Shown here: piece after piece, positions 1 through 64,000 of the stretch | Layout of the letters: every line of letters begins with the position of its first letter | Position numbering within the stretch: the first letter of the stretch is position 1 | Assembly: GCA_021741205.1 (NCBI GenBank) | Contig: JAIOYI010000002.1 | Span: forward strand, 124,001-188,000 | Length of the DNA stretch: 64,000 nucleotides | DNA from: Emcibacter sp. | GTDB lineage: Bacteria; Pseudomonadota; Alphaproteobacteria; Sphingomonadales; Emcibacteraceae | Reading direction: 5' to 3' | The notes under the pieces: generated by a model | The model's input: the letters and a program-made list of their open reading frames with translations, nothing else | What the model was told of the DNA's origin: nothing | The model's database searches: none | Position numbers and translations under genes: made by a program

Positions 1-1
1 C

Positions 2-673
2 GCGAACTCCGCCGAAAATGGCTATAAACACAGCGGAAATGCGATTTTTCGAGCTTGGCTTGGGGAAATGATGACAGCTGTTTTGTCCGATGATCTACCT
101 GGCAATATTGGTGGTGTTATCGCCCATGACACGGGCTACGGCACACCCGATAAACCGACATCAGGCGGTCTGAATATTTCTGTCGGACTTAAACTTCTTT
201 TTGAAGTGATGCAGGGCCGTGGGGGGTATGACTTCCTGAATGGGCAGGCCAGTGATGATCTTTGGATCATAGCACTTGATAAGGCGCTATCAAGTCTCAC
301 CGCAAAATTCGGCAAAGATATGTCACAATGGCATTTACCCGTTCCCGCTACACGCTTTAAACATGTAAATTTCCTTGGCATACCACAAGCTCTCCCCACC
401 TATGTGCGGGATGATATGCCCGCCATGAATAGAGGTACTGAAAATAATATGACGGTATTTCATGAGGACTTTAATGCGGATGGTCCAACAGGATATGAAG
501 TCGTCCCCCCCGGTCAAAGCGGGTTCATAGCCCCAAATGGCGATAAGGCAAAACATTATGACGATCAATATCTGATGTATCAAAATCTACAGAAAAAACA
601 AACTTGGCTGTCTCAAAAAGATGTCACGGATAATACCGCAAGAACATACACTCTTGCTGTTCCGCAGCATTAA
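2..673 (+). CDS. Penicillin acylase family protein, C-terminal part (cut by window edge)
   Basis: This is the last 223 codons of a gene that begins before the window; the frame is open from base 2. The readable part resembles the C-terminal end of the beta subunit of penicillin/acyl-homoserine-lactone acylases: an asparagine-rich start (NSAENGYKHSGNA), the stretch MNRGTENNMTVF, then VVPPGQSGF and a final HYDDQYLMY segment. In this family PPGQSG and the later DQ element close the Ntn-hydrolase domain. Members are usually exported and cleave amide bonds in beta-lactams, N-acyl-homoserine lactones or related amides. The catalytic N-terminal serine of the beta chain lies outside the window, so activity cannot be judged. 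No convincing terminator follows. Confidence 0.8.
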   Translation, partial: ANSAENGYKHSGNAIFRAWLGEMMTAVLSDDLPGNIGGVIAHDTGYGTPDKPTSGGLNISVGLKLLFEVMQGRGGYDFLNGQASDDLWIIALDKALSSLTAKFGKDMSQWHLPVPATRFKHVNFLGIPQALPTYVRDDMPAMNRGTENNMTVFHEDFNADGPTGYEVVPPGQSGFIAPNGDKAKHYDDQYLMYQNLQKKQTWLSQKDVTDNTARTYTLAVPQH

Positions 674-858
674 ACCTTGGTGATAATATCAGGATTGCGA
701 TTTTATCATTGAAATTTAGTGATTTTTATAAATTCAACATTTTGGCTCTCGGTTATATTAATGCATGGCATTTATGATGTTAGCCATAATATATATTTTA
801 TTAATGCTGGCACGCCCGTATGATGGCCAGAATTCTGTGAAATTATGGGAAATAAGCC

Positions 859-1566
859 TTGAAGAAGATTTGTATTATTGGAGCCGCTGGTAAGCTCGGT
901 AAATATATGGTCCAGCAAACATTAGACCGTGGTTATGACGTCATCGCCGTTTGCAGAAAACAAAGCGTAACAAAGCTTGATGATTTTAAAAACCGAATAA
1001 CAATCATTCCCGGTACTACGAATGATAGAGAAGTTATAAAACGTGCTGTTTCGGGATGTGATGGCGTGTTAACCGTATTAGTCCCATGGGGTGTTCAGCA
1101 ATATTCATCTGGCACAGCTCAGGCAGTACTAGATTTTTCCGAGCCAAATGCTCGCCTGATATTTTCATGCGGATGGCATATCAGTCGGGATGGCAAAGAT
1201 ATCTACTCGTGGAAATTCAAAATTCTTTTAAAGATCTTCGGCAGCCTTGCAAGACTCACTCATTTCGCTGAATTAAATGACCAAGTCGAAGCTTGTAAGA
1301 GAATATTCAAAAGTAAAACTAATTGGACAGTAGTTCGCGGGAGCGATCTCGAAGAAGGGATAAGTCAAGGCCTGCCCGTTTGGAGCAGGCACGTCGGAGA
1401 CCCCATATTAGAGAGCAATCTCACACGACGCATCGATTTTGCCCTGTTTATGGTCGAGGCGCTTGAAAGTCATGATCTCATCCACGAGGCTCCTGCAATT
1501 GTAGGGTGCCAAAGCCAATCTGCCCTGACTTACGCTACAACGAAATCAAAACCGATGGAGTTGTAA
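859..1566 (+). CDS. NAD(P)-binding oxidoreductase, NmrA/atypical SDR type
   Basis: A 235-aa protein opening with a Rossmann fold: KKICIIGAAGKLGKY carries the GxxGxxG dinucleotide-binding pattern at residues 8-14. This glycine spacing and the absence of an obvious YxxxK pair fit the NmrA-like/atypical short-chain dehydrogenase group, which binds NAD(P) and either reduces small molecules or acts as a redox sensor. The start is TTG; an in-frame stop six bases upstream (853-855) rules out a longer form, and GGGA lies about 10 bases ahead. It is a single-gene unit, ending convergently 17 bases from the hydrolase on the other strand. The substrate is unknown. Confidence 0.7.
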   Translation: MKKICIIGAAGKLGKYMVQQTLDRGYDVIAVCRKQSVTKLDDFKNRITIIPGTTNDREVIKRAVSGCDGVLTVLVPWGVQQYSSGTAQAVLDFSEPNARLIFSCGWHISRDGKDIYSWKFKILLKIFGSLARLTHFAELNDQVEACKRIFKSKTNWTVVRGSDLEEGISQGLPVWSRHVGDPILESNLTRRIDFALFMVEALESHDLIHEAPAIVGCQSQSALTYATTKSKPMEL

Positions 1567-1583
1567 AATCAATATTGCATCAT

Positions 1584-2279
1584 TCAGCTCTCTAAAAATG
1601 CCCGCATGAGTTTATTGATCTCGTTTGGTTTTTCCATTGTGCTGAGGTGGCCGCAATGGGAAATCACATGAAATTCTGCATTCGGGATAAGATCGGCCAT
1701 TTCCTGATGCACCTTGGGTGGTGTTAAGGCATCCTGCTCGCCGCAAATAATCAAAGTTGGGCAAGTAATGGTCGGCAGTAAATCACGGGAATCCGGTCTT
1801 GTGATTAAGGCTTGCTGTTGCATTTGAAAGGCCTTAGCACCAACATCGGACGCCATATCCTTTATGCGTTCACATAATTCCTCATCCTTCATATGATCGG
1901 GATGGATTAAATATTCGGTGAGTTCAGCGGCTATGACACGAATGTCTTCTTTTTCCGCTCTTTTTATAAGTCCTTCTCTCATTTCAATCTGTGGCTCACG
2001 GTCGGCTCGTGCATTGCTATCCAGCAGGATAAGTTTTTCCACCCGATCCTTCGCCTGCCTTAAGACCTCAAAGGCGAGATACCCGCCCATAGACAGGCCC
2101 GCTAGGTTAAAACTATCTGGTGCATCGGCTAGAAAATTCGTCACCATATCGGGTAAATTGTCATGAGTCGTATGATCAAACATAAAAAGATCAAAGTCCT
2201 CTTCAAATTCACCGATCTGATCTAGCCATAAATCATGATTACAGAGCAGTCCAGGGATAAGAACCAAATTTCGGGTCAT
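1584..2279 (-). CDS. Alpha/beta-fold hydrolase
   Basis: A 231-aa serine hydrolase of the alpha/beta fold. The nucleophile elbow GLSMGG puts Ser63 in place, ICGEQDALTPP supplies the acid, and SHCGHLSTMEKP supplies the catalytic histidine near the C-terminus. The N-terminal LVLIPGLLCNHDLW forms the oxyanion-hole strand. The protein is a little short for the family (usually 250-300 aa), so the cap is small. It resembles 3-oxoadipate enol-lactonase or esterase-like enzymes without enough signature to choose a substrate. No signal peptide is seen, so it is probably cytoplasmic. It stands alone, divergent from the helicase gene at 2413. Confidence 0.8.
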   Translation of the reverse strand: MTRNLVLIPGLLCNHDLWLDQIGEFEEDFDLFMFDHTTHDNLPDMVTNFLADAPDSFNLAGLSMGGYLAFEVLRQAKDRVEKLILLDSNARADREPQIEMREGLIKRAEKEDIRVIAAELTEYLIHPDHMKDEELCERIKDMASDVGAKAFQMQQQALITRPDSRDLLPTITCPTLIICGEQDALTPPKVHQEMADLIPNAEFHVISHCGHLSTMEKPNEINKLMRAFLES

Positions 2280-2337
2280 TTTTAAAGTCCTTTTGCAGAA
2301 TTATTGGATGTTAAGCGATAGCAAAGCCCGTCAAAGA

Positions 2338-2365
2338 TTGACATCTTTAACATTTACCTTATTGT
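2338..2365 (+). promoter_or_regulatory. Candidate sigma70 promoter of the DEAD-box helicase gene
   Basis: TTGACA at 2338-2343 is a perfect -35 hexamer. TATTGT at 2360-2365 follows after 16 bp and matches four of six positions of the -10 consensus. The pair lies about 50 bp before the helicase start codon. The call rests on sequence alone. Confidence 0.4.
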
Positions 2366-2412
2366 TCGCACCGATTATAATTATATTTTTATGAAAAGCG
2401 AAATAATATCAC

Positions 2413-3780
2413 ATGGGTTTTGAATATTTAGGATTAAGTGAAGGTCTGTTGTCTGTGGTCGAAAAATCTGGCTATACGGAACCTACCCCAATTCAGAAAC
2501 AAGCCATCCCCGGAATCTTGCAAGGCTTGGACATTCTGGGCATTGCCCAAACGGGAACTGGCAAAACCGCATCCTTTACATTGCCCATGATTGATATCCT
2601 GTCCGAAGGTCGTGCCAGGGCACGGATGCCAAGGTCGCTCATATTAGAACCAACCCGGGAATTGGCGACGCAGGTTTCTGAGAGTTTTGAGAAATATGGT
2701 GCAAATTCAAAATTAACCATGGCGCTTTTGATTGGTGGGGTTGCCTTTGCCGATCAGGAAAAGAAACTGGACCGTGGCGTTGATGTTCTTATTGCAACCC
2801 CTGGACGGCTTATGGATCATATGGAACGGGGCAAGGTCATGCTGAACGGCGTTGAAATTCTTGTAGTGGATGAGGCTGACCGCATGCTGGACATGGGATT
2901 CATTCCTGACGTTGAAAAAATTTGTAAAGCCATGCCTCAAAAAATTCAGTCGCTGTTTTTCTCGGCTACCATGCCCAAGGAAATTAAACAGTTGACGGAC
3001 CAATTCCTCAAAAATCCTCGGGAAATTCAGGTTTCCGCCCCCGCCTCCACAGCAAAAACCATCTCGCAATTTTTATGCATTATAAAGGGCGGCGAGAAAG
3101 AAAAACGCATCGCACTTCGTCATCTTTTGGATACACAGGATATTAAAAACGCCATTATTTTTTGCAACCGCAAGTCCGTGGTTAAGGTGGTGAGTAAGTC
3201 TTTGAGTGTTCACGGTTATAGCGTGGGTGAATTGCACGGCGATATGCAGCAATCCATCAGAACAGAAACTTTGGCCAAATTTAAAAATGATGAAATTCAG
3301 TTTTTGGTAGCAAGTGATGTTGCCGCCAGAGGACTTGACATTCCAGACGTAAGCCATGTTTTTAATTTTGAAATTCCCAACAACCCCGAAGATTATGTTC
3401 ACCGTATTGGTCGTACGGGTCGCGCGGGTCGTGAGGGGAAATCCTTTACTCTGTCTAGCCCCGCTGAAAAGAAATACTTAAATTTTTTAACAAAATTTCT
3501 GGGCAAAGATATTCCCCTTTATGAAATACCGAGCTTAGGCGCAAAAGCCAAGGATATTGTTGCGGAAAAATTACCTTCTCCTGCGGCTAAAGAACCAAGA
3601 AAAAAGAAAGCTGTGGCAAAGGCAATTGAACCACAGAAAACTGAGCCACAGAAAACTGAGGAAAAAGAAAAAAATGATAAACCCACGACGCAACGTCAGG
3701 GAAATACGGCAGTCATTGGAATGGGCGATCATGTCCCCGCATTCTTATTGCGTGATGACACCGTAAAATCAAAAGAATAA
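2413..3780 (+). CDS. DEAD-box RNA helicase, RhlE-like
   Basis: A 455-aa ATP-dependent RNA helicase with the full motif set: Q-motif around EPTPIQKQ (23-30), Walker A AQTGTGKT (45-52), PTRELA (80-85), TPGR (129-132), DEAD (153-156), SAT (184-186), ARGLD near 305 and HRIGRTGR (330-337). The core ends near residue 370. A lysine- and glutamate-rich tail of about 80 residues follows and contains a short tandem repeat (EPQKT twice, 15-bp unit at 3628-3657). RhlE-type helicases remodel structured RNA in ribosome assembly and mRNA decay; the disordered basic tail probably adds nonspecific RNA binding. It is transcribed alone, and a hairpin at 3870-3889 may end the message. Confidence 0.92.
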   Translation: MGFEYLGLSEGLLSVVEKSGYTEPTPIQKQAIPGILQGLDILGIAQTGTGKTASFTLPMIDILSEGRARARMPRSLILEPTRELATQVSESFEKYGANSKLTMALLIGGVAFADQEKKLDRGVDVLIATPGRLMDHMERGKVMLNGVEILVVDEADRMLDMGFIPDVEKICKAMPQKIQSLFFSATMPKEIKQLTDQFLKNPREIQVSAPASTAKTISQFLCIIKGGEKEKRIALRHLLDTQDIKNAIIFCNRKSVVKVVSKSLSVHGYSVGELHGDMQQSIRTETLAKFKNDEIQFLVASDVAARGLDIPDVSHVFNFEIPNNPEDYVHRIGRTGRAGREGKSFTLSSPAEKKYLNFLTKFLGKDIPLYEIPSLGAKAKDIVAEKLPSPAAKEPRKKKAVAKAIEPQKTEPQKTEEKEKNDKPTTQRQGNTAVIGMGDHVPAFLLRDDTVKSKE

Positions 3781-3869
3781 TGACATTACCGAAACTATAA
3801 TTTTCACCTAATATTAACCAATATCTTTATCTATTCCTTAGTATTTTGATGTTAATTCCTATCTTAACT

Positions 3870-3889
3870 AAAGACATAAAAATGTCTTT
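3870..3889 (+). terminator. Perfect 8-bp hairpin between helicase and diguanylate cyclase genes
   Basis: AAAGACAT (3870-3877) pairs perfectly with ATGTCTTT (3882-3889) around an AAAA loop, and one further T plus ACG follow. It sits 90 bp after the helicase stop and 36 bp before the cyclase start. The low GC content and short T tract make it a weak intrinsic terminator. It could instead be a protein-binding palindrome ahead of the cyclase gene. Confidence 0.4.
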
Positions 3890-3925
3890 TACGAGAAGAT
3901 AATTAACATATAAGGCAACAGGATT

Positions 3926-4990
3926 ATGTCATACTTTAAAGACAAAGAAGATTTAAATAATATAGAGCAAACATCAAAAAAAGCATTTGCTTTAATGACA
4001 AAAAATAATGTCCCCGCCACACCATCGAATTACCATATTTGGTATAGTTATACCGCAGAAGAAAATATGGCATTAAATAACACAATTGATGAGATGTTAA
4101 AAAAAGGCAAACCCTTCACACCTACCGTATGTTATAATATATACGATCGGTTTTTCTCCAACATACAGGAACAAAATGCTGTCATTAACATGGGGCAAAA
4201 TTTACAAACTGAACTTGCTGTAATCGCAAAAACCGTATGTGACATTAATAAAGGATCCGTAAAATATGGTGCCACTCTCATTGACAGCCTCAATGATCTT
4301 GATAAAATATTGGGCGGTACGGAATTAAAAACTATCATCTCAAGCTTACTTGTTGAAACAAAAGAAATAGCGGACACCAACAATGTTGCCCAGCTACAAT
4401 TGAAGGAATCTGCAAAAACTGTCCAAATATTACAAGCAACCTTAGAAGCCGTCCGTCAGGAAAGCTTAACAGATATGTTGACCAATATTGGTAATCGCAA
4501 ATCCTTTGAAGAAAATTTAAATAATGATATTAAAAAGGCCGTCAATGATGATGGCGATCTCTGCCTTATCCTTGGTGACATCGACCATTTCAAAAAATTT
4601 AATGATACTTGGGGGCATCATGTGGGCGATCAGGTTTTAAAAGCCGTTGCCTATTCCATGAAAACTAAAATAAGCGATATGGGTTCGGTCGCTCGTTACG
4701 GCGGAGAAGAGTTTGCTATTCTTCTGTCTGATATATCTTTAGAAAAGGCCTTGGAAATTTCCGAAGAAATTCGTCTTTCTATTGCCAATAGAACTATGAA
4801 ACGCAAAAGCACCGGCGAAAGCATAGGAAAAATTAGTTGTTCTTTTGGGATTGCAAAATACCGTAAAAATGAACATCGCAATGATTTTCTTGAGCGTGCC
4901 GATGCGGCTTTATACCGCTCTAAATCGAATGGCCGCAATAGAATAACCCTAGAAAGCGACAAAAGCCATAATGTCCTTAAAATAGCCTAG
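3926..4990 (+). CDS. GGDEF diguanylate cyclase
   Basis: A 354-aa cytoplasmic protein, with no signal or membrane segment, that should make the second messenger cyclic di-GMP from two GTP. The GGDEF domain covers about residues 175-345, with LTDMLTNIGNRKSF at its start, GDIDHFKKFND for metal and GTP binding, and an intact active-site GGEEF at 259-263. The inhibitory I-site RxxD, expected five residues before GGEEF, reads SDMG (250-253), so product inhibition is probably lost. The N-terminal 170 residues are helical, with NVPATPSNYHIWY near 28-40, a pattern I associate with alphaproteobacterial cyclases of the DgcB type. It stands alone and is followed by a hairpin terminator. Confidence 0.92.
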   Translation: MSYFKDKEDLNNIEQTSKKAFALMTKNNVPATPSNYHIWYSYTAEENMALNNTIDEMLKKGKPFTPTVCYNIYDRFFSNIQEQNAVINMGQNLQTELAVIAKTVCDINKGSVKYGATLIDSLNDLDKILGGTELKTIISSLLVETKEIADTNNVAQLQLKESAKTVQILQATLEAVRQESLTDMLTNIGNRKSFEENLNNDIKKAVNDDGDLCLILGDIDHFKKFNDTWGHHVGDQVLKAVAYSMKTKISDMGSVARYGGEEFAILLSDISLEKALEISEEIRLSIANRTMKRKSTGESIGKISCSFGIAKYRKNEHRNDFLERADAALYRSKSNGRNRITLESDKSHNVLKIA

Positions 4991-5035
4991 ATTATTAACG
5001 CTATTCATATTCTTTACATAGGATCGCTTTAAATT

Positions 5036-5070
5036 AAATAGGGTTTTCTTCAAAAAAGACCCCCTATTTT
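5036..5070 (+). terminator. Intrinsic terminator after the diguanylate cyclase gene
   Basis: AAATAGGG (5036-5043) pairs with CCCTATTT (5062-5069) around an interrupted inner stem, and T residues follow. It lies 46 bp past the cyclase stop and separates that gene from the SOS-type promoter region. Confidence 0.55.
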
Positions 5071-5110
5071 TAAAGGAAAACAAATCTTATTATAAAGAAT
5101 TCTTGACAAT

Positions 5111-5125
5111 GTTCTTATTTTGTTC
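5111..5125 (+). promoter_or_regulatory. LexA (SOS) box 1, GTTC-N7-GTTC
   Basis: GTTC at 5111-5114 and GTTC at 5122-5125 are separated by exactly seven bases. This is the direct-repeat operator known for LexA in alphaproteobacteria, such as Caulobacter and Rhodobacter recA. It lies just downstream of a TTGACA at 5103-5108, where bound LexA would block RNA polymerase. Confidence 0.75.
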
Positions 5126-5150
5126 TTGACTATCCTCTTGAGGAGATATA

Positions 5151-5165
5151 GAACAAAGAAAGAAC
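5151..5165 (-). promoter_or_regulatory. LexA (SOS) box 2, inverse orientation
   Basis: GAAC at 5151-5154 and GAAC at 5162-5165 are seven bases apart, which is the same GTTC-N7-GTTC operator read on the - strand. It begins 40 bp after box 1 and ends 13 bp before the start codon of the small gene at 5179. Two complete sites in 55 bp next to one gene are very unlikely to be chance. Confidence 0.75.
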
Positions 5166-5178
5166 ATGGAGAAATGCT

Positions 5179-5400
5179 ATGGACAATTTAATACATCTCG
5201 TTGGATTAACCTTAATACCAATTATGATATATATTATCTATCTAGGGTCACGGGATATTATTCGTGGAATCAAAGAAAAATCCAATATTTTGTGGCCCCA
5301 TAACATCAAGGCAGGTATGAGACAAACATACAAGAAAAACATAAATATATCATCCCAGCATGATATTTATTTTATGGAATCAAAGATATCCATTTCATAA
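5179..5400 (+). CDS. Small single-span membrane protein, probably SOS-induced
   Basis: A 73-codon gene I do not recognise by homology. GGAG at 5168-5171 is a good ribosome-binding site seven bases ahead of the ATG. Residues 4-22 form one strongly hydrophobic helix (rich in I, L, V and Y), followed by a positively charged stretch (RDIIRGIKEK), which predicts the C-terminus in the cytoplasm. Two LexA-type boxes sit immediately upstream, and no other gene reads away from them. Small membrane peptides of the same size class, Caulobacter SidA and DidA, stop division after DNA damage. Shared function is inference; I see no sequence identity. Its 3' end overlaps the convergent chorismate mutase gene by 34 bp. 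Confidence 0.6.
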   Translation: MDNLIHLVGLTLIPIMIYIIYLGSRDIIRGIKEKSNILWPHNIKAGMRQTYKKNINISSQHDIYFMESKISIS

Positions 5401-5705
5401 TTGATTGACCATTCAATCATATCACGATAAAGATTTTCAATCATTTCTGGATGACCGCCAACCTTTTTCGCATGAAGTATGACTTTTTCCATAACATCCC
5501 GAATACGATCCTCATCACGAACCATATTACGATCCATTTTAATGCGTGCGGCCTGTTCCATGAATCCCTGACGTACGATAAGCAATTCCACAATCAGACG
5601 ATCTAGCTGATCGATATCGTCCCGCAACTCACTCATATTTGAGCAAATGCGAACAGGATATTCAATTTTATCTTTTTTCTTATTTAAGGCTTGACGTAAA
5701 TTCAT
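5367..5705 (-). CDS. Chorismate mutase, AroQ type
   Basis: A 112-aa all-helical protein. From about residue 24 (MSELRDDIDQLDRLIVELL) it follows the AroQ chorismate mutase pattern: an Arg-rich first helix, a middle helix with RIKMDR, and the third helix holding the MIEWSI segment. The enzyme converts chorismate to prephenate for phenylalanine and tyrosine. AroQ domains are about 90 residues long, so the first 23 residues are an extension, or translation may start at Met24 (5636). Neither start has a strong ribosome-binding site; AGGA precedes the longer one at some distance. It ends inside the small gene on the opposite strand. Confidence 0.8.
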   Translation of the reverse strand: MNLRQALNKKKDKIEYPVRICSNMSELRDDIDQLDRLIVELLIVRQGFMEQAARIKMDRNMVRDEDRIRDVMEKVILHAKKVGGHPEMIENLYRDMIEWSINYEMDIFDSIK

Positions 5706-5783
5706 ATTTTATTTTAATCCTATTTTGAAAAGCCATACATATTTCAGTTAATCTCAATATGAAAGAAAAAATAAGATAAAATA

Positions 5784-7079
5784 TTAATCTCTGGTCGTTT
5801 TAAGAACAAGACAATCCACCTTTCTTTCCTGAAGTTGATCACATAGCCCCCTCGCCTTTGCCCTTTCCTCAACCCCATCAATAAAAAGCCTAAACATAGT
5901 TTTTCCATTGGCCAATGTGACCAATTTTATCAACGGATTATAAGAAGCAAGAATATCACTACTGTCCCGTTTAACTTCCTTCCACCCTTTGTTTGCCAAT
6001 TTTACGGTGGGAAATGCTCCAAGCTGAACTCGATAAATTTTCTGAAGAGGTTTGTAATTTTCCCCATTATTTTCTGGCTTATCTTCATTTAAATCAATAT
6101 CCGCTGTCGCAACATCTCCTATTGCAACATCATCTTGCTTATCGTCACGAATTTCGGCCTCATTCAAAATTTCTAACAATTTCTGTTTTTTTGGATCATC
6201 CAGAATAGTATCCTCTGCTGTCAAAGATTTATTCTGAGCCTTATCCAATGTTGTTGGTAAAATATTTTCTTCATCCTTTGGGAAACTCTTAATACCTAAG
6301 AATATGGCCTGCGCTCTCTGTGATGCATTTAAGCTTTTAATCCAGTGATAATGACGGATGTTATTTTCCATTTCTTCATTGGTCATAATAGAGGAACCAA
6401 TGCCACGACCCGCGTCTTCTTCACCAGATAACACATAAACCAGAACCAAATTTTGCTGTGCCTTCGTTACAGAATAATCAAGATTGACAGCCTTGCTTAA
6501 TAATTTTATCGAAGGCGCATATTGATCTTCAAAAGCAAGCGATAGGGCAAGATTATTAAGTAAAGATATATTATCAGGCGCCAGAGAAAGCCCTCTGCCG
6601 TAATTCATTTGCGCCTCTTCCTGTTCACCCATCAAATCATGAGCAAGTCCCAGCATATTATAAATACGGTAATTATTAGGATCTTGTTTTAAGATATCCT
6701 TTAAATATGGTATGGCGTCTTTTGGTCGATTTTTGGTAATCAACATCTGACCAATACCTGTTTTTGCCTCTATATTATTGGGATCAAGTCTAAGCACCTG
6801 ATCATAAAAATTAATTGAGGCATCAGAAGCCCCCATCTCCTGATACGTTTTGGCAAGTCCAATGCGAGAAGGAATATGTACTGGATTTTCATTGGCCGCT
6901 CGTTGATATAATCGCATGGCATTACCATAATCCCCTGCCTTCATAAAACTGTCCGCCATGATCATAAGAGAATCAGAATCGAAAGCCATTTCCCCATCAA
7001 CACGCCCTTCTCCACCACAGGAAATAAGCAAAGCACAGCCAAGAAAAATTACGGTTGTTTTTATAAATCTCTGGATCAT
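5784..7079 (-). CDS. TPR-repeat lipoprotein with C-terminal SPOR domain
   Basis: A 431-aa exported protein. The N-terminus is a lipoprotein-like signal (hydrophobic core then ALLISC, with Cys21 as the likely lipidated residue). Residues 33-230 hold tandem tetratricopeptide repeats (e.g. GDYGNAMRLYQRAANENP, DPNNYRIYNMLGLAHD), similar to TadD-like proteins. A SPOR domain fills about 349-430, starting YRVQLGAF. SPOR domains bind denuded peptidoglycan glycans, often at the division site, and TPRs carry protein partners, so a periplasmic scaffold at the cell wall is likely. The middle section (about 255-340) is acidic and low-complexity. The start is supported by GGAA eight bases upstream. Confidence 0.85.
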   Translation of the reverse strand: MIQRFIKTTVIFLGCALLISCGGEGRVDGEMAFDSDSLMIMADSFMKAGDYGNAMRLYQRAANENPVHIPSRIGLAKTYQEMGASDASINFYDQVLRLDPNNIEAKTGIGQMLITKNRPKDAIPYLKDILKQDPNNYRIYNMLGLAHDLMGEQEEAQMNYGRGLSLAPDNISLLNNLALSLAFEDQYAPSIKLLSKAVNLDYSVTKAQQNLVLVYVLSGEEDAGRGIGSSIMTNEEMENNIRHYHWIKSLNASQRAQAIFLGIKSFPKDEENILPTTLDKAQNKSLTAEDTILDDPKKQKLLEILNEAEIRDDKQDDVAIGDVATADIDLNEDKPENNGENYKPLQKIYRVQLGAFPTVKLANKGWKEVKRDSSDILASYNPLIKLVTLANGKTMFRLFIDGVEERAKARGLCDQLQERKVDCLVLKTTRD

Positions 7080-7240
7080 TAAATTTCCATTAGAACATTG
7101 ATTTTCGCATTTATACTTATATCATAAAGTAGGTCATTAACCATACCCGTTATTATTAAATAAAATTTTCACTAAAAATTAAAGATTTATTAAAAATAAT
7201 ATTATATATTAAGTCTGAATGAACCAACAAGGATAATAGA

Positions 7241-7429
7241 ATGGTTGATATTGCATCCGCAAGCAGCACGTCAAATCAAGTACAGGTTGACCGAGGCAGC
7301 AGTCAAGAAAACACCGCTTCAGTAAGAGAAGTTCTTTCAAAGGCGGCTGAGGACTCGACAGTTGAGCGCAAAGAAGTTGAGGCAGATACGGGTCCTAATA
7401 TTGGACAAAAAATAGATATTCGCGCCTAA
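7241..7429 (+). CDS. Small hypothetical protein, 62 aa
   Basis: A short soluble protein with no recognised family. It has a clear ribosome-binding site (AAGGA about seven bases before the ATG), its own intergenic promoter region and a strong terminator directly after it, which together argue that it is a real gene. The sequence is polar, rich in Ser, Glu, Val and Ala with no cysteine, no aromatic residues and no membrane segment, so it is probably disordered. It is divergent from the TPR-SPOR gene. Confidence 0.6.
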   Translation: MVDIASASSTSNQVQVDRGSSQENTASVREVLSKAAEDSTVERKEVEADTGPNIGQKIDIRA

Positions 7430-7476
7430 CTTATTATACACAGTATAGTAATATCACTGTTCAATCAGAAAATAAA

Positions 7477-7504
7477 AAAGGCATAGAAATCATCCTATGC
7501 CTTT
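7477..7504. terminator. Bidirectional intrinsic terminator
   Basis: A 10-bp perfect stem, AAAGGCATAG (7477-7486) with CTATGCCTTT (7495-7504), and an 8-base loop. T-rich sequence follows on the + strand and an A-rich run precedes it, so it can end both the small + gene and aspS on the - strand. Confidence 0.85.
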
Positions 7505-7535
7505 ATTTGTTTATCCGTATAATTTTTCAAAAAAA

Positions 7536-9320
7536 TTATTTTTTAATACTGTCTGGAACCATTGTTCGGATATGAAGCTCCCGCAATTGTTTCGGCGTGG
7601 CCTCGCTTGGTGCCTTCATCATCAGATCTTCTGCCTTCTGATTCATTGGAAAGGTAATCACTTCCCTAATGTTTGGCTCATTGGCAAGTAACATAACAAT
7701 ACGGTCAACCCCTGGGGCAATACCACCATGGGGCGGTGCGCCGTATTTAAGAGCATTCAACATGCCTGAAAAACGTTCCTCGACCACTTCCGGGCCATAT
7801 CCCGCAAGTTCGAAGGCCTTATACATGATTTCTGGTTTATGGTTACGAATTGCTCCTGATGATAATTCAATGCCATTACACACAATATCATATTGATAAC
7901 CCAGAATATCTTCTGGCTTCATCGTTTCCAAGGCTTCCATTCCCCCTTGCGGCATAGAGAAAGGATTATGACTGAAATCAAGTTTTTTCTCGACCTCATC
8001 ATACTCATACATGGGAAAATCAACAATCCAACAGAATTTAAATTCGTCCTCATTGATAAGATTTAAGTCCTGACCAACTTTTGTACGGGCAAAACCTGCA
8101 AGCTTTGCCGCCGCTTCCGCCTTGCCACAAGCAAAGAAAATGCCGTCATTCTCAGTTAAATTGGATATTTTCTTAAGCTGTGCAATTCTTTTCTCATCGA
8201 GATTTTTGGCAATAGGTCCCATTGCCTCGCCGTCTTTAAATCGAATATAACCGAGACCCGCATAACCTTCATCCCGCGCCCAATCATTCATTTTATCAAA
8301 GAAACTGCGCGCTTGGCTTCCACCGGCACCTGGTGCTGGAATTGCTCGAACCACGGAACCCTTTTCAATTGCGCCTGCAAAAATTCCAAAGTCAGATCCT
8401 CGGAACACTTCTGTCACATCGCTTATTTCAATGGGATTTCTAAGATCAGGTTTGTCATTACCATATTTCAACATACTGTCTTTAAAGGCAATGCGAGGAA
8501 AGGGAGCCTGTGTTACTTTTTTCGTATTAAACTCCTCGAACAAGCCGATCATAAGAGGTTCAAGGGCAGAAAATACATCCTCTTGGGTAACGAAAGACAT
8601 TTCCACATCAAGTTGATAAAATTCCCCAGGCGAACGATCGGCTCTTGCATCTTCATCTCTAAAACAGGGTGCAATCTGAAAATAACGGTCAAAACCCGCA
8701 ATCATCAAAAGCTGTTTAAACTGCTGAGGAGCCTGAGGAAGGGCATAAAATTTACCCGGATGCATACGACTTGGTACCAAGAAGTCACGAGCACCTTCTG
8801 GCGAACTTGCTGTTAAAATTGGTGTTTGATATTCTCGAAACCCAAGAGCAACCATTCGGCGGCGCATACTGGAAATAATATCTGACCGCAGTACAATATT
8901 TTTATGAAGTCTATCCCGCCTCAAATCAAGAAAACGATAGGTCAGACGAATATCTTCTGGATAGTCTTGCTCACCAAAAACGGGTAAGGGCAATTCAGCC
9001 GCCGCCGAAAGAACGTCGAGTTCCGTAACATGTAACTCAATTCGTCCTGTAGGAAGGTTGTCATTTATGGTATCCTGTGTTCTTGATACGACCTTGCCCT
9101 TCACTCTAATAACAGATTCAGCACGAAGAGATTCTGCTACAGAAAAGGCTTCATTATCCGTATCAATCACACATTGCGTAAGACCATAATGATCCCGCAG
9201 ATCAATAAACAACAGTCCGCCATGATCGCGCTTTCGGTGAACCCAACCAGAAAGAAGAACGATCTCATTAACATTTTTCTCGCGGAGAGCTTCGCATGTA
9301 TGTGTTCTATATTCGTGCAT
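7536..9320 (-). CDS. aspS: Aspartyl-tRNA synthetase
   Basis: A 594-aa class II aminoacyl-tRNA synthetase of bacterial length. The N-terminal OB-fold anticodon-binding domain contains [21 protein letters not shown]. Class II motif 2 is seen in [16 protein letters not shown], and motif 3 in [14 protein letters not shown] near the C-terminus. The bacterial GAD insertion lies between them. It charges tRNA-Asp with aspartate using ATP. Many alphaproteobacteria lack asparaginyl-tRNA synthetase and use a non-discriminating AspRS with GatCAB; the sequence here does not let me decide that by eye. It is divergent from rnd, as in many alphaproteobacteria, and ends at the bidirectional terminator. Confidence 0.97.
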
Positions 9321-9479
9321 TATTAATCTTCTATTTTGTTCATTATTAAAGTTTTAAAAATATATGATTTTAATATGTAATTCATGGTGTTTTTGTGCTT
9401 TATTGCCCTCTTGTCAAGCTATTCTTTCTACGGTCTCTTTACAAAAGAGCCTATTAATGCGTTTAAGGTAAGAGAATTA

Positions 9480-10640
9480 ATGAGTGTAATAACCACAAAT
9501 GACCAACTCGCAGCCCTTTGTCAGAGGCTAGAAAAATCAGAATATATCACCGTAGATACAGAATTTCTACGGGATAAGACCTATTACTCCAAGCTCTGCC
9601 TTATTCAAGTGGCCAATGAAGAAGAATATCATGCCATTGATACCTTGGCGCCCAACATTAACCTTGATCCTTTTTATGGGCTTTTGCAGAATGAAAATAT
9701 TCTCAAAATATTTCATGCATCCCGACAAGATATTGAAATTTTTGTGAATGAAAAGGGAATTATTCCAACGCCACTGTTCGATTCTCAGGTGGCCGCTATG
9801 GTTTGCGGATATGGTGACAGCATCGGTTATGAAAAACTTGTCTCGAGCATGGCAAATGCCACACTTGATAAAAGCACCCGCATAACCGATTGGTCAAGAC
9901 GCCCATTAAGTCAGCGTCAAATTGATTATGCCTTAGGCGATGTCACGCATCTTCGGACCATCTATAAAAATCTGGACAAGCAATTAAAGGAAAATAACCG
10001 TCTTCATTGGCTAAATGAGGAAATGGCGGAACTTTCCGATCCTGAAACATTTATTGTTCGACCGGAAGATGCTTGGAAGCGTCTAAAAATAAGAAATGGA
10101 AATAGATTATTTAATGCCATTGCCCGAAAACTTGCTGAATGGCGAGAATATGAGGCTCAGGAAAAAAATATTCCCCGCAACAGAGTCATGCGTGACGAGG
10201 TTCTTCTTGAAATTTCCGCCGTAAGACCGGAGCATGCCAATGCCTTGGGAAGCATTCGGGGATTATCTCCTCAGTTCGGTCAAAGCAAGGCAGGTCTAAA
10301 GGTTTTAAACACCGTTAAAGAGGTTGTGGCATTGCCGCTTGAATCACTGCCGAAAATTAGCCGCAAACAGCCCCCCTCGCAAAATACCGACCCCATTGTT
10401 GAATTATTAAAAGTTCTGTTAAAGCTTGTTTGTCAAAATGAAAATGTTGCCCCAAAGCTCATCGCATCCATGGATGATCTTGAGCAATTAGCAGAAAATG
10501 ATAATGCGAATATAAAAGCCATGTCTGGTTGGCGATATGATCTATTTGGGTGCCACGCCCTTGACGTAAAACACGGCAAACTTGCCTTTACAATCAAGAA
10601 TGGAGACGTAACGCTCATCCCCGTAGAGGTGATACTTTAA
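9480..10640 (+). CDS. rnd: Ribonuclease D
   Basis: A 386-aa 3'-to-5' exoribonuclease that trims tRNA and other stable RNA precursors. The DEDD exonuclease domain starts with VDTEFLRD (Asp26 and Glu28) and continues to the YALGDVTHL motif, which holds the final Tyr and Asp of the DEDDy class. An HRDC domain follows (about 205-290, containing NRVMRDEVLLEIS). I chose the ATG at 9480 because it gives the usual N-terminus and size (E. coli RNase D is 375 aa). The open frame extends upstream to 9384, but those 32 codons are hydrophobic and unlike the family. AGAGAA precedes the chosen start. Confidence 0.93.
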   Translation: MSVITTNDQLAALCQRLEKSEYITVDTEFLRDKTYYSKLCLIQVANEEEYHAIDTLAPNINLDPFYGLLQNENILKIFHASRQDIEIFVNEKGIIPTPLFDSQVAAMVCGYGDSIGYEKLVSSMANATLDKSTRITDWSRRPLSQRQIDYALGDVTHLRTIYKNLDKQLKENNRLHWLNEEMAELSDPETFIVRPEDAWKRLKIRNGNRLFNAIARKLAEWREYEAQEKNIPRNRVMRDEVLLEISAVRPEHANALGSIRGLSPQFGQSKAGLKVLNTVKEVVALPLESLPKISRKQPPSQNTDPIVELLKVLLKLVCQNENVAPKLIASMDDLEQLAENDNANIKAMSGWRYDLFGCHALDVKHGKLAFTIKNGDVTLIPVEVIL

Positions 10641-10656
10641 ATCAGACGGGAAAAAC

Positions 10657-12123
10657 TTAAACAATTTGGATATCTTCTCTTAAATCAAATTCTTTGGCAA
10701 GTTTAGCAAAACGCTTCATGACAACTTCATTGATAATCGCCGCATCTTTTTGACGGATGATTAAACACATTTTGTCCGCCATAATTTCAAGATGAGCGGA
10801 TTTTAATCCTTTCTCCGTTCCACCTGAAATTCTTTGCGCCAAACGAAGTGCAAGCCCCACTTTATTAGCATATTGTATGTCTGAAGGCTTAAGCAGACTT
10901 TCCACCTTAGCCGTTTCCTTGAACCCGGAATTACCGCCATAGCAAATATAAAGCGTCAATCCTATAAATGCGGCTCCACGATGCGTGATCCCGAGCAATC
11001 GACCATGCAAAATCTCATAAAGCACCTTTTCTGCCCTATATTCTGGATGCCCCCGCCACCCCACATCACTTAACATAGAAGCAGCAAGTCGCAATCTTTT
11101 TTCTTCGAAACCTTCATCAAAAAAAAGCGGGTTAATCCATTTTTGCAACCTTTTTCCATGTTCAGAAAATCGTCCCGTATTTTCTGCAATATCACGACAT
11201 GCCTCAATAAGAGGATCCTGAATTCGAACATCGGGAGCCATATGTTCAAAAAGCAACCCCTCCCTGAGGCCATATCCCGAGATAACCAAACGTTTGGATT
11301 TTAATTTATAAATAAGTTGATTTAAAATATAGGCTGCCAGTGGTAAAATTTTGAGCCGGCGGGTAGAAATATATCCCTGAAACCGTGCCAATTCAACATA
11401 ATGCATTTTAGAAAGACGTTCTGTGAATTCAAGAGCATCATCCCGCTCTATGGTATAATGATGCACATTATTCAGAACATAACCCTTTTCCATAATATGA
11501 ATTTTAGCCAAGGCCCGCCATGATCCTCCCACGGCATAAAAATTTTCTGATTTATGTAATTTTTTCCAATCTAGAGATTCTATAGCCTTTTCAATATCCT
11601 GTGTCGGTGAGGATATGGTTTGACCATCAATAGACTGATATTTAAGGGGGCCAATAGCAAAACTTGATTTCTCTTTCACATCGCCATCGGACAACAGCGC
11701 AAGTTCTAAACTTCCTCCACCCAAATCTCCCATAATTCCCTTAGCCCGAGGTAAGGCGCATAAAACACCCTGTCCAGATAGTCGTGCTTCCTGCTCTCCT
11801 GATATGACATCCACAGTCAAATGGCATTCACTCTTTACGCGTTTTATAAATTCAGAGCCATTTTTGGCCTCTCTGACAGCGGATGTAGCGACCACCTTGT
11901 ATTTTTCCACATCCATCTTTTCAAGCATTAAATGAAACCTTTTTAGGCTTTCAATGGCGGCTTCTATGGCATCCTGCTGCATCACACCCGTTTCAAATAG
12001 GCCACGTCCAAGTCCACAAAGAATTTTTTCATTGAAAATAACATATGGCGCCCGTTTCAGGCTTTCATAAACCACAAGACGAACACTATTAGACCCAATA
12101 TCTATGACAGCAAATTTTACCAA
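10657..12123 (-). CDS. ppx: Exopolyphosphatase, Ppx/GppA family
   Basis: A 488-aa member of the sugar kinase/Hsp70/actin superfamily. The phosphate 1 loop is FAVIDIGSNSVRLVVYE at the N-terminus, and the second glycine-rich loop is MGDLGGGSLELALL near 131-144. The C-terminal half is the helical HD-like region typical of the long forms. The enzyme releases phosphate from polyphosphate ends, and related enzymes hydrolyse pppGpp. The gene follows ppk after only five bases, so synthesis and breakdown of polyphosphate are probably co-transcribed. It ends convergently with rnd. Confidence 0.93.
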   Translation of the reverse strand: MVKFAVIDIGSNSVRLVVYESLKRAPYVIFNEKILCGLGRGLFETGVMQQDAIEAAIESLKRFHLMLEKMDVEKYKVVATSAVREAKNGSEFIKRVKSECHLTVDVISGEQEARLSGQGVLCALPRAKGIMGDLGGGSLELALLSDGDVKEKSSFAIGPLKYQSIDGQTISSPTQDIEKAIESLDWKKLHKSENFYAVGGSWRALAKIHIMEKGYVLNNVHHYTIERDDALEFTERLSKMHYVELARFQGYISTRRLKILPLAAYILNQLIYKLKSKRLVISGYGLREGLLFEHMAPDVRIQDPLIEACRDIAENTGRFSEHGKRLQKWINPLFFDEGFEEKRLRLAASMLSDVGWRGHPEYRAEKVLYEILHGRLLGITHRGAAFIGLTLYICYGGNSGFKETAKVESLLKPSDIQYANKVGLALRLAQRISGGTEKGLKSAHLEIMADKMCLIIRQKDAAIINEVVMKRFAKLAKEFDLREDIQIV

Positions 12124-12128
12124 ATTGA

Positions 12129-14273
12129 TTACTCTTTTAATTGCAAAGGAAATGCCTTGCCTTCAATAGCCTTACCCATGCCCGATAAACTGGGATTTTT
12201 TAAAAAATATTCATGGGCAGAAAATTTTTCGCCGCTTGTAGAAATTCTGCAATAGCTATGATCCGACATAAGCGTCCAGCTTTGAATATTATCTTTCAAA
12301 TTGGCAACCATTATCTGACCTAAGACCTGTGACTTAACCGTTGAATTTTCAATAGGCACCAAAACCTCTACCCGACGTTCAAAATTACGCGGCATCCAAT
12401 CGGAAGATGAAATATATACCTTGGCATGCTCAGATGGCATTTTATAGCCATTGCCAAAACAAATAACCCTTGCATGTTCTAAAAATCGGCCAACAATACT
12501 TTTAACACAAATATTTTCAGACATGCCTTTGACACCGGGGCGTAAACAACATATTCCCCTAACCACAAGATCAATGGACACACCAGAACAAGATGCCTCA
12601 TACAGCTTGTCAATAATGATAGGATCCACAAGAGCATTCATCTTAGCCCATAATGATGCGGGTTTTCCCTCTTTGGCAAATTTTATTTCCCGATCAATCA
12701 TATTCATTAATTTTGTGCGAATATCAAAGGGAGATATGACGGCCTTTTCCAGCTTTTTAGGTCTTGCATAGCCCGTTAAATAGTTAAAGATATGAACCGC
12801 ATCACGGCCTAAGGCTTCATCATCCGTAAAAAAGGATAAATCCGTATAAATCTTTGCTGTTATAGGGTGATAATTTCCCGTTCCATAATGAATATAGGTT
12901 CTGAGTTGTTCATTTTCCCGGCGCACAATAACCGTAATCTTTGCATGGGTTTTAAGTTCCAGAAAGCCATATACCACCTGAACTCCTGCCCGTTCCATGT
13001 CCCGTGCCCATTTAATATTACGGGCTTCATCAAAACGCGCCTTTAATTCAACGAGTGCAGTAACCGACTTTCCTGATTCTGCGGCATCAATCAGGGCATT
13101 AACAATGGGAGAATCATCGCTGGTGCGATAGAGCGTTTGCTTAATTGCCACCACATCAGGATCAAGAGCCGCTTGCCGCAGAAAACTAACCACCACATCA
13201 AAACTTTCAAACGGATGGTGAACGATAAAATCTTTTTCCCGAATGGTGGCGAAACAATCCCCGCCTTTTTCTTTTACACGTTGGGGAAAACGAGGGTCTA
13301 GGGACTTAAATTTAAGGTGAGAAAAACCCTCAACAATCAATTGATCAACTTCTGCAATACCCAAAATACCGCTTACACTCACAATTTCCTTGGAAGAAAT
13401 ACGCAGCTCCCGTCCCACCATTTGCAAAAGATTGTCAGGTATATTTGAATTAACCTCCAGACGAATAACGAGTCCACGACGGCGCCGCTTTAAAGCACTT
13501 TCAAAAACTCGAACCAAATCCTCGGCCTCTTCATCCACCTCCATCTCACTATCCCGAATAAGTCTGAAAATCCCCTCTCCCTTAATGGAATAATTAGGAA
13601 ATAACTGGTTCAAGAATAACCGGATACAGTTTTCAACAGAAATAAACCGAACCTGATCACCGGGCAATCGAACAAATCGTTTGGTTTGACGGGGAACAGG
13701 AAGTAAAGCCATTAAGGCCTTGCCATCTTCATTATTCTCGAGTTCTAAGACAATAGAAAAGCCAAGATTGGGAATAAAAGGAAAGGGATGAGCTGGATCA
13801 ACCGCAAGCGGGGTTAAAATGGGGAAAATATTCTCCAAAAAATAAATCTCAAGCCATTTCATATCTTCTTGGGTGATGTCATTCTTATCCGTAAGATGAA
13901 TATCCTCATCTTTCAAATTTTCAATTAAAGACGCCCAACAAATTTGTTGTTCATTAATAAGCATCTGGGCAAGATCATTAATCTTATCAAGCTGTTCTGT
14001 TGGGGTAAGACCTTCATTACTTAATTTTTCTATGCCTGCGGTAATCTGGCCTTTGATACCCGCAACCCGAACCATATAAAATTCATCTAGATTGCTGCCT
14101 GATATGGAGAGAAAACGGAGTCGCTCCAAAAGCGGGTGAGCCATATTATTAGATTCCTCCATAACCCGCATATTAAACCGCAACCATGATAGCTCACGAT
14201 TTATCAAACGCTCATACACAGGGAAATCACGAAAAGGAAATCTATTTTCTTCTATTGTTTGCAATCCTGTCAT
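12129..14273 (-). CDS. ppk1: Polyphosphate kinase 1
   Basis: A 714-aa enzyme of the normal PPK1 length, made of N, H, C1 and C2 domains. The N domain starts at RELSWLRFNMRVMEE. The active-site histidine that is phosphorylated lies in IHYGTGNYHP, and the second conserved histidine in LEHARVICFGNG. It reversibly polymerises the gamma phosphate of ATP into polyphosphate. It lies directly upstream of ppx and about 100 bases downstream of hdaA on the same strand; this order is common in alphaproteobacteria. Confidence 0.96.
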   Translation of the reverse strand: MTGLQTIEENRFPFRDFPVYERLINRELSWLRFNMRVMEESNNMAHPLLERLRFLSISGSNLDEFYMVRVAGIKGQITAGIEKLSNEGLTPTEQLDKINDLAQMLINEQQICWASLIENLKDEDIHLTDKNDITQEDMKWLEIYFLENIFPILTPLAVDPAHPFPFIPNLGFSIVLELENNEDGKALMALLPVPRQTKRFVRLPGDQVRFISVENCIRLFLNQLFPNYSIKGEGIFRLIRDSEMEVDEEAEDLVRVFESALKRRRRGLVIRLEVNSNIPDNLLQMVGRELRISSKEIVSVSGILGIAEVDQLIVEGFSHLKFKSLDPRFPQRVKEKGGDCFATIREKDFIVHHPFESFDVVVSFLRQAALDPDVVAIKQTLYRTSDDSPIVNALIDAAESGKSVTALVELKARFDEARNIKWARDMERAGVQVVYGFLELKTHAKITVIVRRENEQLRTYIHYGTGNYHPITAKIYTDLSFFTDDEALGRDAVHIFNYLTGYARPKKLEKAVISPFDIRTKLMNMIDREIKFAKEGKPASLWAKMNALVDPIIIDKLYEASCSGVSIDLVVRGICCLRPGVKGMSENICVKSIVGRFLEHARVICFGNGYKMPSEHAKVYISSSDWMPRNFERRVEVLVPIENSTVKSQVLGQIMVANLKDNIQSWTLMSDHSYCRISTSGEKFSAHEYFLKNPSLSGMGKAIEGKAFPLQLKE

Positions 14274-14374
14274 TACTTTGAATGAATGTCCAATTTGTAA
14301 ATATTATAGAGTCAAATTATTCTAAATTAATAAAATATCCAAGCATTATATTACCTTAATCCAGATAATAGCCT

Positions 14375-15040
14375 TTATTCGAATAATTCTCTAATCAAGG
14401 GAATTGTGATTTTCCGTTTTTGCGACAGGGCAAGTTTGTCGACCTGATTGACGATATGGCGCGCCGCTGAGAATGACCTTTCTATACGGAGAATCAGAAA
14501 ATTAACGACCTCTGCGGAAACATGAATTTGTCGGTCCATAAATTGTTTTATAATCACCGCCGCAAGTAATTCATCATCAGGGACTCCAATTTCAATTATC
14601 ATGGAGGCTAGCATCCGTGATTTCAAATCAGGCAAGTGAGACGGCCAATTTTTGGGGTGAGCCCTTGAGGTTAACATCATATAACCCCCCTTTTCTTTTT
14701 GCCAATTATAAATATGAAAAAGCTTTTCCTGCATATGAGGCGTATCAAGAATCTGATCTATATCTTCAAGAATGAGACAATCAGGAATGTCTTGATAATC
14801 TATAATATGGCTCTTCGTAATAGCTTGGCGTATAGCCCCTGACCTATATTGCCAAACATGGGACAAATGGGTCTTTCCACATCCAGATGTTCCATAAAGT
14901 ATAGCACAATGCGCCTCACCCCAATTAGGCCACCGATCAACCCAATCAACGGCGGCCTGATTGGATTTGGCCACAAGATAATCTTCCGCCTCAAAGGCTT
15001 CACGAACCGGAATATCAAAAGGAATTTGTGCAGCCGCCAT
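14375..15040 (-). CDS. hdaA: HdaA-type DnaA homologue, regulator of replication initiation
   Basis: A 221-aa AAA+ protein corresponding to the ATPase core of DnaA without its DNA-binding domain IV. Walker A is GTSGCGKTH (50-58) and Walker B is LILEDID. The C-terminal lid domain contains RIERSFSAARHIVNQVDKLAL, which carries the sensor II arginine region. In Caulobacter, HdaA with the DNA clamp stimulates ATP hydrolysis by DnaA and so prevents re-initiation. The clamp-binding motif expected near the N-terminus fits QIPFDI at residues 5-10. Its ATG directly abuts the TAA of the DUF2066 gene, indicating co-transcription. Confidence 0.9.
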   Translation of the reverse strand: MAAAQIPFDIPVREAFEAEDYLVAKSNQAAVDWVDRWPNWGEAHCAILYGTSGCGKTHLSHVWQYRSGAIRQAITKSHIIDYQDIPDCLILEDIDQILDTPHMQEKLFHIYNWQKEKGGYMMLTSRAHPKNWPSHLPDLKSRMLASMIIEIGVPDDELLAAVIIKQFMDRQIHVSAEVVNFLILRIERSFSAARHIVNQVDKLALSQKRKITIPLIRELFE

Positions 15041-16219
15041 TTAATATATTTCTTTAAAACCTAATAACCAGTTGGAATTTCCCGCATTATCCAATTTTTC
15101 TGTTAAAACCAGATTTTCTTGATCCAATGTGAGCATAAGTTGTTCTATATCACCAGAATGTTCAATGTCAATGTTGGCTGAGTTTACCATAATATTTCGG
15201 TAAGTCATCTTGCGGATCAAAGACAAGTTTTCAAGTTTTTGTTTAATTTTGAACCAATCTGCGCCCTTATCATATTGAACTGTAACATTAAAATGTGATG
15301 ATGCACTAAAGTGAACCATGACCTTTTTTTTCCACTGATTATCTAACCAATATGTCGCCTGTTTGATGGCTTCATTATAAAGTGCTCTGGAATATTGATT
15401 ATCATTCCATGATGGATCCACTGTTATGTCCGTTCTATGGTCATAGCGTTCATCATCATTGCCCAAAATAGTCAATAATAATATTTTGCGACCATGAATA
15501 AAATCATTTTCAAGCCGTGCACTCATAACATAAAGTTTGCGAACACCCTGCTGGTCTGCATATTTTTGCAAAAGTTTCTGATTACCTTGTTTTGATTGCC
15601 ATGCCGTGAGGTTCATGACATTCAATAATGATGGTTGAATAATAGAAATTGGCACAAGGTTATTAATCGTATCATATGCATTCCATGCATCCCGCCAATC
15701 ATTGATATCCTCCCATAAGAGAGCAACACCGTCTTTTTCAAGAACAGTCAGAATACTAACGGGTTTAGATAATGTTTCCGCAAATGCTATATTTTGTCTT
15801 GATAAAAAATCATAAATTTTTTCACGGCTAAAATGAACCGTAAAATCCGCAAGATAACGTACATGAGAACTTTTCTCGTCTTTAACTTCAAGTCCGTTCA
15901 CAAATTCTGTAATCTGATCATCATTCAATATGGGTAATTTATTAATATCTTCTTCACTGATGATTTTACGAAATAATTTTTCCAAAGCCATATGCTGAGC
16001 TTCTCTTACCGCCTCTTTTCGAGCGGAAAGGGCATTTCCTGAGGTTTTATCCACAGAAATATTGTAAATTGTGTAAATTTCTGGCGTGATTAATTTATCA
16101 TTTTTTGTATGTTGACTTGAGTTTTGCACATCTTGCGCTTTTGATAAATTTTCATCCATAGCAATAAATGACATTAATATTATTGCATAACATATTGTTT
16201 TTAAAATGTTTTTAATCAA
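15041..16219 (-). CDS. DUF2066 domain-containing exported protein
   Basis: A 392-aa protein with an N-terminal signal peptide or anchor (ICYAIILMSFIAM at about 9-21) and a DUF2066 pattern: YTIYNISVDKTSGNALSARKEA is followed by a helix rich in Ala, Arg and Glu, then the HVRYLADFTVHF strand. Proteins of this family lie beside hdaA and purM in many alphaproteobacteria, but their role is not established. A periplasmic or inner-membrane location is likely. It heads the hdaA transcription unit and is divergent from purM. Confidence 0.82.
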   Translation of the reverse strand: MIKNILKTICYAIILMSFIAMDENLSKAQDVQNSSQHTKNDKLITPEIYTIYNISVDKTSGNALSARKEAVREAQHMALEKLFRKIISEEDINKLPILNDDQITEFVNGLEVKDEKSSHVRYLADFTVHFSREKIYDFLSRQNIAFAETLSKPVSILTVLEKDGVALLWEDINDWRDAWNAYDTINNLVPISIIQPSLLNVMNLTAWQSKQGNQKLLQKYADQQGVRKLYVMSARLENDFIHGRKILLLTILGNDDERYDHRTDITVDPSWNDNQYSRALYNEAIKQATYWLDNQWKKKVMVHFSASSHFNVTVQYDKGADWFKIKQKLENLSLIRKMTYRNIMVNSANIDIEHSGDIEQLMLTLDQENLVLTEKLDNAGNSNWLLGFKEIY

Positions 16220-16283
16220 TTTTTATCGTCCAAAAAGTCTGTTTTATGCCTCATACCCATTCTTAGGATCATAATAGTGCATC

Positions 16284-16313
16284 TTGTCATCAGTATGGCA
16301 AGAAATTTATATT
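16284..16313 (+). promoter_or_regulatory. Candidate promoter of purMN
   Basis: TTGTCA at 16284-16289 and TATATT at 16308-16313 are separated by 18 bp, about 90 bases before the purM start. Within the resulting leader, a G/C hairpin can form between GGGG/GGC at 16332-16339 and GCC/CC at 16348-16352. That could be a control element, but I match it to no known riboswitch. Confidence 0.4.
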
Positions 16314-16400
16314 TTCTGATAACATAAAAATGGGGTGGCATTTTAAAGCCCCTGCCCTTATATCTGAGACTTGAAATTATTTTTTTTCAGGTGGAATATT

Positions 16401-17504
16401 GTGAACAAAAAAAAATCCTATACATACAAAGATGCGGGTGTTGACATTGAGGCGGGCAACAGCCTTGTAGAGGCCATAAAACCCGCCGCAGCTTCAACTA
16501 AAAGATCAGGATGCGCATCCGGTCTTGGTGGATTCGGTGCTTTATTTGATTTAAAGGCTGCGGGCTACAAAGATCCTATTTTAGTCTCTGGCACAGACGG
16601 CGTTGGAACAAAATTAAAAGTTGCCATTGAGTCTGGCATCCATAACATGGTTGGTATTGATTTGGTCGCCATGTGTGCCAATGACTTAATTGTTCAAGGG
16701 GCTGAACCCTTATTCTTTCTGGATTATTTTGCAACGGGTCATTTAAGTGTTAAGCAGGGTCGTGCCATTATCGAAGGCATCGCCGAAGGCTGCCGTCAGG
16801 CAGGCGCGGCTCTTATTGGCGGTGAAACCGCTGAAATGCCCGGCATGTATAAAGACGGTGATTACGATCTTGCGGGATTCTGTGTTGGGGCGGTGGAACG
16901 TGAAAATCTTCTCACAGGGGACGGCGTCAGGGAAGGCGACATTCTTCTTGGTTTAGCCTCTAGTGGTGTGCATTCCAACGGCTTTTCTCTTGTCCGAAGA
17001 TTAGTCGAAGACTCTGGCGTTCGCTATAGTGATCCCTGCCCCTTTGACCCAAGTAAAAAGTTTGGCGAAGCCTTACTTGAGCCCACGAAAATTTATGTTA
17101 AAAGCACTTTAGAAGCCTTAAAACTCGGACATATCAAGGCCATATCCCATATCACGGGCGGTGGATTTGTGGAAAACATTCCCCGCATTCTACCAGAAAA
17201 TGTTTCTGCCCATGTGGAGGCAAACCGATGGACATTACCCCCCGTTTTTGACTGGTTACGCGTTGCGGGTAATTTAAAACCGTTAGAAATGGCAAGAACC
17301 TTTAACTGTGGTATTGGGCTTGTTGTTGTCGTGTCCGCAAAAGGGGCCGATGATGTCCAAAAAACATTCGAACAAATGGGAGAGATCGTTTATAATCTCG
17401 GCCATGTGGTCAAAAGATCAAACAGTGAACCCGCAACTGTTGTCAAGGGTGACAAGGGAAGTTGGGGCTATGAAAATTCTTGGCTCGCCACATCATCTCA
17501 TTAA
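16401..17504 (+). CDS. purM: Phosphoribosylformylglycinamidine cyclo-ligase (AIR synthetase)
   Basis: Catalyses the fifth step of purine synthesis, closing FGAM to AIR with ATP. The sequence follows the PurM family: [19 protein letters not shown] at the start, [12 protein letters not shown] for the nucleotide region, [12 protein letters not shown] and [17 protein letters not shown] place the start at the GTG at 16401 (367 aa) because AGGTGG lies six bases ahead and the protein then begins as usual for the family; a longer in-frame ATG at 16371 has no such site. purN follows after 15 bases. Confidence 0.96.
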
Positions 17505-17519
17505 ACAGGATTTATCATT

Positions 17520-18170
17520 ATGCTAAATGTTGCTGTTTTGATTTCTGGACGGGGAAGCAATTTACAATCTCTGATCGATGCCTGTGCTAGCCCGGATTAT
17601 CCCGCCCGTATCGTCGTTGTTATTTCCAATAATCCAGATGCTTATGGTCTTGAACGGGCAAGGTTAGCCGGAATTCCGACCTCTATTGTCAACCACCGTG
17701 AATTTGAGGATCGTATATCCTTTGAAAATGCCATTGATGATGAATTAAAGAAATATAAGGCAAAGTTTATTTGTTTAGCAGGATTTATGCGCATCCTTGA
17801 TGCACGATTTGTCAATCGCTGGAAAGACCGTATCTTAAATATCCATCCCTCATTACTTCCCTCGTTTAAGGGATTGCACACCCAAGAGAGAGCATTGGAG
17901 GCAGGCGTTCGCTTTACGGGCTGCACGGTTCATATTGTTCGGCCCGAAATGGATGAAGGTCCTATTATCTTGCAAGCCGCTCTTGCGGTTGATCCAGAGG
18001 ATAACGCAGAAAATTTATCCGCAAAAGTTCTTGAGCTTGAACATATCATTTACCCAGAAGCCTTAAAACTTGTTGCTATGGGTGGTGTTTCCGTCAGTGG
18101 AAATAAGGCGATCATTAAAAAAGCCACCTATCCCACCGAAGGCCTCATCAGCCCAAAACCACTTTCTTAA
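17520..18170 (+). CDS. purN: Phosphoribosylglycinamide formyltransferase
   Basis: A 216-aa formyl-THF-dependent GAR transformylase, step three of purine synthesis. The phosphate-binding loop is ISGRGSNLQSLIDA (8-21). The catalytic triad is in place: Asn107 and His109 in NIHPSLLPSFKG, and Asp145 in MDEGPII. The length is normal for the family. It is the second gene of the purMN unit and ends 50 bases before a bidirectional terminator shared with ndk. Confidence 0.96.
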   Translation: MLNVAVLISGRGSNLQSLIDACASPDYPARIVVVISNNPDAYGLERARLAGIPTSIVNHREFEDRISFENAIDDELKKYKAKFICLAGFMRILDARFVNRWKDRILNIHPSLLPSFKGLHTQERALEAGVRFTGCTVHIVRPEMDEGPIILQAALAVDPEDNAENLSAKVLELEHIIYPEALKLVAMGGVSVSGNKAIIKKATYPTEGLISPKPLS

Positions 18171-18221
18171 GATTTAACGTTTTTTTTCATCATAACAACA
18201 CCATAAAGATAACAATAAAAA

Positions 18222-18250
18222 AAGCCGCAGACCATAATAGTCAACGGCTT
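18222..18250. terminator. Bidirectional terminator between purN and ndk
   Basis: AAGCCG (18222-18227) pairs with CGGCTT (18245-18250). An inner GAC/GTC stem (18230-18232 with 18240-18242) extends it across a small internal loop. An A-run on the left and T-rich sequence on the right let it work in both directions. Confidence 0.6.
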
Positions 18251-18274
18251 CTTTAAAATTTTTGAGGCTAAAAA

Positions 18275-18700
18275 TTAGCCGACGATTTCGCTGTCTTTAA
18301 AAAAATAAGCGATCTCAATCGCTGCATTTTCATCGCTATCGGAACCATGAACGGAATTTTCACCGATAGACAAAGCATGGGTTTTACGGATAGTGCCAGC
18401 TGCGGCCTCAGCAGGATTTGTGGCTCCCATAATTTCACGGTTGCGCAAAACAGCATTTTCACCTTCTAAGGCCTGAACTACAACGGGCTCTGAAATCATA
18501 AAATCCACCAATTCACCAAAGAAAGGCCGATCTTTATGAACCGCATAAAAACCTTCGGCCTGTGCCTTTGTCATGTGAATGCGTTTGCTTGCCACAACCC
18601 GAAGACCACCGTCTTCTAGCATTTTGGTCACGGCACCCGTTAAATTACGGCGGGTTGCGTCGGGTTTTATAATAGAAAAAGTACGGGTAACAGTCATCAT
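18275..18700 (-). CDS. ndk: Nucleoside diphosphate kinase
   Basis: A 141-aa enzyme that equilibrates NTP pools by passing phosphate through a histidine. The phosphohistidine is His118 in NSVHGSDS, and [10 protein letters not shown] at the N-terminus is the Ndk nucleotide-binding strand. The length is standard. The protein may begin at the first or second methionine. A good promoter lies upstream (-35 TTGATG, 17-bp spacer, -10 TATAAG on the - strand). The gene is monocistronic. Confidence 0.97.
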
Positions 18701-18737
18701 TAAATCCTTGTTGTAAAGTAAATCTCGATTGGGGCGC

Positions 18738-18766
18738 CTTATAATGTTTTATAACAAGAACATCAA
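18738..18766 (-). promoter_or_regulatory. Candidate sigma70 promoter of ndk
   Basis: On the - strand, TTGATG (18766 to 18761) and TATAAG (18743 to 18738) are separated by 17 bp. The -10 lies about 38 bases before the ndk start codon. Both hexamers are close to consensus. Confidence 0.5.
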
Positions 18767-18852
18767 CAGAAGAAATCATCCATTGTATTTTTGTCAATAA
18801 CTGTTAAACCCTGTAGCTAATTTTAAGGAACATAAAAGGTCTATACTATTCA

Positions 18853-20718
18853 ATGCTTCAAATTCAGGATTTAACATATCGTATCGCCGGAAAAACCCTT
18901 CTTGAGGACGCTAGCGCTCGGGTACCAGCGGGTCACAAGGTCGGCATTGTCGGCAAGAATGGCGCAGGAAAGTCAACGCTTCTTAAATTGATAACGGGCG
19001 AACTGCATGCGGATGCAGGCACCATACAAATAAGACGCCATGCAAAATTGGGACAGGTGGCACAGGAAGCACCAGGCGGCAAAACAAGCCTACTTGATAC
19101 AGTTCTGGAGGCAGATCACGAGTTACAATCCCTGTTGAAGGCTGCTGAAAATGAAAAAAGACCCGAGAAAATTGCCGATATTCATTTAAGGTTAGCTGAT
19201 ATTGATTCTCATACCGCAGAGGCTCGTGCGGCCAGCATATTATCGGGACTTGGCTTTGACGGCGATGCTCAACGTCGCCCCTGCTCGTCTTTTTCTGGTG
19301 GTTGGCGCATGCGGGTTGCTTTGGCTTGCACGCTTTTTACCCAGCCCGATTTGTTGCTGCTTGATGAACCAACCAACTATCTTGACCTTGAAGGGGTTAT
19401 GTGGCTTGAAAATTTCATCAAAAACTATCCCTATACCATTATTATTGTCAGCCACGACCGTGATCTTTTAAATAGCTCCGTGACAGCCATTTTGCATTTG
19501 GATGATCAGAAACTCAAACTTTATACAGGTGACTATGATAATTTTGAAAAATTAAGGCGGGAACAGCTGTCTCACCGACGGGCAAGTATCGTCAAACAAG
19601 AGGCCGCCCAAAAACATCTGCAAAGTTTTATTGACCGCTTTAAGGCGAAAGCATCCAAGGCAAAACAAGCCCAAAGTCGGGTAAAGATGCTCGAAAAAAT
19701 GGGGCCGCTTGACAGTATTATTGAAGATAAAACCTTTTCCTTTGAATTTCCAAACCCTAAGCCCTTGGCTCCGCCTCTTTTTACCTTGGATAAGGGGGAA
19801 GTGGGCTACACGGCTGGTCATCCCGTGCTTAGACATTTAAATTTGCGGCTTGATATGGATGACCGTATTGCGCTTCTTGGGCAAAATGGGAACGGAAAGT
19901 CCACCTTTGCCAAACTGATTTCTGGACGGCTTGATATTATGAATGGGGAACTTAATAAATCATCCAAACTTGACGTGGGATATTTTGCCCAACATCAGTT
20001 GGACGAACTCAACCCCGAAGGCACCCCGCTCAGCCATCTAAAGGAACGCATGCCCAATATTCCAGAAAGCCGTGTCAGAGCAAAACTCGGTGCCTTTAGC
20101 TTTGGTGCGGATAAGGCATCCACAAGAGTTGATGATTTGTCGGGCGGCGAAAAGGCACGTCTGTTATTTGCTCTGATGAGCCTTGATGCCCCTCATATCC
20201 TGATACTTGACGAACCAACCAACCATTTGGATGTGGAAAGCCGTGAAGCCCTCATTCATGCTATAAACGGCTATGAGGGTGCCGTGATCATGATTAGCCA
20301 TGATCGCCACCTGATCGAGGCCTGCGCAGACCGTCTATGGCTTGTCCATGATGGTACCGTCACCCCCTATGACGGCGATATGGAAGATTATAAAAAGCTG
20401 ATTTTAAATGCCCGTTCGGCATCGCGCAAGAAAGATAAGAAGCAAGCAACCACGGGAAAAGTCAAAAGCGAAGACCCTGCACTTACGGCCTTAAAAAAAC
20501 AGTCTGAAAAATTGGACAAAAAAATCAAGCAGCTACAAACGGAAATTGCAAAATATGACCGTGCTTTAAAAAACCCAAAACTTTATGTGCATGGTGACCT
20601 GAAGGCCGCCGCCGCCCTCAAGAAATTTACTGCCGAAAAATTAGACATGACCTTGGATCTTGAGGAATTTGAAGTTGAATGGCTGGAATTACAGGAAAAT
20701 ATTGACGAGTTTGAATAA
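18853..20718 (+). CDS. ABC-F family ATPase, YheS-like
   Basis: A 621-aa soluble protein with two ATP-binding cassettes and no membrane domain. The first Walker A is GKNGAGKST (34-42), with signature FSGGWRMRVALA and Walker B LLLLDEPTNYLD. The second cassette has GQNGNGKST, LSGGEKARLLFAL and LILDEPTNHLD. The linker between them is basic and helical (about 240-300), and a charged coiled-coil tail of about 80 residues ends the protein. ABC-F proteins act on the ribosome E site to relieve stalling. FSGGWRMR is the YheS-type signature. The gene is single, and holC converges on it. Confidence 0.93.
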   Translation: MLQIQDLTYRIAGKTLLEDASARVPAGHKVGIVGKNGAGKSTLLKLITGELHADAGTIQIRRHAKLGQVAQEAPGGKTSLLDTVLEADHELQSLLKAAENEKRPEKIADIHLRLADIDSHTAEARAASILSGLGFDGDAQRRPCSSFSGGWRMRVALACTLFTQPDLLLLDEPTNYLDLEGVMWLENFIKNYPYTIIIVSHDRDLLNSSVTAILHLDDQKLKLYTGDYDNFEKLRREQLSHRRASIVKQEAAQKHLQSFIDRFKAKASKAKQAQSRVKMLEKMGPLDSIIEDKTFSFEFPNPKPLAPPLFTLDKGEVGYTAGHPVLRHLNLRLDMDDRIALLGQNGNGKSTFAKLISGRLDIMNGELNKSSKLDVGYFAQHQLDELNPEGTPLSHLKERMPNIPESRVRAKLGAFSFGADKASTRVDDLSGGEKARLLFALMSLDAPHILILDEPTNHLDVESREALIHAINGYEGAVIMISHDRHLIEACADRLWLVHDGTVTPYDGDMEDYKKLILNARSASRKKDKKQATTGKVKSEDPALTALKKQSEKLDKKIKQLQTEIAKYDRALKNPKLYVHGDLKAAAALKKFTAEKLDMTLDLEEFEVEWLELQENIDEFE

Positions 20719-20761
20719 TATTTCCTTTACGAAATTGTATAATATTATGACCATTTATAGC

Positions 20762-21211
20762 TCAAGCTTTTTTCGTCCAGCCGCCCTCTTCTGTCTGCTG
20801 CCAATAGGTTAACGTATGGCCTTCGTCTTTGTTGGTTTTCCAGCGAGTACGGGCGGCAGTGACGGCCTCTGGATCTGTGCCGTCAAACAAGTCAAGACAG
20901 CGGTCATAATGTTTCAGATTTTCCGACGTCATGCCGTCAACCAGCACCAAAATGGTGGCTCCTGCGGGGTTTTCATCACCTGTTGTTATATAAATCGGTT
21001 GTTGGTCAGAAAATTTACTCTTACTTGACCCATGAGGCAGAAAACTTCCTTTATGATACATCCATAGAAGGTCATCTAATTCTGTAATACGGTCTTCATT
21101 TCCCACCTTGATCACAGACAGAAGCCCCGCCCCCATTGCCTTTTCAAGCAATTTTGGCAAGGCTCTATTCAAGGGTTGATGCAAAAGATGGTAAAAACTA
21201 ATGTCGGTCAT
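20762..21211 (-). CDS. holC: DNA polymerase III chi subunit
   Basis: A 149-aa protein matching HolC: FYHLLHQPLNRALPKLLEKA at the start, then the DDLLWMYHKGSFLPHG segment, which is the family signature. Chi joins the clamp-loader psi subunit to single-strand binding protein and helps the polymerase holoenzyme displace primase. The gene starts 11 bases after pepA; pepA-holC is a long-conserved pair in proteobacteria. Confidence 0.9.
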   Translation of the reverse strand: MTDISFYHLLHQPLNRALPKLLEKAMGAGLLSVIKVGNEDRITELDDLLWMYHKGSFLPHGSSKSKFSDQQPIYITTGDENPAGATILVLVDGMTSENLKHYDRCLDLFDGTDPEAVTAARTRWKTNKDEGHTLTYWQQTEEGGWTKKA

Positions 21212-21222
21212 GATGATGGGTG

Positions 21223-22716
21223 CTAATCCTCATAATTATTGCGCACCAATTGATCCAAAAGCCGCACACCATATCCCGTCGCCCCACCATCGGCTACATC
21301 GGAGGCTTCCGTATTCCATGCTGTACCAGCAATATCAATATGAACCCATGGCACATCATTGACAAAGCGTTGCAAAAATTGTGCGGCGGTAATGCTGCCC
21401 GCATATTTTCCGCCAATATTTTTCATATCGGCAATTTTTGAATCAATGAGTTTGTCATAACCCTTGCTAAGAGGCATACGCCAAACAAGTTCATCAACGT
21501 CCTTACCTGCTTTGACCAAATAATCGCACAATGTGTCATTGTTTGAAAATATACCGGCATATTCCTGTCCCAAGGCAATCATCATAGCGCCTGTTAGAGT
21601 GGCAAGGTCAATCATAAATTTCGGTTTAAAGCGATCCTGCGTATACCAAAGCGCATCACAAAGAACGAGACGTCCTTCGGCATCAGTATTAATAACCTCG
21701 ATAGTTTGCCCTGACATACTGGTGACCACATCACCTGGACGCTGTGCTGTACTCGAGGGCATATTTTCAACGATTCCCACAATACCAATAGCATTAACAC
21801 AGGCTTTTCGTCCTGCAAGAGCGTGCATAGCCCCCACGACAGCCGCAGAGCCACCCATATCAAATTTCATATCTTCCATGCCAGCACCAGGTTTCAAGGA
21901 AATCCCGCCCGTATCAAAGGTAACCCCCTTGCCCACAAACGCCACAGGTGCCTCATCTTTGTTTTTTGATCCATTCCACCGCATAATCACAATATAGGAC
22001 TCACATGCACTTCCCTGCCCTACACCTATAAGCGCTCCCATGCCGAGTTCTTCCATGTCGTCCTCATCAAGAATTTCAACGTCAATCCCAAGAGAAGACA
22101 ATTCCTTGATTTTCTCAGCATAACTTTCAGGATAGATCACATTGCCAGGTTCGGTCACAAGATCACGAGCAAATTCCACCCCAGCCGCAACAGCCGCCAT
22201 ATCATCAAATATTTTTTGAGCCTTAGCTGCCACGGAAGACATAATACTCACATAAATAACGGAAGGCTTTTTGCTTTCCTCCTGCTTGGTAAAATATTTG
22301 TCAAAGCGGTAACGACGTAACCGAAGCCCAAGACCTAAATGAGCCGCAAACTCCTCATGAGATATTTCCGATTTAGCGAGACTATCCGCGGCTACAGAAA
22401 TTGATTCATCCCCTGATGAAATAAGCGTGGCCATAATCTTGCCACCAATTTTTTCTGCCTTGACTTTGTCCATCTCGGCCACATCACCAAGTCCCACCAC
22501 AACAAGACGGTTTATTGTCATATTAGCAGGGGCAACAAGATTTATAATTTGACCAAATTTCCCCTCAAAATGACCAATTTTAATGGCCCGTGAAATAAGT
22601 CCGCCTGTGATATCGTCCATATCCTTTGCACTATCGGACAATTTCCGATCGGATTTCACAAATACAATATGCGCATCAGACGTGGGGAGTGATTTTTTAA
22701 TAAATTTTATATTCAT
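21223..22716 (-). CDS. pepA: Leucyl aminopeptidase, PepA (M17)
   Basis: A 497-aa cytosolic aminopeptidase with two divalent metals in the C-terminal catalytic domain. The M17 signature NTDAEGRL is present, and the metal-binding lysine and aspartates lie in VGKGVTFDTGGISLKPG and KFDMGGSA. The N-terminal domain is the usual macro-like fold. It removes N-terminal residues from peptides; in some bacteria PepA also binds DNA. It heads the pepA-holC unit and is divergent from lptD. Confidence 0.96.
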   Translation of the reverse strand: MNIKFIKKSLPTSDAHIVFVKSDRKLSDSAKDMDDITGGLISRAIKIGHFEGKFGQIINLVAPANMTINRLVVVGLGDVAEMDKVKAEKIGGKIMATLISSGDESISVAADSLAKSEISHEEFAAHLGLGLRLRRYRFDKYFTKQEESKKPSVIYVSIMSSVAAKAQKIFDDMAAVAAGVEFARDLVTEPGNVIYPESYAEKIKELSSLGIDVEILDEDDMEELGMGALIGVGQGSACESYIVIMRWNGSKNKDEAPVAFVGKGVTFDTGGISLKPGAGMEDMKFDMGGSAAVVGAMHALAGRKACVNAIGIVGIVENMPSSTAQRPGDVVTSMSGQTIEVINTDAEGRLVLCDALWYTQDRFKPKFMIDLATLTGAMMIALGQEYAGIFSNNDTLCDYLVKAGKDVDELVWRMPLSKGYDKLIDSKIADMKNIGGKYAGSITAAQFLQRFVNDVPWVHIDIAGTAWNTEASDVADGGATGYGVRLLDQLVRNNYED

Positions 22717-22870
22717 TGTTGCCTCAATTATGTCAAAGTATGATTTATATTAGCCTATAGTGACTGATAAAGCTGCTATTGTTATTGTGCAAGTATAAAA
22801 TCCTTCTTATTTTCTCACAAATCGGAAATAACGGTAGGCAAAAAAAAGAAAAGTATGTAAATAACGCTAT

Positions 22871-25063
22871 ATGGGAAGAAGAATTCTTATAAGCCTGCTT
22901 GCAGGGTCATTTATAACAACATCTTCATGGGATGGCCTGTCCCTTGGTGTAGCGTCTGCTTATGCCCAAGCCACACTGAGTGAAAGAGATGTTAATTTTT
23001 CCGCAGAAATCGTTGAATATCATAATAAAGAAAAACTTATTATCGCGCGCGGCAATGTCATCTTATATCAAGATGGTCGTATTCTGACAACAGACCAGAT
23101 CATCTATAATCAAACAACCCATGAAGTCAAAGCCAAAGGCAATATCACCATTCGGGATAAGAATGGTAATATTATGTATCTGGACGAAACGGTTCTGACC
23201 GATGGTCTGAAAGATGGCTTCATTAAAAATATCAGAATATTATTTTCCGATGATGGCCATTTGGTTGCGGAGGAAGGGACACGCAAGGGTAAAAAAACAA
23301 CCTTCAAAAGAGCCGCCTATTCACCCTGCAAAACCTGTAATAAGGATGGTGAGCGTGAGCCTTTATGGCAAATCAGAGCAGAAAGCGTTACCCATGATGA
23401 AAATAAAAAAATTATAAAATATAATAACGTCTTACTGGAAATCGCTGGCATTCCAATTTTTTACACCCCTTATTTTTCCCATCCAGACCCTACCGTGCAT
23501 TCCGCATCTGGTTTACTGGTGCCTGAATTTGCGACCTCGTCGGAACTTGGTGTTAATGTGACCATACCTTATTATTTCACCATTTCTCCTGACAAGGACT
23601 TCACGTTTGAACCTTTACTCACCTCGAAAGAAGGCTTGGTTTTGGCGGGAACATATCGCCAACATACGGGCAATGGACAATTCTATATTAAAGGGTCTAC
23701 AACCAATGCCATTGACCGTGATGTTGACCAAATAGACACGGGCAATAGGGAAATTCGGGGGCACCTTGTTTCCGAAGGAAAATTTGATCTTGATAACATC
23801 AATATTGCCAGTGATGACTGGCAATGGGATTATGCCCTACGTTGGGTAAGTGATGATACATACCTAAGGCGTTATTACCTTGATCGTACCGACGTACTAG
23901 AAAGCCATGCCCAGATAGAAAATTTCACAGAAAGAAGCTATTTTACCGCAGGTGTTTATGGGTTTCAGGGTCTTGATGAAGAAGACAATAGCGCCACCAC
24001 AGGACATGCTTTGCCTGCTTTTGATCTGAATATAGTATCCAGTCCCGGAAAATGGGGCAATCAATTTACATTTGATGCCAGTGGGGTGGCAATCGTGCGG
24101 ATGGAAGGTTTGAACTCGCAACGGATGAGCATGAAGGGTGCATGGATATTGCCACTTAAAACAAATCTTGGTGATTTTTATACTTTTACCGCAAGCATTC
24201 GGGGCGATGTTTTCCATAATAGCTCGGATGAAAAGCAGGATCAGTTTATATACGGCGGTAAAGATGGAGCATATACCAGAATATTACCAAAGCTTGCTGT
24301 TGATTGGAAATTGCCCTTCATTAAAAATGGGGAAAGTGCACAACAGATCATTGAACCTCTCGTCTCTATCATTGTTGCCCCAAACAACAAAAATTCTGAT
24401 AACATTGCCAACGAAGATAGTCGTAATTTTGAATTTGATGAAAATAATTTATTCAGTCATAACCGTTACAATGGTTATGATCGTTGGGAGGCTGGTACAC
24501 GGGTAAATTACGGCATTCGTTATTCCCTTTATACCCAAATGACGACGGTGACCGCTACAATCGGTCAAAGTTTCCGTCTCAAATCATCAGAGACTTTCCC
24601 TGTTGGCAGCGGCTATCAAGGGAAATCATCTGACTTCGTTGGACGTCTTGACCTTATTTTTGGAGATTATCTTGATTATACGCATCGCTTTCGGTTGGAT
24701 AAAGATACTTTGGGGCTGCGCCGTAATGAAATGATTCTCTCAGGAGGAACCAAAAAAATAAAAGCATCCGTCAGATATCTAGACCTTCATAGAGAATTTG
24801 ACGACCTCACCAATACAGAACTTGAAAACCGCAAGGAAATTGGGCTAGGTATGAAGTTTGACTTTAAAGAAGGTTGGACAGTTCATGGCAGTTGGGTTCG
24901 TGACATACTTAAAAAAGACACAATTTCTTATGATGCTGGATTAATATATAAAAATGAATGTCTGGAATTTGGCCTACGTTATGAAAAACGTCTGACCACC
25001 GACCGAGACATTACACCATCAAGCACATTCCACCTTAGATTGGTGCTAAAACATCTTGGATAA
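22871..25063 (+). CDS. lptD: LPS assembly outer-membrane protein LptD
   Basis: A 730-aa precursor with a signal peptide ending near AYAQ (residue 33). An OstA/LptA-like beta-jellyroll follows (about 40-180), with repeats such as EKLIIARGNVILYQDGRIL and EVKAKGNITIRD. The rest is the 26-strand beta-barrel, with alternating hydrophobic strands to the C-terminal phenylalanine/leucine-rich end. It inserts lipopolysaccharide into the outer leaflet with LptE. The Cys pair CKTC near residue 154 may form part of the disulfide set. It begins the lptD-surA-pdxA-rsmA cluster, a typical alphaproteobacterial order. Confidence 0.93.
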   Translation: MGRRILISLLAGSFITTSSWDGLSLGVASAYAQATLSERDVNFSAEIVEYHNKEKLIIARGNVILYQDGRILTTDQIIYNQTTHEVKAKGNITIRDKNGNIMYLDETVLTDGLKDGFIKNIRILFSDDGHLVAEEGTRKGKKTTFKRAAYSPCKTCNKDGEREPLWQIRAESVTHDENKKIIKYNNVLLEIAGIPIFYTPYFSHPDPTVHSASGLLVPEFATSSELGVNVTIPYYFTISPDKDFTFEPLLTSKEGLVLAGTYRQHTGNGQFYIKGSTTNAIDRDVDQIDTGNREIRGHLVSEGKFDLDNINIASDDWQWDYALRWVSDDTYLRRYYLDRTDVLESHAQIENFTERSYFTAGVYGFQGLDEEDNSATTGHALPAFDLNIVSSPGKWGNQFTFDASGVAIVRMEGLNSQRMSMKGAWILPLKTNLGDFYTFTASIRGDVFHNSSDEKQDQFIYGGKDGAYTRILPKLAVDWKLPFIKNGESAQQIIEPLVSIIVAPNNKNSDNIANEDSRNFEFDENNLFSHNRYNGYDRWEAGTRVNYGIRYSLYTQMTTVTATIGQSFRLKSSETFPVGSGYQGKSSDFVGRLDLIFGDYLDYTHRFRLDKDTLGLRRNEMILSGGTKKIKASVRYLDLHREFDDLTNTELENRKEIGLGMKFDFKEGWTVHGSWVRDILKKDTISYDAGLIYKNECLEFGLRYEKRLTTDRDITPSSTFHLRLVLKHLG

Positions 25064-25146
25064 TATTGCCTTTTGATTTTTAAAACATTAACAAGTATAG
25101 ATATGTTGTAAATATAAAGATTAGGCCAGAATTGGATAACTATAAT

Positions 25147-26457
25147 ATGAATAGTAAAATAGTAGCAAAATTAATAAAGTTAGGTTTGGCCTATATTGTA
25201 GGTATTTTTTTATTATCTCCTTTCTCAGGATATGCACAAGAAGCGGGTAATCAAGAAGAACTATATGATGTTCAACAAATTGTTGCCGTCGTAAACGACT
25301 CCCCAATCTCACTCTATGACCTGAAACAAAGGGTTCTTTTGTACATAATATCGTCAGGAAACAGACAATTATCACAAGAAGAAATACAATATTTGAATCA
25401 GCAGGCCTTGCAAAGCCTTGTTGACGACAAGTTAAAAACCCAAGAAGCCGAAAAATATAAAACAGTGGTGAGCAACGCTGAGCAAGAAGAATCCTTTACT
25501 TCATATGCCCAACAAATGCGCCTTACACCACAACAAATGGAGCAACAGCTTAATCAGGCTGGAATTCGCAAAGAATCAATGTTGAAGCAGATAGAGGCAT
25601 CTTTGGCCTGGGATCAGGTGGTCGGCGGACTTCTTATGCCTCAGGTAAGTGTTAGCGATGAAGAGATTAACGCCATATTAGACCGTATGAACAACAATAA
25701 AGGCCAATTAGAATACCACCCTTTAGAAATTTTCTTACTTGTGTCTGATAATGAGAAACGTGACGAAACAAGACTTACCGCACAACGCATCATTGAACAG
25801 TTAAAGAAAAAAGCCTCTTTCCAAGTTATGGCCCGCCAATTTTCACAATCCACAACCTCTGCTGTGGGTGGAGATTTAGGATGGCTTATGAAATCACAAA
25901 TCAGCCCTGACATTATAACCACACTGGAAAAAATGGAAGAAGGCGACATTTCTGATCCTATTGAGACAGAAGATGGTTTTTATATTCTTCTTCTTGCGGG
26001 GAAAAGACAAATTCTAACCGCTGATAAAACAGATGCACAGGTGGAACTGCAACATTTATATTTTGAGGTATCCGACAAAGCCCAAAGCGATGAATTAGAG
26101 GCATTAGAAAAAATCATTGCAAATGCCGCTGCAAAAATTGAAAATTGTGATAATTTGGAAGAACAAGGTGAAAAACTTGACGCAAAAGAAACAGGAAGTC
26201 TAGGCAAATTAGCCATATCTGATCTTCCGAAAAATTTGCATCAGCCAATTTTAGACACCGCAATCGGGCATGCAACTGCGCCAATTAAAGAAACAAGTGG
26301 TTACCGTGTTTTTGTTGTATGCGACAGACAGGATCCCGTTGTGCGGTTGCCTGATTATGACAGCGTAGAGGGAAGTCTTTCTCAACAAAGGGTTGGTCTG
26401 ATTGCCCGCAGACACCTTAGGGATCTTCGGCGTGATGCCATTATCGACTATAAATAA
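25147..26457 (+). CDS. surA: Periplasmic chaperone/peptidyl-prolyl isomerase SurA
   Basis: A 436-aa exported protein. The signal peptide (LIKLGLAYIVGIFLLSPF) ends at GYAQ. An N-terminal SurA chaperone domain (VAVVNDSPISLYDLKQR, then the QALQSLVDDKLKTQEA helix) is followed by two parvulin PPIase domains, the first starting near YHPLEIFLLVSD and containing FSQSTTSAVGGDLGWL, the second around VELQHLYFEV. It escorts beta-barrel proteins such as LptD, which is encoded just upstream. I prefer the ATG at 25147; an in-frame TTG at 25132 would add five residues. Confidence 0.92.
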   Translation: MNSKIVAKLIKLGLAYIVGIFLLSPFSGYAQEAGNQEELYDVQQIVAVVNDSPISLYDLKQRVLLYIISSGNRQLSQEEIQYLNQQALQSLVDDKLKTQEAEKYKTVVSNAEQEESFTSYAQQMRLTPQQMEQQLNQAGIRKESMLKQIEASLAWDQVVGGLLMPQVSVSDEEINAILDRMNNNKGQLEYHPLEIFLLVSDNEKRDETRLTAQRIIEQLKKKASFQVMARQFSQSTTSAVGGDLGWLMKSQISPDIITTLEKMEEGDISDPIETEDGFYILLLAGKRQILTADKTDAQVELQHLYFEVSDKAQSDELEALEKIIANAAAKIENCDNLEEQGEKLDAKETGSLGKLAISDLPKNLHQPILDTAIGHATAPIKETSGYRVFVVCDRQDPVVRLPDYDSVEGSLSQQRVGLIARRHLRDLRRDAIIDYK

Positions 26458-27487
26458 TTTTGCCCCTCTACCACTGTGCATCTCCATGGGAGAGCCTGCG
26501 GGCATTGGGCCGGAAATTATTTTAAGATGCTGGCAACTTCGACAACAGCAATCATTGCCAGCTTTTTTCATATTGGGCAGTCATAAAATTCTGGTAAAAA
26601 CCGCCAGGATTTTGGGATTAAATATTCCCATGAAACAGATTTCATCACCCGCTGAAACGAATAAAATTTTTAAAAACAGCTTGCCCGTTTTTGATATGGG
26701 AAATGCGGATTTTGAATTAGGCAAGCCTTCAAAAAATACGGCGGACATGGTCATTAATGCCATAAAAATGGCGGTTACCATGATTTACAAAGGTGAGGTT
26801 GCAGGGCTTGTAACCGCACCCATTCAAAAATCCATTCTCTATGATGCGGGTTTTTCTTTTCCCGGTCACACGGAATATCTGGCTGAACTATGCAAGGAAA
26901 ATGGGGGGAAATTCACATCACCCGTTATGATGCTTATGTCAAAAGAGCTTCGTGTGGTGCCACTTACCATTCATATGGCTCTAAGCCAAGTGCCAAAGTC
27001 CATTACACCAGACCTTATCCGTGACACTTGTCTCAAGATTAATCAATCCTTACAGCAGGATTTCGGTATTATAAATCCAAAAATTGCCGTAGCAGGATTA
27101 AACCCCCATGCGGGGGAAGACGGCACAATGGGGGATGAAGAAGAACGAATTATTCGCCCAACCTTAAATCAATTACGCAACGATGGTTTAGACATTACGG
27201 GGCCTTTGCCTGCGGATACCATGTTTCATGACACGGCACGATCTCAATATGATGCGGCCTTATGCATGTATCATGATCAGGCGCTGATACCCCTTAAAAC
27301 CCTTGATTTTGACGGCGGTGTTAATGTGACAATCGGGCTACCCATTGTTCGCACGTCACCCGACCACGGCACGGCATTAGTGATTGCAGGAAAAAACAGA
27401 GCAAATCCCCAAAGCATGATAAATGCTCTGAAGTCCGCACAACAGATATACCAAAACAGATTACAATGGAGCACGTCCCATGTATGA
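26435..27487 (+). CDS. pdxA: 4-hydroxythreonine-4-phosphate dehydrogenase
   Basis: A 350-aa NAD-dependent enzyme of pyridoxal phosphate synthesis. The N-terminal [13 protein letters not shown] is the PdxA hallmark. Metal and substrate histidines lie in [19 protein letters not shown] and [11 protein letters not shown]. The ATG at 26435 overlaps the surA end by 23 bases; the frame is open to a TTG at 26402, but the longer N-terminus does not fit the family. It overlaps rsmA by eight bases at its end, so surA-pdxA-rsmA are translated from one message. Confidence 0.95.
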
Positions 27488-28343
27488 GGACGGTCTGCCT
27501 CCATTGCGGGACGTGATAGAACATTATGGACTGGACGCCAAAAAATCTCTGGGTCAAAACTTTTTGACAGACCTCAATCTCACGGGAAAGATTGCCCGTT
27601 CTGCTAATGGTCTTGGGGGAACAGCATTAAAAGATTCTATCGTTTATGAGGTGGGTCCAGGTCCAGGCGCCCTCACCCGTGCCTTACTCATGAACGGTGC
27701 CCATCGAGTCGTTGCCGTTGAAATGGATCCCCGCTGTATTCTTGCTCTAAAGGACGTTGAAAGTGCCTATCCCAATCGGCTTTCCGTGGTTGAAGGGGAT
27801 GCCTTAAAAATGGACGAACAAGCCCTGATTGGTGATACCGAAGGCCGCCCTGTTAAAATTATTGCCAACCTGCCCTATAATGTGGGCACCGCACTTTTGG
27901 TAAAATGGCTCACCACAAAGGAATGGTTGCCGTGGTACAGTTCACTGACCTTGATGTTCCAAAAAGAGGTCGGAATGCGGATTGTGGCTGCGCCCCGCAC
28001 CAAGGCCTATGGTCGTCTGTCTATTCTTGGTCAATATCGTGCCCAAGCAAAAATCATGTTTGATGTTTCTGCCCGCGCCTTCACGCCACCGCCAAAGGTA
28101 ACATCCTGCATCATAAGTCTTACCCCAAAAGTAGAACTCGACCATAGTCCAAAACAGGATATATTAGAAAAGGTTGTTTATGCCGCCTTTAATCAGCGGC
28201 GCAAGATGTTGCGCACAAGTCTAAAGACTTTGGGGGTTGATCCGCTTCCCTATTTAAAGGCGGCCAAAATTGCGGAAACTTGCCGTGCTGAGGAACTCAC
28301 CATCGAAGACTTTTGCAGGCTTGCAAAAATATATGAGGCCTAA
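27480..28343 (+). CDS. rsmA: 16S rRNA dimethyladenosine methyltransferase
   Basis: A 287-aa SAM-dependent enzyme that dimethylates two adjacent adenosines near the 3' end of 16S rRNA (the KsgA reaction). Motif X is LGQNFLTD, the SAM-binding motif I is [11 protein letters not shown], and the catalytic motif IV is NLPYNVGT. It is the last gene of the lptD cluster, overlaps pdxA by eight bases, and ends three bases from the convergent gmk. Confidence 0.96.
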
Positions 28344-28346
28344 TCC

Positions 28347-28994
28347 TTATTCTTCGCCCGTAATTTCATGGACAAAGGAAACAAGCCCCGTTTGACGTTC
28401 CCGTTTTAAGCGTTCCGCTTGCAAAATGGAAAAAAGCTCCCCTTCGGCCTTATCCAAGTCATCATTGACAATGATATAATCATATTCCGCCCAATGGCTA
28501 ATCTCTCCATTGGCCTTAGCCATACGTCGAGCCACAACGTCATCGCTATCCTGCGCCCGATTTTTCAGGCGACGCTCCAACTCGTCCTTGCTGGGTGGCA
28601 GTATAAAAACCCGAACCAGATCATTGGCCACTTTCTGAGATAATTGTTGAGTGCCCTGCCAATCAATATCAAATAGAACATCCCGCCCCTCATCCATAGC
28701 CTTTTTCACGGGCGCAGCGGGCGTACCGTAATAATGGTCAAATACTTTGGCATGTTCCAAAAAACCATCCTGTTTCACCAGATGTTCAAATTCATCCTTT
28801 GAAACAAAATTATAATCCACCCCATCAACTTCGCTTGATCTTGGGATTCTTGTGGTCATGGATACCGAAAGACTTATATTTTGATCCTTTGCCAACAGTA
28901 ATTTTGATAAAGTTGACTTTCCCGCACCTGAAGGTGAAGACAAAACCAGTAATAAACCACGGCGTTTAATATTTTTTGCAATAATATTGGTCAT
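28347..28994 (-). CDS. gmk: Guanylate kinase
   Basis: A 215-aa kinase turning GMP into GDP. The P-loop is SSPSGAGKSTLS, and GMP-binding residues lie in TTRIPRSSEVDGVDYNFVS, as in all guanylate kinases. I chose the ATG at 28994 because AGGGA lies five bases ahead and the usual N-terminus results; the frame stays open to 29039 and would otherwise overlap yicC. It follows yicC by seven bases. Confidence 0.96.
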   Translation of the reverse strand: MTNIIAKNIKRRGLLLVLSSPSGAGKSTLSKLLLAKDQNISLSVSMTTRIPRSSEVDGVDYNFVSKDEFEHLVKQDGFLEHAKVFDHYYGTPAAPVKKAMDEGRDVLFDIDWQGTQQLSQKVANDLVRVFILPPSKDELERRLKNRAQDSDDVVARRMAKANGEISHWAEYDYIIVNDDLDKAEGELFSILQAERLKRERQTGLVSFVHEITGEE

Positions 28995-29001
28995 GCTGTC
29001 C

Positions 29002-29889
29002 CTACTCGATATTTTGAACCTGCTCACGGAATTGATCAATGAGCGTTTTTAAAGAAAGCCCAATTTCGGTCAGTCTTATATCGGAAGCCTTGCTGCATAA
29101 TGTATTGGCTTCTCGGTTAAACTCCTGTGTTAAGAAATCAAGCTTTCGACCAATTTGTCCGTCCGATTTTAGATAACGGCGGCCTGCCTCAATATGAGCA
29201 TAAAGTCTGTCAATTTCCTCTTTAATATCCGCCTTGGTAGCAAGCAACACAACCTCTTGAGCAATACGGTCTGGATCAAAACCTGCCTTATCATCTAATA
29301 AGGCATTGACCTTATCCATATAACGTTTTTTGATTATTTCTGGCATTTCTTTTGCCAACTCACCAGCCTGTTTGACGAATATTTCAATATCATTCAAAAT
29401 ATCGTTGAGAATAATTTGCAGCGCCGAACCCTCTGTATCACGGACATTCATAAAAGACTTTAAGGAACTATCAAAAGATTTTAACAATATTTTATCACGG
29501 CTTAGAATGGTTTCTTCATCTTCTTCCTTATCTATATATTGGATAACATCTCTAATCCCCATCAAAGCATCAAGAGAGGGTTGCGGCAGATGATTACGCA
29601 TAGAGGTATCAATAGCCACCTCCACCAAGATATCAAGCATTTCCTGATTAACCTTGAAAGCCGTACTTGCCGCATCACGACTGAGCTGAAGATTAACATT
29701 GATCGAACCCCGTGCAATATGATCTTTTATTATTTTCCGAGCCGCTTGTTCAACGGCGTCTAGACCAATGGGCATACGGAAACGCACATCAAGATTGCGC
29801 CCATTGACGCTTTTTATTTCCCATGTCCAATGATAATCATTCCACGCTCCGGCCTCACGGGCAAATCCTGTCATACTTGATAATGTCAT
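29002..29889 (-). CDS. yicC: YicC/YloC family endoribonuclease
   Basis: A 295-aa protein opening with the family signature LSSMTGFAREAG and ending in the DUF1732 domain with HIEAGRRYLKSDGQIGRKLDFLTQEFNREANT. YicC homologues are metal-dependent endoribonucleases; E. coli YicC promotes decay of the small RNA RyhB. It is paired with gmk, as in many bacteria, and in related alphaproteobacteria it usually follows mltG. Here an opposite-strand SDR gene lies between. Confidence 0.93.
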   Translation of the reverse strand: MTLSSMTGFAREAGAWNDYHWTWEIKSVNGRNLDVRFRMPIGLDAVEQAARKIIKDHIARGSINVNLQLSRDAASTAFKVNQEMLDILVEVAIDTSMRNHLPQPSLDALMGIRDVIQYIDKEEDEETILSRDKILLKSFDSSLKSFMNVRDTEGSALQIILNDILNDIEIFVKQAGELAKEMPEIIKKRYMDKVNALLDDKAGFDPDRIAQEVVLLATKADIKEEIDRLYAHIEAGRRYLKSDGQIGRKLDFLTQEFNREANTLCSKASDIRLTEIGLSLKTLIDQFREQVQNIE

Positions 29890-29962
29890 ATAATTTGGCT
29901 TTTCATCTTTTGTTGTTCTAATATCTTTGTTTCACTTAATGATATAGCAGGAATAAGCTCAT

Positions 29963-30727
29963 ATGAAAAATCCAAAATCAATTCTTATTACAGGAGCCAG
30001 TAGTGGATTAGGCGCGTGTCTTGCCCAAAGTTATGCTGCAAAAGATATAACGCTTTTTTTATCGGGTCGGAATGAAGAACGTCTGAAACATATACAGAGT
30101 TATTGCATCTCAAAAGGAGCTCAAGTTCATATTGGCCTTATTGATGTTACAGATGAAACGGCTATGAATGAATGGATAATAGCATGTGATGCCATAACAC
30201 CTTTGGATTTAGTTGTCGCCAATGCGGGCATAAGTCTTAGCTTTAGGCCAAAAACAGATCTTTCCACCCATACCAAACAAATTTTTGATATCAATGTTTA
30301 TGGGGTGTTTAATACAATTCATCCTGCTCTCAACATTATGAAGGATAGAGGATACGGTCAAATTGCCATTATTTCATCGCTTGCAGGCTATCATGGACTC
30401 CCCACCGCACCCGCCTATTCCACAAGTAAGGTTTGCATCAAAGCTTACGGCGAAGCATTGCGGGGACTGTATGCAAAGCATGGGATAGAAATCAATGTGG
30501 TCTGCCCTGGATTTGTCAAAAGTGCCATGACAGCGACCAATAAATTTCCCATGCCCTTTTTGATGGAAACCGATCAGGCCGTAAAAATCTTGCGACGGGG
30601 ATTAGAAAAAAATCAGGCGCGCATAAGCTTTCCTTGGCCATTAAGTCTTATCTTTGGTTTTATGGTGCGATTTCTGCCAGAATGGATTTTTGATAGAATT
30701 TTCAGAGTGATGCCTAAAAAACAATGA
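29963..30727 (+). CDS. Short-chain dehydrogenase/reductase
   Basis: A 254-aa classical SDR. The cofactor loop is ITGASSGLGA near residues 9-18, VANAGIS gives the NAG motif, and the catalytic set is Ser in ISSLAGYHG followed by YSTSK with Tyr and Lys. The C-terminal region is hydrophobic (LSLIFGFMVRFLPEWIF), so it may sit at the membrane; related SDRs act on lipid or sugar-lipid substrates. It interrupts the mltG-yicC strand order, being encoded on the + strand between them, and ends two bases from mltG. Confidence 0.88.
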   Translation: MKNPKSILITGASSGLGACLAQSYAAKDITLFLSGRNEERLKHIQSYCISKGAQVHIGLIDVTDETAMNEWIIACDAITPLDLVVANAGISLSFRPKTDLSTHTKQIFDINVYGVFNTIHPALNIMKDRGYGQIAIISSLAGYHGLPTAPAYSTSKVCIKAYGEALRGLYAKHGIEINVVCPGFVKSAMTATNKFPMPFLMETDQAVKILRRGLEKNQARISFPWPLSLIFGFMVRFLPEWIFDRIFRVMPKKQ

Positions 30728-30729
30728 AC

Positions 30730-31725
30730 TCAAAAACTCTTATTATCTTTTTCAATCTTGCGCCATTTTTTGACATTTTTCATGTGTTCATAAAGACTGC
30801 TAGAGAAAGCATGTCCTCCCGTTCCATCCGCGACAAAATAGAGATCATCACTTTTTAGCGGATGAAGAACCGCCTCAAGAGATGCTTTCCCAGGATGGGC
30901 AATAGCGGTCGGCGGCAATCCCTTTATGCGGTATGTATTATAGGGGTTGTCCGCATTAATATCTGATTTCTTAATGGGTCTATTAATAAAACCTCTTCGG
31001 TCAAGGCCATATATCACCGTGGGATCGGTCTGAAGGCGCATATTTTTACGCAGACGGTTGATAAAAACGCTCGCAATATGAGCCCTCTCATGCTCAAGGG
31101 CGGTTTCTTTTTCTACAATAGAGGCCAGAATGATAGCATCATCCACCGATGAAAAAGGTAAATCAGAATCCCGCTTTTCCCAAAGAGATTTCATCAACTC
31201 GCTCTGCCTATTCTGCATTCTGCGAACCAATTCATAACGATCCGTATTTTTGGTATAAAGATAGGTTTCAGGTAATATTGACCCCTCGGGTGGTAATTCT
31301 CTGATTTCATGCGTCAGATTTTCAATACCATTTAAATAGTCCACAATTTGCCAACTCGTCCAACCCTCAATAACAGTTAATCGATGTTGTATAACCTTGC
31401 CACTGCCCAATATGTTCATAATATCAAACATGCTTGATCTTGGAGGAATGGAAAACTCACCAGCCTGTAATTTCCGCTCAAAACCAGACAATATAACACC
31501 GACCTTAAAAATATCCTTACTGCGGATTAAATCTTGGCTTTCCAAATCCCATGCCGTACGAATCAATCCCTGACCTTTTGGGATAAAAACGATCCTTTCC
31601 TGATCGACCAAGTTTTTTTCATAAAAAGCCCTATAGCCCAGATAAAAAAACAGCGTCGCAAATACGACGCTGCCTAAAAACAATAAGATAATATATTTGC
31701 CCACCCCCTTCATGGAGGAAATCAC
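30730..31725 (-). CDS. mltG: Endolytic murein transglycosylase MltG
   Basis: A 331-aa inner-membrane protein with one N-terminal membrane helix (about residues 11-30), a LysM-like region and the YceG catalytic domain. The catalytic glutamate lies in ILASIVEKETAL, and LQTDPTVIYGL plus NPYNTYRIKGLPP are family signatures. It cleaves nascent glycan strands and so terminates peptidoglycan polymerisation. The GTG start overlaps the fabF stop in a GTGA four-base junction, so it is translationally coupled to fabF. An ATG four codons later is an alternative. Confidence 0.94.
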   Translation of the reverse strand: MISSMKGVGKYIILLFLGSVVFATLFFYLGYRAFYEKNLVDQERIVFIPKGQGLIRTAWDLESQDLIRSKDIFKVGVILSGFERKLQAGEFSIPPRSSMFDIMNILGSGKVIQHRLTVIEGWTSWQIVDYLNGIENLTHEIRELPPEGSILPETYLYTKNTDRYELVRRMQNRQSELMKSLWEKRDSDLPFSSVDDAIILASIVEKETALEHERAHIASVFINRLRKNMRLQTDPTVIYGLDRRGFINRPIKKSDINADNPYNTYRIKGLPPTAIAHPGKASLEAVLHPLKSDDLYFVADGTGGHAFSSSLYEHMKNVKKWRKIEKDNKSF

Positions 31726-32990
31726 ACAGCCTTGAAAATTACAGAAGCATTCGTACCACCAAAACCAAAACTATTGGACAAGACGGCCTTAATGCCAGAC
31801 TTCTGTTGTGCTTCATGAGGCACCAAATTAATACCATTAATACCATCGGATGGATTATCAAGATTAAGAGTTGGGGGAATTTCACCTCTGTTCATGGCAA
31901 GAATACTGAAAATGGCCTCGGTACTGCCTGCAGCACCAAGCAAATGTCCTATAGATGATTTGGTGGAGGACATGGCAATTTTACCCGCCGCATCGCCAAA
32001 TAATCTTTTTACCGCATTAAATTCAATTTCATCACCCAATGGCGTTGAGGTTCCATGGGCGTTAACATAACCAATATCATCAGGCGTCATTCCCGCCCGT
32101 TTAAAGGCGGCCTGCATAGCACGATATCCGCCACTACCATCTGGAGCAGGCGCTGTCACGTGATAGGCATCACCTGACAGACCATAACCAACGACTTCGG
32201 CATAAATATTGGCACCTCGTTTTTTGGCATGCTCATATTCCTCTAAGATCAGCATACCAGCACCCTCCCCAATGACAAAACCATCACGGTCACGGTCATA
32301 GGGTCTTGAAGCCTTGGCTGGCGTATCATTAAAATTGGTGCTTAAAGCTTTCGCTTGAGCGAATCCTGCGACACCAACTTGACAAATGGCGGCTTCACCG
32401 CCCCCTGCAATCATGACGTCCGCATCATCAAGAGCGATCATACGAGCCGCATCGCCAACCGCATGAGTTCCCGTAGCACAGGCCGTAACGACCGCATGAT
32501 TTGGTCCTTTAAGACCATTGCGAATGGACACATTTCCTGAAATTAAATTGATCAGGCAACGGGGAATAAAAAACGGGCTTACACGGCGCACACCATTTTC
32601 ATGCATATTAATGGATTCATTTTGAATTCCAGGAAGTCCACCAATACCCGCACCCGTTAATATACCTGTGCGCCACTGATCTTCATCACTGGTTGGTTTC
32701 CAACCCGAATCCTTTAACGCCATTTCGGCAGCTGCAATGCCATAAAGAATAAAATCATCAATACGACGACGTTCTTTTGCTGACATCCATTCATCGGGAT
32801 TAAAGGTGCCATTGGTGCCATCTCCAAGGGGGACTTCACAGGCTATGCGTGCTGAAAGCCCCTCGGGGTCAAATCTTGTGATGGGTCCTGCGCCAGATTG
32901 TCCAGCGATAAGGCGCTTCCATGTCTCTTCAACGCCTGATGCAAGAGGGGTAACAAGCCCCAAACCAGTAACGACAACTCGTCTCATCAT
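31722..32990 (-). CDS. fabF: Beta-ketoacyl-ACP synthase II
   Basis: A 422-aa condensing enzyme of fatty-acid elongation. The active-site cysteine is Cys171 in VTACATGTHA, and the two histidines are in NAHGTSTPLGD and SSIGHLLGAAG. The thiolase-fold start RRVVVTGLGLVTPL is typical of KASII. It extends acyl-ACP with malonyl-ACP. The gene lies downstream of acpP in the fab cluster and is coupled to mltG. Confidence 0.96.
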   Translation of the reverse strand: MMRRVVVTGLGLVTPLASGVEETWKRLIAGQSGAGPITRFDPEGLSARIACEVPLGDGTNGTFNPDEWMSAKERRRIDDFILYGIAAAEMALKDSGWKPTSDEDQWRTGILTGAGIGGLPGIQNESINMHENGVRRVSPFFIPRCLINLISGNVSIRNGLKGPNHAVVTACATGTHAVGDAARMIALDDADVMIAGGGEAAICQVGVAGFAQAKALSTNFNDTPAKASRPYDRDRDGFVIGEGAGMLILEEYEHAKKRGANIYAEVVGYGLSGDAYHVTAPAPDGSGGYRAMQAAFKRAGMTPDDIGYVNAHGTSTPLGDEIEFNAVKRLFGDAAGKIAMSSTKSSIGHLLGAAGSTEAIFSILAMNRGEIPPTLNLDNPSDGINGINLVPHEAQQKSGIKAVLSNSFGFGGTNASVIFKAV

Positions 32991-33128
32991 TTTACCTTTT
33001 TCTTTGCATAATCATGATATTATTTAAAGCAGAAAATATTAAAAATAACAAGACCGCGCACACTAATCTTTAACTTTTTAAAAGAAACAGTACTACGCGG
33101 TCAATATTATGGCATTATATGCAGATTT

Positions 33129-33362
33129 TTATGTATTAGCACTGATAAAGTCGATAGCATCCTTAACAGTAAGGATTTTTTCAGCAGCATCATCAGGAAT
33201 TTCACAACCAAATTCTTCTTCAAATGCCATAACGAGTTCAACAGTATCAAGACTATCAGCGCCAAGATCATCAATAAAACTTGAACCGTCAGTAACCTTA
33301 TCATCATCTACGCCCAAATGTTCAATCACAATCTTTTTTACGCGTTCAGCTACGTCACTCAT
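33129..33362 (-). CDS. acpP: Acyl carrier protein
   Basis: A 77-aa acidic helical bundle. The phosphopantetheine attachment serine is Ser37 in [11 protein letters not shown] chose the ATG at 33362, giving [10 protein letters not shown], because GGGA lies seven to ten bases ahead and 77 residues is the usual length; the frame extends nine codons further upstream without a family match. It carries acyl chains for FabD, FabG and FabF, encoded on both sides. A short GGGCA/TGCCC hairpin sits in its leader (33384-33396). Confidence 0.97.
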
Positions 33363-33590
33363 ATTTCTATCCCTATGTCTATTGGGCAATGTGCCCGAGT
33401 TTAGATATTCATAAAACTAGTATTTAATACTCTATTTCTCTTTATTCAATAATTAAAGAAATAAAAAACTTAATTCAAAATGCAAAATAATAGACCTTAT
33501 CATAACAAGTCATTCATTCTCCGGAGGCTTCCTAGCACATTAAAACCACTATTGCCAAGAAATAATATACATAAAGCCCACCATATTACC

Positions 33591-34328
33591 CTAAATCATT
33601 GCCATTCCACCATTAATATGAAGCGTCTGTCCCGTAATATAGGCCGCCTCATCACTGGCCAAATAAACGACACCTGCCGCAATATCATCACCAACACCTA
33701 ATCTTTTCATAGGGACATTTCCGAGTAAAGCATTTTTCTGATCATCGCTCAAGATATCTGTCATCGGGCTTTCTATGAATCCTGGTGCAATACAATTTAC
33801 CGTAATATTTCGAGAGGCAAGTTCCTGTGCTAAACTTTTTGTCATTCCAATCATGCCCGCCTTTGACGCGGCATAATTCACCTGTCCTGGATTTCCTGTC
33901 ACACCAACAATAGATGTAATATTGATGACCCGCCCATAGCGCCGTTTCATCATGCCCCGCATTAATCCTTGGGTTAGCTTAAAAGCCGCTTTCAGATTAA
34001 CCTGCATGACATCGTCCCACTCTTCATCCTTCATGCGCATAGCGATATTATCACGAGTAATGCCCGCATTATTGACCAAGATATCAACCTGACCCATCAA
34101 CTCTTCTGCAGCCTTTGGCAAGCTTTCAACGGACTGTGGATCAGATAAATTAGCAGGAACCACAAAGGCTCTGTCGCCAAGTTCAGTTGCCAATTCTTCC
34201 AAGGGTTCAAGACGTGTCCCAGACAAAGCAACCCGCGCACCACTTTTATGCAGTGCAATGGCAATCGCCCGTCCAAGTCCCCCAGATGCCCCCGTAATCA
34301 ATGCCGATTTACCATCCAAATTAAACAT
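33591..34328 (-). CDS. fabG: 3-oxoacyl-ACP reductase
   Basis: A 245-aa NADPH-dependent SDR. The cofactor loop is ITGASGGLGRAI, the catalytic Ser is in NITSIVGVTG, and Tyr and Lys are in VNYAASKAG. The C-terminal TGQTLHINGGMAMI closes the fold as in all FabG proteins. It reduces beta-ketoacyl-ACP. It lies 11 bases after fabD and about 230 bases before acpP, where a separate acpP promoter is plausible. Confidence 0.95.
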   Translation of the reverse strand: MFNLDGKSALITGASGGLGRAIAIALHKSGARVALSGTRLEPLEELATELGDRAFVVPANLSDPQSVESLPKAAEELMGQVDILVNNAGITRDNIAMRMKDEEWDDVMQVNLKAAFKLTQGLMRGMMKRRYGRVINITSIVGVTGNPGQVNYAASKAGMIGMTKSLAQELASRNITVNCIAPGFIESPMTDILSDDQKNALLGNVPMKRLGVGDDIAAGVVYLASDEAAYITGQTLHINGGMAMI

Positions 34329-34339
34329 ATTATTTTACC

Positions 34340-35293
34340 CTATTCCTTATTATTAAGCGAATTTACGAAAGACTCTATATCTGTGGGATTTTGCAAAGAA
34401 AGTCCGCTCAAATCACCACATATTCGTCTTACCATACCTGTTAAGACCTTTCCAGAACCCGCTTCTATCACGGTGTCCACTCCAAGGTCATTCATTTTTA
34501 AAATTGATTCTCGCCAACGTACCCGGCCTGTTACTTGTTCGATCAAAAATCTACGGATATTGTCTGGATTATTTTCAGGAAGAGCCGTCACATTAGTTAT
34601 GACGGGCACTACGGGGGCTGATATGATAGTTGTTGCCAGCGCATCGGCCATCTCATCAGCGGCAGGCTGCATCAAAGAACAATGAAACGGCGCACTTACA
34701 GGTAGAAGAATAGCTCTTTTAGCTCCTTTTTCCTTGGCCAGTATAATAGCCCTTTCCACGGCATCCTTATGACCACTCAACACCACCTGTCCATCAGCAT
34801 TGTCATTTGCCGCCGTACAAACGTCATCTTGAGCGGCTTCTTCAGCAACCTTTTGCGCCTCATAGAAATTCAAGCCCAAAATAGCGGCCATCGCCCCAGT
34901 CCCAACGGGAACGGCTCTTTGCATTGCCTGACCGCGCAATTTCAATAGCCTTGCCGTGTCTGTAATCGTTATAGCATCCGTTGCAGCAAGGGCGGAATAT
35001 TCGCCGAGCGAATGTCCCGCAACATAAGCGGCCACATTCTTTAACTTCACATCGAATTCTTTGTCCAATACTCGCATAATGGCCATACTTACCGCCATCA
35101 ATGCTGGTTGCGCATTCTCCGTCAGCGTTAATTTATCTTCTGGCCCTTCAAACATCAATTGAGAAAGATTTTGTCCAAGCGCATCGTTTATTTCTTCAAA
35201 AACTTGTGCAGCAGACGGCATATTCAGATAAAGCTCCCGCCCCATACCAACAGTCTGGCTACCTTGACCAGGAAAAACAAATGCGCGTATCAT
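34340..35293 (-). CDS. fabD: Malonyl-CoA:ACP acyltransferase
   Basis: A 317-aa enzyme that loads malonyl groups onto ACP. The catalytic serine is Ser95 in AGHSLGEYSAL, FPGQGSQTVGMG near the start is the oxyanion-loop motif, and the catalytic histidine is in PVSAPFHCSLM. It heads the fabD-fabG-acpP-fabF-mltG run on the - strand and is divergent from the rpsF operon across a 349-base gap. Confidence 0.95.
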   Translation of the reverse strand: MIRAFVFPGQGSQTVGMGRELYLNMPSAAQVFEEINDALGQNLSQLMFEGPEDKLTLTENAQPALMAVSMAIMRVLDKEFDVKLKNVAAYVAGHSLGEYSALAATDAITITDTARLLKLRGQAMQRAVPVGTGAMAAILGLNFYEAQKVAEEAAQDDVCTAANDNADGQVVLSGHKDAVERAIILAKEKGAKRAILLPVSAPFHCSLMQPAADEMADALATTIISAPVVPVITNVTALPENNPDNIRRFLIEQVTGRVRWRESILKMNDLGVDTVIEAGSGKVLTGMVRRICGDLSGLSLQNPTDIESFVNSLNNKE

Positions 35294-35470
35294 AATGGAT
35301 GAATTCCTTTGTAATATTTCTATATATTAAAGTTAATAGGACAATAATTAAGTCATAACAACTGGCAAAAATCTGTCAAGGAAAGTCGATCAGAACAGCT
35401 TATAATTTAAGATATTTTACTCTTTGAGGCTATATCATATAAAAAAAATGCAAAAAAGCCTGTATTTACC

Positions 35471-35498
35471 TTGTCTTTACGCCCTTATCCTGTATATT
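35471..35498 (+). promoter_or_regulatory. Candidate sigma70 promoter of the rpsF operon
   Basis: TTGTCT (-35) and TATATT (-10) with a 16-bp spacer. Transcription would begin near 35505, leaving a leader of about 135 bases, long enough for ribosomal-protein feedback control. Confidence 0.5.
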
Positions 35499-35508
35499 GC
35501 GCCGCTTC

Positions 35509-35534
35509 AGGGTATTCTTTTCAAAAGAATGCCT
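35509..35534 (+). promoter_or_regulatory. Hairpin at the 5' end of the rpsF leader
   Basis: ATTCTT (35514-35519) pairs with AAGAAT (35525-35530), and AGG/CCT (35509-35511 with 35532-35534) extends it across a small bulge. CGGTTTTCT follows. It could stabilise the transcript, act as an attenuator, or form part of an S6:S18 feedback site. I could not assemble the known CCG-containing S6:S18 motif with confidence. Confidence 0.4.
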
Positions 35535-35642
35535 CGGTTTTCTACGTCGGTTAATTGTATAATGTGATGAGTTTGATATTCGTCGTCACCCCGCCTAGAA
35601 GTCCGTTAATTGAAACATTAAAATACAAAGGAGTAGCCATAA

Positions 35643-36065
35643 ATGGCTTTTTATGAACATATATTTATCGCTCGCCAGGATATCCAACCTCAACAGGTTG
35701 AAGCGATTAGCAAAGATTTGGCAAAAATCATCGTGGATAATGGCGGCACTGTAACCAAAACTGAACAATGGGGACTACGTACCCTTGCGTATCGGGTCAA
35801 AAAATACAAAAAAGGTCACTATGTCCTATTCAATATTGATGGTCCTTCTTCTGCGATTTCCGAACTGGAAAGAAATGAACGTATTCATGAAGATGTAGTT
35901 CGTTTTATGACAATTCGTGTTGAAGAGTTAGAAAAAGAAGATTCTGTTATGCTTCGGTCAAAGGACCGTGAAGGACGTCCTTCACGCTACGAAGGCAGAA
36001 ATGATAATTTTGATGAGTCAAGCAATGACAAGTCAAATGACACAACTTCAGACGCAACGGTATAA
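35643..36065 (+). CDS. rpsF: 30S ribosomal protein S6
   Basis: A 140-aa protein with the S6 ferredoxin-like core ([14 protein letters not shown], then [19 protein letters not shown]) and an acidic, low-complexity tail of about 40 residues (rich in Asp, Ser and Asn). S6 binds S18 on the platform of the small subunit. GGAG lies ahead of the ATG. It heads the rpsF-rpsR-rplI operon. Confidence 0.97.
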
Positions 36066-36076
36066 GGAGAATACAA

Positions 36077-36331
36077 ATGGCTGAACAACGTTCCAACGAC
36101 GATGGTGCACGTCGTCCATTTTTCAGACGCCGTAAATCTTGTCCATTTTCCGGTGCTAACGCTCAGGTAATTGACTATAAAGATGTGCGTATGTTAACAA
36201 AATTTATTTCCGAGCGTGGAAAAATTGTCCCAAGTCGCATTACTTCCGTTTCGACAAAGAAACAACGCGAACTTGCAAAAGCAATTAAACGCGCCCGCAA
36301 TTTGGCACTTTTGCCCTACATTGTTCAATAA
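36077..36331 (+). CDS. rpsR: 30S ribosomal protein S18
   Basis: An 84-aa basic protein with the S18 core ([19 protein letters not shown], then [21 protein letters not shown]). One cysteine is in RRKSCPFS. It forms the S6:S18 pair that binds 16S rRNA. AAGGAG eight bases before the ATG gives strong translation, and the gene follows rpsF by 11 bases. Confidence 0.97.
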
Positions 36332-36344
36332 GGGAGAATGAAAA

Positions 36345-36932
36345 ATGGAAATCATACTTCTAGAACGCGTCCGTAAACTTGGACAAATTGGCGATGTCGT
36401 TACTGTAAAAGATGGCTATGCCCGTAACTTCTTGTTGCCGCAGAAAAAAGCGCTTCGCTCAACAAAAGCAAATCGTGAATATTTTGAATTGCAACGTATT
36501 GATATTGAAACAAGAAATCTTGAAGGCAAAAAAGATGCAGAATCCGCAGCAACCAAATTAAAAGGTGCTTCTGCTGTTATTATTCGTCAGGCTGGCGAAT
36601 CCAACAATCTTTATGGCTCTGTTTCTGCACGGGATATCGCAACAGCTCTCAGCGAACAGAAATTTAAGATTGATCGCACGCAAGTCATCCTAGATCATGC
36701 CATAAAATACTTAGGTATATACAATATTCAGATCAAACTTCATGCTGAAGTCATGTCTGTTATTGAAATAAATGTTGCCCGTTCTGCTGCAGAGGCAGAA
36801 ATGCAAGCCAAAGGCCTAAGTGCTAAAATGATTGAAGAAGAATTGGATGTATCTGTTGAAGATTACTTTGAAAGTGATGTTGCAGAAGATAGTGATGATT
36901 CTGCTGAAGAAGCTTTAGCAACTGAAGAATAA
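36345..36932 (+). CDS. rplI: 50S ribosomal protein L9
   Basis: A 195-aa two-domain protein. The N-terminal domain has MEIILLERVRKLGQIGDVVTV and the YARNFLLPQ signature; a long helix connects it to the C-terminal domain ending near residue 150. The last 45 residues are strongly acidic and are an extension seen in alphaproteobacterial L9. L9 stabilises the L1 stalk and limits frameshifting. GGGAG precedes the ATG. A strong terminator follows the gene. Confidence 0.97.
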   Translation: MEIILLERVRKLGQIGDVVTVKDGYARNFLLPQKKALRSTKANREYFELQRIDIETRNLEGKKDAESAATKLKGASAVIIRQAGESNNLYGSVSARDIATALSEQKFKIDRTQVILDHAIKYLGIYNIQIKLHAEVMSVIEINVARSAAEAEMQAKGLSAKMIEEELDVSVEDYFESDVAEDSDDSAEEALATEE

Positions 36933-36956
36933 AAAAATTAATATCTGTTTATTGCT

Positions 36957-36982
36957 AAGGGCCGCTTGATGAAGTGGCCCTT
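36957..36982 (+). terminator. Strong intrinsic terminator after rplI
   Basis: An 11-bp stem (AAGGGCCGCTT at 36957-36967 with AAGTGGCCCTT at 36972-36982, one G-T pair) closes a GATG loop, and TTTTCTTTT overlaps and follows the stem end. It ends the ribosomal-protein message and separates it from dnaB, which begins 45 bases later. Confidence 0.9.
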
Positions 36983-37027
36983 TTCTTTTATGATGACATT
37001 ATGTTAAAAAATTTGATTAAGTAACTC

Positions 37028-38557
37028 ATGATAGATTTTCCAGAAATACCCATAAATGACCCATCAACTGATGACAATGTCATAACCTATGATACGGGAA
37101 CATTTCGACAAACCCCCCATAATTTGGAGGCAGAACAGGCTTTGCTTGGTGCCATTCTTATCAACAATGATGCCATATCCAGAGTTCAGGATTTTCTTAA
37201 TGAGGATCATTTTATAAATTCTGCCCATGCAAGAATTTACGAGGCTTCAAAAAAATTAATTGAAAAGGGTCTGATTGCTTCCCCCGTTACCCTAAAACCT
37301 TATTTCGAAAATGAAGAAAGTTTAGCAGAAATCGGGGGAACGGAATATCTCGCCCGTCTAGCAGGCTCCGCTATCTCCATTATTAATACGGCCGAATATG
37401 GTCAAATAATATATCAAATGGCCATAAAAAGAGCCCTGATTACCGTAGGCACTGATATTGTTAACAAAGCCTATGACCATTCGGTTGATAAAACGGTTCA
37501 TGACCAAATAGAGGATGCAGAAAAAGAGCTCTATTCCATCGCCGAAAAAGGCAGATCAGAGGGTGGCTTTAAAAGTTTTGCAAAATCCGCCGCTGACGCT
37601 ATTACGGTTATCGAAATGGCTTATAAACGGGGCGGAGAACTTGCGGGTAAAACAACGGGATTTGGCTCCATCAATCGGAAAATTGGCGGATTACATAAAT
37701 CAGATCTTGTGATAATAGCTGGTCGGCCCGCCATGGGAAAAACAGCCCTTGCCACAAATATTGCCTTTAATACGGCTAAAGCATACCGAGATGATATGAG
37801 CCTCGGCATTTCTCACGAAGAAAGCAAGGGTGCGGTTGTCGCCTTCTTTTCACTGGAAATGGCGGCCGATCAATTGGCTGCTCGTGTCTTGGCGGAACAA
37901 TCTGCTCTTTCGTCACAGGATTTGCGTCAGGGCAATCTTAATCAGGAACAATTTAGCAAATTAGCCCGTACCGCACAGGAATTGGAAGAACTTCCTCTCT
38001 TTATTGATGATACGGCCTCCTTAAGCATTGGCGCCCTGAGAACAAGAGCAAGACGACTAAAGCGAGAAGAAGGCCTTGGTCTTATTATTGTCGATTATCT
38101 TCAACTGCTTACGGCGGGCGGAAAATCTGGTAGAGGGGCTGAAAACCGTGTTCAGGAAATATCCGAAATTACCCGTGGCCTTAAGGCGCTCGCCAAAGAA
38201 CTTGAGATTCCTGTGATTGCCTTATCCCAATTAAGCCGTAATGTTGAATCTCGTGAGAATAAACGTCCGCTTCTATCTGATTTACGCGAATCAGGTTCCA
38301 TTGAACAGGATGCGGACATGGTGACATTCGTTTATAGGCCAGAATATTATCATAATCTCGTGCAACCAGACGAAGGCACAGCCGAACATTTGCAATGGCT
38401 TGAAGAGGGAGAAAAATTATTCGGCATGGCAGAATTTATCATTGCCAAGCAACGGCATGGCCCAACGGGAAAAATTGACCTCCAATTCGAGGCAAATATA
38501 ACCAAATTCTCTGATCTTCCCGAAAATGATGACCACTTACCAAAGAGAAATTATTGA
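37028..38557 (+). CDS. dnaB: Replicative DNA helicase DnaB
   Basis: A 509-aa hexameric helicase that unwinds DNA at the fork. The N-terminal primase-interacting domain begins PHNLEAEQALLGAIL. The RecA-like C-terminal domain has Walker A IIAGRPAMGKTALA, Walker B GLIIVDYLQLL, and the LSQLSRNVESRENKRP and DLRESGSIEQDAD motifs. No intein interrupts it. Its TGA overlaps the alr ATG by one base, so the two are coupled. Confidence 0.97.
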   Translation: MIDFPEIPINDPSTDDNVITYDTGTFRQTPHNLEAEQALLGAILINNDAISRVQDFLNEDHFINSAHARIYEASKKLIEKGLIASPVTLKPYFENEESLAEIGGTEYLARLAGSAISIINTAEYGQIIYQMAIKRALITVGTDIVNKAYDHSVDKTVHDQIEDAEKELYSIAEKGRSEGGFKSFAKSAADAITVIEMAYKRGGELAGKTTGFGSINRKIGGLHKSDLVIIAGRPAMGKTALATNIAFNTAKAYRDDMSLGISHEESKGAVVAFFSLEMAADQLAARVLAEQSALSSQDLRQGNLNQEQFSKLARTAQELEELPLFIDDTASLSIGALRTRARRLKREEGLGLIIVDYLQLLTAGGKSGRGAENRVQEISEITRGLKALAKELEIPVIALSQLSRNVESRENKRPLLSDLRESGSIEQDADMVTFVYRPEYYHNLVQPDEGTAEHLQWLEEGEKLFGMAEFIIAKQRHGPTGKIDLQFEANITKFSDLPENDDHLPKRNY

Positions 38558-39672
38558 TGCATGAGATTGATTTTCCGTCAGATGTTCAAGCAACCCTGAC
38601 GATTGACCTTGGCCGCATTATTAATAATTACCAAAACTGCATCAAACTTGCCGGAGATACAAAATGTGCGGCCATGGTCAAGGCGGATGCCTATGGTATG
38701 GGCATTGCTCAGGTGGCGCCGGCTCTTTTTCATCAAGCTGGATGTAAAATATTTTTTGTAGCAAATTTAGTCGAAGCCATAAAGCTGCGCCAATATGTGC
38801 CAGAGGCCGTCATTTATGTTCTGAATGGTGCCTTTTCTGAACATCTGGATTATTTTGTCCGCTATAACATCCGTCCTGTCTTAAATGATCTGAAACAAAT
38901 TGAATTATGGGCAAAGTTCGAAAACAGTGACCGTCCACAATGCGCCGTCCATTTTGACACAGGCATCAACCGCTTAGGATTAAGCCCTAAGGAGACGACA
39001 TTTTTTATCGGTAATACTGATTTGAGAAGGCAACTTGATATCTCATTGATTATGAGCCATCTCGCCTGTTCTGATGATCCAAATAATCCCATGAACAAGC
39101 AACAACGGGATGATTTTAGAGCCATCACCCATCATTTTCCCAATGTAACGGCAAGTCTTGCCAATTCTGGTGGTATTTTACTGGGGTCTGACTATCATTT
39201 TGATTTGGCTCGCCCTGGATTATTAATGTTTGGCGGTGATCCTCGTATTGCACCGCGCCTTTCACCTATTGCGGGTAATATTCGTCCCGCCTACCATATC
39301 TCGGGCAAAATACTACAGATACGCCGTCTTGAAGGTGGCCAGTCCGTTGGCTATGGGGCAACATGGACAGCAAAAAGTCCTCGACAAATTGCCACCGTAA
39401 ATATTGGATATGCGGATGGTTACTTACAAATGTTCAATAATTGTGGTCTAGCCTATATCCATAATACAATGGTTCCTATTGTTGGACGTGTCTCTATGGA
39501 TATGATTGCGGTCGATGTGACCGATATAGATCCCAACAAAATTAGCACAGGATGTGATGTTGAATTGCTCGGAGAGCATATAACACTTGAAATGGCGTCG
39601 GAAGTCTCTAATTTAAGTCAATATGAAATTCTGACCGGTGTTAAGGAAAGATATCAACGAATTTATAAATAA
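38557..39672 (+). CDS. alr: Alanine racemase
   Basis: A 371-aa PLP enzyme making D-alanine for peptidoglycan. The PLP lysine is Lys42 in MVKADAYGMG. The second catalytic residue, a tyrosine, lies in VGYGATWTA, and GRVSMDMIAVDVTD is a C-terminal family motif. The ATG at 38557 shares its A with the dnaB TGA stop; the TTG three bases earlier is possible but less likely. dnaB-alr-radA order is typical of alphaproteobacteria. Confidence 0.95.
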   Translation: MHEIDFPSDVQATLTIDLGRIINNYQNCIKLAGDTKCAAMVKADAYGMGIAQVAPALFHQAGCKIFFVANLVEAIKLRQYVPEAVIYVLNGAFSEHLDYFVRYNIRPVLNDLKQIELWAKFENSDRPQCAVHFDTGINRLGLSPKETTFFIGNTDLRRQLDISLIMSHLACSDDPNNPMNKQQRDDFRAITHHFPNVTASLANSGGILLGSDYHFDLARPGLLMFGGDPRIAPRLSPIAGNIRPAYHISGKILQIRRLEGGQSVGYGATWTAKSPRQIATVNIGYADGYLQMFNNCGLAYIHNTMVPIVGRVSMDMIAVDVTDIDPNKISTGCDVELLGEHITLEMASEVSNLSQYEILTGVKERYQRIYK

Positions 39673-39686
39673 ATTTAGGTGTGTTC

Positions 39687-40463
39687 ATGAATTTTCTTGC
39701 CGTTATAGGACGGATTACATTCAGCTTCTTACAGGCCGCCGGAAGACTTGGCGTTTTTGCTGCAACATCTCTGTCCCATATGTTTTCGCCCCCCTTCTAT
39801 ATGAGATCACTCATCAAACAAATGATGACAATAGGCTATTATTCATTGCCTGTTGTGGGATTAACCGCTTTGTTCACAGGGGCGGCGCTTGCTCTTAATA
39901 TTTATGAGGGCGGTTCACGCTTTAACGCTGAAAGCGCACTGCCAAGTATTGTTGTTATCGGCATTGTGCGGGAACTTGGGCCTGTGTTATGTGGTCTTAT
40001 TGTGGCGGGTCGTGTTAGTGCTTCTATGGCGGCCGAACTTGGCACGATGCGTGTTACCGAACAAATTGATGCCATGGCGACCCTATCCACAGACCCTTAT
40101 AAATATTTAATTGCCCCCCGCATTATTGCCACCACCCTGATGATGCCTTTCATGCTTGTGATTGTGGCGGACGTTGTTGGGGTCATGGGGGGGTTTTTGA
40201 TCGCCACGGGTAAATTAAATTTTAATGCGGGAAATTACATGTCTCTCACCATGGATTTTCTGGAAGCTACCGATGTTTATGCAAGCCTTACTAAGGCTGC
40301 GGTTTTTGGTTTTTTCATCTCTCTTATGGGATGTTATCACGGTTTTTACAGCAGAGGAGGCGCACAAGGGGTGGGTATTTCAACCACAAATGCCGTGGTT
40401 TCTGCCTGTATGCTCATTCTTTTATCAAATTACATCGTAACGGAGTTATTTTTCGCATCATGA
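39687..40463 (+). CDS. mlaE: MlaE-family ABC transporter permease
   Basis: A 258-aa inner-membrane protein with about five membrane segments. IVVIGIVRELGPVLCGLIVAG and RVSASMAAELGTMRVTEQIDAM are the MlaE/YrbE signature. With an ATPase and an MCE-domain protein it moves phospholipids between inner and outer membranes. I chose the ATG at 39687, which has AGGTG six bases ahead; a GTG six bases earlier lacks one. The ATPase gene overlaps its end by four bases. No MCE (MlaD) gene is present here. Confidence 0.92.
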   Translation: MNFLAVIGRITFSFLQAAGRLGVFAATSLSHMFSPPFYMRSLIKQMMTIGYYSLPVVGLTALFTGAALALNIYEGGSRFNAESALPSIVVIGIVRELGPVLCGLIVAGRVSASMAAELGTMRVTEQIDAMATLSTDPYKYLIAPRIIATTLMMPFMLVIVADVVGVMGGFLIATGKLNFNAGNYMSLTMDFLEATDVYASLTKAAVFGFFISLMGCYHGFYSRGGAQGVGISTTNAVVSACMLILLSNYIVTELFFAS

Positions 40464-41236
40464 CTAATATTCCGAAAATAAGTTTAAAAGGCCTTCACAA
40501 GGAATTTGGCAAAAAAGTTGTTCTTGACAGCCTCGATCTTGACGTAATGCCAGGTGAATCCATGGTCATTATCGGGGGTTCTGGTTCTGGAAAATCCGTT
40601 ATGCTGAAATGCATATTAGGATTACTTCATCCTGAACGGGGCAGCATTAAGGTGGACGGAGAAGAAACCGTAAATTTACGGGGCAATGGGCGGAAAAATC
40701 TCCAAAAGAAATTTGGCATGTTGTTTCAGGGTGGCGCCCTTTTTGATAGTATTCCCGTTTGGGAAAATGTGGCCTTTGGCTTACTCGCTGAAAACAAAGT
40801 AACCCGCACGCAGGCCAAGGAAATTGCCGTTGAAAATTTACGTCGGGTCGGGCTTAGCCCCGATGTTGCCGAATTAAGCCCTGCAGAATTATCAGGTGGC
40901 ATGCAAAAACGTGTCGGACTTGCCCGTGCGATTGCGATCAAACCTGAAATTATCTTTTTTGATGAACCTACAACGGGTCTTGATCCTATTATGGCCGATG
41001 TCATCAATGAATTGATTGTGGAACGGGTGAAAGAAATGGGCGTTACGGCCCTTACGATCACCCATGATATGTCTAGTGTACGGAAAATTGCCGATAAGGT
41101 TGCCATGATCTATAAGGGTAATATTATCTGGACAGGCCCCAGAAGTGATATTGATCATAGCGGTAACGCCTATGTGGAACAATTCATTCATGGCAAAGCA
41201 GAAGGCCCAATTCAAATGGAAATTCTAAAGGCATAA
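40460..41236 (+). CDS. mlaF: MlaF-type ABC transporter ATP-binding protein
   Basis: A 258-aa ATPase partner of the preceding permease. Walker A is GGSGSGKSV, the Q-loop is MLFQGGALFDS, the signature is LSGGMQKRVGLARA, and Walker B is IIFFDEPTTGLDP. The sequence QGGALFDS after the Q-loop is characteristic of MlaF/YrbF ATPases. The ATG at 40460 lies in an ATGA overlap with the mlaE stop. The frame is open 43 codons upstream, but that part only re-reads mlaE. Confidence 0.94.
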   Translation: MTNIPKISLKGLHKEFGKKVVLDSLDLDVMPGESMVIIGGSGSGKSVMLKCILGLLHPERGSIKVDGEETVNLRGNGRKNLQKKFGMLFQGGALFDSIPVWENVAFGLLAENKVTRTQAKEIAVENLRRVGLSPDVAELSPAELSGGMQKRVGLARAIAIKPEIIFFDEPTTGLDPIMADVINELIVERVKEMGVTALTITHDMSSVRKIADKVAMIYKGNIIWTGPRSDIDHSGNAYVEQFIHGKAEGPIQMEILKA

Positions 41237-41239
41237 TGA

Positions 41240-42634
41240 ATGGCAAAGGAACGCAAAATTTTTGTCTGTCAGGCCTGTGGATCAATTACCAATAAATGGG
41301 TTGGCCAGTGTGAAGCCTGTCAGGAATGGAACAGCATTGTTGAAGAACAAGACAACAGCCACCCCACAGGTCTTGGAAAATCCACGTCAAGTCGTAACAA
41401 AGGCCAGATCATTGCGCTTGATGACCTAAGAGGAGAAGACACCCCGCCTCCCCGTATGATCTCAACCATCAACGAATTTGACCGTGCTTGCGGGGGTGGT
41501 CTTGTTTCGGGTTCAGCAATTTTAATTGGTGGTGACCCCGGAATCGGTAAATCCACTATTCTTCTGCAAGCCGTTGCAAAACTTGCCGCCAATAATATTA
41601 AAACCGTTTATATATCAGGCGAAGAATCCATTTCTCAGGTTCGTATGCGGGCCAAACGTCTTGATCTCGATAAAAGCCCTGTGAAACTTGGTGCTGAAAC
41701 AAACTTGCGGGATATTCTTGCTACATTAGACAAAGAAACTGGTTTGCAGGTAGTGGTTATTGATTCTATTCAAACCATGTATGCCGATACCGTGGACAGC
41801 GCCCCTGGCACCGTGACCCAAGTCCGCACATGTGCCCAAGAATTAATTCGATATGCCAAACGCAAGAATGTCTGTATTTTTCTGGTGGGTCATGTAACCA
41901 AAGATGGTCAAATTGCAGGTCCACGGGTTTTGGAACATATGGTCGATACGGTGCTTTATTTTGAAGGCGACCGTGGTCACCAATTTAGAATTTTGCGGGC
42001 CGTAAAAAACCGTTTTGGAGGCACCGATGAGATAGGTGTCTTTGAAATGAGTGACCTTGGCTTGCAAGAGGTTTCCAACCCCTCCGCTCTTTTTATTGGC
42101 AATAGGTCTGGTGATGTGAGTGGATCTGCCATATTTGCGGGCATGGAGGGATCTCGGCCAATGCTTGTGGAAATTCAGGCTCTTGTGGCCCCCTCATCCT
42201 TGGGGCAGCCAAGACGTGCCGTGGTTGGTTGGGATAATGGCAGGCTCGCAATGATTATTGCAGTCCTTGATGCAAGATGCGGTCTTGGGCTTGGCGCTTA
42301 TGATATTTATCTGAATGTTGCAGGCGGGCTTCGCATTACGGAACCTGCGGCTGACATGGCGGTTGCGGCGGCCTTAATTTCGTCACTTTCAAATCGTCCA
42401 ATACCAGAAGAAACCATTTTATTCGGTGAAATTAGCCTATCGGGTGAAATTAGACCCGTATCACAAACAGAGGCACGCCTTAAAGAATCTGTTAAACTTG
42501 GCTTTATACAGGCCTATATGCCCTCGAAGAGCAAACATGGTCATAAAATCTCTGCTCAGGGCAAAAAAATGCATTTTATAGAACTTGACCAGATCAGCAA
42601 ATTAGTCGATCTTGTGGCTGGTGATGCGTTATAA
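41240..42634 (+). CDS. radA: DNA repair protein RadA
   Basis: A 464-aa RecA-like ATPase that drives branch migration in recombination repair. A zinc finger made by Cys10, Cys13, Cys24 and Cys27 opens the protein. Walker A is GGDPGIGKST, the RadA-specific KNRFG motif is in RAVKNRFGGTDEIG, and the C-terminal Lon-like domain begins near ALVAPSSLGQPRR. It starts three bases after mlaF in the long + strand run. Confidence 0.96.
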   Translation: MAKERKIFVCQACGSITNKWVGQCEACQEWNSIVEEQDNSHPTGLGKSTSSRNKGQIIALDDLRGEDTPPPRMISTINEFDRACGGGLVSGSAILIGGDPGIGKSTILLQAVAKLAANNIKTVYISGEESISQVRMRAKRLDLDKSPVKLGAETNLRDILATLDKETGLQVVVIDSIQTMYADTVDSAPGTVTQVRTCAQELIRYAKRKNVCIFLVGHVTKDGQIAGPRVLEHMVDTVLYFEGDRGHQFRILRAVKNRFGGTDEIGVFEMSDLGLQEVSNPSALFIGNRSGDVSGSAIFAGMEGSRPMLVEIQALVAPSSLGQPRRAVVGWDNGRLAMIIAVLDARCGLGLGAYDIYLNVAGGLRITEPAADMAVAAALISSLSNRPIPEETILFGEISLSGEIRPVSQTEARLKESVKLGFIQAYMPSKSKHGHKISAQGKKMHFIELDQISKLVDLVAGDAL

Positions 42635-42655
42635 TATTAAACAGGATTATATAGA

Positions 42656-43324
42656 ATGAGCGATTTATATCAAGGATTTGCCGTTAATCCTCTAGATGCG
42701 GCAGTTGTCGTTGTCTTAGCCATATTTGGCATTACCTCATTCATTCGAGGATTTACGGCTTCCGCCTTGACGATCATGGCATGGGGCGGTGCCTTCATCG
42801 GCACAGGATATATAGCCCCCTTCGTTGTCCCCTATGTCTATGAGGTTATAAAGCCCGAATTGATGGCCTTTGCCATCACATATGCGGTTGTCTTTATTCT
42901 TGATCTGTTGGTTTTAAAACTCATTGCAGGATTGATTGGCCGCATGGTTAGAAACAGCGATATAGGATCACTTGACCGCGCCCTTGGACTTTTGTTTGGA
43001 TTATTTGGTGCTATGTTTGTTATCAGTGCCCTTTATATGATTACAACCCCCTTTATCTCGGAAAATAACCAATCCGATTGGTTTAAAACCGCAAAATCCA
43101 GACCGTTGATTCAGTACGGTGCCAGTATGATAACGGCGATTAATCCCTATTTTGATAAAATGGATATGGATGAAAAGCGAAAGGACATTGAGGCATTAGA
43201 CCGCATGAAGAAAATGATACCTTCTTTTCCAACGGACGATAAAAAATCAAATAAAGAAACAAAATACAAAAAACAAAACCAAGAAGAGATGGATAAATTA
43301 TTCGATAAATTATCAAAAGAATAA
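42656..43324 (+). CDS. cvpA: CvpA family membrane protein
   Basis: A 222-aa protein with about four membrane segments in the first 140 residues (e.g. NPLDAAVVVVLAIFGITSFIRGF, a CvpA hallmark) and a charged cytoplasmic tail rich in Lys, Asp and Glu. CvpA was named for colicin V production in E. coli and is linked to envelope homeostasis. It precedes purF, as in most proteobacteria. Confidence 0.9.
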   Translation: MSDLYQGFAVNPLDAAVVVVLAIFGITSFIRGFTASALTIMAWGGAFIGTGYIAPFVVPYVYEVIKPELMAFAITYAVVFILDLLVLKLIAGLIGRMVRNSDIGSLDRALGLLFGLFGAMFVISALYMITTPFISENNQSDWFKTAKSRPLIQYGASMITAINPYFDKMDMDEKRKDIEALDRMKKMIPSFPTDDKKSNKETKYKKQNQEEMDKLFDKLSKE

Positions 43325-43398
43325 AAAAGGTTTCCTTCTGGGATAATAGGCAATATAAGTCCAAAAAACAGCATTATTGACGAATTGGTTTTTAACAT

Positions 43399-44919
43399 AT
43401 GACAGATCACAATTCCTCTCCCTTGGCCCTAAAGGCATTATTACAAACAAATCCTTTTGTTTCTAATACCTGTGAGGATGATAAATTTCACGACGAATGT
43501 GGTGTTTTTGGCATTTGTAAGCATCCCGAAGCATCCGCCCATACGGTGCTTGGCCTCCACGCTCTTCAACATCGTGGACAAGAAGCCGCCGGCGTTGTGT
43601 CGTGCGACAATAAAATATTTCATTCTCATAAATCATTGGGACATGTTTCCGATAATTTTAATTCTAAACCCGTGATAGAATCACTTCCTGGGGATAGTGC
43701 AATTGGACATGTGAGATATTCCACAGCAGGCGGAGCTGGTCTTCGTAACGTACAACCACTTTTTGCGGATCTTGCAACGGGTGGCTTTGCGGTTGCTCAT
43801 AATGGGAATTTAACCAATTCCCTCACACTGCGTCAATTTTTGGTCAGCAAAGGGGCAATATTTCAGTCCACCTCAGATTCAGAAGTCATCATGCATCTGG
43901 TTGCCACAAGCACCTATCTTAACCTAATTGATCGTTTTATTGATGCATTGCGCCGAATCGAGGGCGCCTTTGCTATTGTTGCCCTAACCAAGGACAGTCT
44001 TATTGGCGCCCGTGATCCTCTTGGTGTTCGCCCCTTGGTCTTAGGAAAATTATCAGATGACAGCTATATATTTGCCTCTGAAACCTGTGCTCTTGATATT
44101 ATTGGAGCGGATTATATTCGGGATGTGGAACCCGGAGAAGTTGTCACTATCAATGACAAAGGTATTCATTCTGTAAAACCCTTTCCTATACAAAAACCAC
44201 GACCCTGTATTTTTGAGCATGTTTATTTTTCCAGACCCGATAGTCTTTGCGGCGGAACAAGCATCTATAAGGTGAGAAAACATATTGGCAAGGAGCTTGC
44301 AAAGGAATCACAAATCAAGGCAGACCTTGTCGTGCCTGTGCCAGATTCTGGTACGCCAGCGGCCATTGGGTATGCCCAGCAAGCTGGAATCCCTTTTGAA
44401 CTTGGCATTATTCGCAACCATTATGTTGGCCGTACATTCATTGAACCCTCTGACCAAATTCGTCACCTTGGCGTTAAATTAAAACATAATGCCAACAGGG
44501 GTGAATTAGAGGGTAAAATAGTTGTTCTTATTGATGATAGCATTGTTCGTGGGACAACCTCGATCAAAATTGTGGATATGGTGCGTCAAGCTGGGGCAAA
44601 AGAAGTTCATATGCGCATAGCAAGTCCCCCAACAAGAAGCCCCTGTTATTACGGTGTAGACACGCCAGAAAAAGACAAATTATTAGCGTCCCATATGACA
44701 ATAGAAGAAATGACCAAGTATATTGGTGCCGACAGTCTTGATTTCATTTCTATTGATGGACTTTATAGAGCCGTTTGTGAAGCAGATCGAAACAACGAAG
44801 CACCTCAATATTGCGACGCCTGTTTTACGGATGAATATCCAACCACATTAACCGATAAAGATCAGAATGATACGCCAAAACAGATTTCTTTTCTGAATGA
44901 TATTGGTCCAAAATTCTAA
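43399..44919 (+). CDS. purF: Amidophosphoribosyltransferase
   Basis: A 506-aa enzyme for the first committed step of purine synthesis, replacing the PRPP pyrophosphate by ammonia from glutamine. The nucleophile is Cys34 in HDECGVFGI, preceded by a 33-residue propeptide that must be removed. The PRPP-binding motif is VVLIDDSIVRGTTS. Cysteines in RPCIFEHVYF, SPCYYG and the pair in YCDACF match the 4Fe-4S ligands of the Bacillus-type enzyme. It closes the cvpA-purF pair and is followed closely by an SDR gene. Confidence 0.96.
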   Translation: MTDHNSSPLALKALLQTNPFVSNTCEDDKFHDECGVFGICKHPEASAHTVLGLHALQHRGQEAAGVVSCDNKIFHSHKSLGHVSDNFNSKPVIESLPGDSAIGHVRYSTAGGAGLRNVQPLFADLATGGFAVAHNGNLTNSLTLRQFLVSKGAIFQSTSDSEVIMHLVATSTYLNLIDRFIDALRRIEGAFAIVALTKDSLIGARDPLGVRPLVLGKLSDDSYIFASETCALDIIGADYIRDVEPGEVVTINDKGIHSVKPFPIQKPRPCIFEHVYFSRPDSLCGGTSIYKVRKHIGKELAKESQIKADLVVPVPDSGTPAAIGYAQQAGIPFELGIIRNHYVGRTFIEPSDQIRHLGVKLKHNANRGELEGKIVVLIDDSIVRGTTSIKIVDMVRQAGAKEVHMRIASPPTRSPCYYGVDTPEKDKLLASHMTIEEMTKYIGADSLDFISIDGLYRAVCEADRNNEAPQYCDACFTDEYPTTLTDKDQNDTPKQISFLNDIGPKF

Positions 44920-44934
44920 TCAGGACATCCTATA

Positions 44935-45681
44935 ATGACGAGACAGCTTGAAGGAAAAATTGCCCTTGTCACAGGAGCAACCCGTGGCATAGGGGCTGCT
45001 GTAGTTCAGGCTTTGGCAAGCGAAGGCGCCCATATTATAATGGTCGGTCGCACCACAGGCGCCCTAGAAGATATGGATGATGCCGTGCGTGAACTTGGCT
45101 CAACATCAACATTGGTTCCCCTAGATCTTATGGATTATGACGGTATTGACAGACTTGGACATCATGTGGCCACCACATGGGGAAAACTTGATATATTAGT
45201 CGGAAATGCAGGTATTTTAGGTCCCATCAGCCCCATTGGGCATATCCCGCCTAAGGAATGGGATAAATTAATGGCCGTCAATGTTACCGCCAATTACCGT
45301 CTTATTCGCTCATTTGATCCTTTGCTCAGGGCATCCGATGCGGGACGGGCTGTTTTTGTGACATCCTCCGTTGCGGAAAATGCCCGTGCCTATTGGGGAG
45401 GGTATGCCACAACAAAGGCCGCTCTTAATTGTATGGTTAAAACCTATGCTAATGAAATTGCCAACACCACCAATGTCAAGGCCAACATCATAGTCCCAGG
45501 CGCCATACGCACCAGTATGAGAGCAGCCGCCGTTCCAGGTGAAAACCCCAATACCCTTGATACGCCAAAGCAGATTGCACCATTATTTGTCAAAATGCTG
45601 TTACCAGAATTTCAAGAAAATGGCGTCATTATCTCTTATCAAGACTATAAAAAGGGTTCTTATAAAAATTTATCTCTATAA
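44935..45681 (+). CDS. Short-chain dehydrogenase/reductase downstream of purF
   Basis: A 248-aa classical SDR. The cofactor motif is VTGATRGIGAAVV, NAG occurs in VGNAGILGP, and the catalytic residues are Ser in VTSSVAENA and Tyr/Lys in GGYATTKAA. It begins 15 bases after purF with AGGA ahead of the ATG, so it is probably the last gene of that operon; an SDR in this place is common in alphaproteobacteria. Its substrate is unknown. The 3' end overlaps the convergent GNAT gene by six bases. Confidence 0.88.
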   Translation: MTRQLEGKIALVTGATRGIGAAVVQALASEGAHIIMVGRTTGALEDMDDAVRELGSTSTLVPLDLMDYDGIDRLGHHVATTWGKLDILVGNAGILGPISPIGHIPPKEWDKLMAVNVTANYRLIRSFDPLLRASDAGRAVFVTSSVAENARAYWGGYATTKAALNCMVKTYANEIANTTNVKANIIVPGAIRTSMRAAAVPGENPNTLDTPKQIAPLFVKMLLPEFQENGVIISYQDYKKGSYKNLSL

Positions 45682-46653
45682 AGATTTTGTCAGTGACAAG
45701 CTTTGGGCTGGCTTAAACCCGCTATTTTGCAAGAAACTTATCAAGGACAATTGATCAGACCCCGCCTCTGTCCGTACATGGTCAGTACGCAAGACCGTTA
45801 AATTTGCCATAAGCTGTGATAATAGAGCGCTCCCCACATGTTTGTGTGCATAGTTAGGATCAACGCCCAAGGTATCAATAATAGCGGAAGGTTCCGTTCT
45901 GCCAAATTCACCAAAATCAACACGTGCCATAACAAAACCCACCACATGATCATCAAGTTCCGCCACAAGCGATACGCGGATACCAGATTCCTGCATGATC
46001 TCGTTCATTTTACGCTCATAGTAGGATGATCGATCAAAACCCATAATTTTGCTGTCTATTTTCGTGATCGCATAAAGATCATCCTTGGTCAGACTACGAC
46101 AGGGTACCTGATCCCGAGATAAGGCAACCGTATCATCACCAGAAGGGTCACTGAAATCAATTTCGTCTGAATCTCTCTCTTCTTCAGGAACGATGGGATC
46201 CAAATAACCTGCATCCCGTTCATAAATATAACGTGGGGCAAGATCAAAACCCGTAGCAGAAAAATAATGCAATATATTTTGATCAGACCAATCTGCCTGG
46301 CTGCGGATTTCTTGAATGCCCTTCTTCTGAACAATAGTAGTCAGTTCCTGCATCAAGACCCGGCCAATACCCTTTCCTTGTGCCTCTTTGCTGACACCGA
46401 TATCATCAACAACAGCAATGACTTTATCAATGCCAAATTCCCCATGTTGCAACCTTGCCAATAAATAGCCTTGGACATTTCCGCCATTTACATAGGCAAT
46501 ATAAACATATTCTTTAGGGTCTTTTAAAGCCGCAGCAACACGTTTTTCAAAGAAATTTTTCCTCGATCTTCCTGTATTACCCTCATCTATCAAGATAACC
46601 TGTTCTAAATCCGTTGCAATAAGGGGACGCAATATTCCTTCAGCTTTGACCAT
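45676..46653 (-). CDS. Tandem GNAT-domain acetyltransferase
   Basis: A 325-aa protein holding two GCN5-related N-acetyltransferase domains. In the first (about 1-150), GVSKEAQGKGIGRVLMQEL carries the acetyl-CoA loop Q/RxxGxG/A. In the second (about 185-325), GVDPNYAHKHVGSALLSQL is a more diverged version of that loop. An acidic linker with DSDEIDFSDPSGDD joins them. Tandem GNATs usually have one active and one structural domain; the first loop looks the more canonical. The substrate cannot be read from sequence. Confidence 0.82.
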   Translation of the reverse strand: MVKAEGILRPLIATDLEQVILIDEGNTGRSRKNFFEKRVAAALKDPKEYVYIAYVNGGNVQGYLLARLQHGEFGIDKVIAVVDDIGVSKEAQGKGIGRVLMQELTTIVQKKGIQEIRSQADWSDQNILHYFSATGFDLAPRYIYERDAGYLDPIVPEEERDSDEIDFSDPSGDDTVALSRDQVPCRSLTKDDLYAITKIDSKIMGFDRSSYYERKMNEIMQESGIRVSLVAELDDHVVGFVMARVDFGEFGRTEPSAIIDTLGVDPNYAHKHVGSALLSQLMANLTVLRTDHVRTEAGSDQLSLISFLQNSGFKPAQSLSLTKSL

Positions 46654-46702
46654 TTTTCTTCACCTTTTCTATTCCGTAAACTTATTTCCATCAATTTGAA
46701 TT

Positions 46703-47209
46703 TTATCGTATTTCTGAATATTCCATCATTAATTCGGCATCTTCTTCTGGCTCTATAATATCCTCTAACATAGGCAGAAGTGCCATTTCCTCTTTCTGGA
46801 TGTGGGAAATCATGCGTTCAATCAATTCAACACCAGTTTGTCGAAATTGAACCCATAAGGCATCATTAAAACCGTCCGAGCGTGCTACCTTAGCCAGTTC
46901 AGAGAGTAAATTTCCAAGGGGCGCGATCACATTATGTTCATTGGTTAGAATATAACTTATGGGACTATCCCCCATAGCACCCAATAAAGGAAATAATTTT
47001 TTTTCCTCAAAAGCAAAATGATTTTTGACATCACACTCGGCAAGATTAATAACATCCCCCAATAAAGGGGATATCATGAGATCATCAGAGCCTGGTGTTT
47101 TTTTAGGACCATATTTTTGAAACACACCTTCTAATTTTTCAAGAACACTAATAGTCACAAGATGTTCATCATGAAGGGTGCGGGTTATTTGACGATCAAA
47201 TGAAAACAT
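46703..47209 (-). CDS. Hemerythrin domain-containing protein
   Basis: A 168-aa four-helix-bundle protein with histidines and carboxylates in the hemerythrin order: HDEH near 18-21, HFAFEEKKLFPLL in the middle, then HNVIAPL and a final HIQKEEMALLPML. These residues would hold a non-heme di-iron site that can bind oxygen or nitric oxide, or, as in YtfE/RIC-like proteins, help repair iron-sulfur clusters after nitrosative stress. A 20-bp site shared with the DUF2249/GNAT intergenic region lies 22 bp upstream (47232-47251). It follows the membrane-protein gene by 100 bases. Confidence 0.85.
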   Translation of the reverse strand: MFSFDRQITRTLHDEHLVTISVLEKLEGVFQKYGPKKTPGSDDLMISPLLGDVINLAECDVKNHFAFEEKKLFPLLGAMGDSPISYILTNEHNVIAPLGNLLSELAKVARSDGFNDALWVQFRQTGVELIERMISHIQKEEMALLPMLEDIIEPEEDAELMMEYSEIR

Positions 47210-47231
47210 AAAAACTCTCTTAATTAAATAT

Positions 47232-47251
47232 GTATTTTGGTACTGTAATAC
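47232..47251. promoter_or_regulatory. Candidate operator, copy 1 (upstream of the hemerythrin gene)
   Basis: GTATTTTGGTACTGTAATAC is an interrupted palindrome (GTATT, central GTAC, AATAC). It matches copy 2 at 49220-49239 in 17 of 20 positions. It sits 22 bp ahead of the hemerythrin start codon, where a repressor would block transcription. The best candidate binder is the Rrf2 protein encoded at 49769. Confidence 0.55.
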
Positions 47252-47309
47252 TTATTAATTTTAAAATCAACCTCTTTATGAAATTTTATATAAACATTCT
47301 GCTAAAAAT

Positions 47310-48581
47310 TTAATTGGATTTGGCTTTCACCATATGAGCCATAACGGAGACCAGAAAATACAATAAAGAGATCGCAGAAACAAATCCAATGACGGCACCC
47401 GCCCTCATCAAATCTTCCAAATCAAATGCAATAGCCACAGAGGCCGTAAAAAATCCTATCAAATGACAAGTTCCACTGACTTTCAATAATCTGTCATCTG
47501 CCATGGATGATACCAACATCGGAACACCCCCCGTATCAGACGTATGCATGCTGCTTAAAAAAGGAATAATTCTTTGCAAAACCCCCATAAGGAAAGTTAA
47601 AAGCCAGCCAACTATGGCGAGTAATCCTAAAATAATTGGGCCATATTCAGGCCAATATCCCATTAAACCCAAACCACCCCATAAAATACTTGAAATAAGC
47701 ATGACCCAACTGATCCTAATCAGCAGGAAAGGCATCCCCAGGCGTTTTCTCATGCGGGATTTATAGACAAGCATCATGCTGTGAACATAAATTCCCGAGC
47801 CAAAGCACGCCGACAAAACACCCAATAGACTTAACCACGTCTGTGCACTATTAACGCCCCACAAAACAAGCAAAAGACCAAAAATATTACTCAACACCGA
47901 CAAACGTCCTCTATACTCAGGTGGTGCAGGTGAAAGACTGAACATTGGAATTAAAATATAAGAAAATCCCATAGCAAGCAAACTCATAAATCCATATGTG
48001 GCGAGAATAAAATGACTTAATGCAATGGATAAATGATCATCCATAAAGCCTTTATCCATATCAATAATAAGTAAAATACCTAAGGCTATAATACCCCCTA
48101 ATGATAGCATGGCCGCCCAGCAATGGATCATGATAGCACCCATCCCCTTGACGCCCCAAATATTATCTATAATCAGATAAAAATAAATCAAAAGTCCTGC
48201 ACCCGTTAGCACCGCTCCAAACAACATCCCTAAATATAGGGAGAAAAACATCGAATAGGCCAAAAGCATAAAACCCAATATATAAATCCACGAAACAAGA
48301 CGACATAACCAAAACCCCTTAAAGGGTCTTCGTGTTGCTACAGATAAAAGTTGTAAAGAGGCACCTATGGCGCTCATGGTCAAGACCCCTAAAGTTGCCA
48401 AATGGATCATACTAAGGACAGGACCGCTTCCCATAATATAACCCCTAATTTGATCTGCATTAAAAAAAACAAATATCCAAAACAGACCATAAAAAATCAC
48501 TGCTGCCGTAAAAAAACGAAAAGGAATGGAAGGGGGCAAAAGTCTGCTGCTTGCGCCTGATAAAAAATTATTTCCCAACAT
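47310..48581 (-). CDS. Multi-spanning membrane protein, NnrS/heme-copper-oxidase-like
   Basis: A 423-aa inner-membrane protein with about 12 predicted hydrophobic helices and few soluble loops. Histidines fall inside helices (IHLATLGVLTM, MIHCWAAML, LSHFILATYG, GIYVHSMM), the arrangement expected for heme or metal ligands in NnrS and heme-copper oxidase relatives. NnrS proteins protect cells during nitric oxide stress. Assignment to NnrS itself is uncertain, since I recognise the fold pattern rather than a diagnostic motif. The gene overlaps the upstream DUF2249 gene by 14 bases, so the two are co-expressed; hemerythrin follows on the same strand. Confidence 0.65.
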   Translation of the reverse strand: MLGNNFLSGASSRLLPPSIPFRFFTAAVIFYGLFWIFVFFNADQIRGYIMGSGPVLSMIHLATLGVLTMSAIGASLQLLSVATRRPFKGFWLCRLVSWIYILGFMLLAYSMFFSLYLGMLFGAVLTGAGLLIYFYLIIDNIWGVKGMGAIMIHCWAAMLSLGGIIALGILLIIDMDKGFMDDHLSIALSHFILATYGFMSLLAMGFSYILIPMFSLSPAPPEYRGRLSVLSNIFGLLLVLWGVNSAQTWLSLLGVLSACFGSGIYVHSMMLVYKSRMRKRLGMPFLLIRISWVMLISSILWGGLGLMGYWPEYGPIILGLLAIVGWLLTFLMGVLQRIIPFLSSMHTSDTGGVPMLVSSMADDRLLKVSGTCHLIGFFTASVAIAFDLEDLMRAGAVIGFVSAISLLYFLVSVMAHMVKAKSN

Positions 48582-49158
48582 CTTTTCCGTTTTCCTTTTC
48601 CTGAATAATTTTCACCAAAATACCGCCCTCATTCTGCTCAATAATCTCTGCGTGCCATTTTCTTGTGACCAGTTCTGGATAAAGATAGATAGGATCACGG
48701 CTCAGTTTCACAACAAAATGACCCCTGATATCCCCGCTTTCAATAATTTTAAGGATTGCTATCATGGGATTTGGGGGACTGAGCTGCCTTAAATCCATTT
48801 CCAAAATCCCATCCTGCCAATAAAGCGGAAAAGGAGGCAAATCGGTAATATTTGGTAGTAAGGGTAGCGTTGGACTTTCTTGTTTTTTAAAATAAACCTG
48901 CCAATGGTTACTCGCCTTTTCAATAACGTGGCAATTATATCCTCTTGATGCCATCATGCGCCGCAAAGGCAATGGATCAAAAGGAGCCTCTATTCGTAAA
49001 ATATCATCCTCAGCCAAAGCCTCAACCTTTGCCATTATCTGTACCAAGGGATCATTGCCTTCTGCTAAAACGGGACGCACGTCCAATTTAATACAATGAT
49101 CATCTTTACAATTCATAACCCAATGGGGTATTTTTGACATGGAATTAACCTCTGGCAT
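48568..49158 (-). CDS. DUF2249 domain-containing protein
   Basis: A 196-aa soluble protein with two TusA-like halves. The first, with LDVRPVLAEGNDPLVQIMAKVEAL and LRIEAPFDPLPLRRMMASRGY, is a DUF2249 domain; the second, with MDLRQLSPPNPMIAILKI, repeats the fold more loosely. DUF2249 genes recur beside hemerythrin, NnrS and nitrite or nitric oxide reductase genes. Two starts are possible: a 13-bp tandem duplication (49144-49169) gives each of ATG 49158 and ATG 49140 its own AGAGG site. It leads the unit with the membrane protein. Confidence 0.78.
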   Translation of the reverse strand: MPEVNSMSKIPHWVMNCKDDHCIKLDVRPVLAEGNDPLVQIMAKVEALAEDDILRIEAPFDPLPLRRMMASRGYNCHVIEKASNHWQVYFKKQESPTLPLLPNITDLPPFPLYWQDGILEMDLRQLSPPNPMIAILKIIESGDIRGHFVVKLSRDPIYLYPELVTRKWHAEIIEQNEGGILVKIIQEKENGKDVGK

Positions 49159-49169
49159 TAACCTCTGGC
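49144..49169. repeat. 13-bp tandem duplication over the DUF2249 start site
   Basis: ATTAACCTCTGGC occurs at 49144-49156 and again at 49157-49169. On the - strand each copy carries AGAGGTTAAT, so the ribosome-binding site is duplicated. The ATG at 49158 spans the junction, while the ATG at 49140 uses the downstream copy. Both starts are in the same frame. Confidence 0.85.
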
Positions 49170-49219
49170 AATATCATCTTTTTATATCAAGACCATAACA
49201 ATAGCTTGAAGATAACATA

Positions 49220-49239
49220 GTATATTGGTATTGTAATGC
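49220..49239. promoter_or_regulatory. Candidate operator, copy 2 (DUF2249/GNAT-Rrf2 divergent region)
   Basis: GTATATTGGTATTGTAATGC is identical to copy 1 (47232-47251) in 17 of 20 positions. It lies between the DUF2249 gene on the - strand and the GNAT-Rrf2 pair on the + strand, so one bound protein could control both, including the regulator's own gene. Confidence 0.55.
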
Positions 49240-49259
49240 GCAATTGATAATAATATAAA

Positions 49260-49772
49260 ATGATAATCAGGCATTATAACCAGAATATGACACCATCTAA
49301 TACCTTAAATAATAAAAATGATATTACTGTACGTAGTGCAATCGATCGTGATTTGCCTCATATCATTGACCTTGATACCCGTAATGGCGGCATTAGCAAG
49401 CCCGACTACTGGCCAGAATCCTTGCGTCGTTTTGGTGGCAATAAAGAAGGTCGCCATTTTTTGGTTGCTGAAAAGAATAACCTTATTGTTGGCTTTATTG
49501 TTGGTGAAATCAGAGCATGGGAATTTGGTTCGCCTCCCGGTGGTTGGGTATTTTCCTTGACCGTTGACCCAGACACGCGACTTTCCGGCGTTGCAACCTT
49601 AATGTTTCATACAATATGCGATTACTTTAAAAAGGCAGGCGTCGAAAAGGTTCATACCATGATCGACCGTGATAATATTACAGTCATGTCCTTTTTCCGT
49701 AGTCAAGGCATGATGGCGGGAAGCACAATACCCTTACAAATGGCTCTTTCTGACTTAGGGGATATATCATGA
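49260..49772 (+). CDS. GNAT family N-acetyltransferase, RimI-like
   Basis: A 170-aa single-domain acetyltransferase. ITVRSAIDRDLPHIIDLD opens the fold, and the acetyl-CoA site is VDPDTRLSGVATLMFHTI, a variant of the RxxGxA/G loop. MIDRDNITVMSFFRSQGM is the C-terminal conserved helix-strand. The start may be 49260 or the second ATG at 49287; neither has a good ribosome-binding site, which hints at a leaderless or near-leaderless message. The end overlaps the Rrf2 gene in an ATGA junction, so the enzyme and the regulator are co-translated. Confidence 0.82.
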   Translation: MIIRHYNQNMTPSNTLNNKNDITVRSAIDRDLPHIIDLDTRNGGISKPDYWPESLRRFGGNKEGRHFLVAEKNNLIVGFIVGEIRAWEFGSPPGGWVFSLTVDPDTRLSGVATLMFHTICDYFKKAGVEKVHTMIDRDNITVMSFFRSQGMMAGSTIPLQMALSDLGDIS

Positions 49773-50227
49773 AATTACAACGCTCGAGCCGTCTTGCGCT
49801 TTATTCTGTGCTTGAACTGGCATCCAAACCTGACCGTCAGCTTTCCGCATCGGATATTGCGACAAAATTTGATGTATCCCTAAATCATCTTGCCAAAGTG
49901 CTTCGTGATTTAGGCAAAGCAAGACTGGTTGAGGCTGTTCGAGGTGCTGGAGGTGGTTATCGTTTTTGTGGTAACGCACGGCGCACGACGTTAAAGGATA
50001 TTGTCGAAATTTTTGAGCCGATCACGCTTCAAGATGTGGGCGGCTTTGAACCAGGTGACAGAACGGAATTTGGCCTATCTCTTGGCGTTGTTCTTGGTGA
50101 AATTGATGACATTGCTTTGGCAACACTGGATTCCATCACCTTAGAGACCATGCTAAACCTCACCCAAAGAGTGCAAAAACAAATGCCTCAGAAATCTGAA
50201 TCCCCTTCGGAAAACGTATATTCTTAG
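49769..50227 (+). CDS. Rrf2 family transcriptional regulator without Fe-S cysteines
   Basis: A 152-aa winged-helix regulator. MKLQRSSRLALYSVLELAS, the recognition region SASDIATKFDVSLNHLAKVLRDLG and the wing VEAVRGAGGGYRF place it in the Rrf2 family with NsrR, IscR and RirA. Those proteins sense nitric oxide or iron through three cysteines near residues 92-106; here that stretch (FEPITLQDVGGF onwards) has none. The only cysteine is Cys67, in the wing. It therefore either binds no cluster or senses something else. It is coupled to a GNAT gene and faces the DUF2249/hemerythrin genes across a shared operator. Confidence 0.85.
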   Translation: MKLQRSSRLALYSVLELASKPDRQLSASDIATKFDVSLNHLAKVLRDLGKARLVEAVRGAGGGYRFCGNARRTTLKDIVEIFEPITLQDVGGFEPGDRTEFGLSLGVVLGEIDDIALATLDSITLETMLNLTQRVQKQMPQKSESPSENVYS

Positions 50228-50237
50228 GAAATAGGGT

Positions 50238-51578
50238 TTATTTGCGTTCCCATGTGGTACCATCTGGCCCATCAAGCAGAGCGATACCTTGGGCAGAAAG
50301 AATATTGCGGATTTCATCAGCTCTGGTAAAATTTTTATTCTTTTTAGCCTCAGCCCGTTCTGAAATTAATTTTTCTATGTCGCCGTCATGATCCGTTGTG
50401 GCAAACCAATCATCGGCTTCTAATAAACCAAATAAATTGGCCGAAGCCTTCAACTGTTTTTTGGCCAGAAGGTCATGAGCGGCTTGTTTTGCAATACTAT
50501 TTAAGGCGGCAACAGCTTGAGGGCTGTTTAAATCATCCCGAAGAGCCTCCAGAATACTGTCATGGGCCTTCACACCCTCGGCATCCACGCCTTCTGTCAA
50601 ACGATACCAACGGTCAAGTTGCTTTTGTGCCTGAAGTATCCCGTCACGGCTAAAATCAACGGGTTGGCGGTAATGGGCGGATAAAAGACACAAACGTATC
50701 GCCTCACCCTTGCCCTTAAATTCCTCAAGCAATTCGTGAACGGTAACAAAATTGCCGAGGGACTTTGACATTTTTTCTCCCTCTACCGTCAAATAACCAT
50801 TATGCATCCAATAATTGGCAAGGGGTGCGCCGTCATGGACGCATCGGCTCTGGGCTATTTCATTCTCATGATGAGGGAAAATCAAATCAAGCCCGCCGCC
50901 ATGAATGTCAATGGTTTTGCCAAAATTATCCTCGATCATGCAACTGCATTCCAGATGCCAACCGGGGCGTCCCCTACCCCATGGGCTATCCCAACCGGGC
51001 TGGTCACCGGTGGATGGTTTCCACAAAATAAAATCCGCCGCATTTTTCTTGTAGTCTGCAACCTCAACTCTTGCCCCAGCAATCATATCATCCAGTTTAC
51101 GCCCCGACAGTTCACCGTAATTTTCCATACTCGGCACTGAAAACAGCACATGTCCGTCTTTTTCGTAAGCATGCCCCTTATTCACAAGCGAGGTCGTCAT
51201 ACTTATCATCTGTGCAATATAGTCGGTGGCATGAGGACGAATATCTGGCAACCTTGCGTTCAATTCCGCCATGTCGGTTTCATAAATGCGGGTAAATTTT
51301 TCGGTAATTTCCGAAATCGGAACGCCCGTGTCCTGTGACGCCTCAATAATCTTATCATCAATATCGGTAATATTGCGGGCATAGGTGACAGAGGCATAAT
51401 CATGACGCAACAGGCGCACCAACAGGTCGAACACCACAACAGGGCGGGCATTACCCACATGGGCATAATTATAAACCGTAGGCCCACAGACATAAATTGT
51501 CACATGATCAGGATTTAGAGGGACGAAATCTTCTTTTTGCTTGCTTAAGGTATTATATATTCTGAGGGTTGATGTCAT
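50238..51578 (-). CDS. cysS: Cysteinyl-tRNA synthetase
   Basis: A 446-aa class I synthetase. HIGH is represented by HVGNARPVVVFD after CGPTVYNYA, whose cysteine is a zinc ligand; a further zinc cysteine and histidines lie in WHLECSCM and HHENEIAQS. KMSKSLGNF is the second class I signature. It charges tRNA-Cys. The ATG overlaps the gltX stop by four bases (ATGA), so it is coupled to gltX and ends the aroG-nadE-gltX-cysS run. Confidence 0.96.
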   Translation of the reverse strand: MTSTLRIYNTLSKQKEDFVPLNPDHVTIYVCGPTVYNYAHVGNARPVVVFDLLVRLLRHDYASVTYARNITDIDDKIIEASQDTGVPISEITEKFTRIYETDMAELNARLPDIRPHATDYIAQMISMTTSLVNKGHAYEKDGHVLFSVPSMENYGELSGRKLDDMIAGARVEVADYKKNAADFILWKPSTGDQPGWDSPWGRGRPGWHLECSCMIEDNFGKTIDIHGGGLDLIFPHHENEIAQSRCVHDGAPLANYWMHNGYLTVEGEKMSKSLGNFVTVHELLEEFKGKGEAIRLCLLSAHYRQPVDFSRDGILQAQKQLDRWYRLTEGVDAEGVKAHDSILEALRDDLNSPQAVAALNSIAKQAAHDLLAKKQLKASANLFGLLEADDWFATTDHDGDIEKLISERAEAKKNKNFTRADEIRNILSAQGIALLDGPDGTTWERK

Positions 51579-52912
51579 GCGGCTTTACCTTGTAAACGCG
51601 CCCTCACTTTTTCTTGATCAATAAGAGGCAATAATGCGCCCATATCCGGCCCATGATCCATACCTGTTATGGCCTGACGCAGAGGCATGAAAAGCTCCTT
51701 ACCCTTTCTGCCTGTTTTTTCCTTGATGGCACTCGTCCAATTTTTCCACGTCATGTCATCCCAATGACCATTGGGTAAAAGAGCCCGGGCCTCATTTAAA
51801 AAAACCTGATCGCCTATTATTGGGTCAAGTGATCCTTTAACAATATTAGACAGTTCATTGATATCATTTAATTTATTTAGATTTGAACGACAAACATTCC
51901 ATAAGGCCTCATCCACATTATTCAATCTATCCGAAACTGCTGAATAATCTGTTTGATGCAATATTTTGGCATTCAGAATGTCAAGATCTTTGGGGTCAAA
52001 TTTTGCCGTTGACCGGCTAAATTTCGCAAAATCAAAGCTCTGAATAAGCGGCTCTAGCGATGTCATGGGCTCAATAGGATCAGATGATCCAAGACGTGCC
52101 AGCAGACTATTGATTGCCATAGGTTCTAAGCCATCATCTTCCCGATAAGATTGGATACTCGCCGTCCCAAGTCTTTTGGACAACCCCTCGCCCGCTGCCC
52201 CTGTGAGCAAGGAAAAATGCGCATATGCAGGAACATAACCGCCCAACGCCTCAAATAATTGAGCCTGAACGGCGCTGTTGGTGGCATGATCTTCACCCCG
52301 CATAACATGGGTGATGCCAAAATCAATATCATCAACGACCGAGGGTAATGTATAAAGAAAACTGCCATCCTCACGGATCAAAATCGGATCACTCAAGGCG
52401 TCAATATCAAAACTTAAAGGTCCCTTCACCAAATCATTCCATTCCACCCGTGCGGGGGTGTTCAGTTTAAACCGCCAATGGGGCTTGCGGCCTTCGGCCT
52501 CATATTTGGCAATATCCGAGGCCGTAAGATTTAAACCTGCCCTGTCGTAAACGGGTGGTTTTCCCTGACCAAGCTGAATTTTTCGTTTAAGATCAAGTTC
52601 TTGCCCCGTCTCATAACAGGCATAAAGACGACCATCATCACGCAATTTTTCAATAGCGCCATGATAACGATCAAAGCGATCCGTTTGTTTTGCCGTTTCA
52701 TCCCAAGTAAGCCCAAGCCAAGTTAAATCCTTCTCAATAGCCTCGGCATAGGCCTCTGTTGAGCGGATTACATCTGTATCATCAAGGCGCAAAAGAAATT
52801 TACCCTTTTGTTGTCTGCAAAATAGCCAATTCACAAGAGCCGTACGAATATTTCCCACATGGAGCAGTCCAGTGGGACTTGGGGCAAAGCGAACTTTTAC
52901 GTCTTTGGTCAT
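51575..52912 (-). CDS. gltX: Glutamyl-tRNA synthetase, short alphaproteobacterial type
   Basis: A 445-aa class I synthetase. RFAPSPTGLLHVGNIRTAL contains the HIGH-like HVGN motif, and GLSKRLG is the KMSKS equivalent. CYETGQELDLKRKIQL belongs to the shorter paralogue found beside a second, longer GluRS in many alphaproteobacteria. Such pairs divide the charging of tRNA-Glu and mischarging of tRNA-Gln. Which role this copy has cannot be told here. It follows nadE by 30 bases and overlaps cysS. Confidence 0.93.
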   Translation of the reverse strand: MTKDVKVRFAPSPTGLLHVGNIRTALVNWLFCRQQKGKFLLRLDDTDVIRSTEAYAEAIEKDLTWLGLTWDETAKQTDRFDRYHGAIEKLRDDGRLYACYETGQELDLKRKIQLGQGKPPVYDRAGLNLTASDIAKYEAEGRKPHWRFKLNTPARVEWNDLVKGPLSFDIDALSDPILIREDGSFLYTLPSVVDDIDFGITHVMRGEDHATNSAVQAQLFEALGGYVPAYAHFSLLTGAAGEGLSKRLGTASIQSYREDDGLEPMAINSLLARLGSSDPIEPMTSLEPLIQSFDFAKFSRSTAKFDPKDLDILNAKILHQTDYSAVSDRLNNVDEALWNVCRSNLNKLNDINELSNIVKGSLDPIIGDQVFLNEARALLPNGHWDDMTWKNWTSAIKEKTGRKGKELFMPLRQAITGMDHGPDMGALLPLIDQEKVRARLQGKAA

Positions 52913-52942
52913 TTAAATTTCTCATTCCTAACTGGCAAATCC

Positions 52943-54607
52943 CTATAATCGGGCATTGCGAAAACCATTGGTCAAGGGGTAACGACGATCCCTGCCAAAA
53001 TTACGGCGGGTTAATTTTACGCCGGGTGGGGCTTGTCGTCTTTTATATTCTGCGGTGTATAGCAGATGTTCAATCCTTGCAACAGTCTCTATTGTATATC
53101 CTTTTGCAACAATGTCTTTTATGGGCATTTCTTTTTCCACAAGACACTCCAAAATATCATCAAGCACCTTATAAGGTGGCAAGCTATCCTCATCCTTTTG
53201 GTCGGGTCTTAATTCTGCGGTCGGGGCTTTTTCAATAATATTTTCTGGCATAACTTGCCCCTTTGGCCCAAGGCCGCCTTTTGGATGATGTGCATTCCGC
53301 CACCGGCTGATTCCAAAAACATCGGTCTTGTAAATATCCTTTAGCACAGAATAACCGCCACACATATCACCGTAAAGTGTCGCATAACCCACCGACATTT
53401 CGGATTTATTGCCCGTGGTGAGCAACATATGACCAAATTTATTACTGATCGCCATAAGAAGAACAGCACGAATTCTCGATTGCAAATTTTCCTCAGTAAT
53501 ATCCGCTTCCCGTCCCGCAAATTGTCCCGCGAGCATAGCATCAAAGGCCTTCACCCCAGATTCTATGGGAATATTATCCATACGTGCCCCAATCCAGTCC
53601 GCACAAATTGCCGCATCAAGTAGGCTTTCTTCACTGGTATATTTGGACGGCATCATTACAAGATGAACTTTATCTGCCCCAAGGGCGTCAACGGCGACAA
53701 CGGCACTAATGGCACTATCTATTCCGCCCGACATACCAATCACAACACCAGGAAAGCAATTTTTGGTCACATAATCCCTTAATCCCGTCATCATGGCCTG
53801 ATAGATGGCCTCATAACCCGTGGGGGCAACCTGTATATCACCCTTGTCACAATGCCATGCCCCACTACCATCCTTATGCCAATTCGTCATGGTCATTGTT
53901 TCTTGCCAAGCGGGGCTTTGCACAGCAAGAGTGCCATCCCGATTAAGGACAAATCCCCCCCCATCAAAGGCGAGCTCATCCTGCCCGCCATATTGATTAA
54001 CATAGATCAGGGGAAGGTTATTTTCCTTAATACGCCTCAGGGCAAGCTGACTGCGTTCTTGATCCTTATTTTGCTCAAAGGGCGAACCATTCAGGACAAT
54101 CAGTATTTCAGCACCATCCTTTTCTAGGGCTTTAGAAACAGGGGGTTGCCACATATCTTCACAAATCATAACCCCCAGTTTAACGCCTCGGAAATTCAGT
54201 GTCTTTGGGGATGGGTCGCTTACAAAAACTCTTTTTTCGTCAAAAACACCATAATTTGGCAAATCGACCTTGAAATGCATGGCGAGTATTTTTCCAGTAT
54301 CCAATAAAAGCGCCGCATTATAGAGCTTATCATCCACAAGCCAGCAGGAGCCAATCAGCATAGCAGGCCCACCGTCAGAGGTCAGAGCGGCAAGCTTTAC
54401 AACATGATCCATTGCAGCCCGTTGAAAGGCACCTTTTAAGACAATATCTTCTGGCGGATAACCAATAAGACATAATTCGCTATATACGACCAGATCCGCA
54501 CCCGATTTATGAGCATCATCACGGGCGGCCACAATCTTATTTAAATTCCCGACCAAGTCCCCAACCGTCGGATTTAAACTCGCCAGAGCAATATTTAATG
54601 TATTCAT
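52943..54607 (-). CDS. nadE: Glutamine-dependent NAD+ synthetase
   Basis: A 554-aa two-domain enzyme making NAD from deamido-NAD, ATP and glutamine. The N-terminal nitrilase-type glutaminase has its Glu in YSELCLIGYPPED, the lysine in HFKVDLPNYGVF, and the cysteine in LGVMICEDMWQPP. The C-terminal synthetase has the P-loop GMSGGIDSAI. KSEMSVGYATLYGDMCGG is an NadE signature. It lies between the DAHP synthase gene and gltX. Confidence 0.96.
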   Translation of the reverse strand: MNTLNIALASLNPTVGDLVGNLNKIVAARDDAHKSGADLVVYSELCLIGYPPEDIVLKGAFQRAAMDHVVKLAALTSDGGPAMLIGSCWLVDDKLYNAALLLDTGKILAMHFKVDLPNYGVFDEKRVFVSDPSPKTLNFRGVKLGVMICEDMWQPPVSKALEKDGAEILIVLNGSPFEQNKDQERSQLALRRIKENNLPLIYVNQYGGQDELAFDGGGFVLNRDGTLAVQSPAWQETMTMTNWHKDGSGAWHCDKGDIQVAPTGYEAIYQAMMTGLRDYVTKNCFPGVVIGMSGGIDSAISAVVAVDALGADKVHLVMMPSKYTSEESLLDAAICADWIGARMDNIPIESGVKAFDAMLAGQFAGREADITEENLQSRIRAVLLMAISNKFGHMLLTTGNKSEMSVGYATLYGDMCGGYSVLKDIYKTDVFGISRWRNAHHPKGGLGPKGQVMPENIIEKAPTAELRPDQKDEDSLPPYKVLDDILECLVEKEMPIKDIVAKGYTIETVARIEHLLYTAEYKRRQAPPGVKLTRRNFGRDRRYPLTNGFRNARL

Positions 54608-54646
54608 GCTTGCACATCTCTTTTCATGAAAAAGATCAAGCCTGCA

Positions 54647-56041
54647 CTATTTCACTTTAGTCTGATTTTTTAAAGCCTTTTTTGCCAAAGCCTGTCTTTC
54701 TTCTTTTAGACTTTCTGCAATTAAAAAGGCAAGTTCCAGACTTTGACTGGCATTCAGGCGTGGATCACAAAAAGTATGGTAGCGATCCCCAAGATTTTCA
54801 TCGGTGATGTCCATTGCGCCGCCTGTGCATTCCGTTACATTCTGTCCCGTCATTTCAAAATGCACTCCGCCCGCATAGGTGCCTTCGGAACGATGAATGC
54901 GGAAAAATCGGCGAATTTCTTCTAAGACTTTCTCAAAAGGCCTTGTTTTAAAACCCGTTGATGATTTTATGGTATTGCCGTGCATAGGGTCAGATGACCA
55001 AACCACCTGACAACCCTCTTGTTCTATTCTGTGAATAATGGGTGGTAATTTCGCTTCTATGAGATCGGCTCCCATACGACAAATCAAGGTGATTTTACCA
55101 GACTCATTTTGAGGATTAAGCTTGTCCAAAATACGAATCAGGTCGTCTAAATTTGTGGTAGGTCCAACTTTCACCCCGATGGGATTGCCGATACCTGATA
55201 AAAATTCAATATGGGCTTCATCAATAAAGCGTGTGCGATCCCCAACCCACAACATATGGCCAGACGTGTCATACCAATCCCCTGTGGTACTGTCGATACG
55301 GGTTAATGCCTCCTCATACCAGAGCAATAAAGCCTCGTGAGAGGTATAAAAATCAGTACCGCTTAATTCACGGGTATCAGCGTCCATACCGCAGGCTCTC
55401 ATGAATCCTAGGGCTTCATCAATACGATTGGCCATATCCATATATTGTTCTGAGGCAGGATTATTTTTCACAAATTCAAGATTCCACTGATGAACCTTGT
55501 GCAAGTTAGCATATCCACCCTGTGCAAAGGCTCTCAGAAGATTTAAGGTAGAAGCTGATTGGCTATAGGCTTTGAGCATACGATTAGGGTCTGGCATTCG
55601 GGATGGTTCGTTAAATTCAAAGCCATTAATAATATCACCCCTATAACTGGGCAATTTTACACCATTCACCGTCTCGAAATCGTCGCTGCGGGGTTTGGCA
55701 AACTGACCCGCCATGCGCCCGACCTTAACCACGGGGCACGCCGCCGCATAGGTCATGGCCACAGACATCTGAAGCAATACCCGAAAAGTATCCCGAATAT
55801 TATTGGCGTTAAATTCACCGAAACTTTCAGCACAGTCGCCGCCTTGTAATAAAAATGCCTTACCCTGAGCCACATCGCCCAATTGCTTTGTCAAACGTCT
55901 CGCTTCACCCGCAAAGACAAGCGGAGGACATACACCCAATTCTTTTTCAACTCTTTCAAGTTCCGCTTGGTCGGTATATGTCGGCACCTGTCTGATTGGT
56001 TTTGATCTCCAACTACGAGGCGTCCATGTATTACTCATCAT
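54647..56041 (-). CDS. Class II 3-deoxy-7-phosphoheptulonate synthase
   Basis: A 464-aa enzyme that joins phosphoenolpyruvate and erythrose-4-phosphate at the entry of the shikimate pathway. [28 protein letters not shown] and [14 protein letters not shown] are class II (plant/AroH-II) signatures, with the metal-binding cysteine in GGDCAES. The protein is much longer than the class I E. coli enzymes. Chorismate mutase at 5367 uses the product of the same pathway. It is 40 bases upstream of nadE. Confidence 0.94.
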
Positions 56042-56158
56042 TATATCCAGTTTTGTAAAAAATAATTTGGTTCCATATAGTGCCGTTCATCCGATAATGC
56101 CAGTAAAAATATCATCGGAGGGGTATTTTCTTCTGAAAAAAATGCTTTCATTAAAATA

Positions 56159-57508
56159 TTATTTCATTAAGACAAATTCTTCTGCTGAGGAGGGATGCAC
56201 CGCAACAGTAGCATCAAACTCTGCCTTTGTCGCACCGCATTTCATGGCAATGGCAATTCCCTGAATAATTTCAGCGGAATCAGGGCCAATCATATGAACG
56301 CCAATAACTTTATCCGTTGATTTTTGCACAATTAATTTCATCAGAGATCGCTCATCCCGTCCGCTCAATGTAAATTTCATGGATTTATATTCAGACCGAT
56401 AAATTTTAATATCATCCCCAAATTTTGCAATGGCCTCGGCCTCTGTCATGCCAACAGTTCCTATGGAGGGCTGGGAAAATACAGCCGTTGGAATGTTGTC
56501 ATAATCAACGATAGTGGGTGTATTGTTAAATTCAGTTGCCGCCAATGCCGCCCCTTCCTTTATGGCAACGGGTGTTAATTGCACCCTCCCCGTCACATCC
56601 CCTACGGCAAAAATATTGCCCACAGATGTTTTATAATGTTCATCCACTATAATGGCACCATTTTGTTCCATCTTTACCCCAATTTCGGAAAGCCCAAGTC
56701 CCATAATATTTGCCTTACGTCCCGTGGCATACATAACTTGATCCACCTCTAAATTAGAGCCGTCTGTGAGTGTTAATATCAAACCATTGTCGGATTTTGT
56801 AATTTTTGACACATTGGTTTTTACCCTCACATCAATATTTTTTTTGGTCATTTCCTCATTGAGTTTTTGAGCAATATCGAGATCAAAACCCCTTAAAATC
56901 TGTTCTCCCCGATAAAGAAGATGGGTTTTTACGCCCATACCATTAAATATTCCTGCAAATTCAACGGCAATATATCCCCCGCCCACAATCGCAATATTTT
57001 TGGGTAAGTTATCCAAATGAAAGGCTTCATTAGACGTAATAGCATGCTCAATGCCTGGGATTTCAGGCATTTGAGGCCATGCACCAGTGGCAATCAGGAT
57101 TTTATCGGCTGTTACCTTTTTAATACCCTGATCTGATGACAATTCCACCGTATGGGCATCCAAAAGCTTGCCCCGAGCCTGAATAATTTCCACACCGCTA
57201 TTTTTTAAATTCTGAATATAAATCCCGTTTAGGCGGTCAATTTCCTTGTCTTTTGCCGCAATTAAGGCGGGCCAATCAAAATGATGGTCCAGAGACGACC
57301 AACCAAACCCTCTCGAATCCTTGAAATGAGCCGAATATTCCGAAGCATAAACAAATAATTTTTTAGGAACGCAGCCCCGAATGACGCAAGTTCCTCCGAC
57401 ACGGTAATCCTCACATAGGCCGACGCGGGCACCGTAAGTGGCCGCCATACGACTTGCTCGCACGCCACCAGAACCCGCCCCAATGACAAAAAAATCATAA
57501 TCAAACAT
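56159..57508 (-). CDS. gor: Glutathione-disulfide reductase
   Basis: A 449-aa FAD flavoenzyme. FAD-binding GAGSGGVRASRMAA and the redox disulfide in GGTCVIRGCVPKKLF open the protein. The CVIRGC spacing is the form found in plant and alphaproteobacterial glutathione reductases. The pyridine-nucleotide domain has VGGGYIAVEFAGIF, and the catalytic His-Glu lies in VAVHPSSAEEFV at the C-terminus. It regenerates glutathione with NADPH. It lies upstream of the DAHP synthase gene by 117 bases. Confidence 0.93.
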   Translation of the reverse strand: MFDYDFFVIGAGSGGVRASRMAATYGARVGLCEDYRVGGTCVIRGCVPKKLFVYASEYSAHFKDSRGFGWSSLDHHFDWPALIAAKDKEIDRLNGIYIQNLKNSGVEIIQARGKLLDAHTVELSSDQGIKKVTADKILIATGAWPQMPEIPGIEHAITSNEAFHLDNLPKNIAIVGGGYIAVEFAGIFNGMGVKTHLLYRGEQILRGFDLDIAQKLNEEMTKKNIDVRVKTNVSKITKSDNGLILTLTDGSNLEVDQVMYATGRKANIMGLGLSEIGVKMEQNGAIIVDEHYKTSVGNIFAVGDVTGRVQLTPVAIKEGAALAATEFNNTPTIVDYDNIPTAVFSQPSIGTVGMTEAEAIAKFGDDIKIYRSEYKSMKFTLSGRDERSLMKLIVQKSTDKVIGVHMIGPDSAEIIQGIAIAMKCGATKAEFDATVAVHPSSAEEFVLMK

Positions 57509-57637
57509 CGTTTTATTCCTATACTTTAATTTAGCGCAAACTCTAACTTAAGCCAGAGAATAAAAATATCAAGTGACTGATTTATAATATGCTTTATAAT
57601 TCACCTAATAAACACTTGAAAAACTGGGGCAGCACTC

Positions 57638-59152
57638 ATGAAAAATAAAAAACTGATTGGACTCTTGGCTATTATAATGGGGCTACTGCTTATTGCTCCC
57701 TATTTTACAGGCAATATGGCCAAAGAAACCGTCGAAAAACAGGCCGAAGAAATTTCAAAAATTCCAGGCTATGTTTTTAAAGTAATCTCCTATGACAAGG
57801 GCTGGTTTACCTCTCATGTTATCATGAATTATGGCTTTGATGAACATACCTTGAATATTCTGGAAAAGTCCGCAGAAAAAGGTAATGACGTTGATCAGCA
57901 GACCATGAAGGCGTTAAAAGACGGCATAACCTTTGACGTGACGGTTGCCCATGGACCCGTTACGTTGCAAAATGGCCTCAATTTTGCGCTTTTGACCTTG
58001 TCTGGATCATTAAAAGATATTGACCACGAAATTTACCGAGACATAAAAGAACGCACCAAAATCAATAGCCCACTGACCATTTTTGCATCTGTCTCTTATG
58101 GCGGTGAAACAACCCTTAATGTCCAAAGCCCAGCCTTTGATATTGATTATATAGATAACATCACCGCCGAAAAATTCACCCTCAATTTTGGAGGGATTTT
58201 CGCCAAAACCCATATTAATAGCCATTTCGATCAATTCGAAAGCAACTTAGAAATACCACATGCCCAATTTACAATGCCCACGGGAAATATTTCACTAGAG
58301 GGCATGAATGCAATATCCAATGGTATAAAAGTCAATGATTATCTTTGGCTTGGAAATGGTAATTTTTCACTGAAAAACCTTAACTTTGTTGAGCAAAAAA
58401 ATGATATTTCATTTTCGCTGAATGATTTCAATACGACATATAATCTTAACAAGGAAAGTGATAAAAATCTTGCCTTTCAGAGCAATCTCAACGCGGAAAA
58501 TATAAAAGAAAATGACATAAATTTGGAGAAATTTCATTTGGATTTTAGCCTCAGTCAACTGGATATTGATGCTGTCACAGATTATGTGAAATCTATAAAT
58601 GAAGCCTATCAAACAGCAGAAAATATGACCCAGACAGCAGAACAAACATCAGAGAAAATAGTAGAAATAGTTAAACGGGTGGGTGATAATCTTCTAAAAT
58701 CTTCGCCAAAATTTATTGTTCATGATTTAAGTTTTATGATGGGCAACGGGATCTTTAAAAGTGATGGAAAGTTATTTCTCAACAACGAGAATCTTGAAAA
58801 TATTCCGCCTCTCTCGGATCCTTCCGCCATCATGGCTTTAAATAAAAATATTAATCTTTCTATTTTTATCGCGTTTGATAAAACCATCGCAAAATCATTA
58901 GCTGCCATTGCCCTAAAACGACAATTGACCGCAGGTGGTGTGGACATGGATAAAATGCCACAGGAACAATTTGATCAAATGATTGAACTTCAAACATCTG
59001 CAGCACTACAAAACTTTACTAATCTAGGGTATTTAATCATGAATGGTGAAGATTACACAACTTCCTTTAAAATGGAAAAAGGGCAAAGATCATTTAATGG
59101 CAAACTATTGCCGGCAATGTTACATGCTGCGGAAACTCCCGTGGACAAATGA
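57638..59152 (+). CDS. DUF945 (YdgA) family protein
   Basis: A 504-aa protein with an N-terminal signal or anchor (LIGLLAIIMGLLLIAPYF) followed by a YdgA-type start (KQAEEISKIPGYVFKVISYDKGWFTS). The remainder is beta-rich and repetitive, resembling AsmA/lipid-transfer-like folds, and a Thr/Gln/Glu-rich helical segment (about 325-350) precedes the C-terminal domain. YdgA proteins are envelope proteins of unknown function. The gene stands alone and ends at a strong terminator. Confidence 0.82.
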   Translation: MKNKKLIGLLAIIMGLLLIAPYFTGNMAKETVEKQAEEISKIPGYVFKVISYDKGWFTSHVIMNYGFDEHTLNILEKSAEKGNDVDQQTMKALKDGITFDVTVAHGPVTLQNGLNFALLTLSGSLKDIDHEIYRDIKERTKINSPLTIFASVSYGGETTLNVQSPAFDIDYIDNITAEKFTLNFGGIFAKTHINSHFDQFESNLEIPHAQFTMPTGNISLEGMNAISNGIKVNDYLWLGNGNFSLKNLNFVEQKNDISFSLNDFNTTYNLNKESDKNLAFQSNLNAENIKENDINLEKFHLDFSLSQLDIDAVTDYVKSINEAYQTAENMTQTAEQTSEKIVEIVKRVGDNLLKSSPKFIVHDLSFMMGNGIFKSDGKLFLNNENLENIPPLSDPSAIMALNKNINLSIFIAFDKTIAKSLAAIALKRQLTAGGVDMDKMPQEQFDQMIELQTSAALQNFTNLGYLIMNGEDYTTSFKMEKGQRSFNGKLLPAMLHAAETPVDK

Positions 59153-59166
59153 TTATCACTCAAGAA

Positions 59167-59194
59167 AAAAGGCTCCTAAAACAAGGAGCCTTTT
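59167..59194. terminator. Bidirectional intrinsic terminator
   Basis: A 10-bp perfect stem, AAAAGGCTCC (59167-59176) with GGAGCCTTTT (59185-59194), closes an 8-base loop; A-run on one side and T-run on the other. It serves the DUF945 gene on the + strand and the DEAD-box gene on the - strand. Confidence 0.9.
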
Positions 59195-59223
59195 GTCATA
59201 CGATCTATTTTAAGTATCTCTAT

Positions 59224-61047
59224 TTAAGCGGCTTTGGATGTACTTAAAATTTTTCTTTTTGGTGAGAATGCTTTATTCCCCCCATTATCCTTAGTCTTTG
59301 ATTTGGACAGTCTTGGTGCCTGCCTAGCTCCTGCAACTACTTTCTTACCGCCTCTGACCTTTTTACGATCAGAAGGTGCTGCATCGGCTTCTTTTTTCTT
59401 AAAAGAAGTTTTCTTTGCAGCGCCAGATTTAACAAATTTTGACTTATCTTCTTTTTTACTGTTAATTTTTGGTGCTTTTCCAATAATTTTACCAAGAACG
59501 GGATCATCTGAATATTCTTTAGCGCCAGCCCATGGATCATAAGCCTTAGCAACCCTTGCACCACTATTGTCAGACCTTACAGGTTTTGCAAATTTATTGG
59601 TTTTACGATTTTCATTTTTTTCCGCCGTTGTCCAAGGTTTTTTGTCTGATTTAACAAAAGTGCGCGGTTTATCCATATTGCCTCTGTTGACATGACCTTC
59701 AATGCGTGCGGGACGGTCTTCACTACGGAAAGGACGATTTTCACTACGAGCAGTACGATCTTCGCGCTTTTCACGAAATCCTCTATCACTCCGAGAACGA
59801 TTAAATCCACCCTCACCTCTGCTTTTACCTTCTCTGGAGAAGCGGCCTTTTTTACCGCCCTCTTTACCCCGTGTGGTAACATCAATGTGATATTCATGGT
59901 CCGCATCAACCTCAATGGGTTGTTTGATCAATCTTTCAATATGAACAAGCAGGCGCATATCGCTTGGATCACAAAAGGATATGGCAATACCCTTATTTCC
60001 TGCACGACCCGTTCTGCCCACACGGTGAATATAATTTTCAGGCTCAATGGGTAATTCGTAATTCACCACATGGCTAATGCCGTCAACATCAATACCCCTT
60101 GCTGCAACATCCGTTGCTACAAGCACCTTTGTCCGGCCACGGCGGAAATTCATCAGAATTTTTTCACGAACCCGTTGACGTTTGTCTCCATGAATAGCAT
60201 CTGCTTGAATACCCTGTTCAAGCAAAGCATCCGATAATTCATCAGCACCCATTTTGGTACGGGCAAAAACTAACGCCTTTTCCACATCATCGCCTGCCAA
60301 TATTTCAGCCAAAAGTTGGGTTTTGTTTTTACGACTTACATTCATCAATTTATGAGAAATAGTACCCGCAACAACAGTTGCAGACTGAATATCAACAAAA
60401 ACTGGATCTTTCAGTAACGTCTTGGAAAGATCGCGTACTTTTGGATTCATAGTGGCAGAGAATAAAATAGTTTGATGATCCTCGGGCAAGGACTTTGAAA
60501 TATCCTGCACATCATCAATGAAGCCCATGTCGAGCATGCGATCGGCTTCATCAAGGACAAAAATATTGGTATCGGCAAATTTAACATTATTGCGATTAAT
60601 ATGGTCAATCAAACGCCCCGGTGTTGCCACCAATATATCAACGCCACGACGCAAATTTGTGGTTTGTGGAGGATAGGGTTGACCACCAGCCACAACAAGA
60701 CTTTTAAGGTTTGTACCCTTACTGAACGTCACAATACATTGCTCAATTTGCATGGCAAGTTCACGGGTCGGGGCAAGGATCAGAACCTTTGGCATATTCT
60801 GTCTTGGTTTTTGGTAATCCTGCAAAAGCTTATTAATGATGGGAAGGGCAAAGGCTGCCGTTTTCCCACCACCCGTTTGGGCGATACCCATTAAATCATT
60901 ACCATCCATCAAGGGCGGTATTGCCATTGTCTGAATGGGTGTGGGGGTTGTAAAACCTTCTTTTTCAATAGATTTTAAGATTGTTTCGGCCAGATCAAAT
61001 ATCTCAAAGCCAGACTCTTCTATAATAGGCGCATTATCATGCGTCAT
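59224..61047 (-). CDS. DEAD-box RNA helicase with long basic tail
   Basis: A 607-aa ATP-dependent RNA helicase. Motifs are Q (TPTPIQTMAIP), Walker A AQTGGGKT, PTRELA, TPGR, DEAD in VLDEADRMLD, SAT, ARGIDVDG and HRVGRTGR. Walker A has GGGKT instead of the usual GTGKT. After about residue 370 a disordered tail of some 230 residues follows, rich in Arg, Gly, Lys and Ser, with repeated RSE/RPF/RPAR units. It may bind RNA or form condensates. I chose the ATG at 61047, which has AAAGGAA seven bases ahead, over an in-frame ATG 11 codons earlier. Repeated GTGCAA sequences lie upstream. Confidence 0.92.
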   Translation of the reverse strand: MTHDNAPIIEESGFEIFDLAETILKSIEKEGFTTPTPIQTMAIPPLMDGNDLMGIAQTGGGKTAAFALPIINKLLQDYQKPRQNMPKVLILAPTRELAMQIEQCIVTFSKGTNLKSLVVAGGQPYPPQTTNLRRGVDILVATPGRLIDHINRNNVKFADTNIFVLDEADRMLDMGFIDDVQDISKSLPEDHQTILFSATMNPKVRDLSKTLLKDPVFVDIQSATVVAGTISHKLMNVSRKNKTQLLAEILAGDDVEKALVFARTKMGADELSDALLEQGIQADAIHGDKRQRVREKILMNFRRGRTKVLVATDVAARGIDVDGISHVVNYELPIEPENYIHRVGRTGRAGNKGIAISFCDPSDMRLLVHIERLIKQPIEVDADHEYHIDVTTRGKEGGKKGRFSREGKSRGEGGFNRSRSDRGFREKREDRTARSENRPFRSEDRPARIEGHVNRGNMDKPRTFVKSDKKPWTTAEKNENRKTNKFAKPVRSDNSGARVAKAYDPWAGAKEYSDDPVLGKIIGKAPKINSKKEDKSKFVKSGAAKKTSFKKKEADAAPSDRKKVRGGKKVVAGARQAPRLSKSKTKDNGGNKAFSPKRKILSTSKAA

Positions 61048-61074
61048 TGCATATTCCTTTCGCGACTGTTTACT

Positions 61075-61112
61075 GTGCAAAATTGCACTTTTTTACATCC
61101 GCGATTGCACTT
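61075..61112. repeat. GTGCAA repeats upstream of the DEAD-box gene
   Basis: GTGCAA (61075-61080) and TTGCAC (61083-61088) form an inverted repeat around AA, and ATTGCACTT recurs at 61082-61090 and 61104-61112, starting 22 bp apart (about two helical turns). The set lies 28-65 bases ahead of the start codon and could be an operator or a structured leader. Confidence 0.5.
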
Positions 61113-61185
61113 AAATAACAGAAAAACTCGTCTGTTTTACATGGATTATACGAACCATGCCTGCTAAGCGGAATATCAAAAAAAT

Positions 61186-61208
61186 AGCGTGAATATTAGA
61201 ATCACGCT
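61186..61208 (-). terminator. Intrinsic terminator after lpd
   Basis: AGCGTGA (61186-61192) pairs with TCACGCT (61202-61208) across a 9-base loop. Read on the - strand, a T-run follows (complement of the A-run at 61178-61184). It ends the 2-oxoacid dehydrogenase operon. Confidence 0.75.
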
Positions 61209-61263
61209 CTTAGGTATGGTTATGTGCAGTCTTTCTTTGGCAAAGTCAAGGTTTATATTTTTC

Positions 61264-62658
61264 TTATATATGAATAGCATGACCAAGGGTTGCGAGTGCC
61301 GCCTCGGAAAAACTTTCGCTCATGGTGGGGTGAACGTGAATGGTTCCCTCTATATCTTCAAGCCTTGCCCCCATTTCAAGTGCTAGGGCAAATTCACCGG
61401 AAAGTTCCGATATATGAGGTCCAACCGCATGAATTCCAACAATCACGTGATTATCCGCCCGAGCTGTAATACGCACAAAACCGCCGCCCTCTCCAGCCTC
61501 CATGGTGAGCGCCCGACCATTGGCCATAAGGGGAAATTTACCCACAATAGTTTCTATGCCCTTGAGCTTTGCCTGTTCCGCAGAAAGTCCCACAGAAATA
61601 ATTTCAGGGTCTGTAAAGCATACGGCAGCAATGGCATTGGGGTTAAATTCTCGTTTCTTGCCCGCAATAATTTCGGCAACCACCTCTCCTTGTGCCGAGG
61701 CACGATGGGCAAGCATAGGTTCGCCCGTGATATCACCAATGGCCCAGACATTTTTCATGGCTGTATGACAATGTTGGTCAATTTTAATGAAAGCACCCAC
61801 CATGTCGACCGCCATATTTTCTAGTCCAAATCCCTTGGTATTTGGGGTGCGTCCGACAGTGACCAATAATTTATCCGCAGCGATTTTCTGCTCTGTGCCG
61901 TCCTTATCTTTATAGAGAAGATGATTATTTTCAAAGCCCATGGCCTTTGCCCCAAGATGAACCGTGATCTCATGTTTCTTCAAGCTTTGCAAAACGGGGG
62001 TGGTAAGTTCCTTGTCATAGGTGGCAAGGATACGATCTTCGGCCTCAATAAATGTCACCTTTGAGCCAAGCTTGCTATAGGCAATACCAAGCTCAAGCCC
62101 GATATAGCCTGCGCCCACAACCACAAGTTTTTCTGGCACATGGTCAAGCATTAAAGCCTCGGTCGAGGACATAATATCCCCGCCAAAGGGCAAAAATGGT
62201 AATTCGGTTGGTTTTGATCCATTGGCAAGAATAACATGCTCGGCGGTAATGGTGATAAGGCCATCATTGGTTTTAACATCGCAAGTCTTAGCATTTTTAA
62301 AGGTTGCAAAACCTTTGATCAATTTTACCTTGGCTTTTTTTAGTAAACCCTCAACACCGCCATTTAATTTATCAACAATGCTTTCTTTCCACGTCATGGT
62401 GTCCTTTAAATTAAGTGAGGGTTTTTCATGAATTTTAATACCAAGATAAGCATTGCCCACATGAGCGGAAAGTTGTTCATATTTGTCTGCCGCATGGATC
62501 AAAGCCTTTGATGGAATACAACCCCGAATAAGGCATGTTCCCCCCGCACGGTCAGCCTCCACAATGATGGTGTCGATACCTAGCTGGCCTGCCCTTATCG
62601 CCGCCACATAACCACCAGGCCCCGCCCCAATCACCAAAAGTTTGCAATTCATTTCCAT
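61264..62658 (-). CDS. lpd: Dihydrolipoyl dehydrogenase (E3)
   Basis: A 464-aa FAD flavoenzyme that reoxidises dihydrolipoamide with NAD. FAD-binding GAGPGGYVAAIRAG, the redox pair in GGTCLIRGCIPSKAL, NAD-binding VGAGYIGLELG and the C-terminal catalytic HVHPTMSESF are present. CLIRGC instead of the commoner CLNVGC, together with its place after E2, marks it as the E3 of the branched-chain complex rather than of pyruvate dehydrogenase. It follows the E2 gene by 17 bases. Confidence 0.94.
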   Translation of the reverse strand: MEMNCKLLVIGAGPGGYVAAIRAGQLGIDTIIVEADRAGGTCLIRGCIPSKALIHAADKYEQLSAHVGNAYLGIKIHEKPSLNLKDTMTWKESIVDKLNGGVEGLLKKAKVKLIKGFATFKNAKTCDVKTNDGLITITAEHVILANGSKPTELPFLPFGGDIMSSTEALMLDHVPEKLVVVGAGYIGLELGIAYSKLGSKVTFIEAEDRILATYDKELTTPVLQSLKKHEITVHLGAKAMGFENNHLLYKDKDGTEQKIAADKLLVTVGRTPNTKGFGLENMAVDMVGAFIKIDQHCHTAMKNVWAIGDITGEPMLAHRASAQGEVVAEIIAGKKREFNPNAIAAVCFTDPEIISVGLSAEQAKLKGIETIVGKFPLMANGRALTMEAGEGGGFVRITARADNHVIVGIHAVGPHISELSGEFALALEMGARLEDIEGTIHVHPTMSESFSEAALATLGHAIHI

Positions 62659-62675
62659 AGTTTGCCTAACTGTCT

Positions 62676-63950
62676 TTACATAAATAAGGTTGCGGGTTGT
62701 TCAAGCAACCCCTTGATATATTGAATAAGCTCTGCCGCAACATAGCCATCCACAACCCGATGATCAAAGGATGAGGATAAATTCATCATCTGGCGAATTT
62801 GAATGTCTGTACCATTCATCACCATAGGACGGGGGACAATTTTATTGACCCCAATGATGCATACTTCAGGATAATTAATAACAGGTGTTGTAACGATCCC
62901 GCCCGTCTTGCCAAGGCTCGTAATGCTAACCGTTGAGCCAGACAATTCCTCTCGGCTCGCTTTGCCCGTACGACCTGCCTCTGTTACACGTTGCATTTCG
63001 GTGGCCATATCCCATATATCACGCACTTCAGCGTGGTTTACGATCGGCACCATAAGACCATTTGGAGTCTGGGTTGCAATACCAATATGGACGGCGGAAA
63101 ATCGTCTTATCAGACTATGTTCCGGATCATAATGAGCATTACATTCAGGAAATTTTTCCATACCCTTTAAGGTTGCCATCATAATAAAGGGCAAAATTGA
63201 AAGCTTTGGTTGTGCGTCAGTACGATTATTATTCAGGAAAACCCGTAATTTTTCAACTTCAGTCACATCCACTTCTTCCACATAGGAATAATGGGGAATG
63301 CTGCGTTTACTAAGTTCCATACGCTCGGCAATTTTGCGACGAATACCAATGACAGGAATTTCTTCTATGGCGGTGCGTTTCTTTGCCTTTGGTTGTGAAA
63401 TACGTCCGCCAGAGGCAATAAAATCATCCAAATCCTGATGGGTTATACGTCCCGCAGGGTCATGACTTGGCACAAGGGATAAATCAATATTAGCCTCCAA
63501 TGCCCGACGTCTGAGGGCTGGTGATGCCATGGGCTTATCGCCAAAAGATCTAGAAGATGAACTCATAACAGGCATTGCAACGGGTGCGGGTTTTGGTGAC
63601 GAAGGTATTTTTGCTGAGGGCATTTTAGGCGATGATTTTTCCTTCACAGGTATAATTTCTGTTTCTTGTTTTTCAACAGAATTATTTTGAGCAACCTCAT
63701 TACCTTGACCTTCGACTTCAAATATCACAAGCGCCTGCCCCACGGCAACCATCTCACCAATATTACCACTAATCGACAGAACCTTACCATCAACAGGGCA
63801 TGGAATTTCAACGGTCGCCTTATCGGTCATCATATCAATCAGGGGCTGATCTTCTTTGACGTGATCACCGACCTTTATGTGAAGTGCCGCTATTTCTGAT
63901 TCAACAATGCCTTCGCCAAGATCGGGAAGATTAAAACGATACTGTCCCAT
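62676..63950 (-). CDS. bkdB: Dihydrolipoamide acyltransferase (E2) of branched-chain 2-oxoacid dehydrogenase
   Basis: A 424-aa core enzyme. One lipoyl domain (1-80) carries the modified Lys44 in MTDKATVEIP. A Pro/Ala/Ser/Lys-rich linker follows, then the peripheral-subunit-binding domain (ASPALRRRALEANIDL), and the catalytic domain ends with SSSFDHRVVDG, which holds the active-site histidine. MGQYRFNLPDLGEG at the start and one lipoyl domain favour the branched-chain over the pyruvate or 2-oxoglutarate E2. GGATAATC links it to the E1beta stop two bases ahead. Confidence 0.93.
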   Translation of the reverse strand: MGQYRFNLPDLGEGIVESEIAALHIKVGDHVKEDQPLIDMMTDKATVEIPCPVDGKVLSISGNIGEMVAVGQALVIFEVEGQGNEVAQNNSVEKQETEIIPVKEKSSPKMPSAKIPSSPKPAPVAMPVMSSSSRSFGDKPMASPALRRRALEANIDLSLVPSHDPAGRITHQDLDDFIASGGRISQPKAKKRTAIEEIPVIGIRRKIAERMELSKRSIPHYSYVEEVDVTEVEKLRVFLNNNRTDAQPKLSILPFIMMATLKGMEKFPECNAHYDPEHSLIRRFSAVHIGIATQTPNGLMVPIVNHAEVRDIWDMATEMQRVTEAGRTGKASREELSGSTVSITSLGKTGGIVTTPVINYPEVCIIGVNKIVPRPMVMNGTDIQIRQMMNLSSSFDHRVVDGYVAAELIQYIKGLLEQPATLFM

Positions 63951-63952
63951 GA

Positions 63953-64000
63953 TTATCCTTCCATTACTTTTTTGATAGCGTCCAGTACTCGCCCTTGTCC
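63953..64000 (-). CDS. 2-oxoacid dehydrogenase E1 beta subunit, C-terminal end (cut by window edge)
   Basis: Only 15 codons and the stop lie in the window, reading GQGRVLDAIKKVMEG on the - strand. This fits the last helix of a transketolase-like E1 beta chain, and the position two bases before the E2 start supports it. The rest of the gene is beyond the right edge. The assignment rests mainly on context. Confidence 0.65.
   Translation of the reverse strand, partial: GQGRVLDAIKKVMEG

Follow-up and report, generated by a model that had tools for sequence, protein, structure and literature searches.

Our best reading of the window (the whole 64-kb stretch of DNA analysed), and one that we consider probable, is that a BadM-type repressor of the Rrf2 family co-induces benzoyl-CoA reductase (BCR) together with a putative module for protection against O2 or NO. 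BCR, which oxygen readily inactivates, is a key enzyme in the anaerobic degradation of aromatic compounds. Sequence comparison among genomes established the sites described below, their conservation, the link between the Rrf2 gene and benzoyl-CoA pathways and the link between the module and BCR. The class sample used throughout consisted of 289 genomes, 11 with class I BCR and 278 without.

The features of the locus are listed in Table 1. The DUF2249 and membrane-protein genes overlap by 14 bp, and the GNAT and Rrf2 genes by 4 bp. This gene set agrees with an earlier, sequence-only reading of the same DNA, except that the two-domain GNAT gene had been omitted there. That gene lies downstream of the hemerythrin gene after a gap of 49 nt, and the order hemerythrin–GNAT is kept in 9/9 genus loci with both; relatives of the two-domain GNAT are also found near the module in two genomes from outside the genus (G060 and G241).

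Table 1. Genes and putative operators of the locus, by position in the window
Feature	Coordinates	Strand	Basis or remark
Two-domain GNAT acetyltransferase gene	45676..46653	-	Pfam Acetyltransf_1; probably co-transcribed with the hemerythrin gene
Hemerythrin (HHE) domain protein	46703..47209	-	Pfam PF01814, E 6.8e-12
Putative operator 1, GTATTTTGGTACTGTAATAC	47232..47251		22 nt ahead of the hemerythrin start codon
Membrane protein, putative heme-copper-oxidase subunit I-like fold	47310..48581	-	AlphaFold model and Foldseek
DUF2249 protein	48568..49158	-	Pfam PF10006, E 8e-23, two stretches
Putative operator 2, GTATATTGGTATTGTAATGC	49220..49239		Divergent DUF2249 / GNAT–Rrf2 promoter region
BadL-like GNAT acetyltransferase gene	49260..49772	+	Pfam Acetyltransf_1; start may be 49290
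BadM-like Rrf2 repressor gene	49769..50227	+	Pfam Rrf2, E 1.9e-21

The dyad and its distribution

The sequence-only reading had reported two sites, identical at 17 of 20 positions, one before the hemerythrin gene and the other between the DUF2249/membrane-protein unit and the GNAT–Rrf2 unit; alignment of GTATTTTGGTACTGTAATAC with GTATATTGGTATTGTAATGC and their coordinates confirmed both statements. Within the 64-kb window, a pattern covering the two sites matched exactly these two at up to three mismatches, and 100 dinucleotide shuffles gave a mean of 0.04 matches and a largest number of 1. The dyad that the sites share, GTATT-N3-GTAC-N3-AATAC, is matched at 14/14 core positions by site 1 and at only 11/14 by site 2. 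Both sites also contain the second hexamer of a promoter-like TTGA-N17 pair, the spacing of which was judged by eye.

Relatives keep the dyad in the same intergenic regions: among the genus copies examined, it is present in 12/12 hemerythrin promoters, each with at most one core mismatch, and in 11/11 GNAT/DUF2249 regions, all of which carry an identical TTGGTATTGTAAT. A scan of 28 genomes at up to one mismatch returned 46 sites, compared with 3 for a reversed control, and 40 of these lie at hemerythrin, BCR/oxidoreductase or RidA promoters. Few sites are found outside the expected promoters, and the scan did not turn up many unrelated matches. The remaining six were set aside. Two fall within a coding region (G002:C133 and G012:C190), and one each in G010, G251 and G343 has none of the genes discussed here, these being the genes checked for. 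The sixth (G008:C19) lies 18 nt ahead of a PAS/chemotaxis-receptor gene, a placement for which we have no explanation. Four genomes of the class that carry a membrane-protein gene but no such Rrf2 lack the dyad, and it is also missing from the RidA promoter of G010, which is likewise without this Rrf2.

Ten loci that had not been used to define the dyad provided an out-of-sample test. Six of them carry it, at up to 3 mismatches in 14, no more than 150 nt ahead of the GNAT match; no random window of the same locus was equally good (373–385 tried for each), and equally good matches appeared in 0, 0, 0, 0, 8 and 13 of 500 shuffles. No convincing dyad was seen upstream of the GNAT–Rrf2 pair in the other four (G102, G183, G283 and an Agrobacterium plasmid), although G183 has a perfect dyad at BCR.

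The dyads might instead belong to another regulator, for example a MarR protein of aromatic clusters, which we consider very unlikely. MarR-family genes do lie near the BCR and salicylyl-CoA clusters of this genome, and four genus genomes (G001–G004) have dyads with no such Rrf2 ortholog detected; all four, however, are incomplete (62–74%). Moreover, the dyad stands upstream of the GNAT–Rrf2 pair itself far outside the genus, positioned like an autoregulatory site, whereas G010 has a salicylyl-CoA cluster and a MarR relative, without this Rrf2 and without the dyad there. Conservation, rarity elsewhere, absence from the above-named genomes without the Rrf2 gene and out-of-sample recurrence all support the earlier proposal of a local regulon, with the dyad as the site at which the adjacent Rrf2 protein probably acts. 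Control of both sides of the locus by one regulator fits these results, but the regulon appears not to be just local, because it reaches BCR genes about 180 kb away.

The Rrf2 protein and its benzoyl-CoA setting

The Rrf2 protein exceeds the cut-off of TIGR00738 (87.8 versus 73.3 bits) and has a single cysteine. In NsrR, three cysteines serve as Fe–S cluster ligands, and the operators of NsrR, IscR and RirA are dyads. Although the Rrf2 fold is common to all of these proteins, the family studied here has no cysteine ligand set: of the 12 proteins in its alignment, none has more than one cysteine and five have none. The NCBIfam equivalog scores are far below the curated cut-offs for NsrR (51.9 versus 182 bits), IscR (47.6 versus 207.55) and RirA (36.5 versus 193). 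Membership of these three groups was rejected on both counts, and a reading of the regulator as an NO- or Fe–S-sensing Rrf2 protein was not borne out. Thiol sensing through Cys67 was also considered and set aside; this residue is invariant in 8 genus rows, but a cysteine is present in only 6 of the 12 family rows, which makes a general sensor role unlikely. A structure model of the protein (pLDDT 39) was too poor and went unused.

A GNAT relative precedes the Rrf2 ortholog in 8/8 class loci (one cut by a contig end), and the pair is kept in 9/10 loci of a further set, G283 being the exception. BadL and BadM are an acetyltransferase and a repressor that work together in anaerobic benzoate degradation. 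According to VanDrisse and Escalante-Semerena 2018 (PMC6191541), BadL of Rhodopseudomonas palustris acetylates aminobenzoates, the product releases BadM from DNA, and a GNAT–Rrf2 pair occurs with benzoate genes in other proteobacteria. The system studied here resembles the one in that text in its GNAT and Rrf2 gene pair and in the link of Rrf2 to class I BCR. It differs from that description in that apparent operators are also found before a salicylyl-CoA hydroxylase cluster and before the module of hemerythrin, DUF2249 and membrane protein, and in the distance of about 180 kb between BCR and the pair.

At a threshold of E<1e-47 (next best match, 6e-19), Rrf2 orthologs were detected in 18/289 class genomes, comprising 11/11 with BCR and 7/278 without (Fisher p 1.3e-15, kinship ignored; 9 of the 11 BCR genomes contributed to the search alignment). 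In the seven genomes without BCR, BoxC lies beside the pair in three and BoxB about 2 kb away in one, all above cut-off. In the genome under study, the BCR genes and an Oah-type hydratase exceed curated cut-offs; the BCR genes are on the same contig as the GNAT–Rrf2 pair and are preceded by GTATTGTGGTACTTAATTAC, a 20-mer that is identical in 11/11 BCR-bearing genus genomes. The dyad is also found before the salicylyl-CoA hydroxylase cluster, at the RidA promoter, and this cluster probably belongs to the same regulon. For the 770-aa protein at this third site, the label 2-aminobenzoyl-CoA monooxygenase was dropped in favour of the NCBIfam assignment, salicylyl-CoA 5-hydroxylase/oxidoreductase.

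Because of its gene partner, its co-occurrence and the promoter sites, we assign the Rrf2 protein with high confidence to the BadM type, with these dyads as its putative operators. The alternative, an NsrR- or IscR-like Fe–S protein that responds to NO or oxygen and regulates a defence module on its two sides, is most improbable. It would account for the Rrf2 fold, the weak NsrR and IscR matches, a NorB-like protein recognized by reading in the same genome and a true NnrS gene that follows the Rrf2 ortholog in G137, and it would accord with published denitrification links of hemerythrin and DUF2249 proteins (PMC6282519, PMC11218638). Against it stand the cysteine counts, the low equivalog scores and the tight association of this Rrf2 with benzoyl-CoA pathways and the BCR promoter. 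If the BadM assignment is right, an Rrf2 gene beside hemerythrin genes need not encode a nitric oxide sensor, and mis-annotation of such genes is likely.

In PMC10803450, BadM appears in the context of benzoate-CoA ligase and BCR, there only in Alphaproteobacteria and in the anaerobic benzoyl-CoA pathway; BadM and boxC are mentioned in separate contexts, and the words hemerythrin, Rrf2 and BadL are absent from the paper. A literature search that covered few subscription papers returned none linking BadM to hemerythrin or placing BadM at box genes. Since sites also lie before boxC and the salicylyl-CoA hydroxylase cluster, BadL–BadM may be a general switch for the benzoyl-CoA family, both aerobic and anaerobic.

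The module proteins

Seven residues of the hemerythrin protein (H13, H16, H64, E68, H92, H136 and E140) are invariant in 15 alignment rows, and its di-iron site is apparently intact. A RIC/YtfE identity was rejected at 35 bits against a cut-off of 204.7 (NCBIfam TIGR03652). The DUF2249 gene adjoins the membrane-protein gene in 11/11 class loci where the match to the membrane protein is genuine. DUF2249 proteins are described in denitrification clusters, including Thermus DrpA/DrpB, in PMC6282519 and PMC11218638; the domain and a setting of anaerobic respiration are common to those proteins and the present one, which is instead tied to BCR.

Neither Pfam nor NCBIfam gave a significant match for the membrane protein. 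It had been called NnrS-like, a label that we abandon: in Pfam searches of nine members at E≤5, although HMMER itself filters out most hits with E greater than about 0.1, neither NnrS (PF05940) nor COX1 appeared even as a weak match, whereas the genuine NnrS of G137 scores 351 bits. An AlphaFold model (pLDDT 63.8, pTM 0.68) has 12 long helices, and the best Foldseek match of this modest-confidence model is the cbb3 oxidase 3mk7 (E 2.5e-5, TM 0.54). Subunit I of heme-copper oxidases is expected to have a histidine pair for CuB, plus heme histidines. The only invariant histidines in 17 rows are H60, H190 and H373, and identification as a heme-copper oxidase by its conserved heme and CuB histidines was rejected. 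The protein is predicted to have a multi-helix fold, as NnrS and subunit I do, but it has no Pfam match to either. It also lacks the CuB histidine pair, which makes oxidase or NO reductase activity doubtful.

Proposed regulation and possible protection of BCR

In the proposed mechanism, the BadM-type repressor would bind the dyad at the hemerythrin/two-domain-GNAT promoter, the divergent DUF2249–membrane protein/badLM promoter and, on the same contig about 180 kb off, the BCR promoter, and probably also the salicylyl-CoA-hydroxylase/RidA promoter. By analogy with R. palustris, the BadL-type GNAT may provide the signal, with an acetylated aminobenzoate freeing the repressor from DNA. Aromatic acids would thereby switch on BCR and the hemerythrin/DUF2249/membrane-protein module at the same time. 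O2 or NO would be bound by hemerythrin and removed or sensed by the oxidase-fold and DUF2249 proteins, such that the oxygen-labile BCR is guarded. The steps that we infer are the binding itself, the inducing compound and the role in protection.

The module may guard BCR, a claim to which we give slightly less than even weight. The hemerythrin block lies about 10 kb or less from BCR in 8/15 genus relatives, and the membrane protein is present in 8/11 BCR genomes compared with 4/278 others. In PMC6449761, COG3945 hemerythrin proteins occur in benzoate gene clusters of Betaproteobacteria, with a suggested role as oxygen store or scavenger; a hemerythrin-type protein under an aromatic-pathway regulator is common to those systems and this one, although the regulators named there are BenR, BoxR and AphS. 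Outside the genus, the dyad precedes hemerythrin in only 2/7 BCR genomes with the module (G060 and G241), and the other five have FNR-like boxes or nothing there (some starts are approximate). In addition, four genomes retain the membrane protein with neither BCR nor this Rrf2. We tentatively extend the proposal to alphaproteobacterial benzoate degraders, in which hemerythrin, DUF2249 and the oxidase-fold membrane protein might form a dedicated BCR guard, co-induced by BadL–BadM (or by FNR elsewhere) and protecting BCR from O2 or NO once made.

A sizeable possibility, although not the one that we favour, is that the module has a general role in anaerobic or nitric oxide metabolism and is no BCR-guarding device, BadM control having been recently recruited in the genus. 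The occurrence of the membrane protein in four genomes without BCR, its position beside a HemN-like gene (G117 and G238) or a Crp/FNR-type regulator (G129), the FNR-like boxes that precede the module in several relatives from the class (seen without a shuffle control) and the NorB-like protein of this genome are in keeping with such a role. The uneven distribution of the membrane protein between genomes with and without BCR, the proximity of the hemerythrin block to BCR and the dyads before hemerythrin in G060 and G241, both from outside the genus, argue against it. A dedicated guard, if true, would constitute a conserved candidate module for BCR protection and would give a DUF2249/oxidase-fold pair its first assigned function, and the 20-bp operator could be used to find BadM regulons in other genomes.

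A weak membrane-protein match in G145 proved on reading to be a different protein and was excluded from the counts. Close to BCR, the same genome does encode a relative of the hemerythrin (36%).

The two window sites and their counterparts

The sequence-only reading had placed two 20-bp sites, identical at 17 of 20 positions, before the hemerythrin gene and between the DUF2249 and GNAT genes, and reading the sequence bears this out. They are the sole matches to a pattern covering both in the 64-kb window at three or fewer mismatches, where 0.04 would be expected. The Emcibacter sp. genome itself comprises 18 contigs and 2.57 Mb, the window being C6:124001–188000, and the same gene order at the membrane-protein gene was found in metagenome-assembled genomes named Emcibacter sp., Sphingomonadales bacterium and Alphaproteobacteria bacterium. 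The dyads are conserved in relatives. The hemerythrin promoter lay within the fetched stretches of 11 of the 16 genus genomes (12 copies), and its dyad contains no core mismatch in ten copies and one in the other two; in the GNAT/DUF2249 intergenic region, TTGGTATTGTAAT is invariant in 11/11 copies (10 genus genomes). Both sites stand out as footprints in alignments of ten copies each. The second promoter-like hexamer falls within the dyad in both orientations: TTGATT-N17-TACAGT on the strand of hemerythrin and TTGAAG-N17-TATTGT on that of GNAT (hexamers checked, spacing judged by eye). In our reading of these putative promoters, such an overlap is what a repressor site would be expected to show.

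Coordinates of the sites, genes and gene clusters discussed
Feature	Position	Remark
Site 1, hemerythrin promoter	window 47232–47251	symmetric GTATT-N3-GTAC-N3-AATAC; 14/14 core positions
Site 2, DUF2249/GNAT intergenic region	window 49220–49239	11/14 core positions
Oah-type hydratase and class I benzoyl-CoA reductase (BCR) subunits C, B, A, D	C6:352.7–358.4 kb	single run, all above cut-off
BCR genes with the same dyad	C6:352576–358448 (L116:12577–18449)	outside the window, distant from the GNAT–Rrf2 pair
RidA-promoter dyad, contig end	C5:142501 (L046:14502)	
RidA-promoter dyad, contig end	C15:41 (L047:41)	
RidA-like protein, salicylyl-CoA cluster	L047:75–485	
RidA-like protein, BCR cluster	L116:9452–9838	
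Dyad in genus relative G008	G008:C19:5894 (L171:2995)	one core mismatch; 18 nt upstream of a PAS/chemotaxis-receptor gene
True NnrS gene in class genome G137	L097:8830–10092	PF05940, 351 bits

A search at one mismatch or fewer was performed in 28 genomes (16 of the genus and 12 of the class with a membrane-protein match), with the reversed pattern as control. It returned 46 sites, versus three for the reversed pattern. Three promoter types account for 40 of them: 16 sites at the BCR/oxidoreductase region (a few placed there by their position beside BCR, the genes being unread), 14 at hemerythrin and 10 at RidA/salicylyl-CoA hydroxylase (two of these, at the ends of contigs C5 and C15 in the Emcibacter sp. 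genome, may be one place). Of the remaining six, two lie within a coding region and three adjoin no gene of this report. The sixth, at the PAS/chemotaxis-receptor gene and seen in one genome only, could be fortuitous or could point to a connection with taxis. At this threshold, four class genomes encoding the membrane protein without such an Rrf2 (G101, G117, G129, G238) yielded no site.

The regulator and its probable benzoyl-CoA targets

The BCR run of the Emcibacter sp. genome lies about 180 kb from the GNAT–Rrf2 pair in the window. GTATTGTGGTACTTAATTAC lies in the region that separates this run from a divergent 2-oxoacid:acceptor oxidoreductase gene. Every genus genome with detected BCR (11 of 11) has the identical 20-mer; forms within one core mismatch occur in G060, G241, G244 and G337. 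BCR lies within about 10 kb of the hemerythrin block in 8/15 genus relatives (G003, G005–G008, G011–G013). BCR and the pair are neighbours in at least eight relatives; their separation here reflects a rearrangement within this lineage. G011 (88% complete, 5% contamination) has the whole module (hemerythrin, DUF2249 and membrane protein) and BCR in two copies (C13, C36; L044, L043), either a duplication or a mixed bin.

Across a class sample of 289 genomes, 11 have BCR, scored by benz_CoA_red_C above cut-off. Orthologs of the Rrf2 protein (E < 1e-47, with a gap to the next matches at 6e-19) are present in 18, namely 11/11 with BCR and 7/278 without (Fisher p 1.3e-15, uncorrected for relatedness; nine of the 11 BCR genomes gave rows to the search alignment, G102 and G183 being outside it). 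Among the seven, BoxC (G124, G180, G243) or BoxB (G336) of the aerobic epoxidation pathway is encoded near the pair, above cut-off, and G171 has an Oah relative; G283 and G323 are the remaining two. An Agrobacterium tumefaciens plasmid carries a GNAT–Rrf2 pair and, about 5 kb away, a gene of the benzoate-CoA ligase family. In G124, G180 and G243 (L186, L188, L189), the pair is divergent from boxC, with a dyad between them at 1–3 core mismatches.

The 250 nt upstream were scanned at ten loci outside the dyad definition: nine GNAT–Rrf2 pairs and one Rrf2 for which no GNAT was detected. Six (G124, G171, G180, G243, G323, G336) have a dyad at 1–3 of 14 mismatches within 150 nt. For these six, none of 373–385 random windows of the same locus scored equally well or better; 500 shuffles gave 13 such matches for G171, 8 for G323 and none for the remaining four loci. 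The scan met no convincing dyad at the other four of the ten, with four mismatches in G102 (borderline) and the Agrobacterium plasmid and six in G183 and G283. G183 has a 14/14 dyad elsewhere, between RidA and BCR subunit C.

At the third promoter, the dyad lies upstream of genes for RidA (PF01042) and an acyl-CoA dehydrogenase resembling glutaryl-CoA dehydrogenase; the divergent partner encodes a 770-aa protein matching the NCBIfam salicylyl-CoA 5-hydroxylase/oxidoreductase above cut-off. Of the 15 genus genomes with a contig spanning the promoter, 14 have this dyad at ≤3/14 mismatches; at that threshold it is absent from G010 (one contig, 98% complete), which lacks this Rrf2 and BCR. Counting against the reading of the dyads as Rrf2 sites, dyads occur in four genomes in which no Rrf2 ortholog was detected: G001 (62% complete), G002 (74%), G003 (64%, with a contig end inside the membrane-protein gene) and G004 (69%). 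The two RidA-like proteins are 57% identical. Over 312 bp the ends of C5 and C15 are 98% identical; either the assembler split one place in two or a recent duplication has occurred.

The GNAT gene overlaps the Rrf2 gene by 4 bp. Among the 12 class genomes that gave a membrane-protein match, eight have a clear Rrf2 ortholog (E < 1e-34), preceded by a GNAT relative in every case and, in seven, no more than about 16 kb from BCR on a single contig (separate contigs in G145). This arrangement of GNAT and Rrf2 genes with a BCR link is that of BadL–BadM in R. palustris, in which BadL is described as acetylating aminobenzoates, and acetamidobenzoates as reducing BadM binding upstream of badDEFGAB; the same source notes such pairs in Magnetospirillum and Geobacter (PMC6191541). 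BadM is also reported to adjoin anaerobic benzoyl-CoA genes in Alphaproteobacteria in a 2024 survey (PMC10803450). On these comparative grounds, the dyads are, with high confidence, operators of a BadM-type repressor. The proposal that the Rrf2 protein acts at these sites is supported, but its assignment as a nitric oxide sensor is unlikely: the protein has a single cysteine (across 12 family rows, one in seven and none in five) and scores far under the NsrR, IscR and RirA cut-offs.

The hemerythrin module

The stress-protection sense given to the module could still be correct. In 10 of the 12 class loci retrieved through a membrane-protein match, DUF2249, membrane protein and hemerythrin occur together; hemerythrin was not seen at the G129 locus, and the weak G145 match is a different protein. 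The membrane protein is present in 12/289 genomes, the present one included: 8/11 with BCR and 4/278 without (Fisher p 7e-11). Hemerythrin ligand residues are kept in 15/15 rows. The membrane protein, modelled with moderate confidence as an oxidase subunit I-like fold, has just three invariant histidines.

Hemerythrins of benzoate clusters have been proposed as oxygen stores or scavengers (PMC6449761), DUF2249 has been linked with hemerythrin, heme-copper oxidases and denitrification (PMC11218638, PMC6282519), and the iron-sulfur centres of BCR are described as oxygen-labile (PMC6191541). The chance that the module guards BCR is put at slightly under even; a role in general anaerobic or NO metabolism ranks next. 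Three COX1-family proteins are encoded in the Emcibacter sp. genome: CcoN of cbb3 type, scoring above cut-off; a CtaD match that is partial and falls below cut-off; and a third read as NorB, which has NorC-like and NorQ-like neighbours and to which no NCBIfam model matched. O2 and NO are thus both possible targets.

Beyond the genus, only G060 and G241, two of the seven BCR genomes with the module, have the dyad before hemerythrin. FNR-like boxes with 0–1 mismatch lie ≤80 nt from a module start in G137, G244 and G129; in G251, G343 and G060 a box of uncertain significance lies >300 nt upstream (several starts approximate; no shuffle control). The module is thus associated with BCR more widely than with BadM, and control by FNR instead is plausible in other genomes. 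In G241 and G137 (L073, L097), molybdopterin oxidoreductase-like genes, recognized by eye, lie between the hemerythrin block or two-domain GNAT and the pair. The NnrS gene of G137 follows the Rrf2 ortholog, with a Crp/FNR-type regulator and a second hemerythrin gene nearby.
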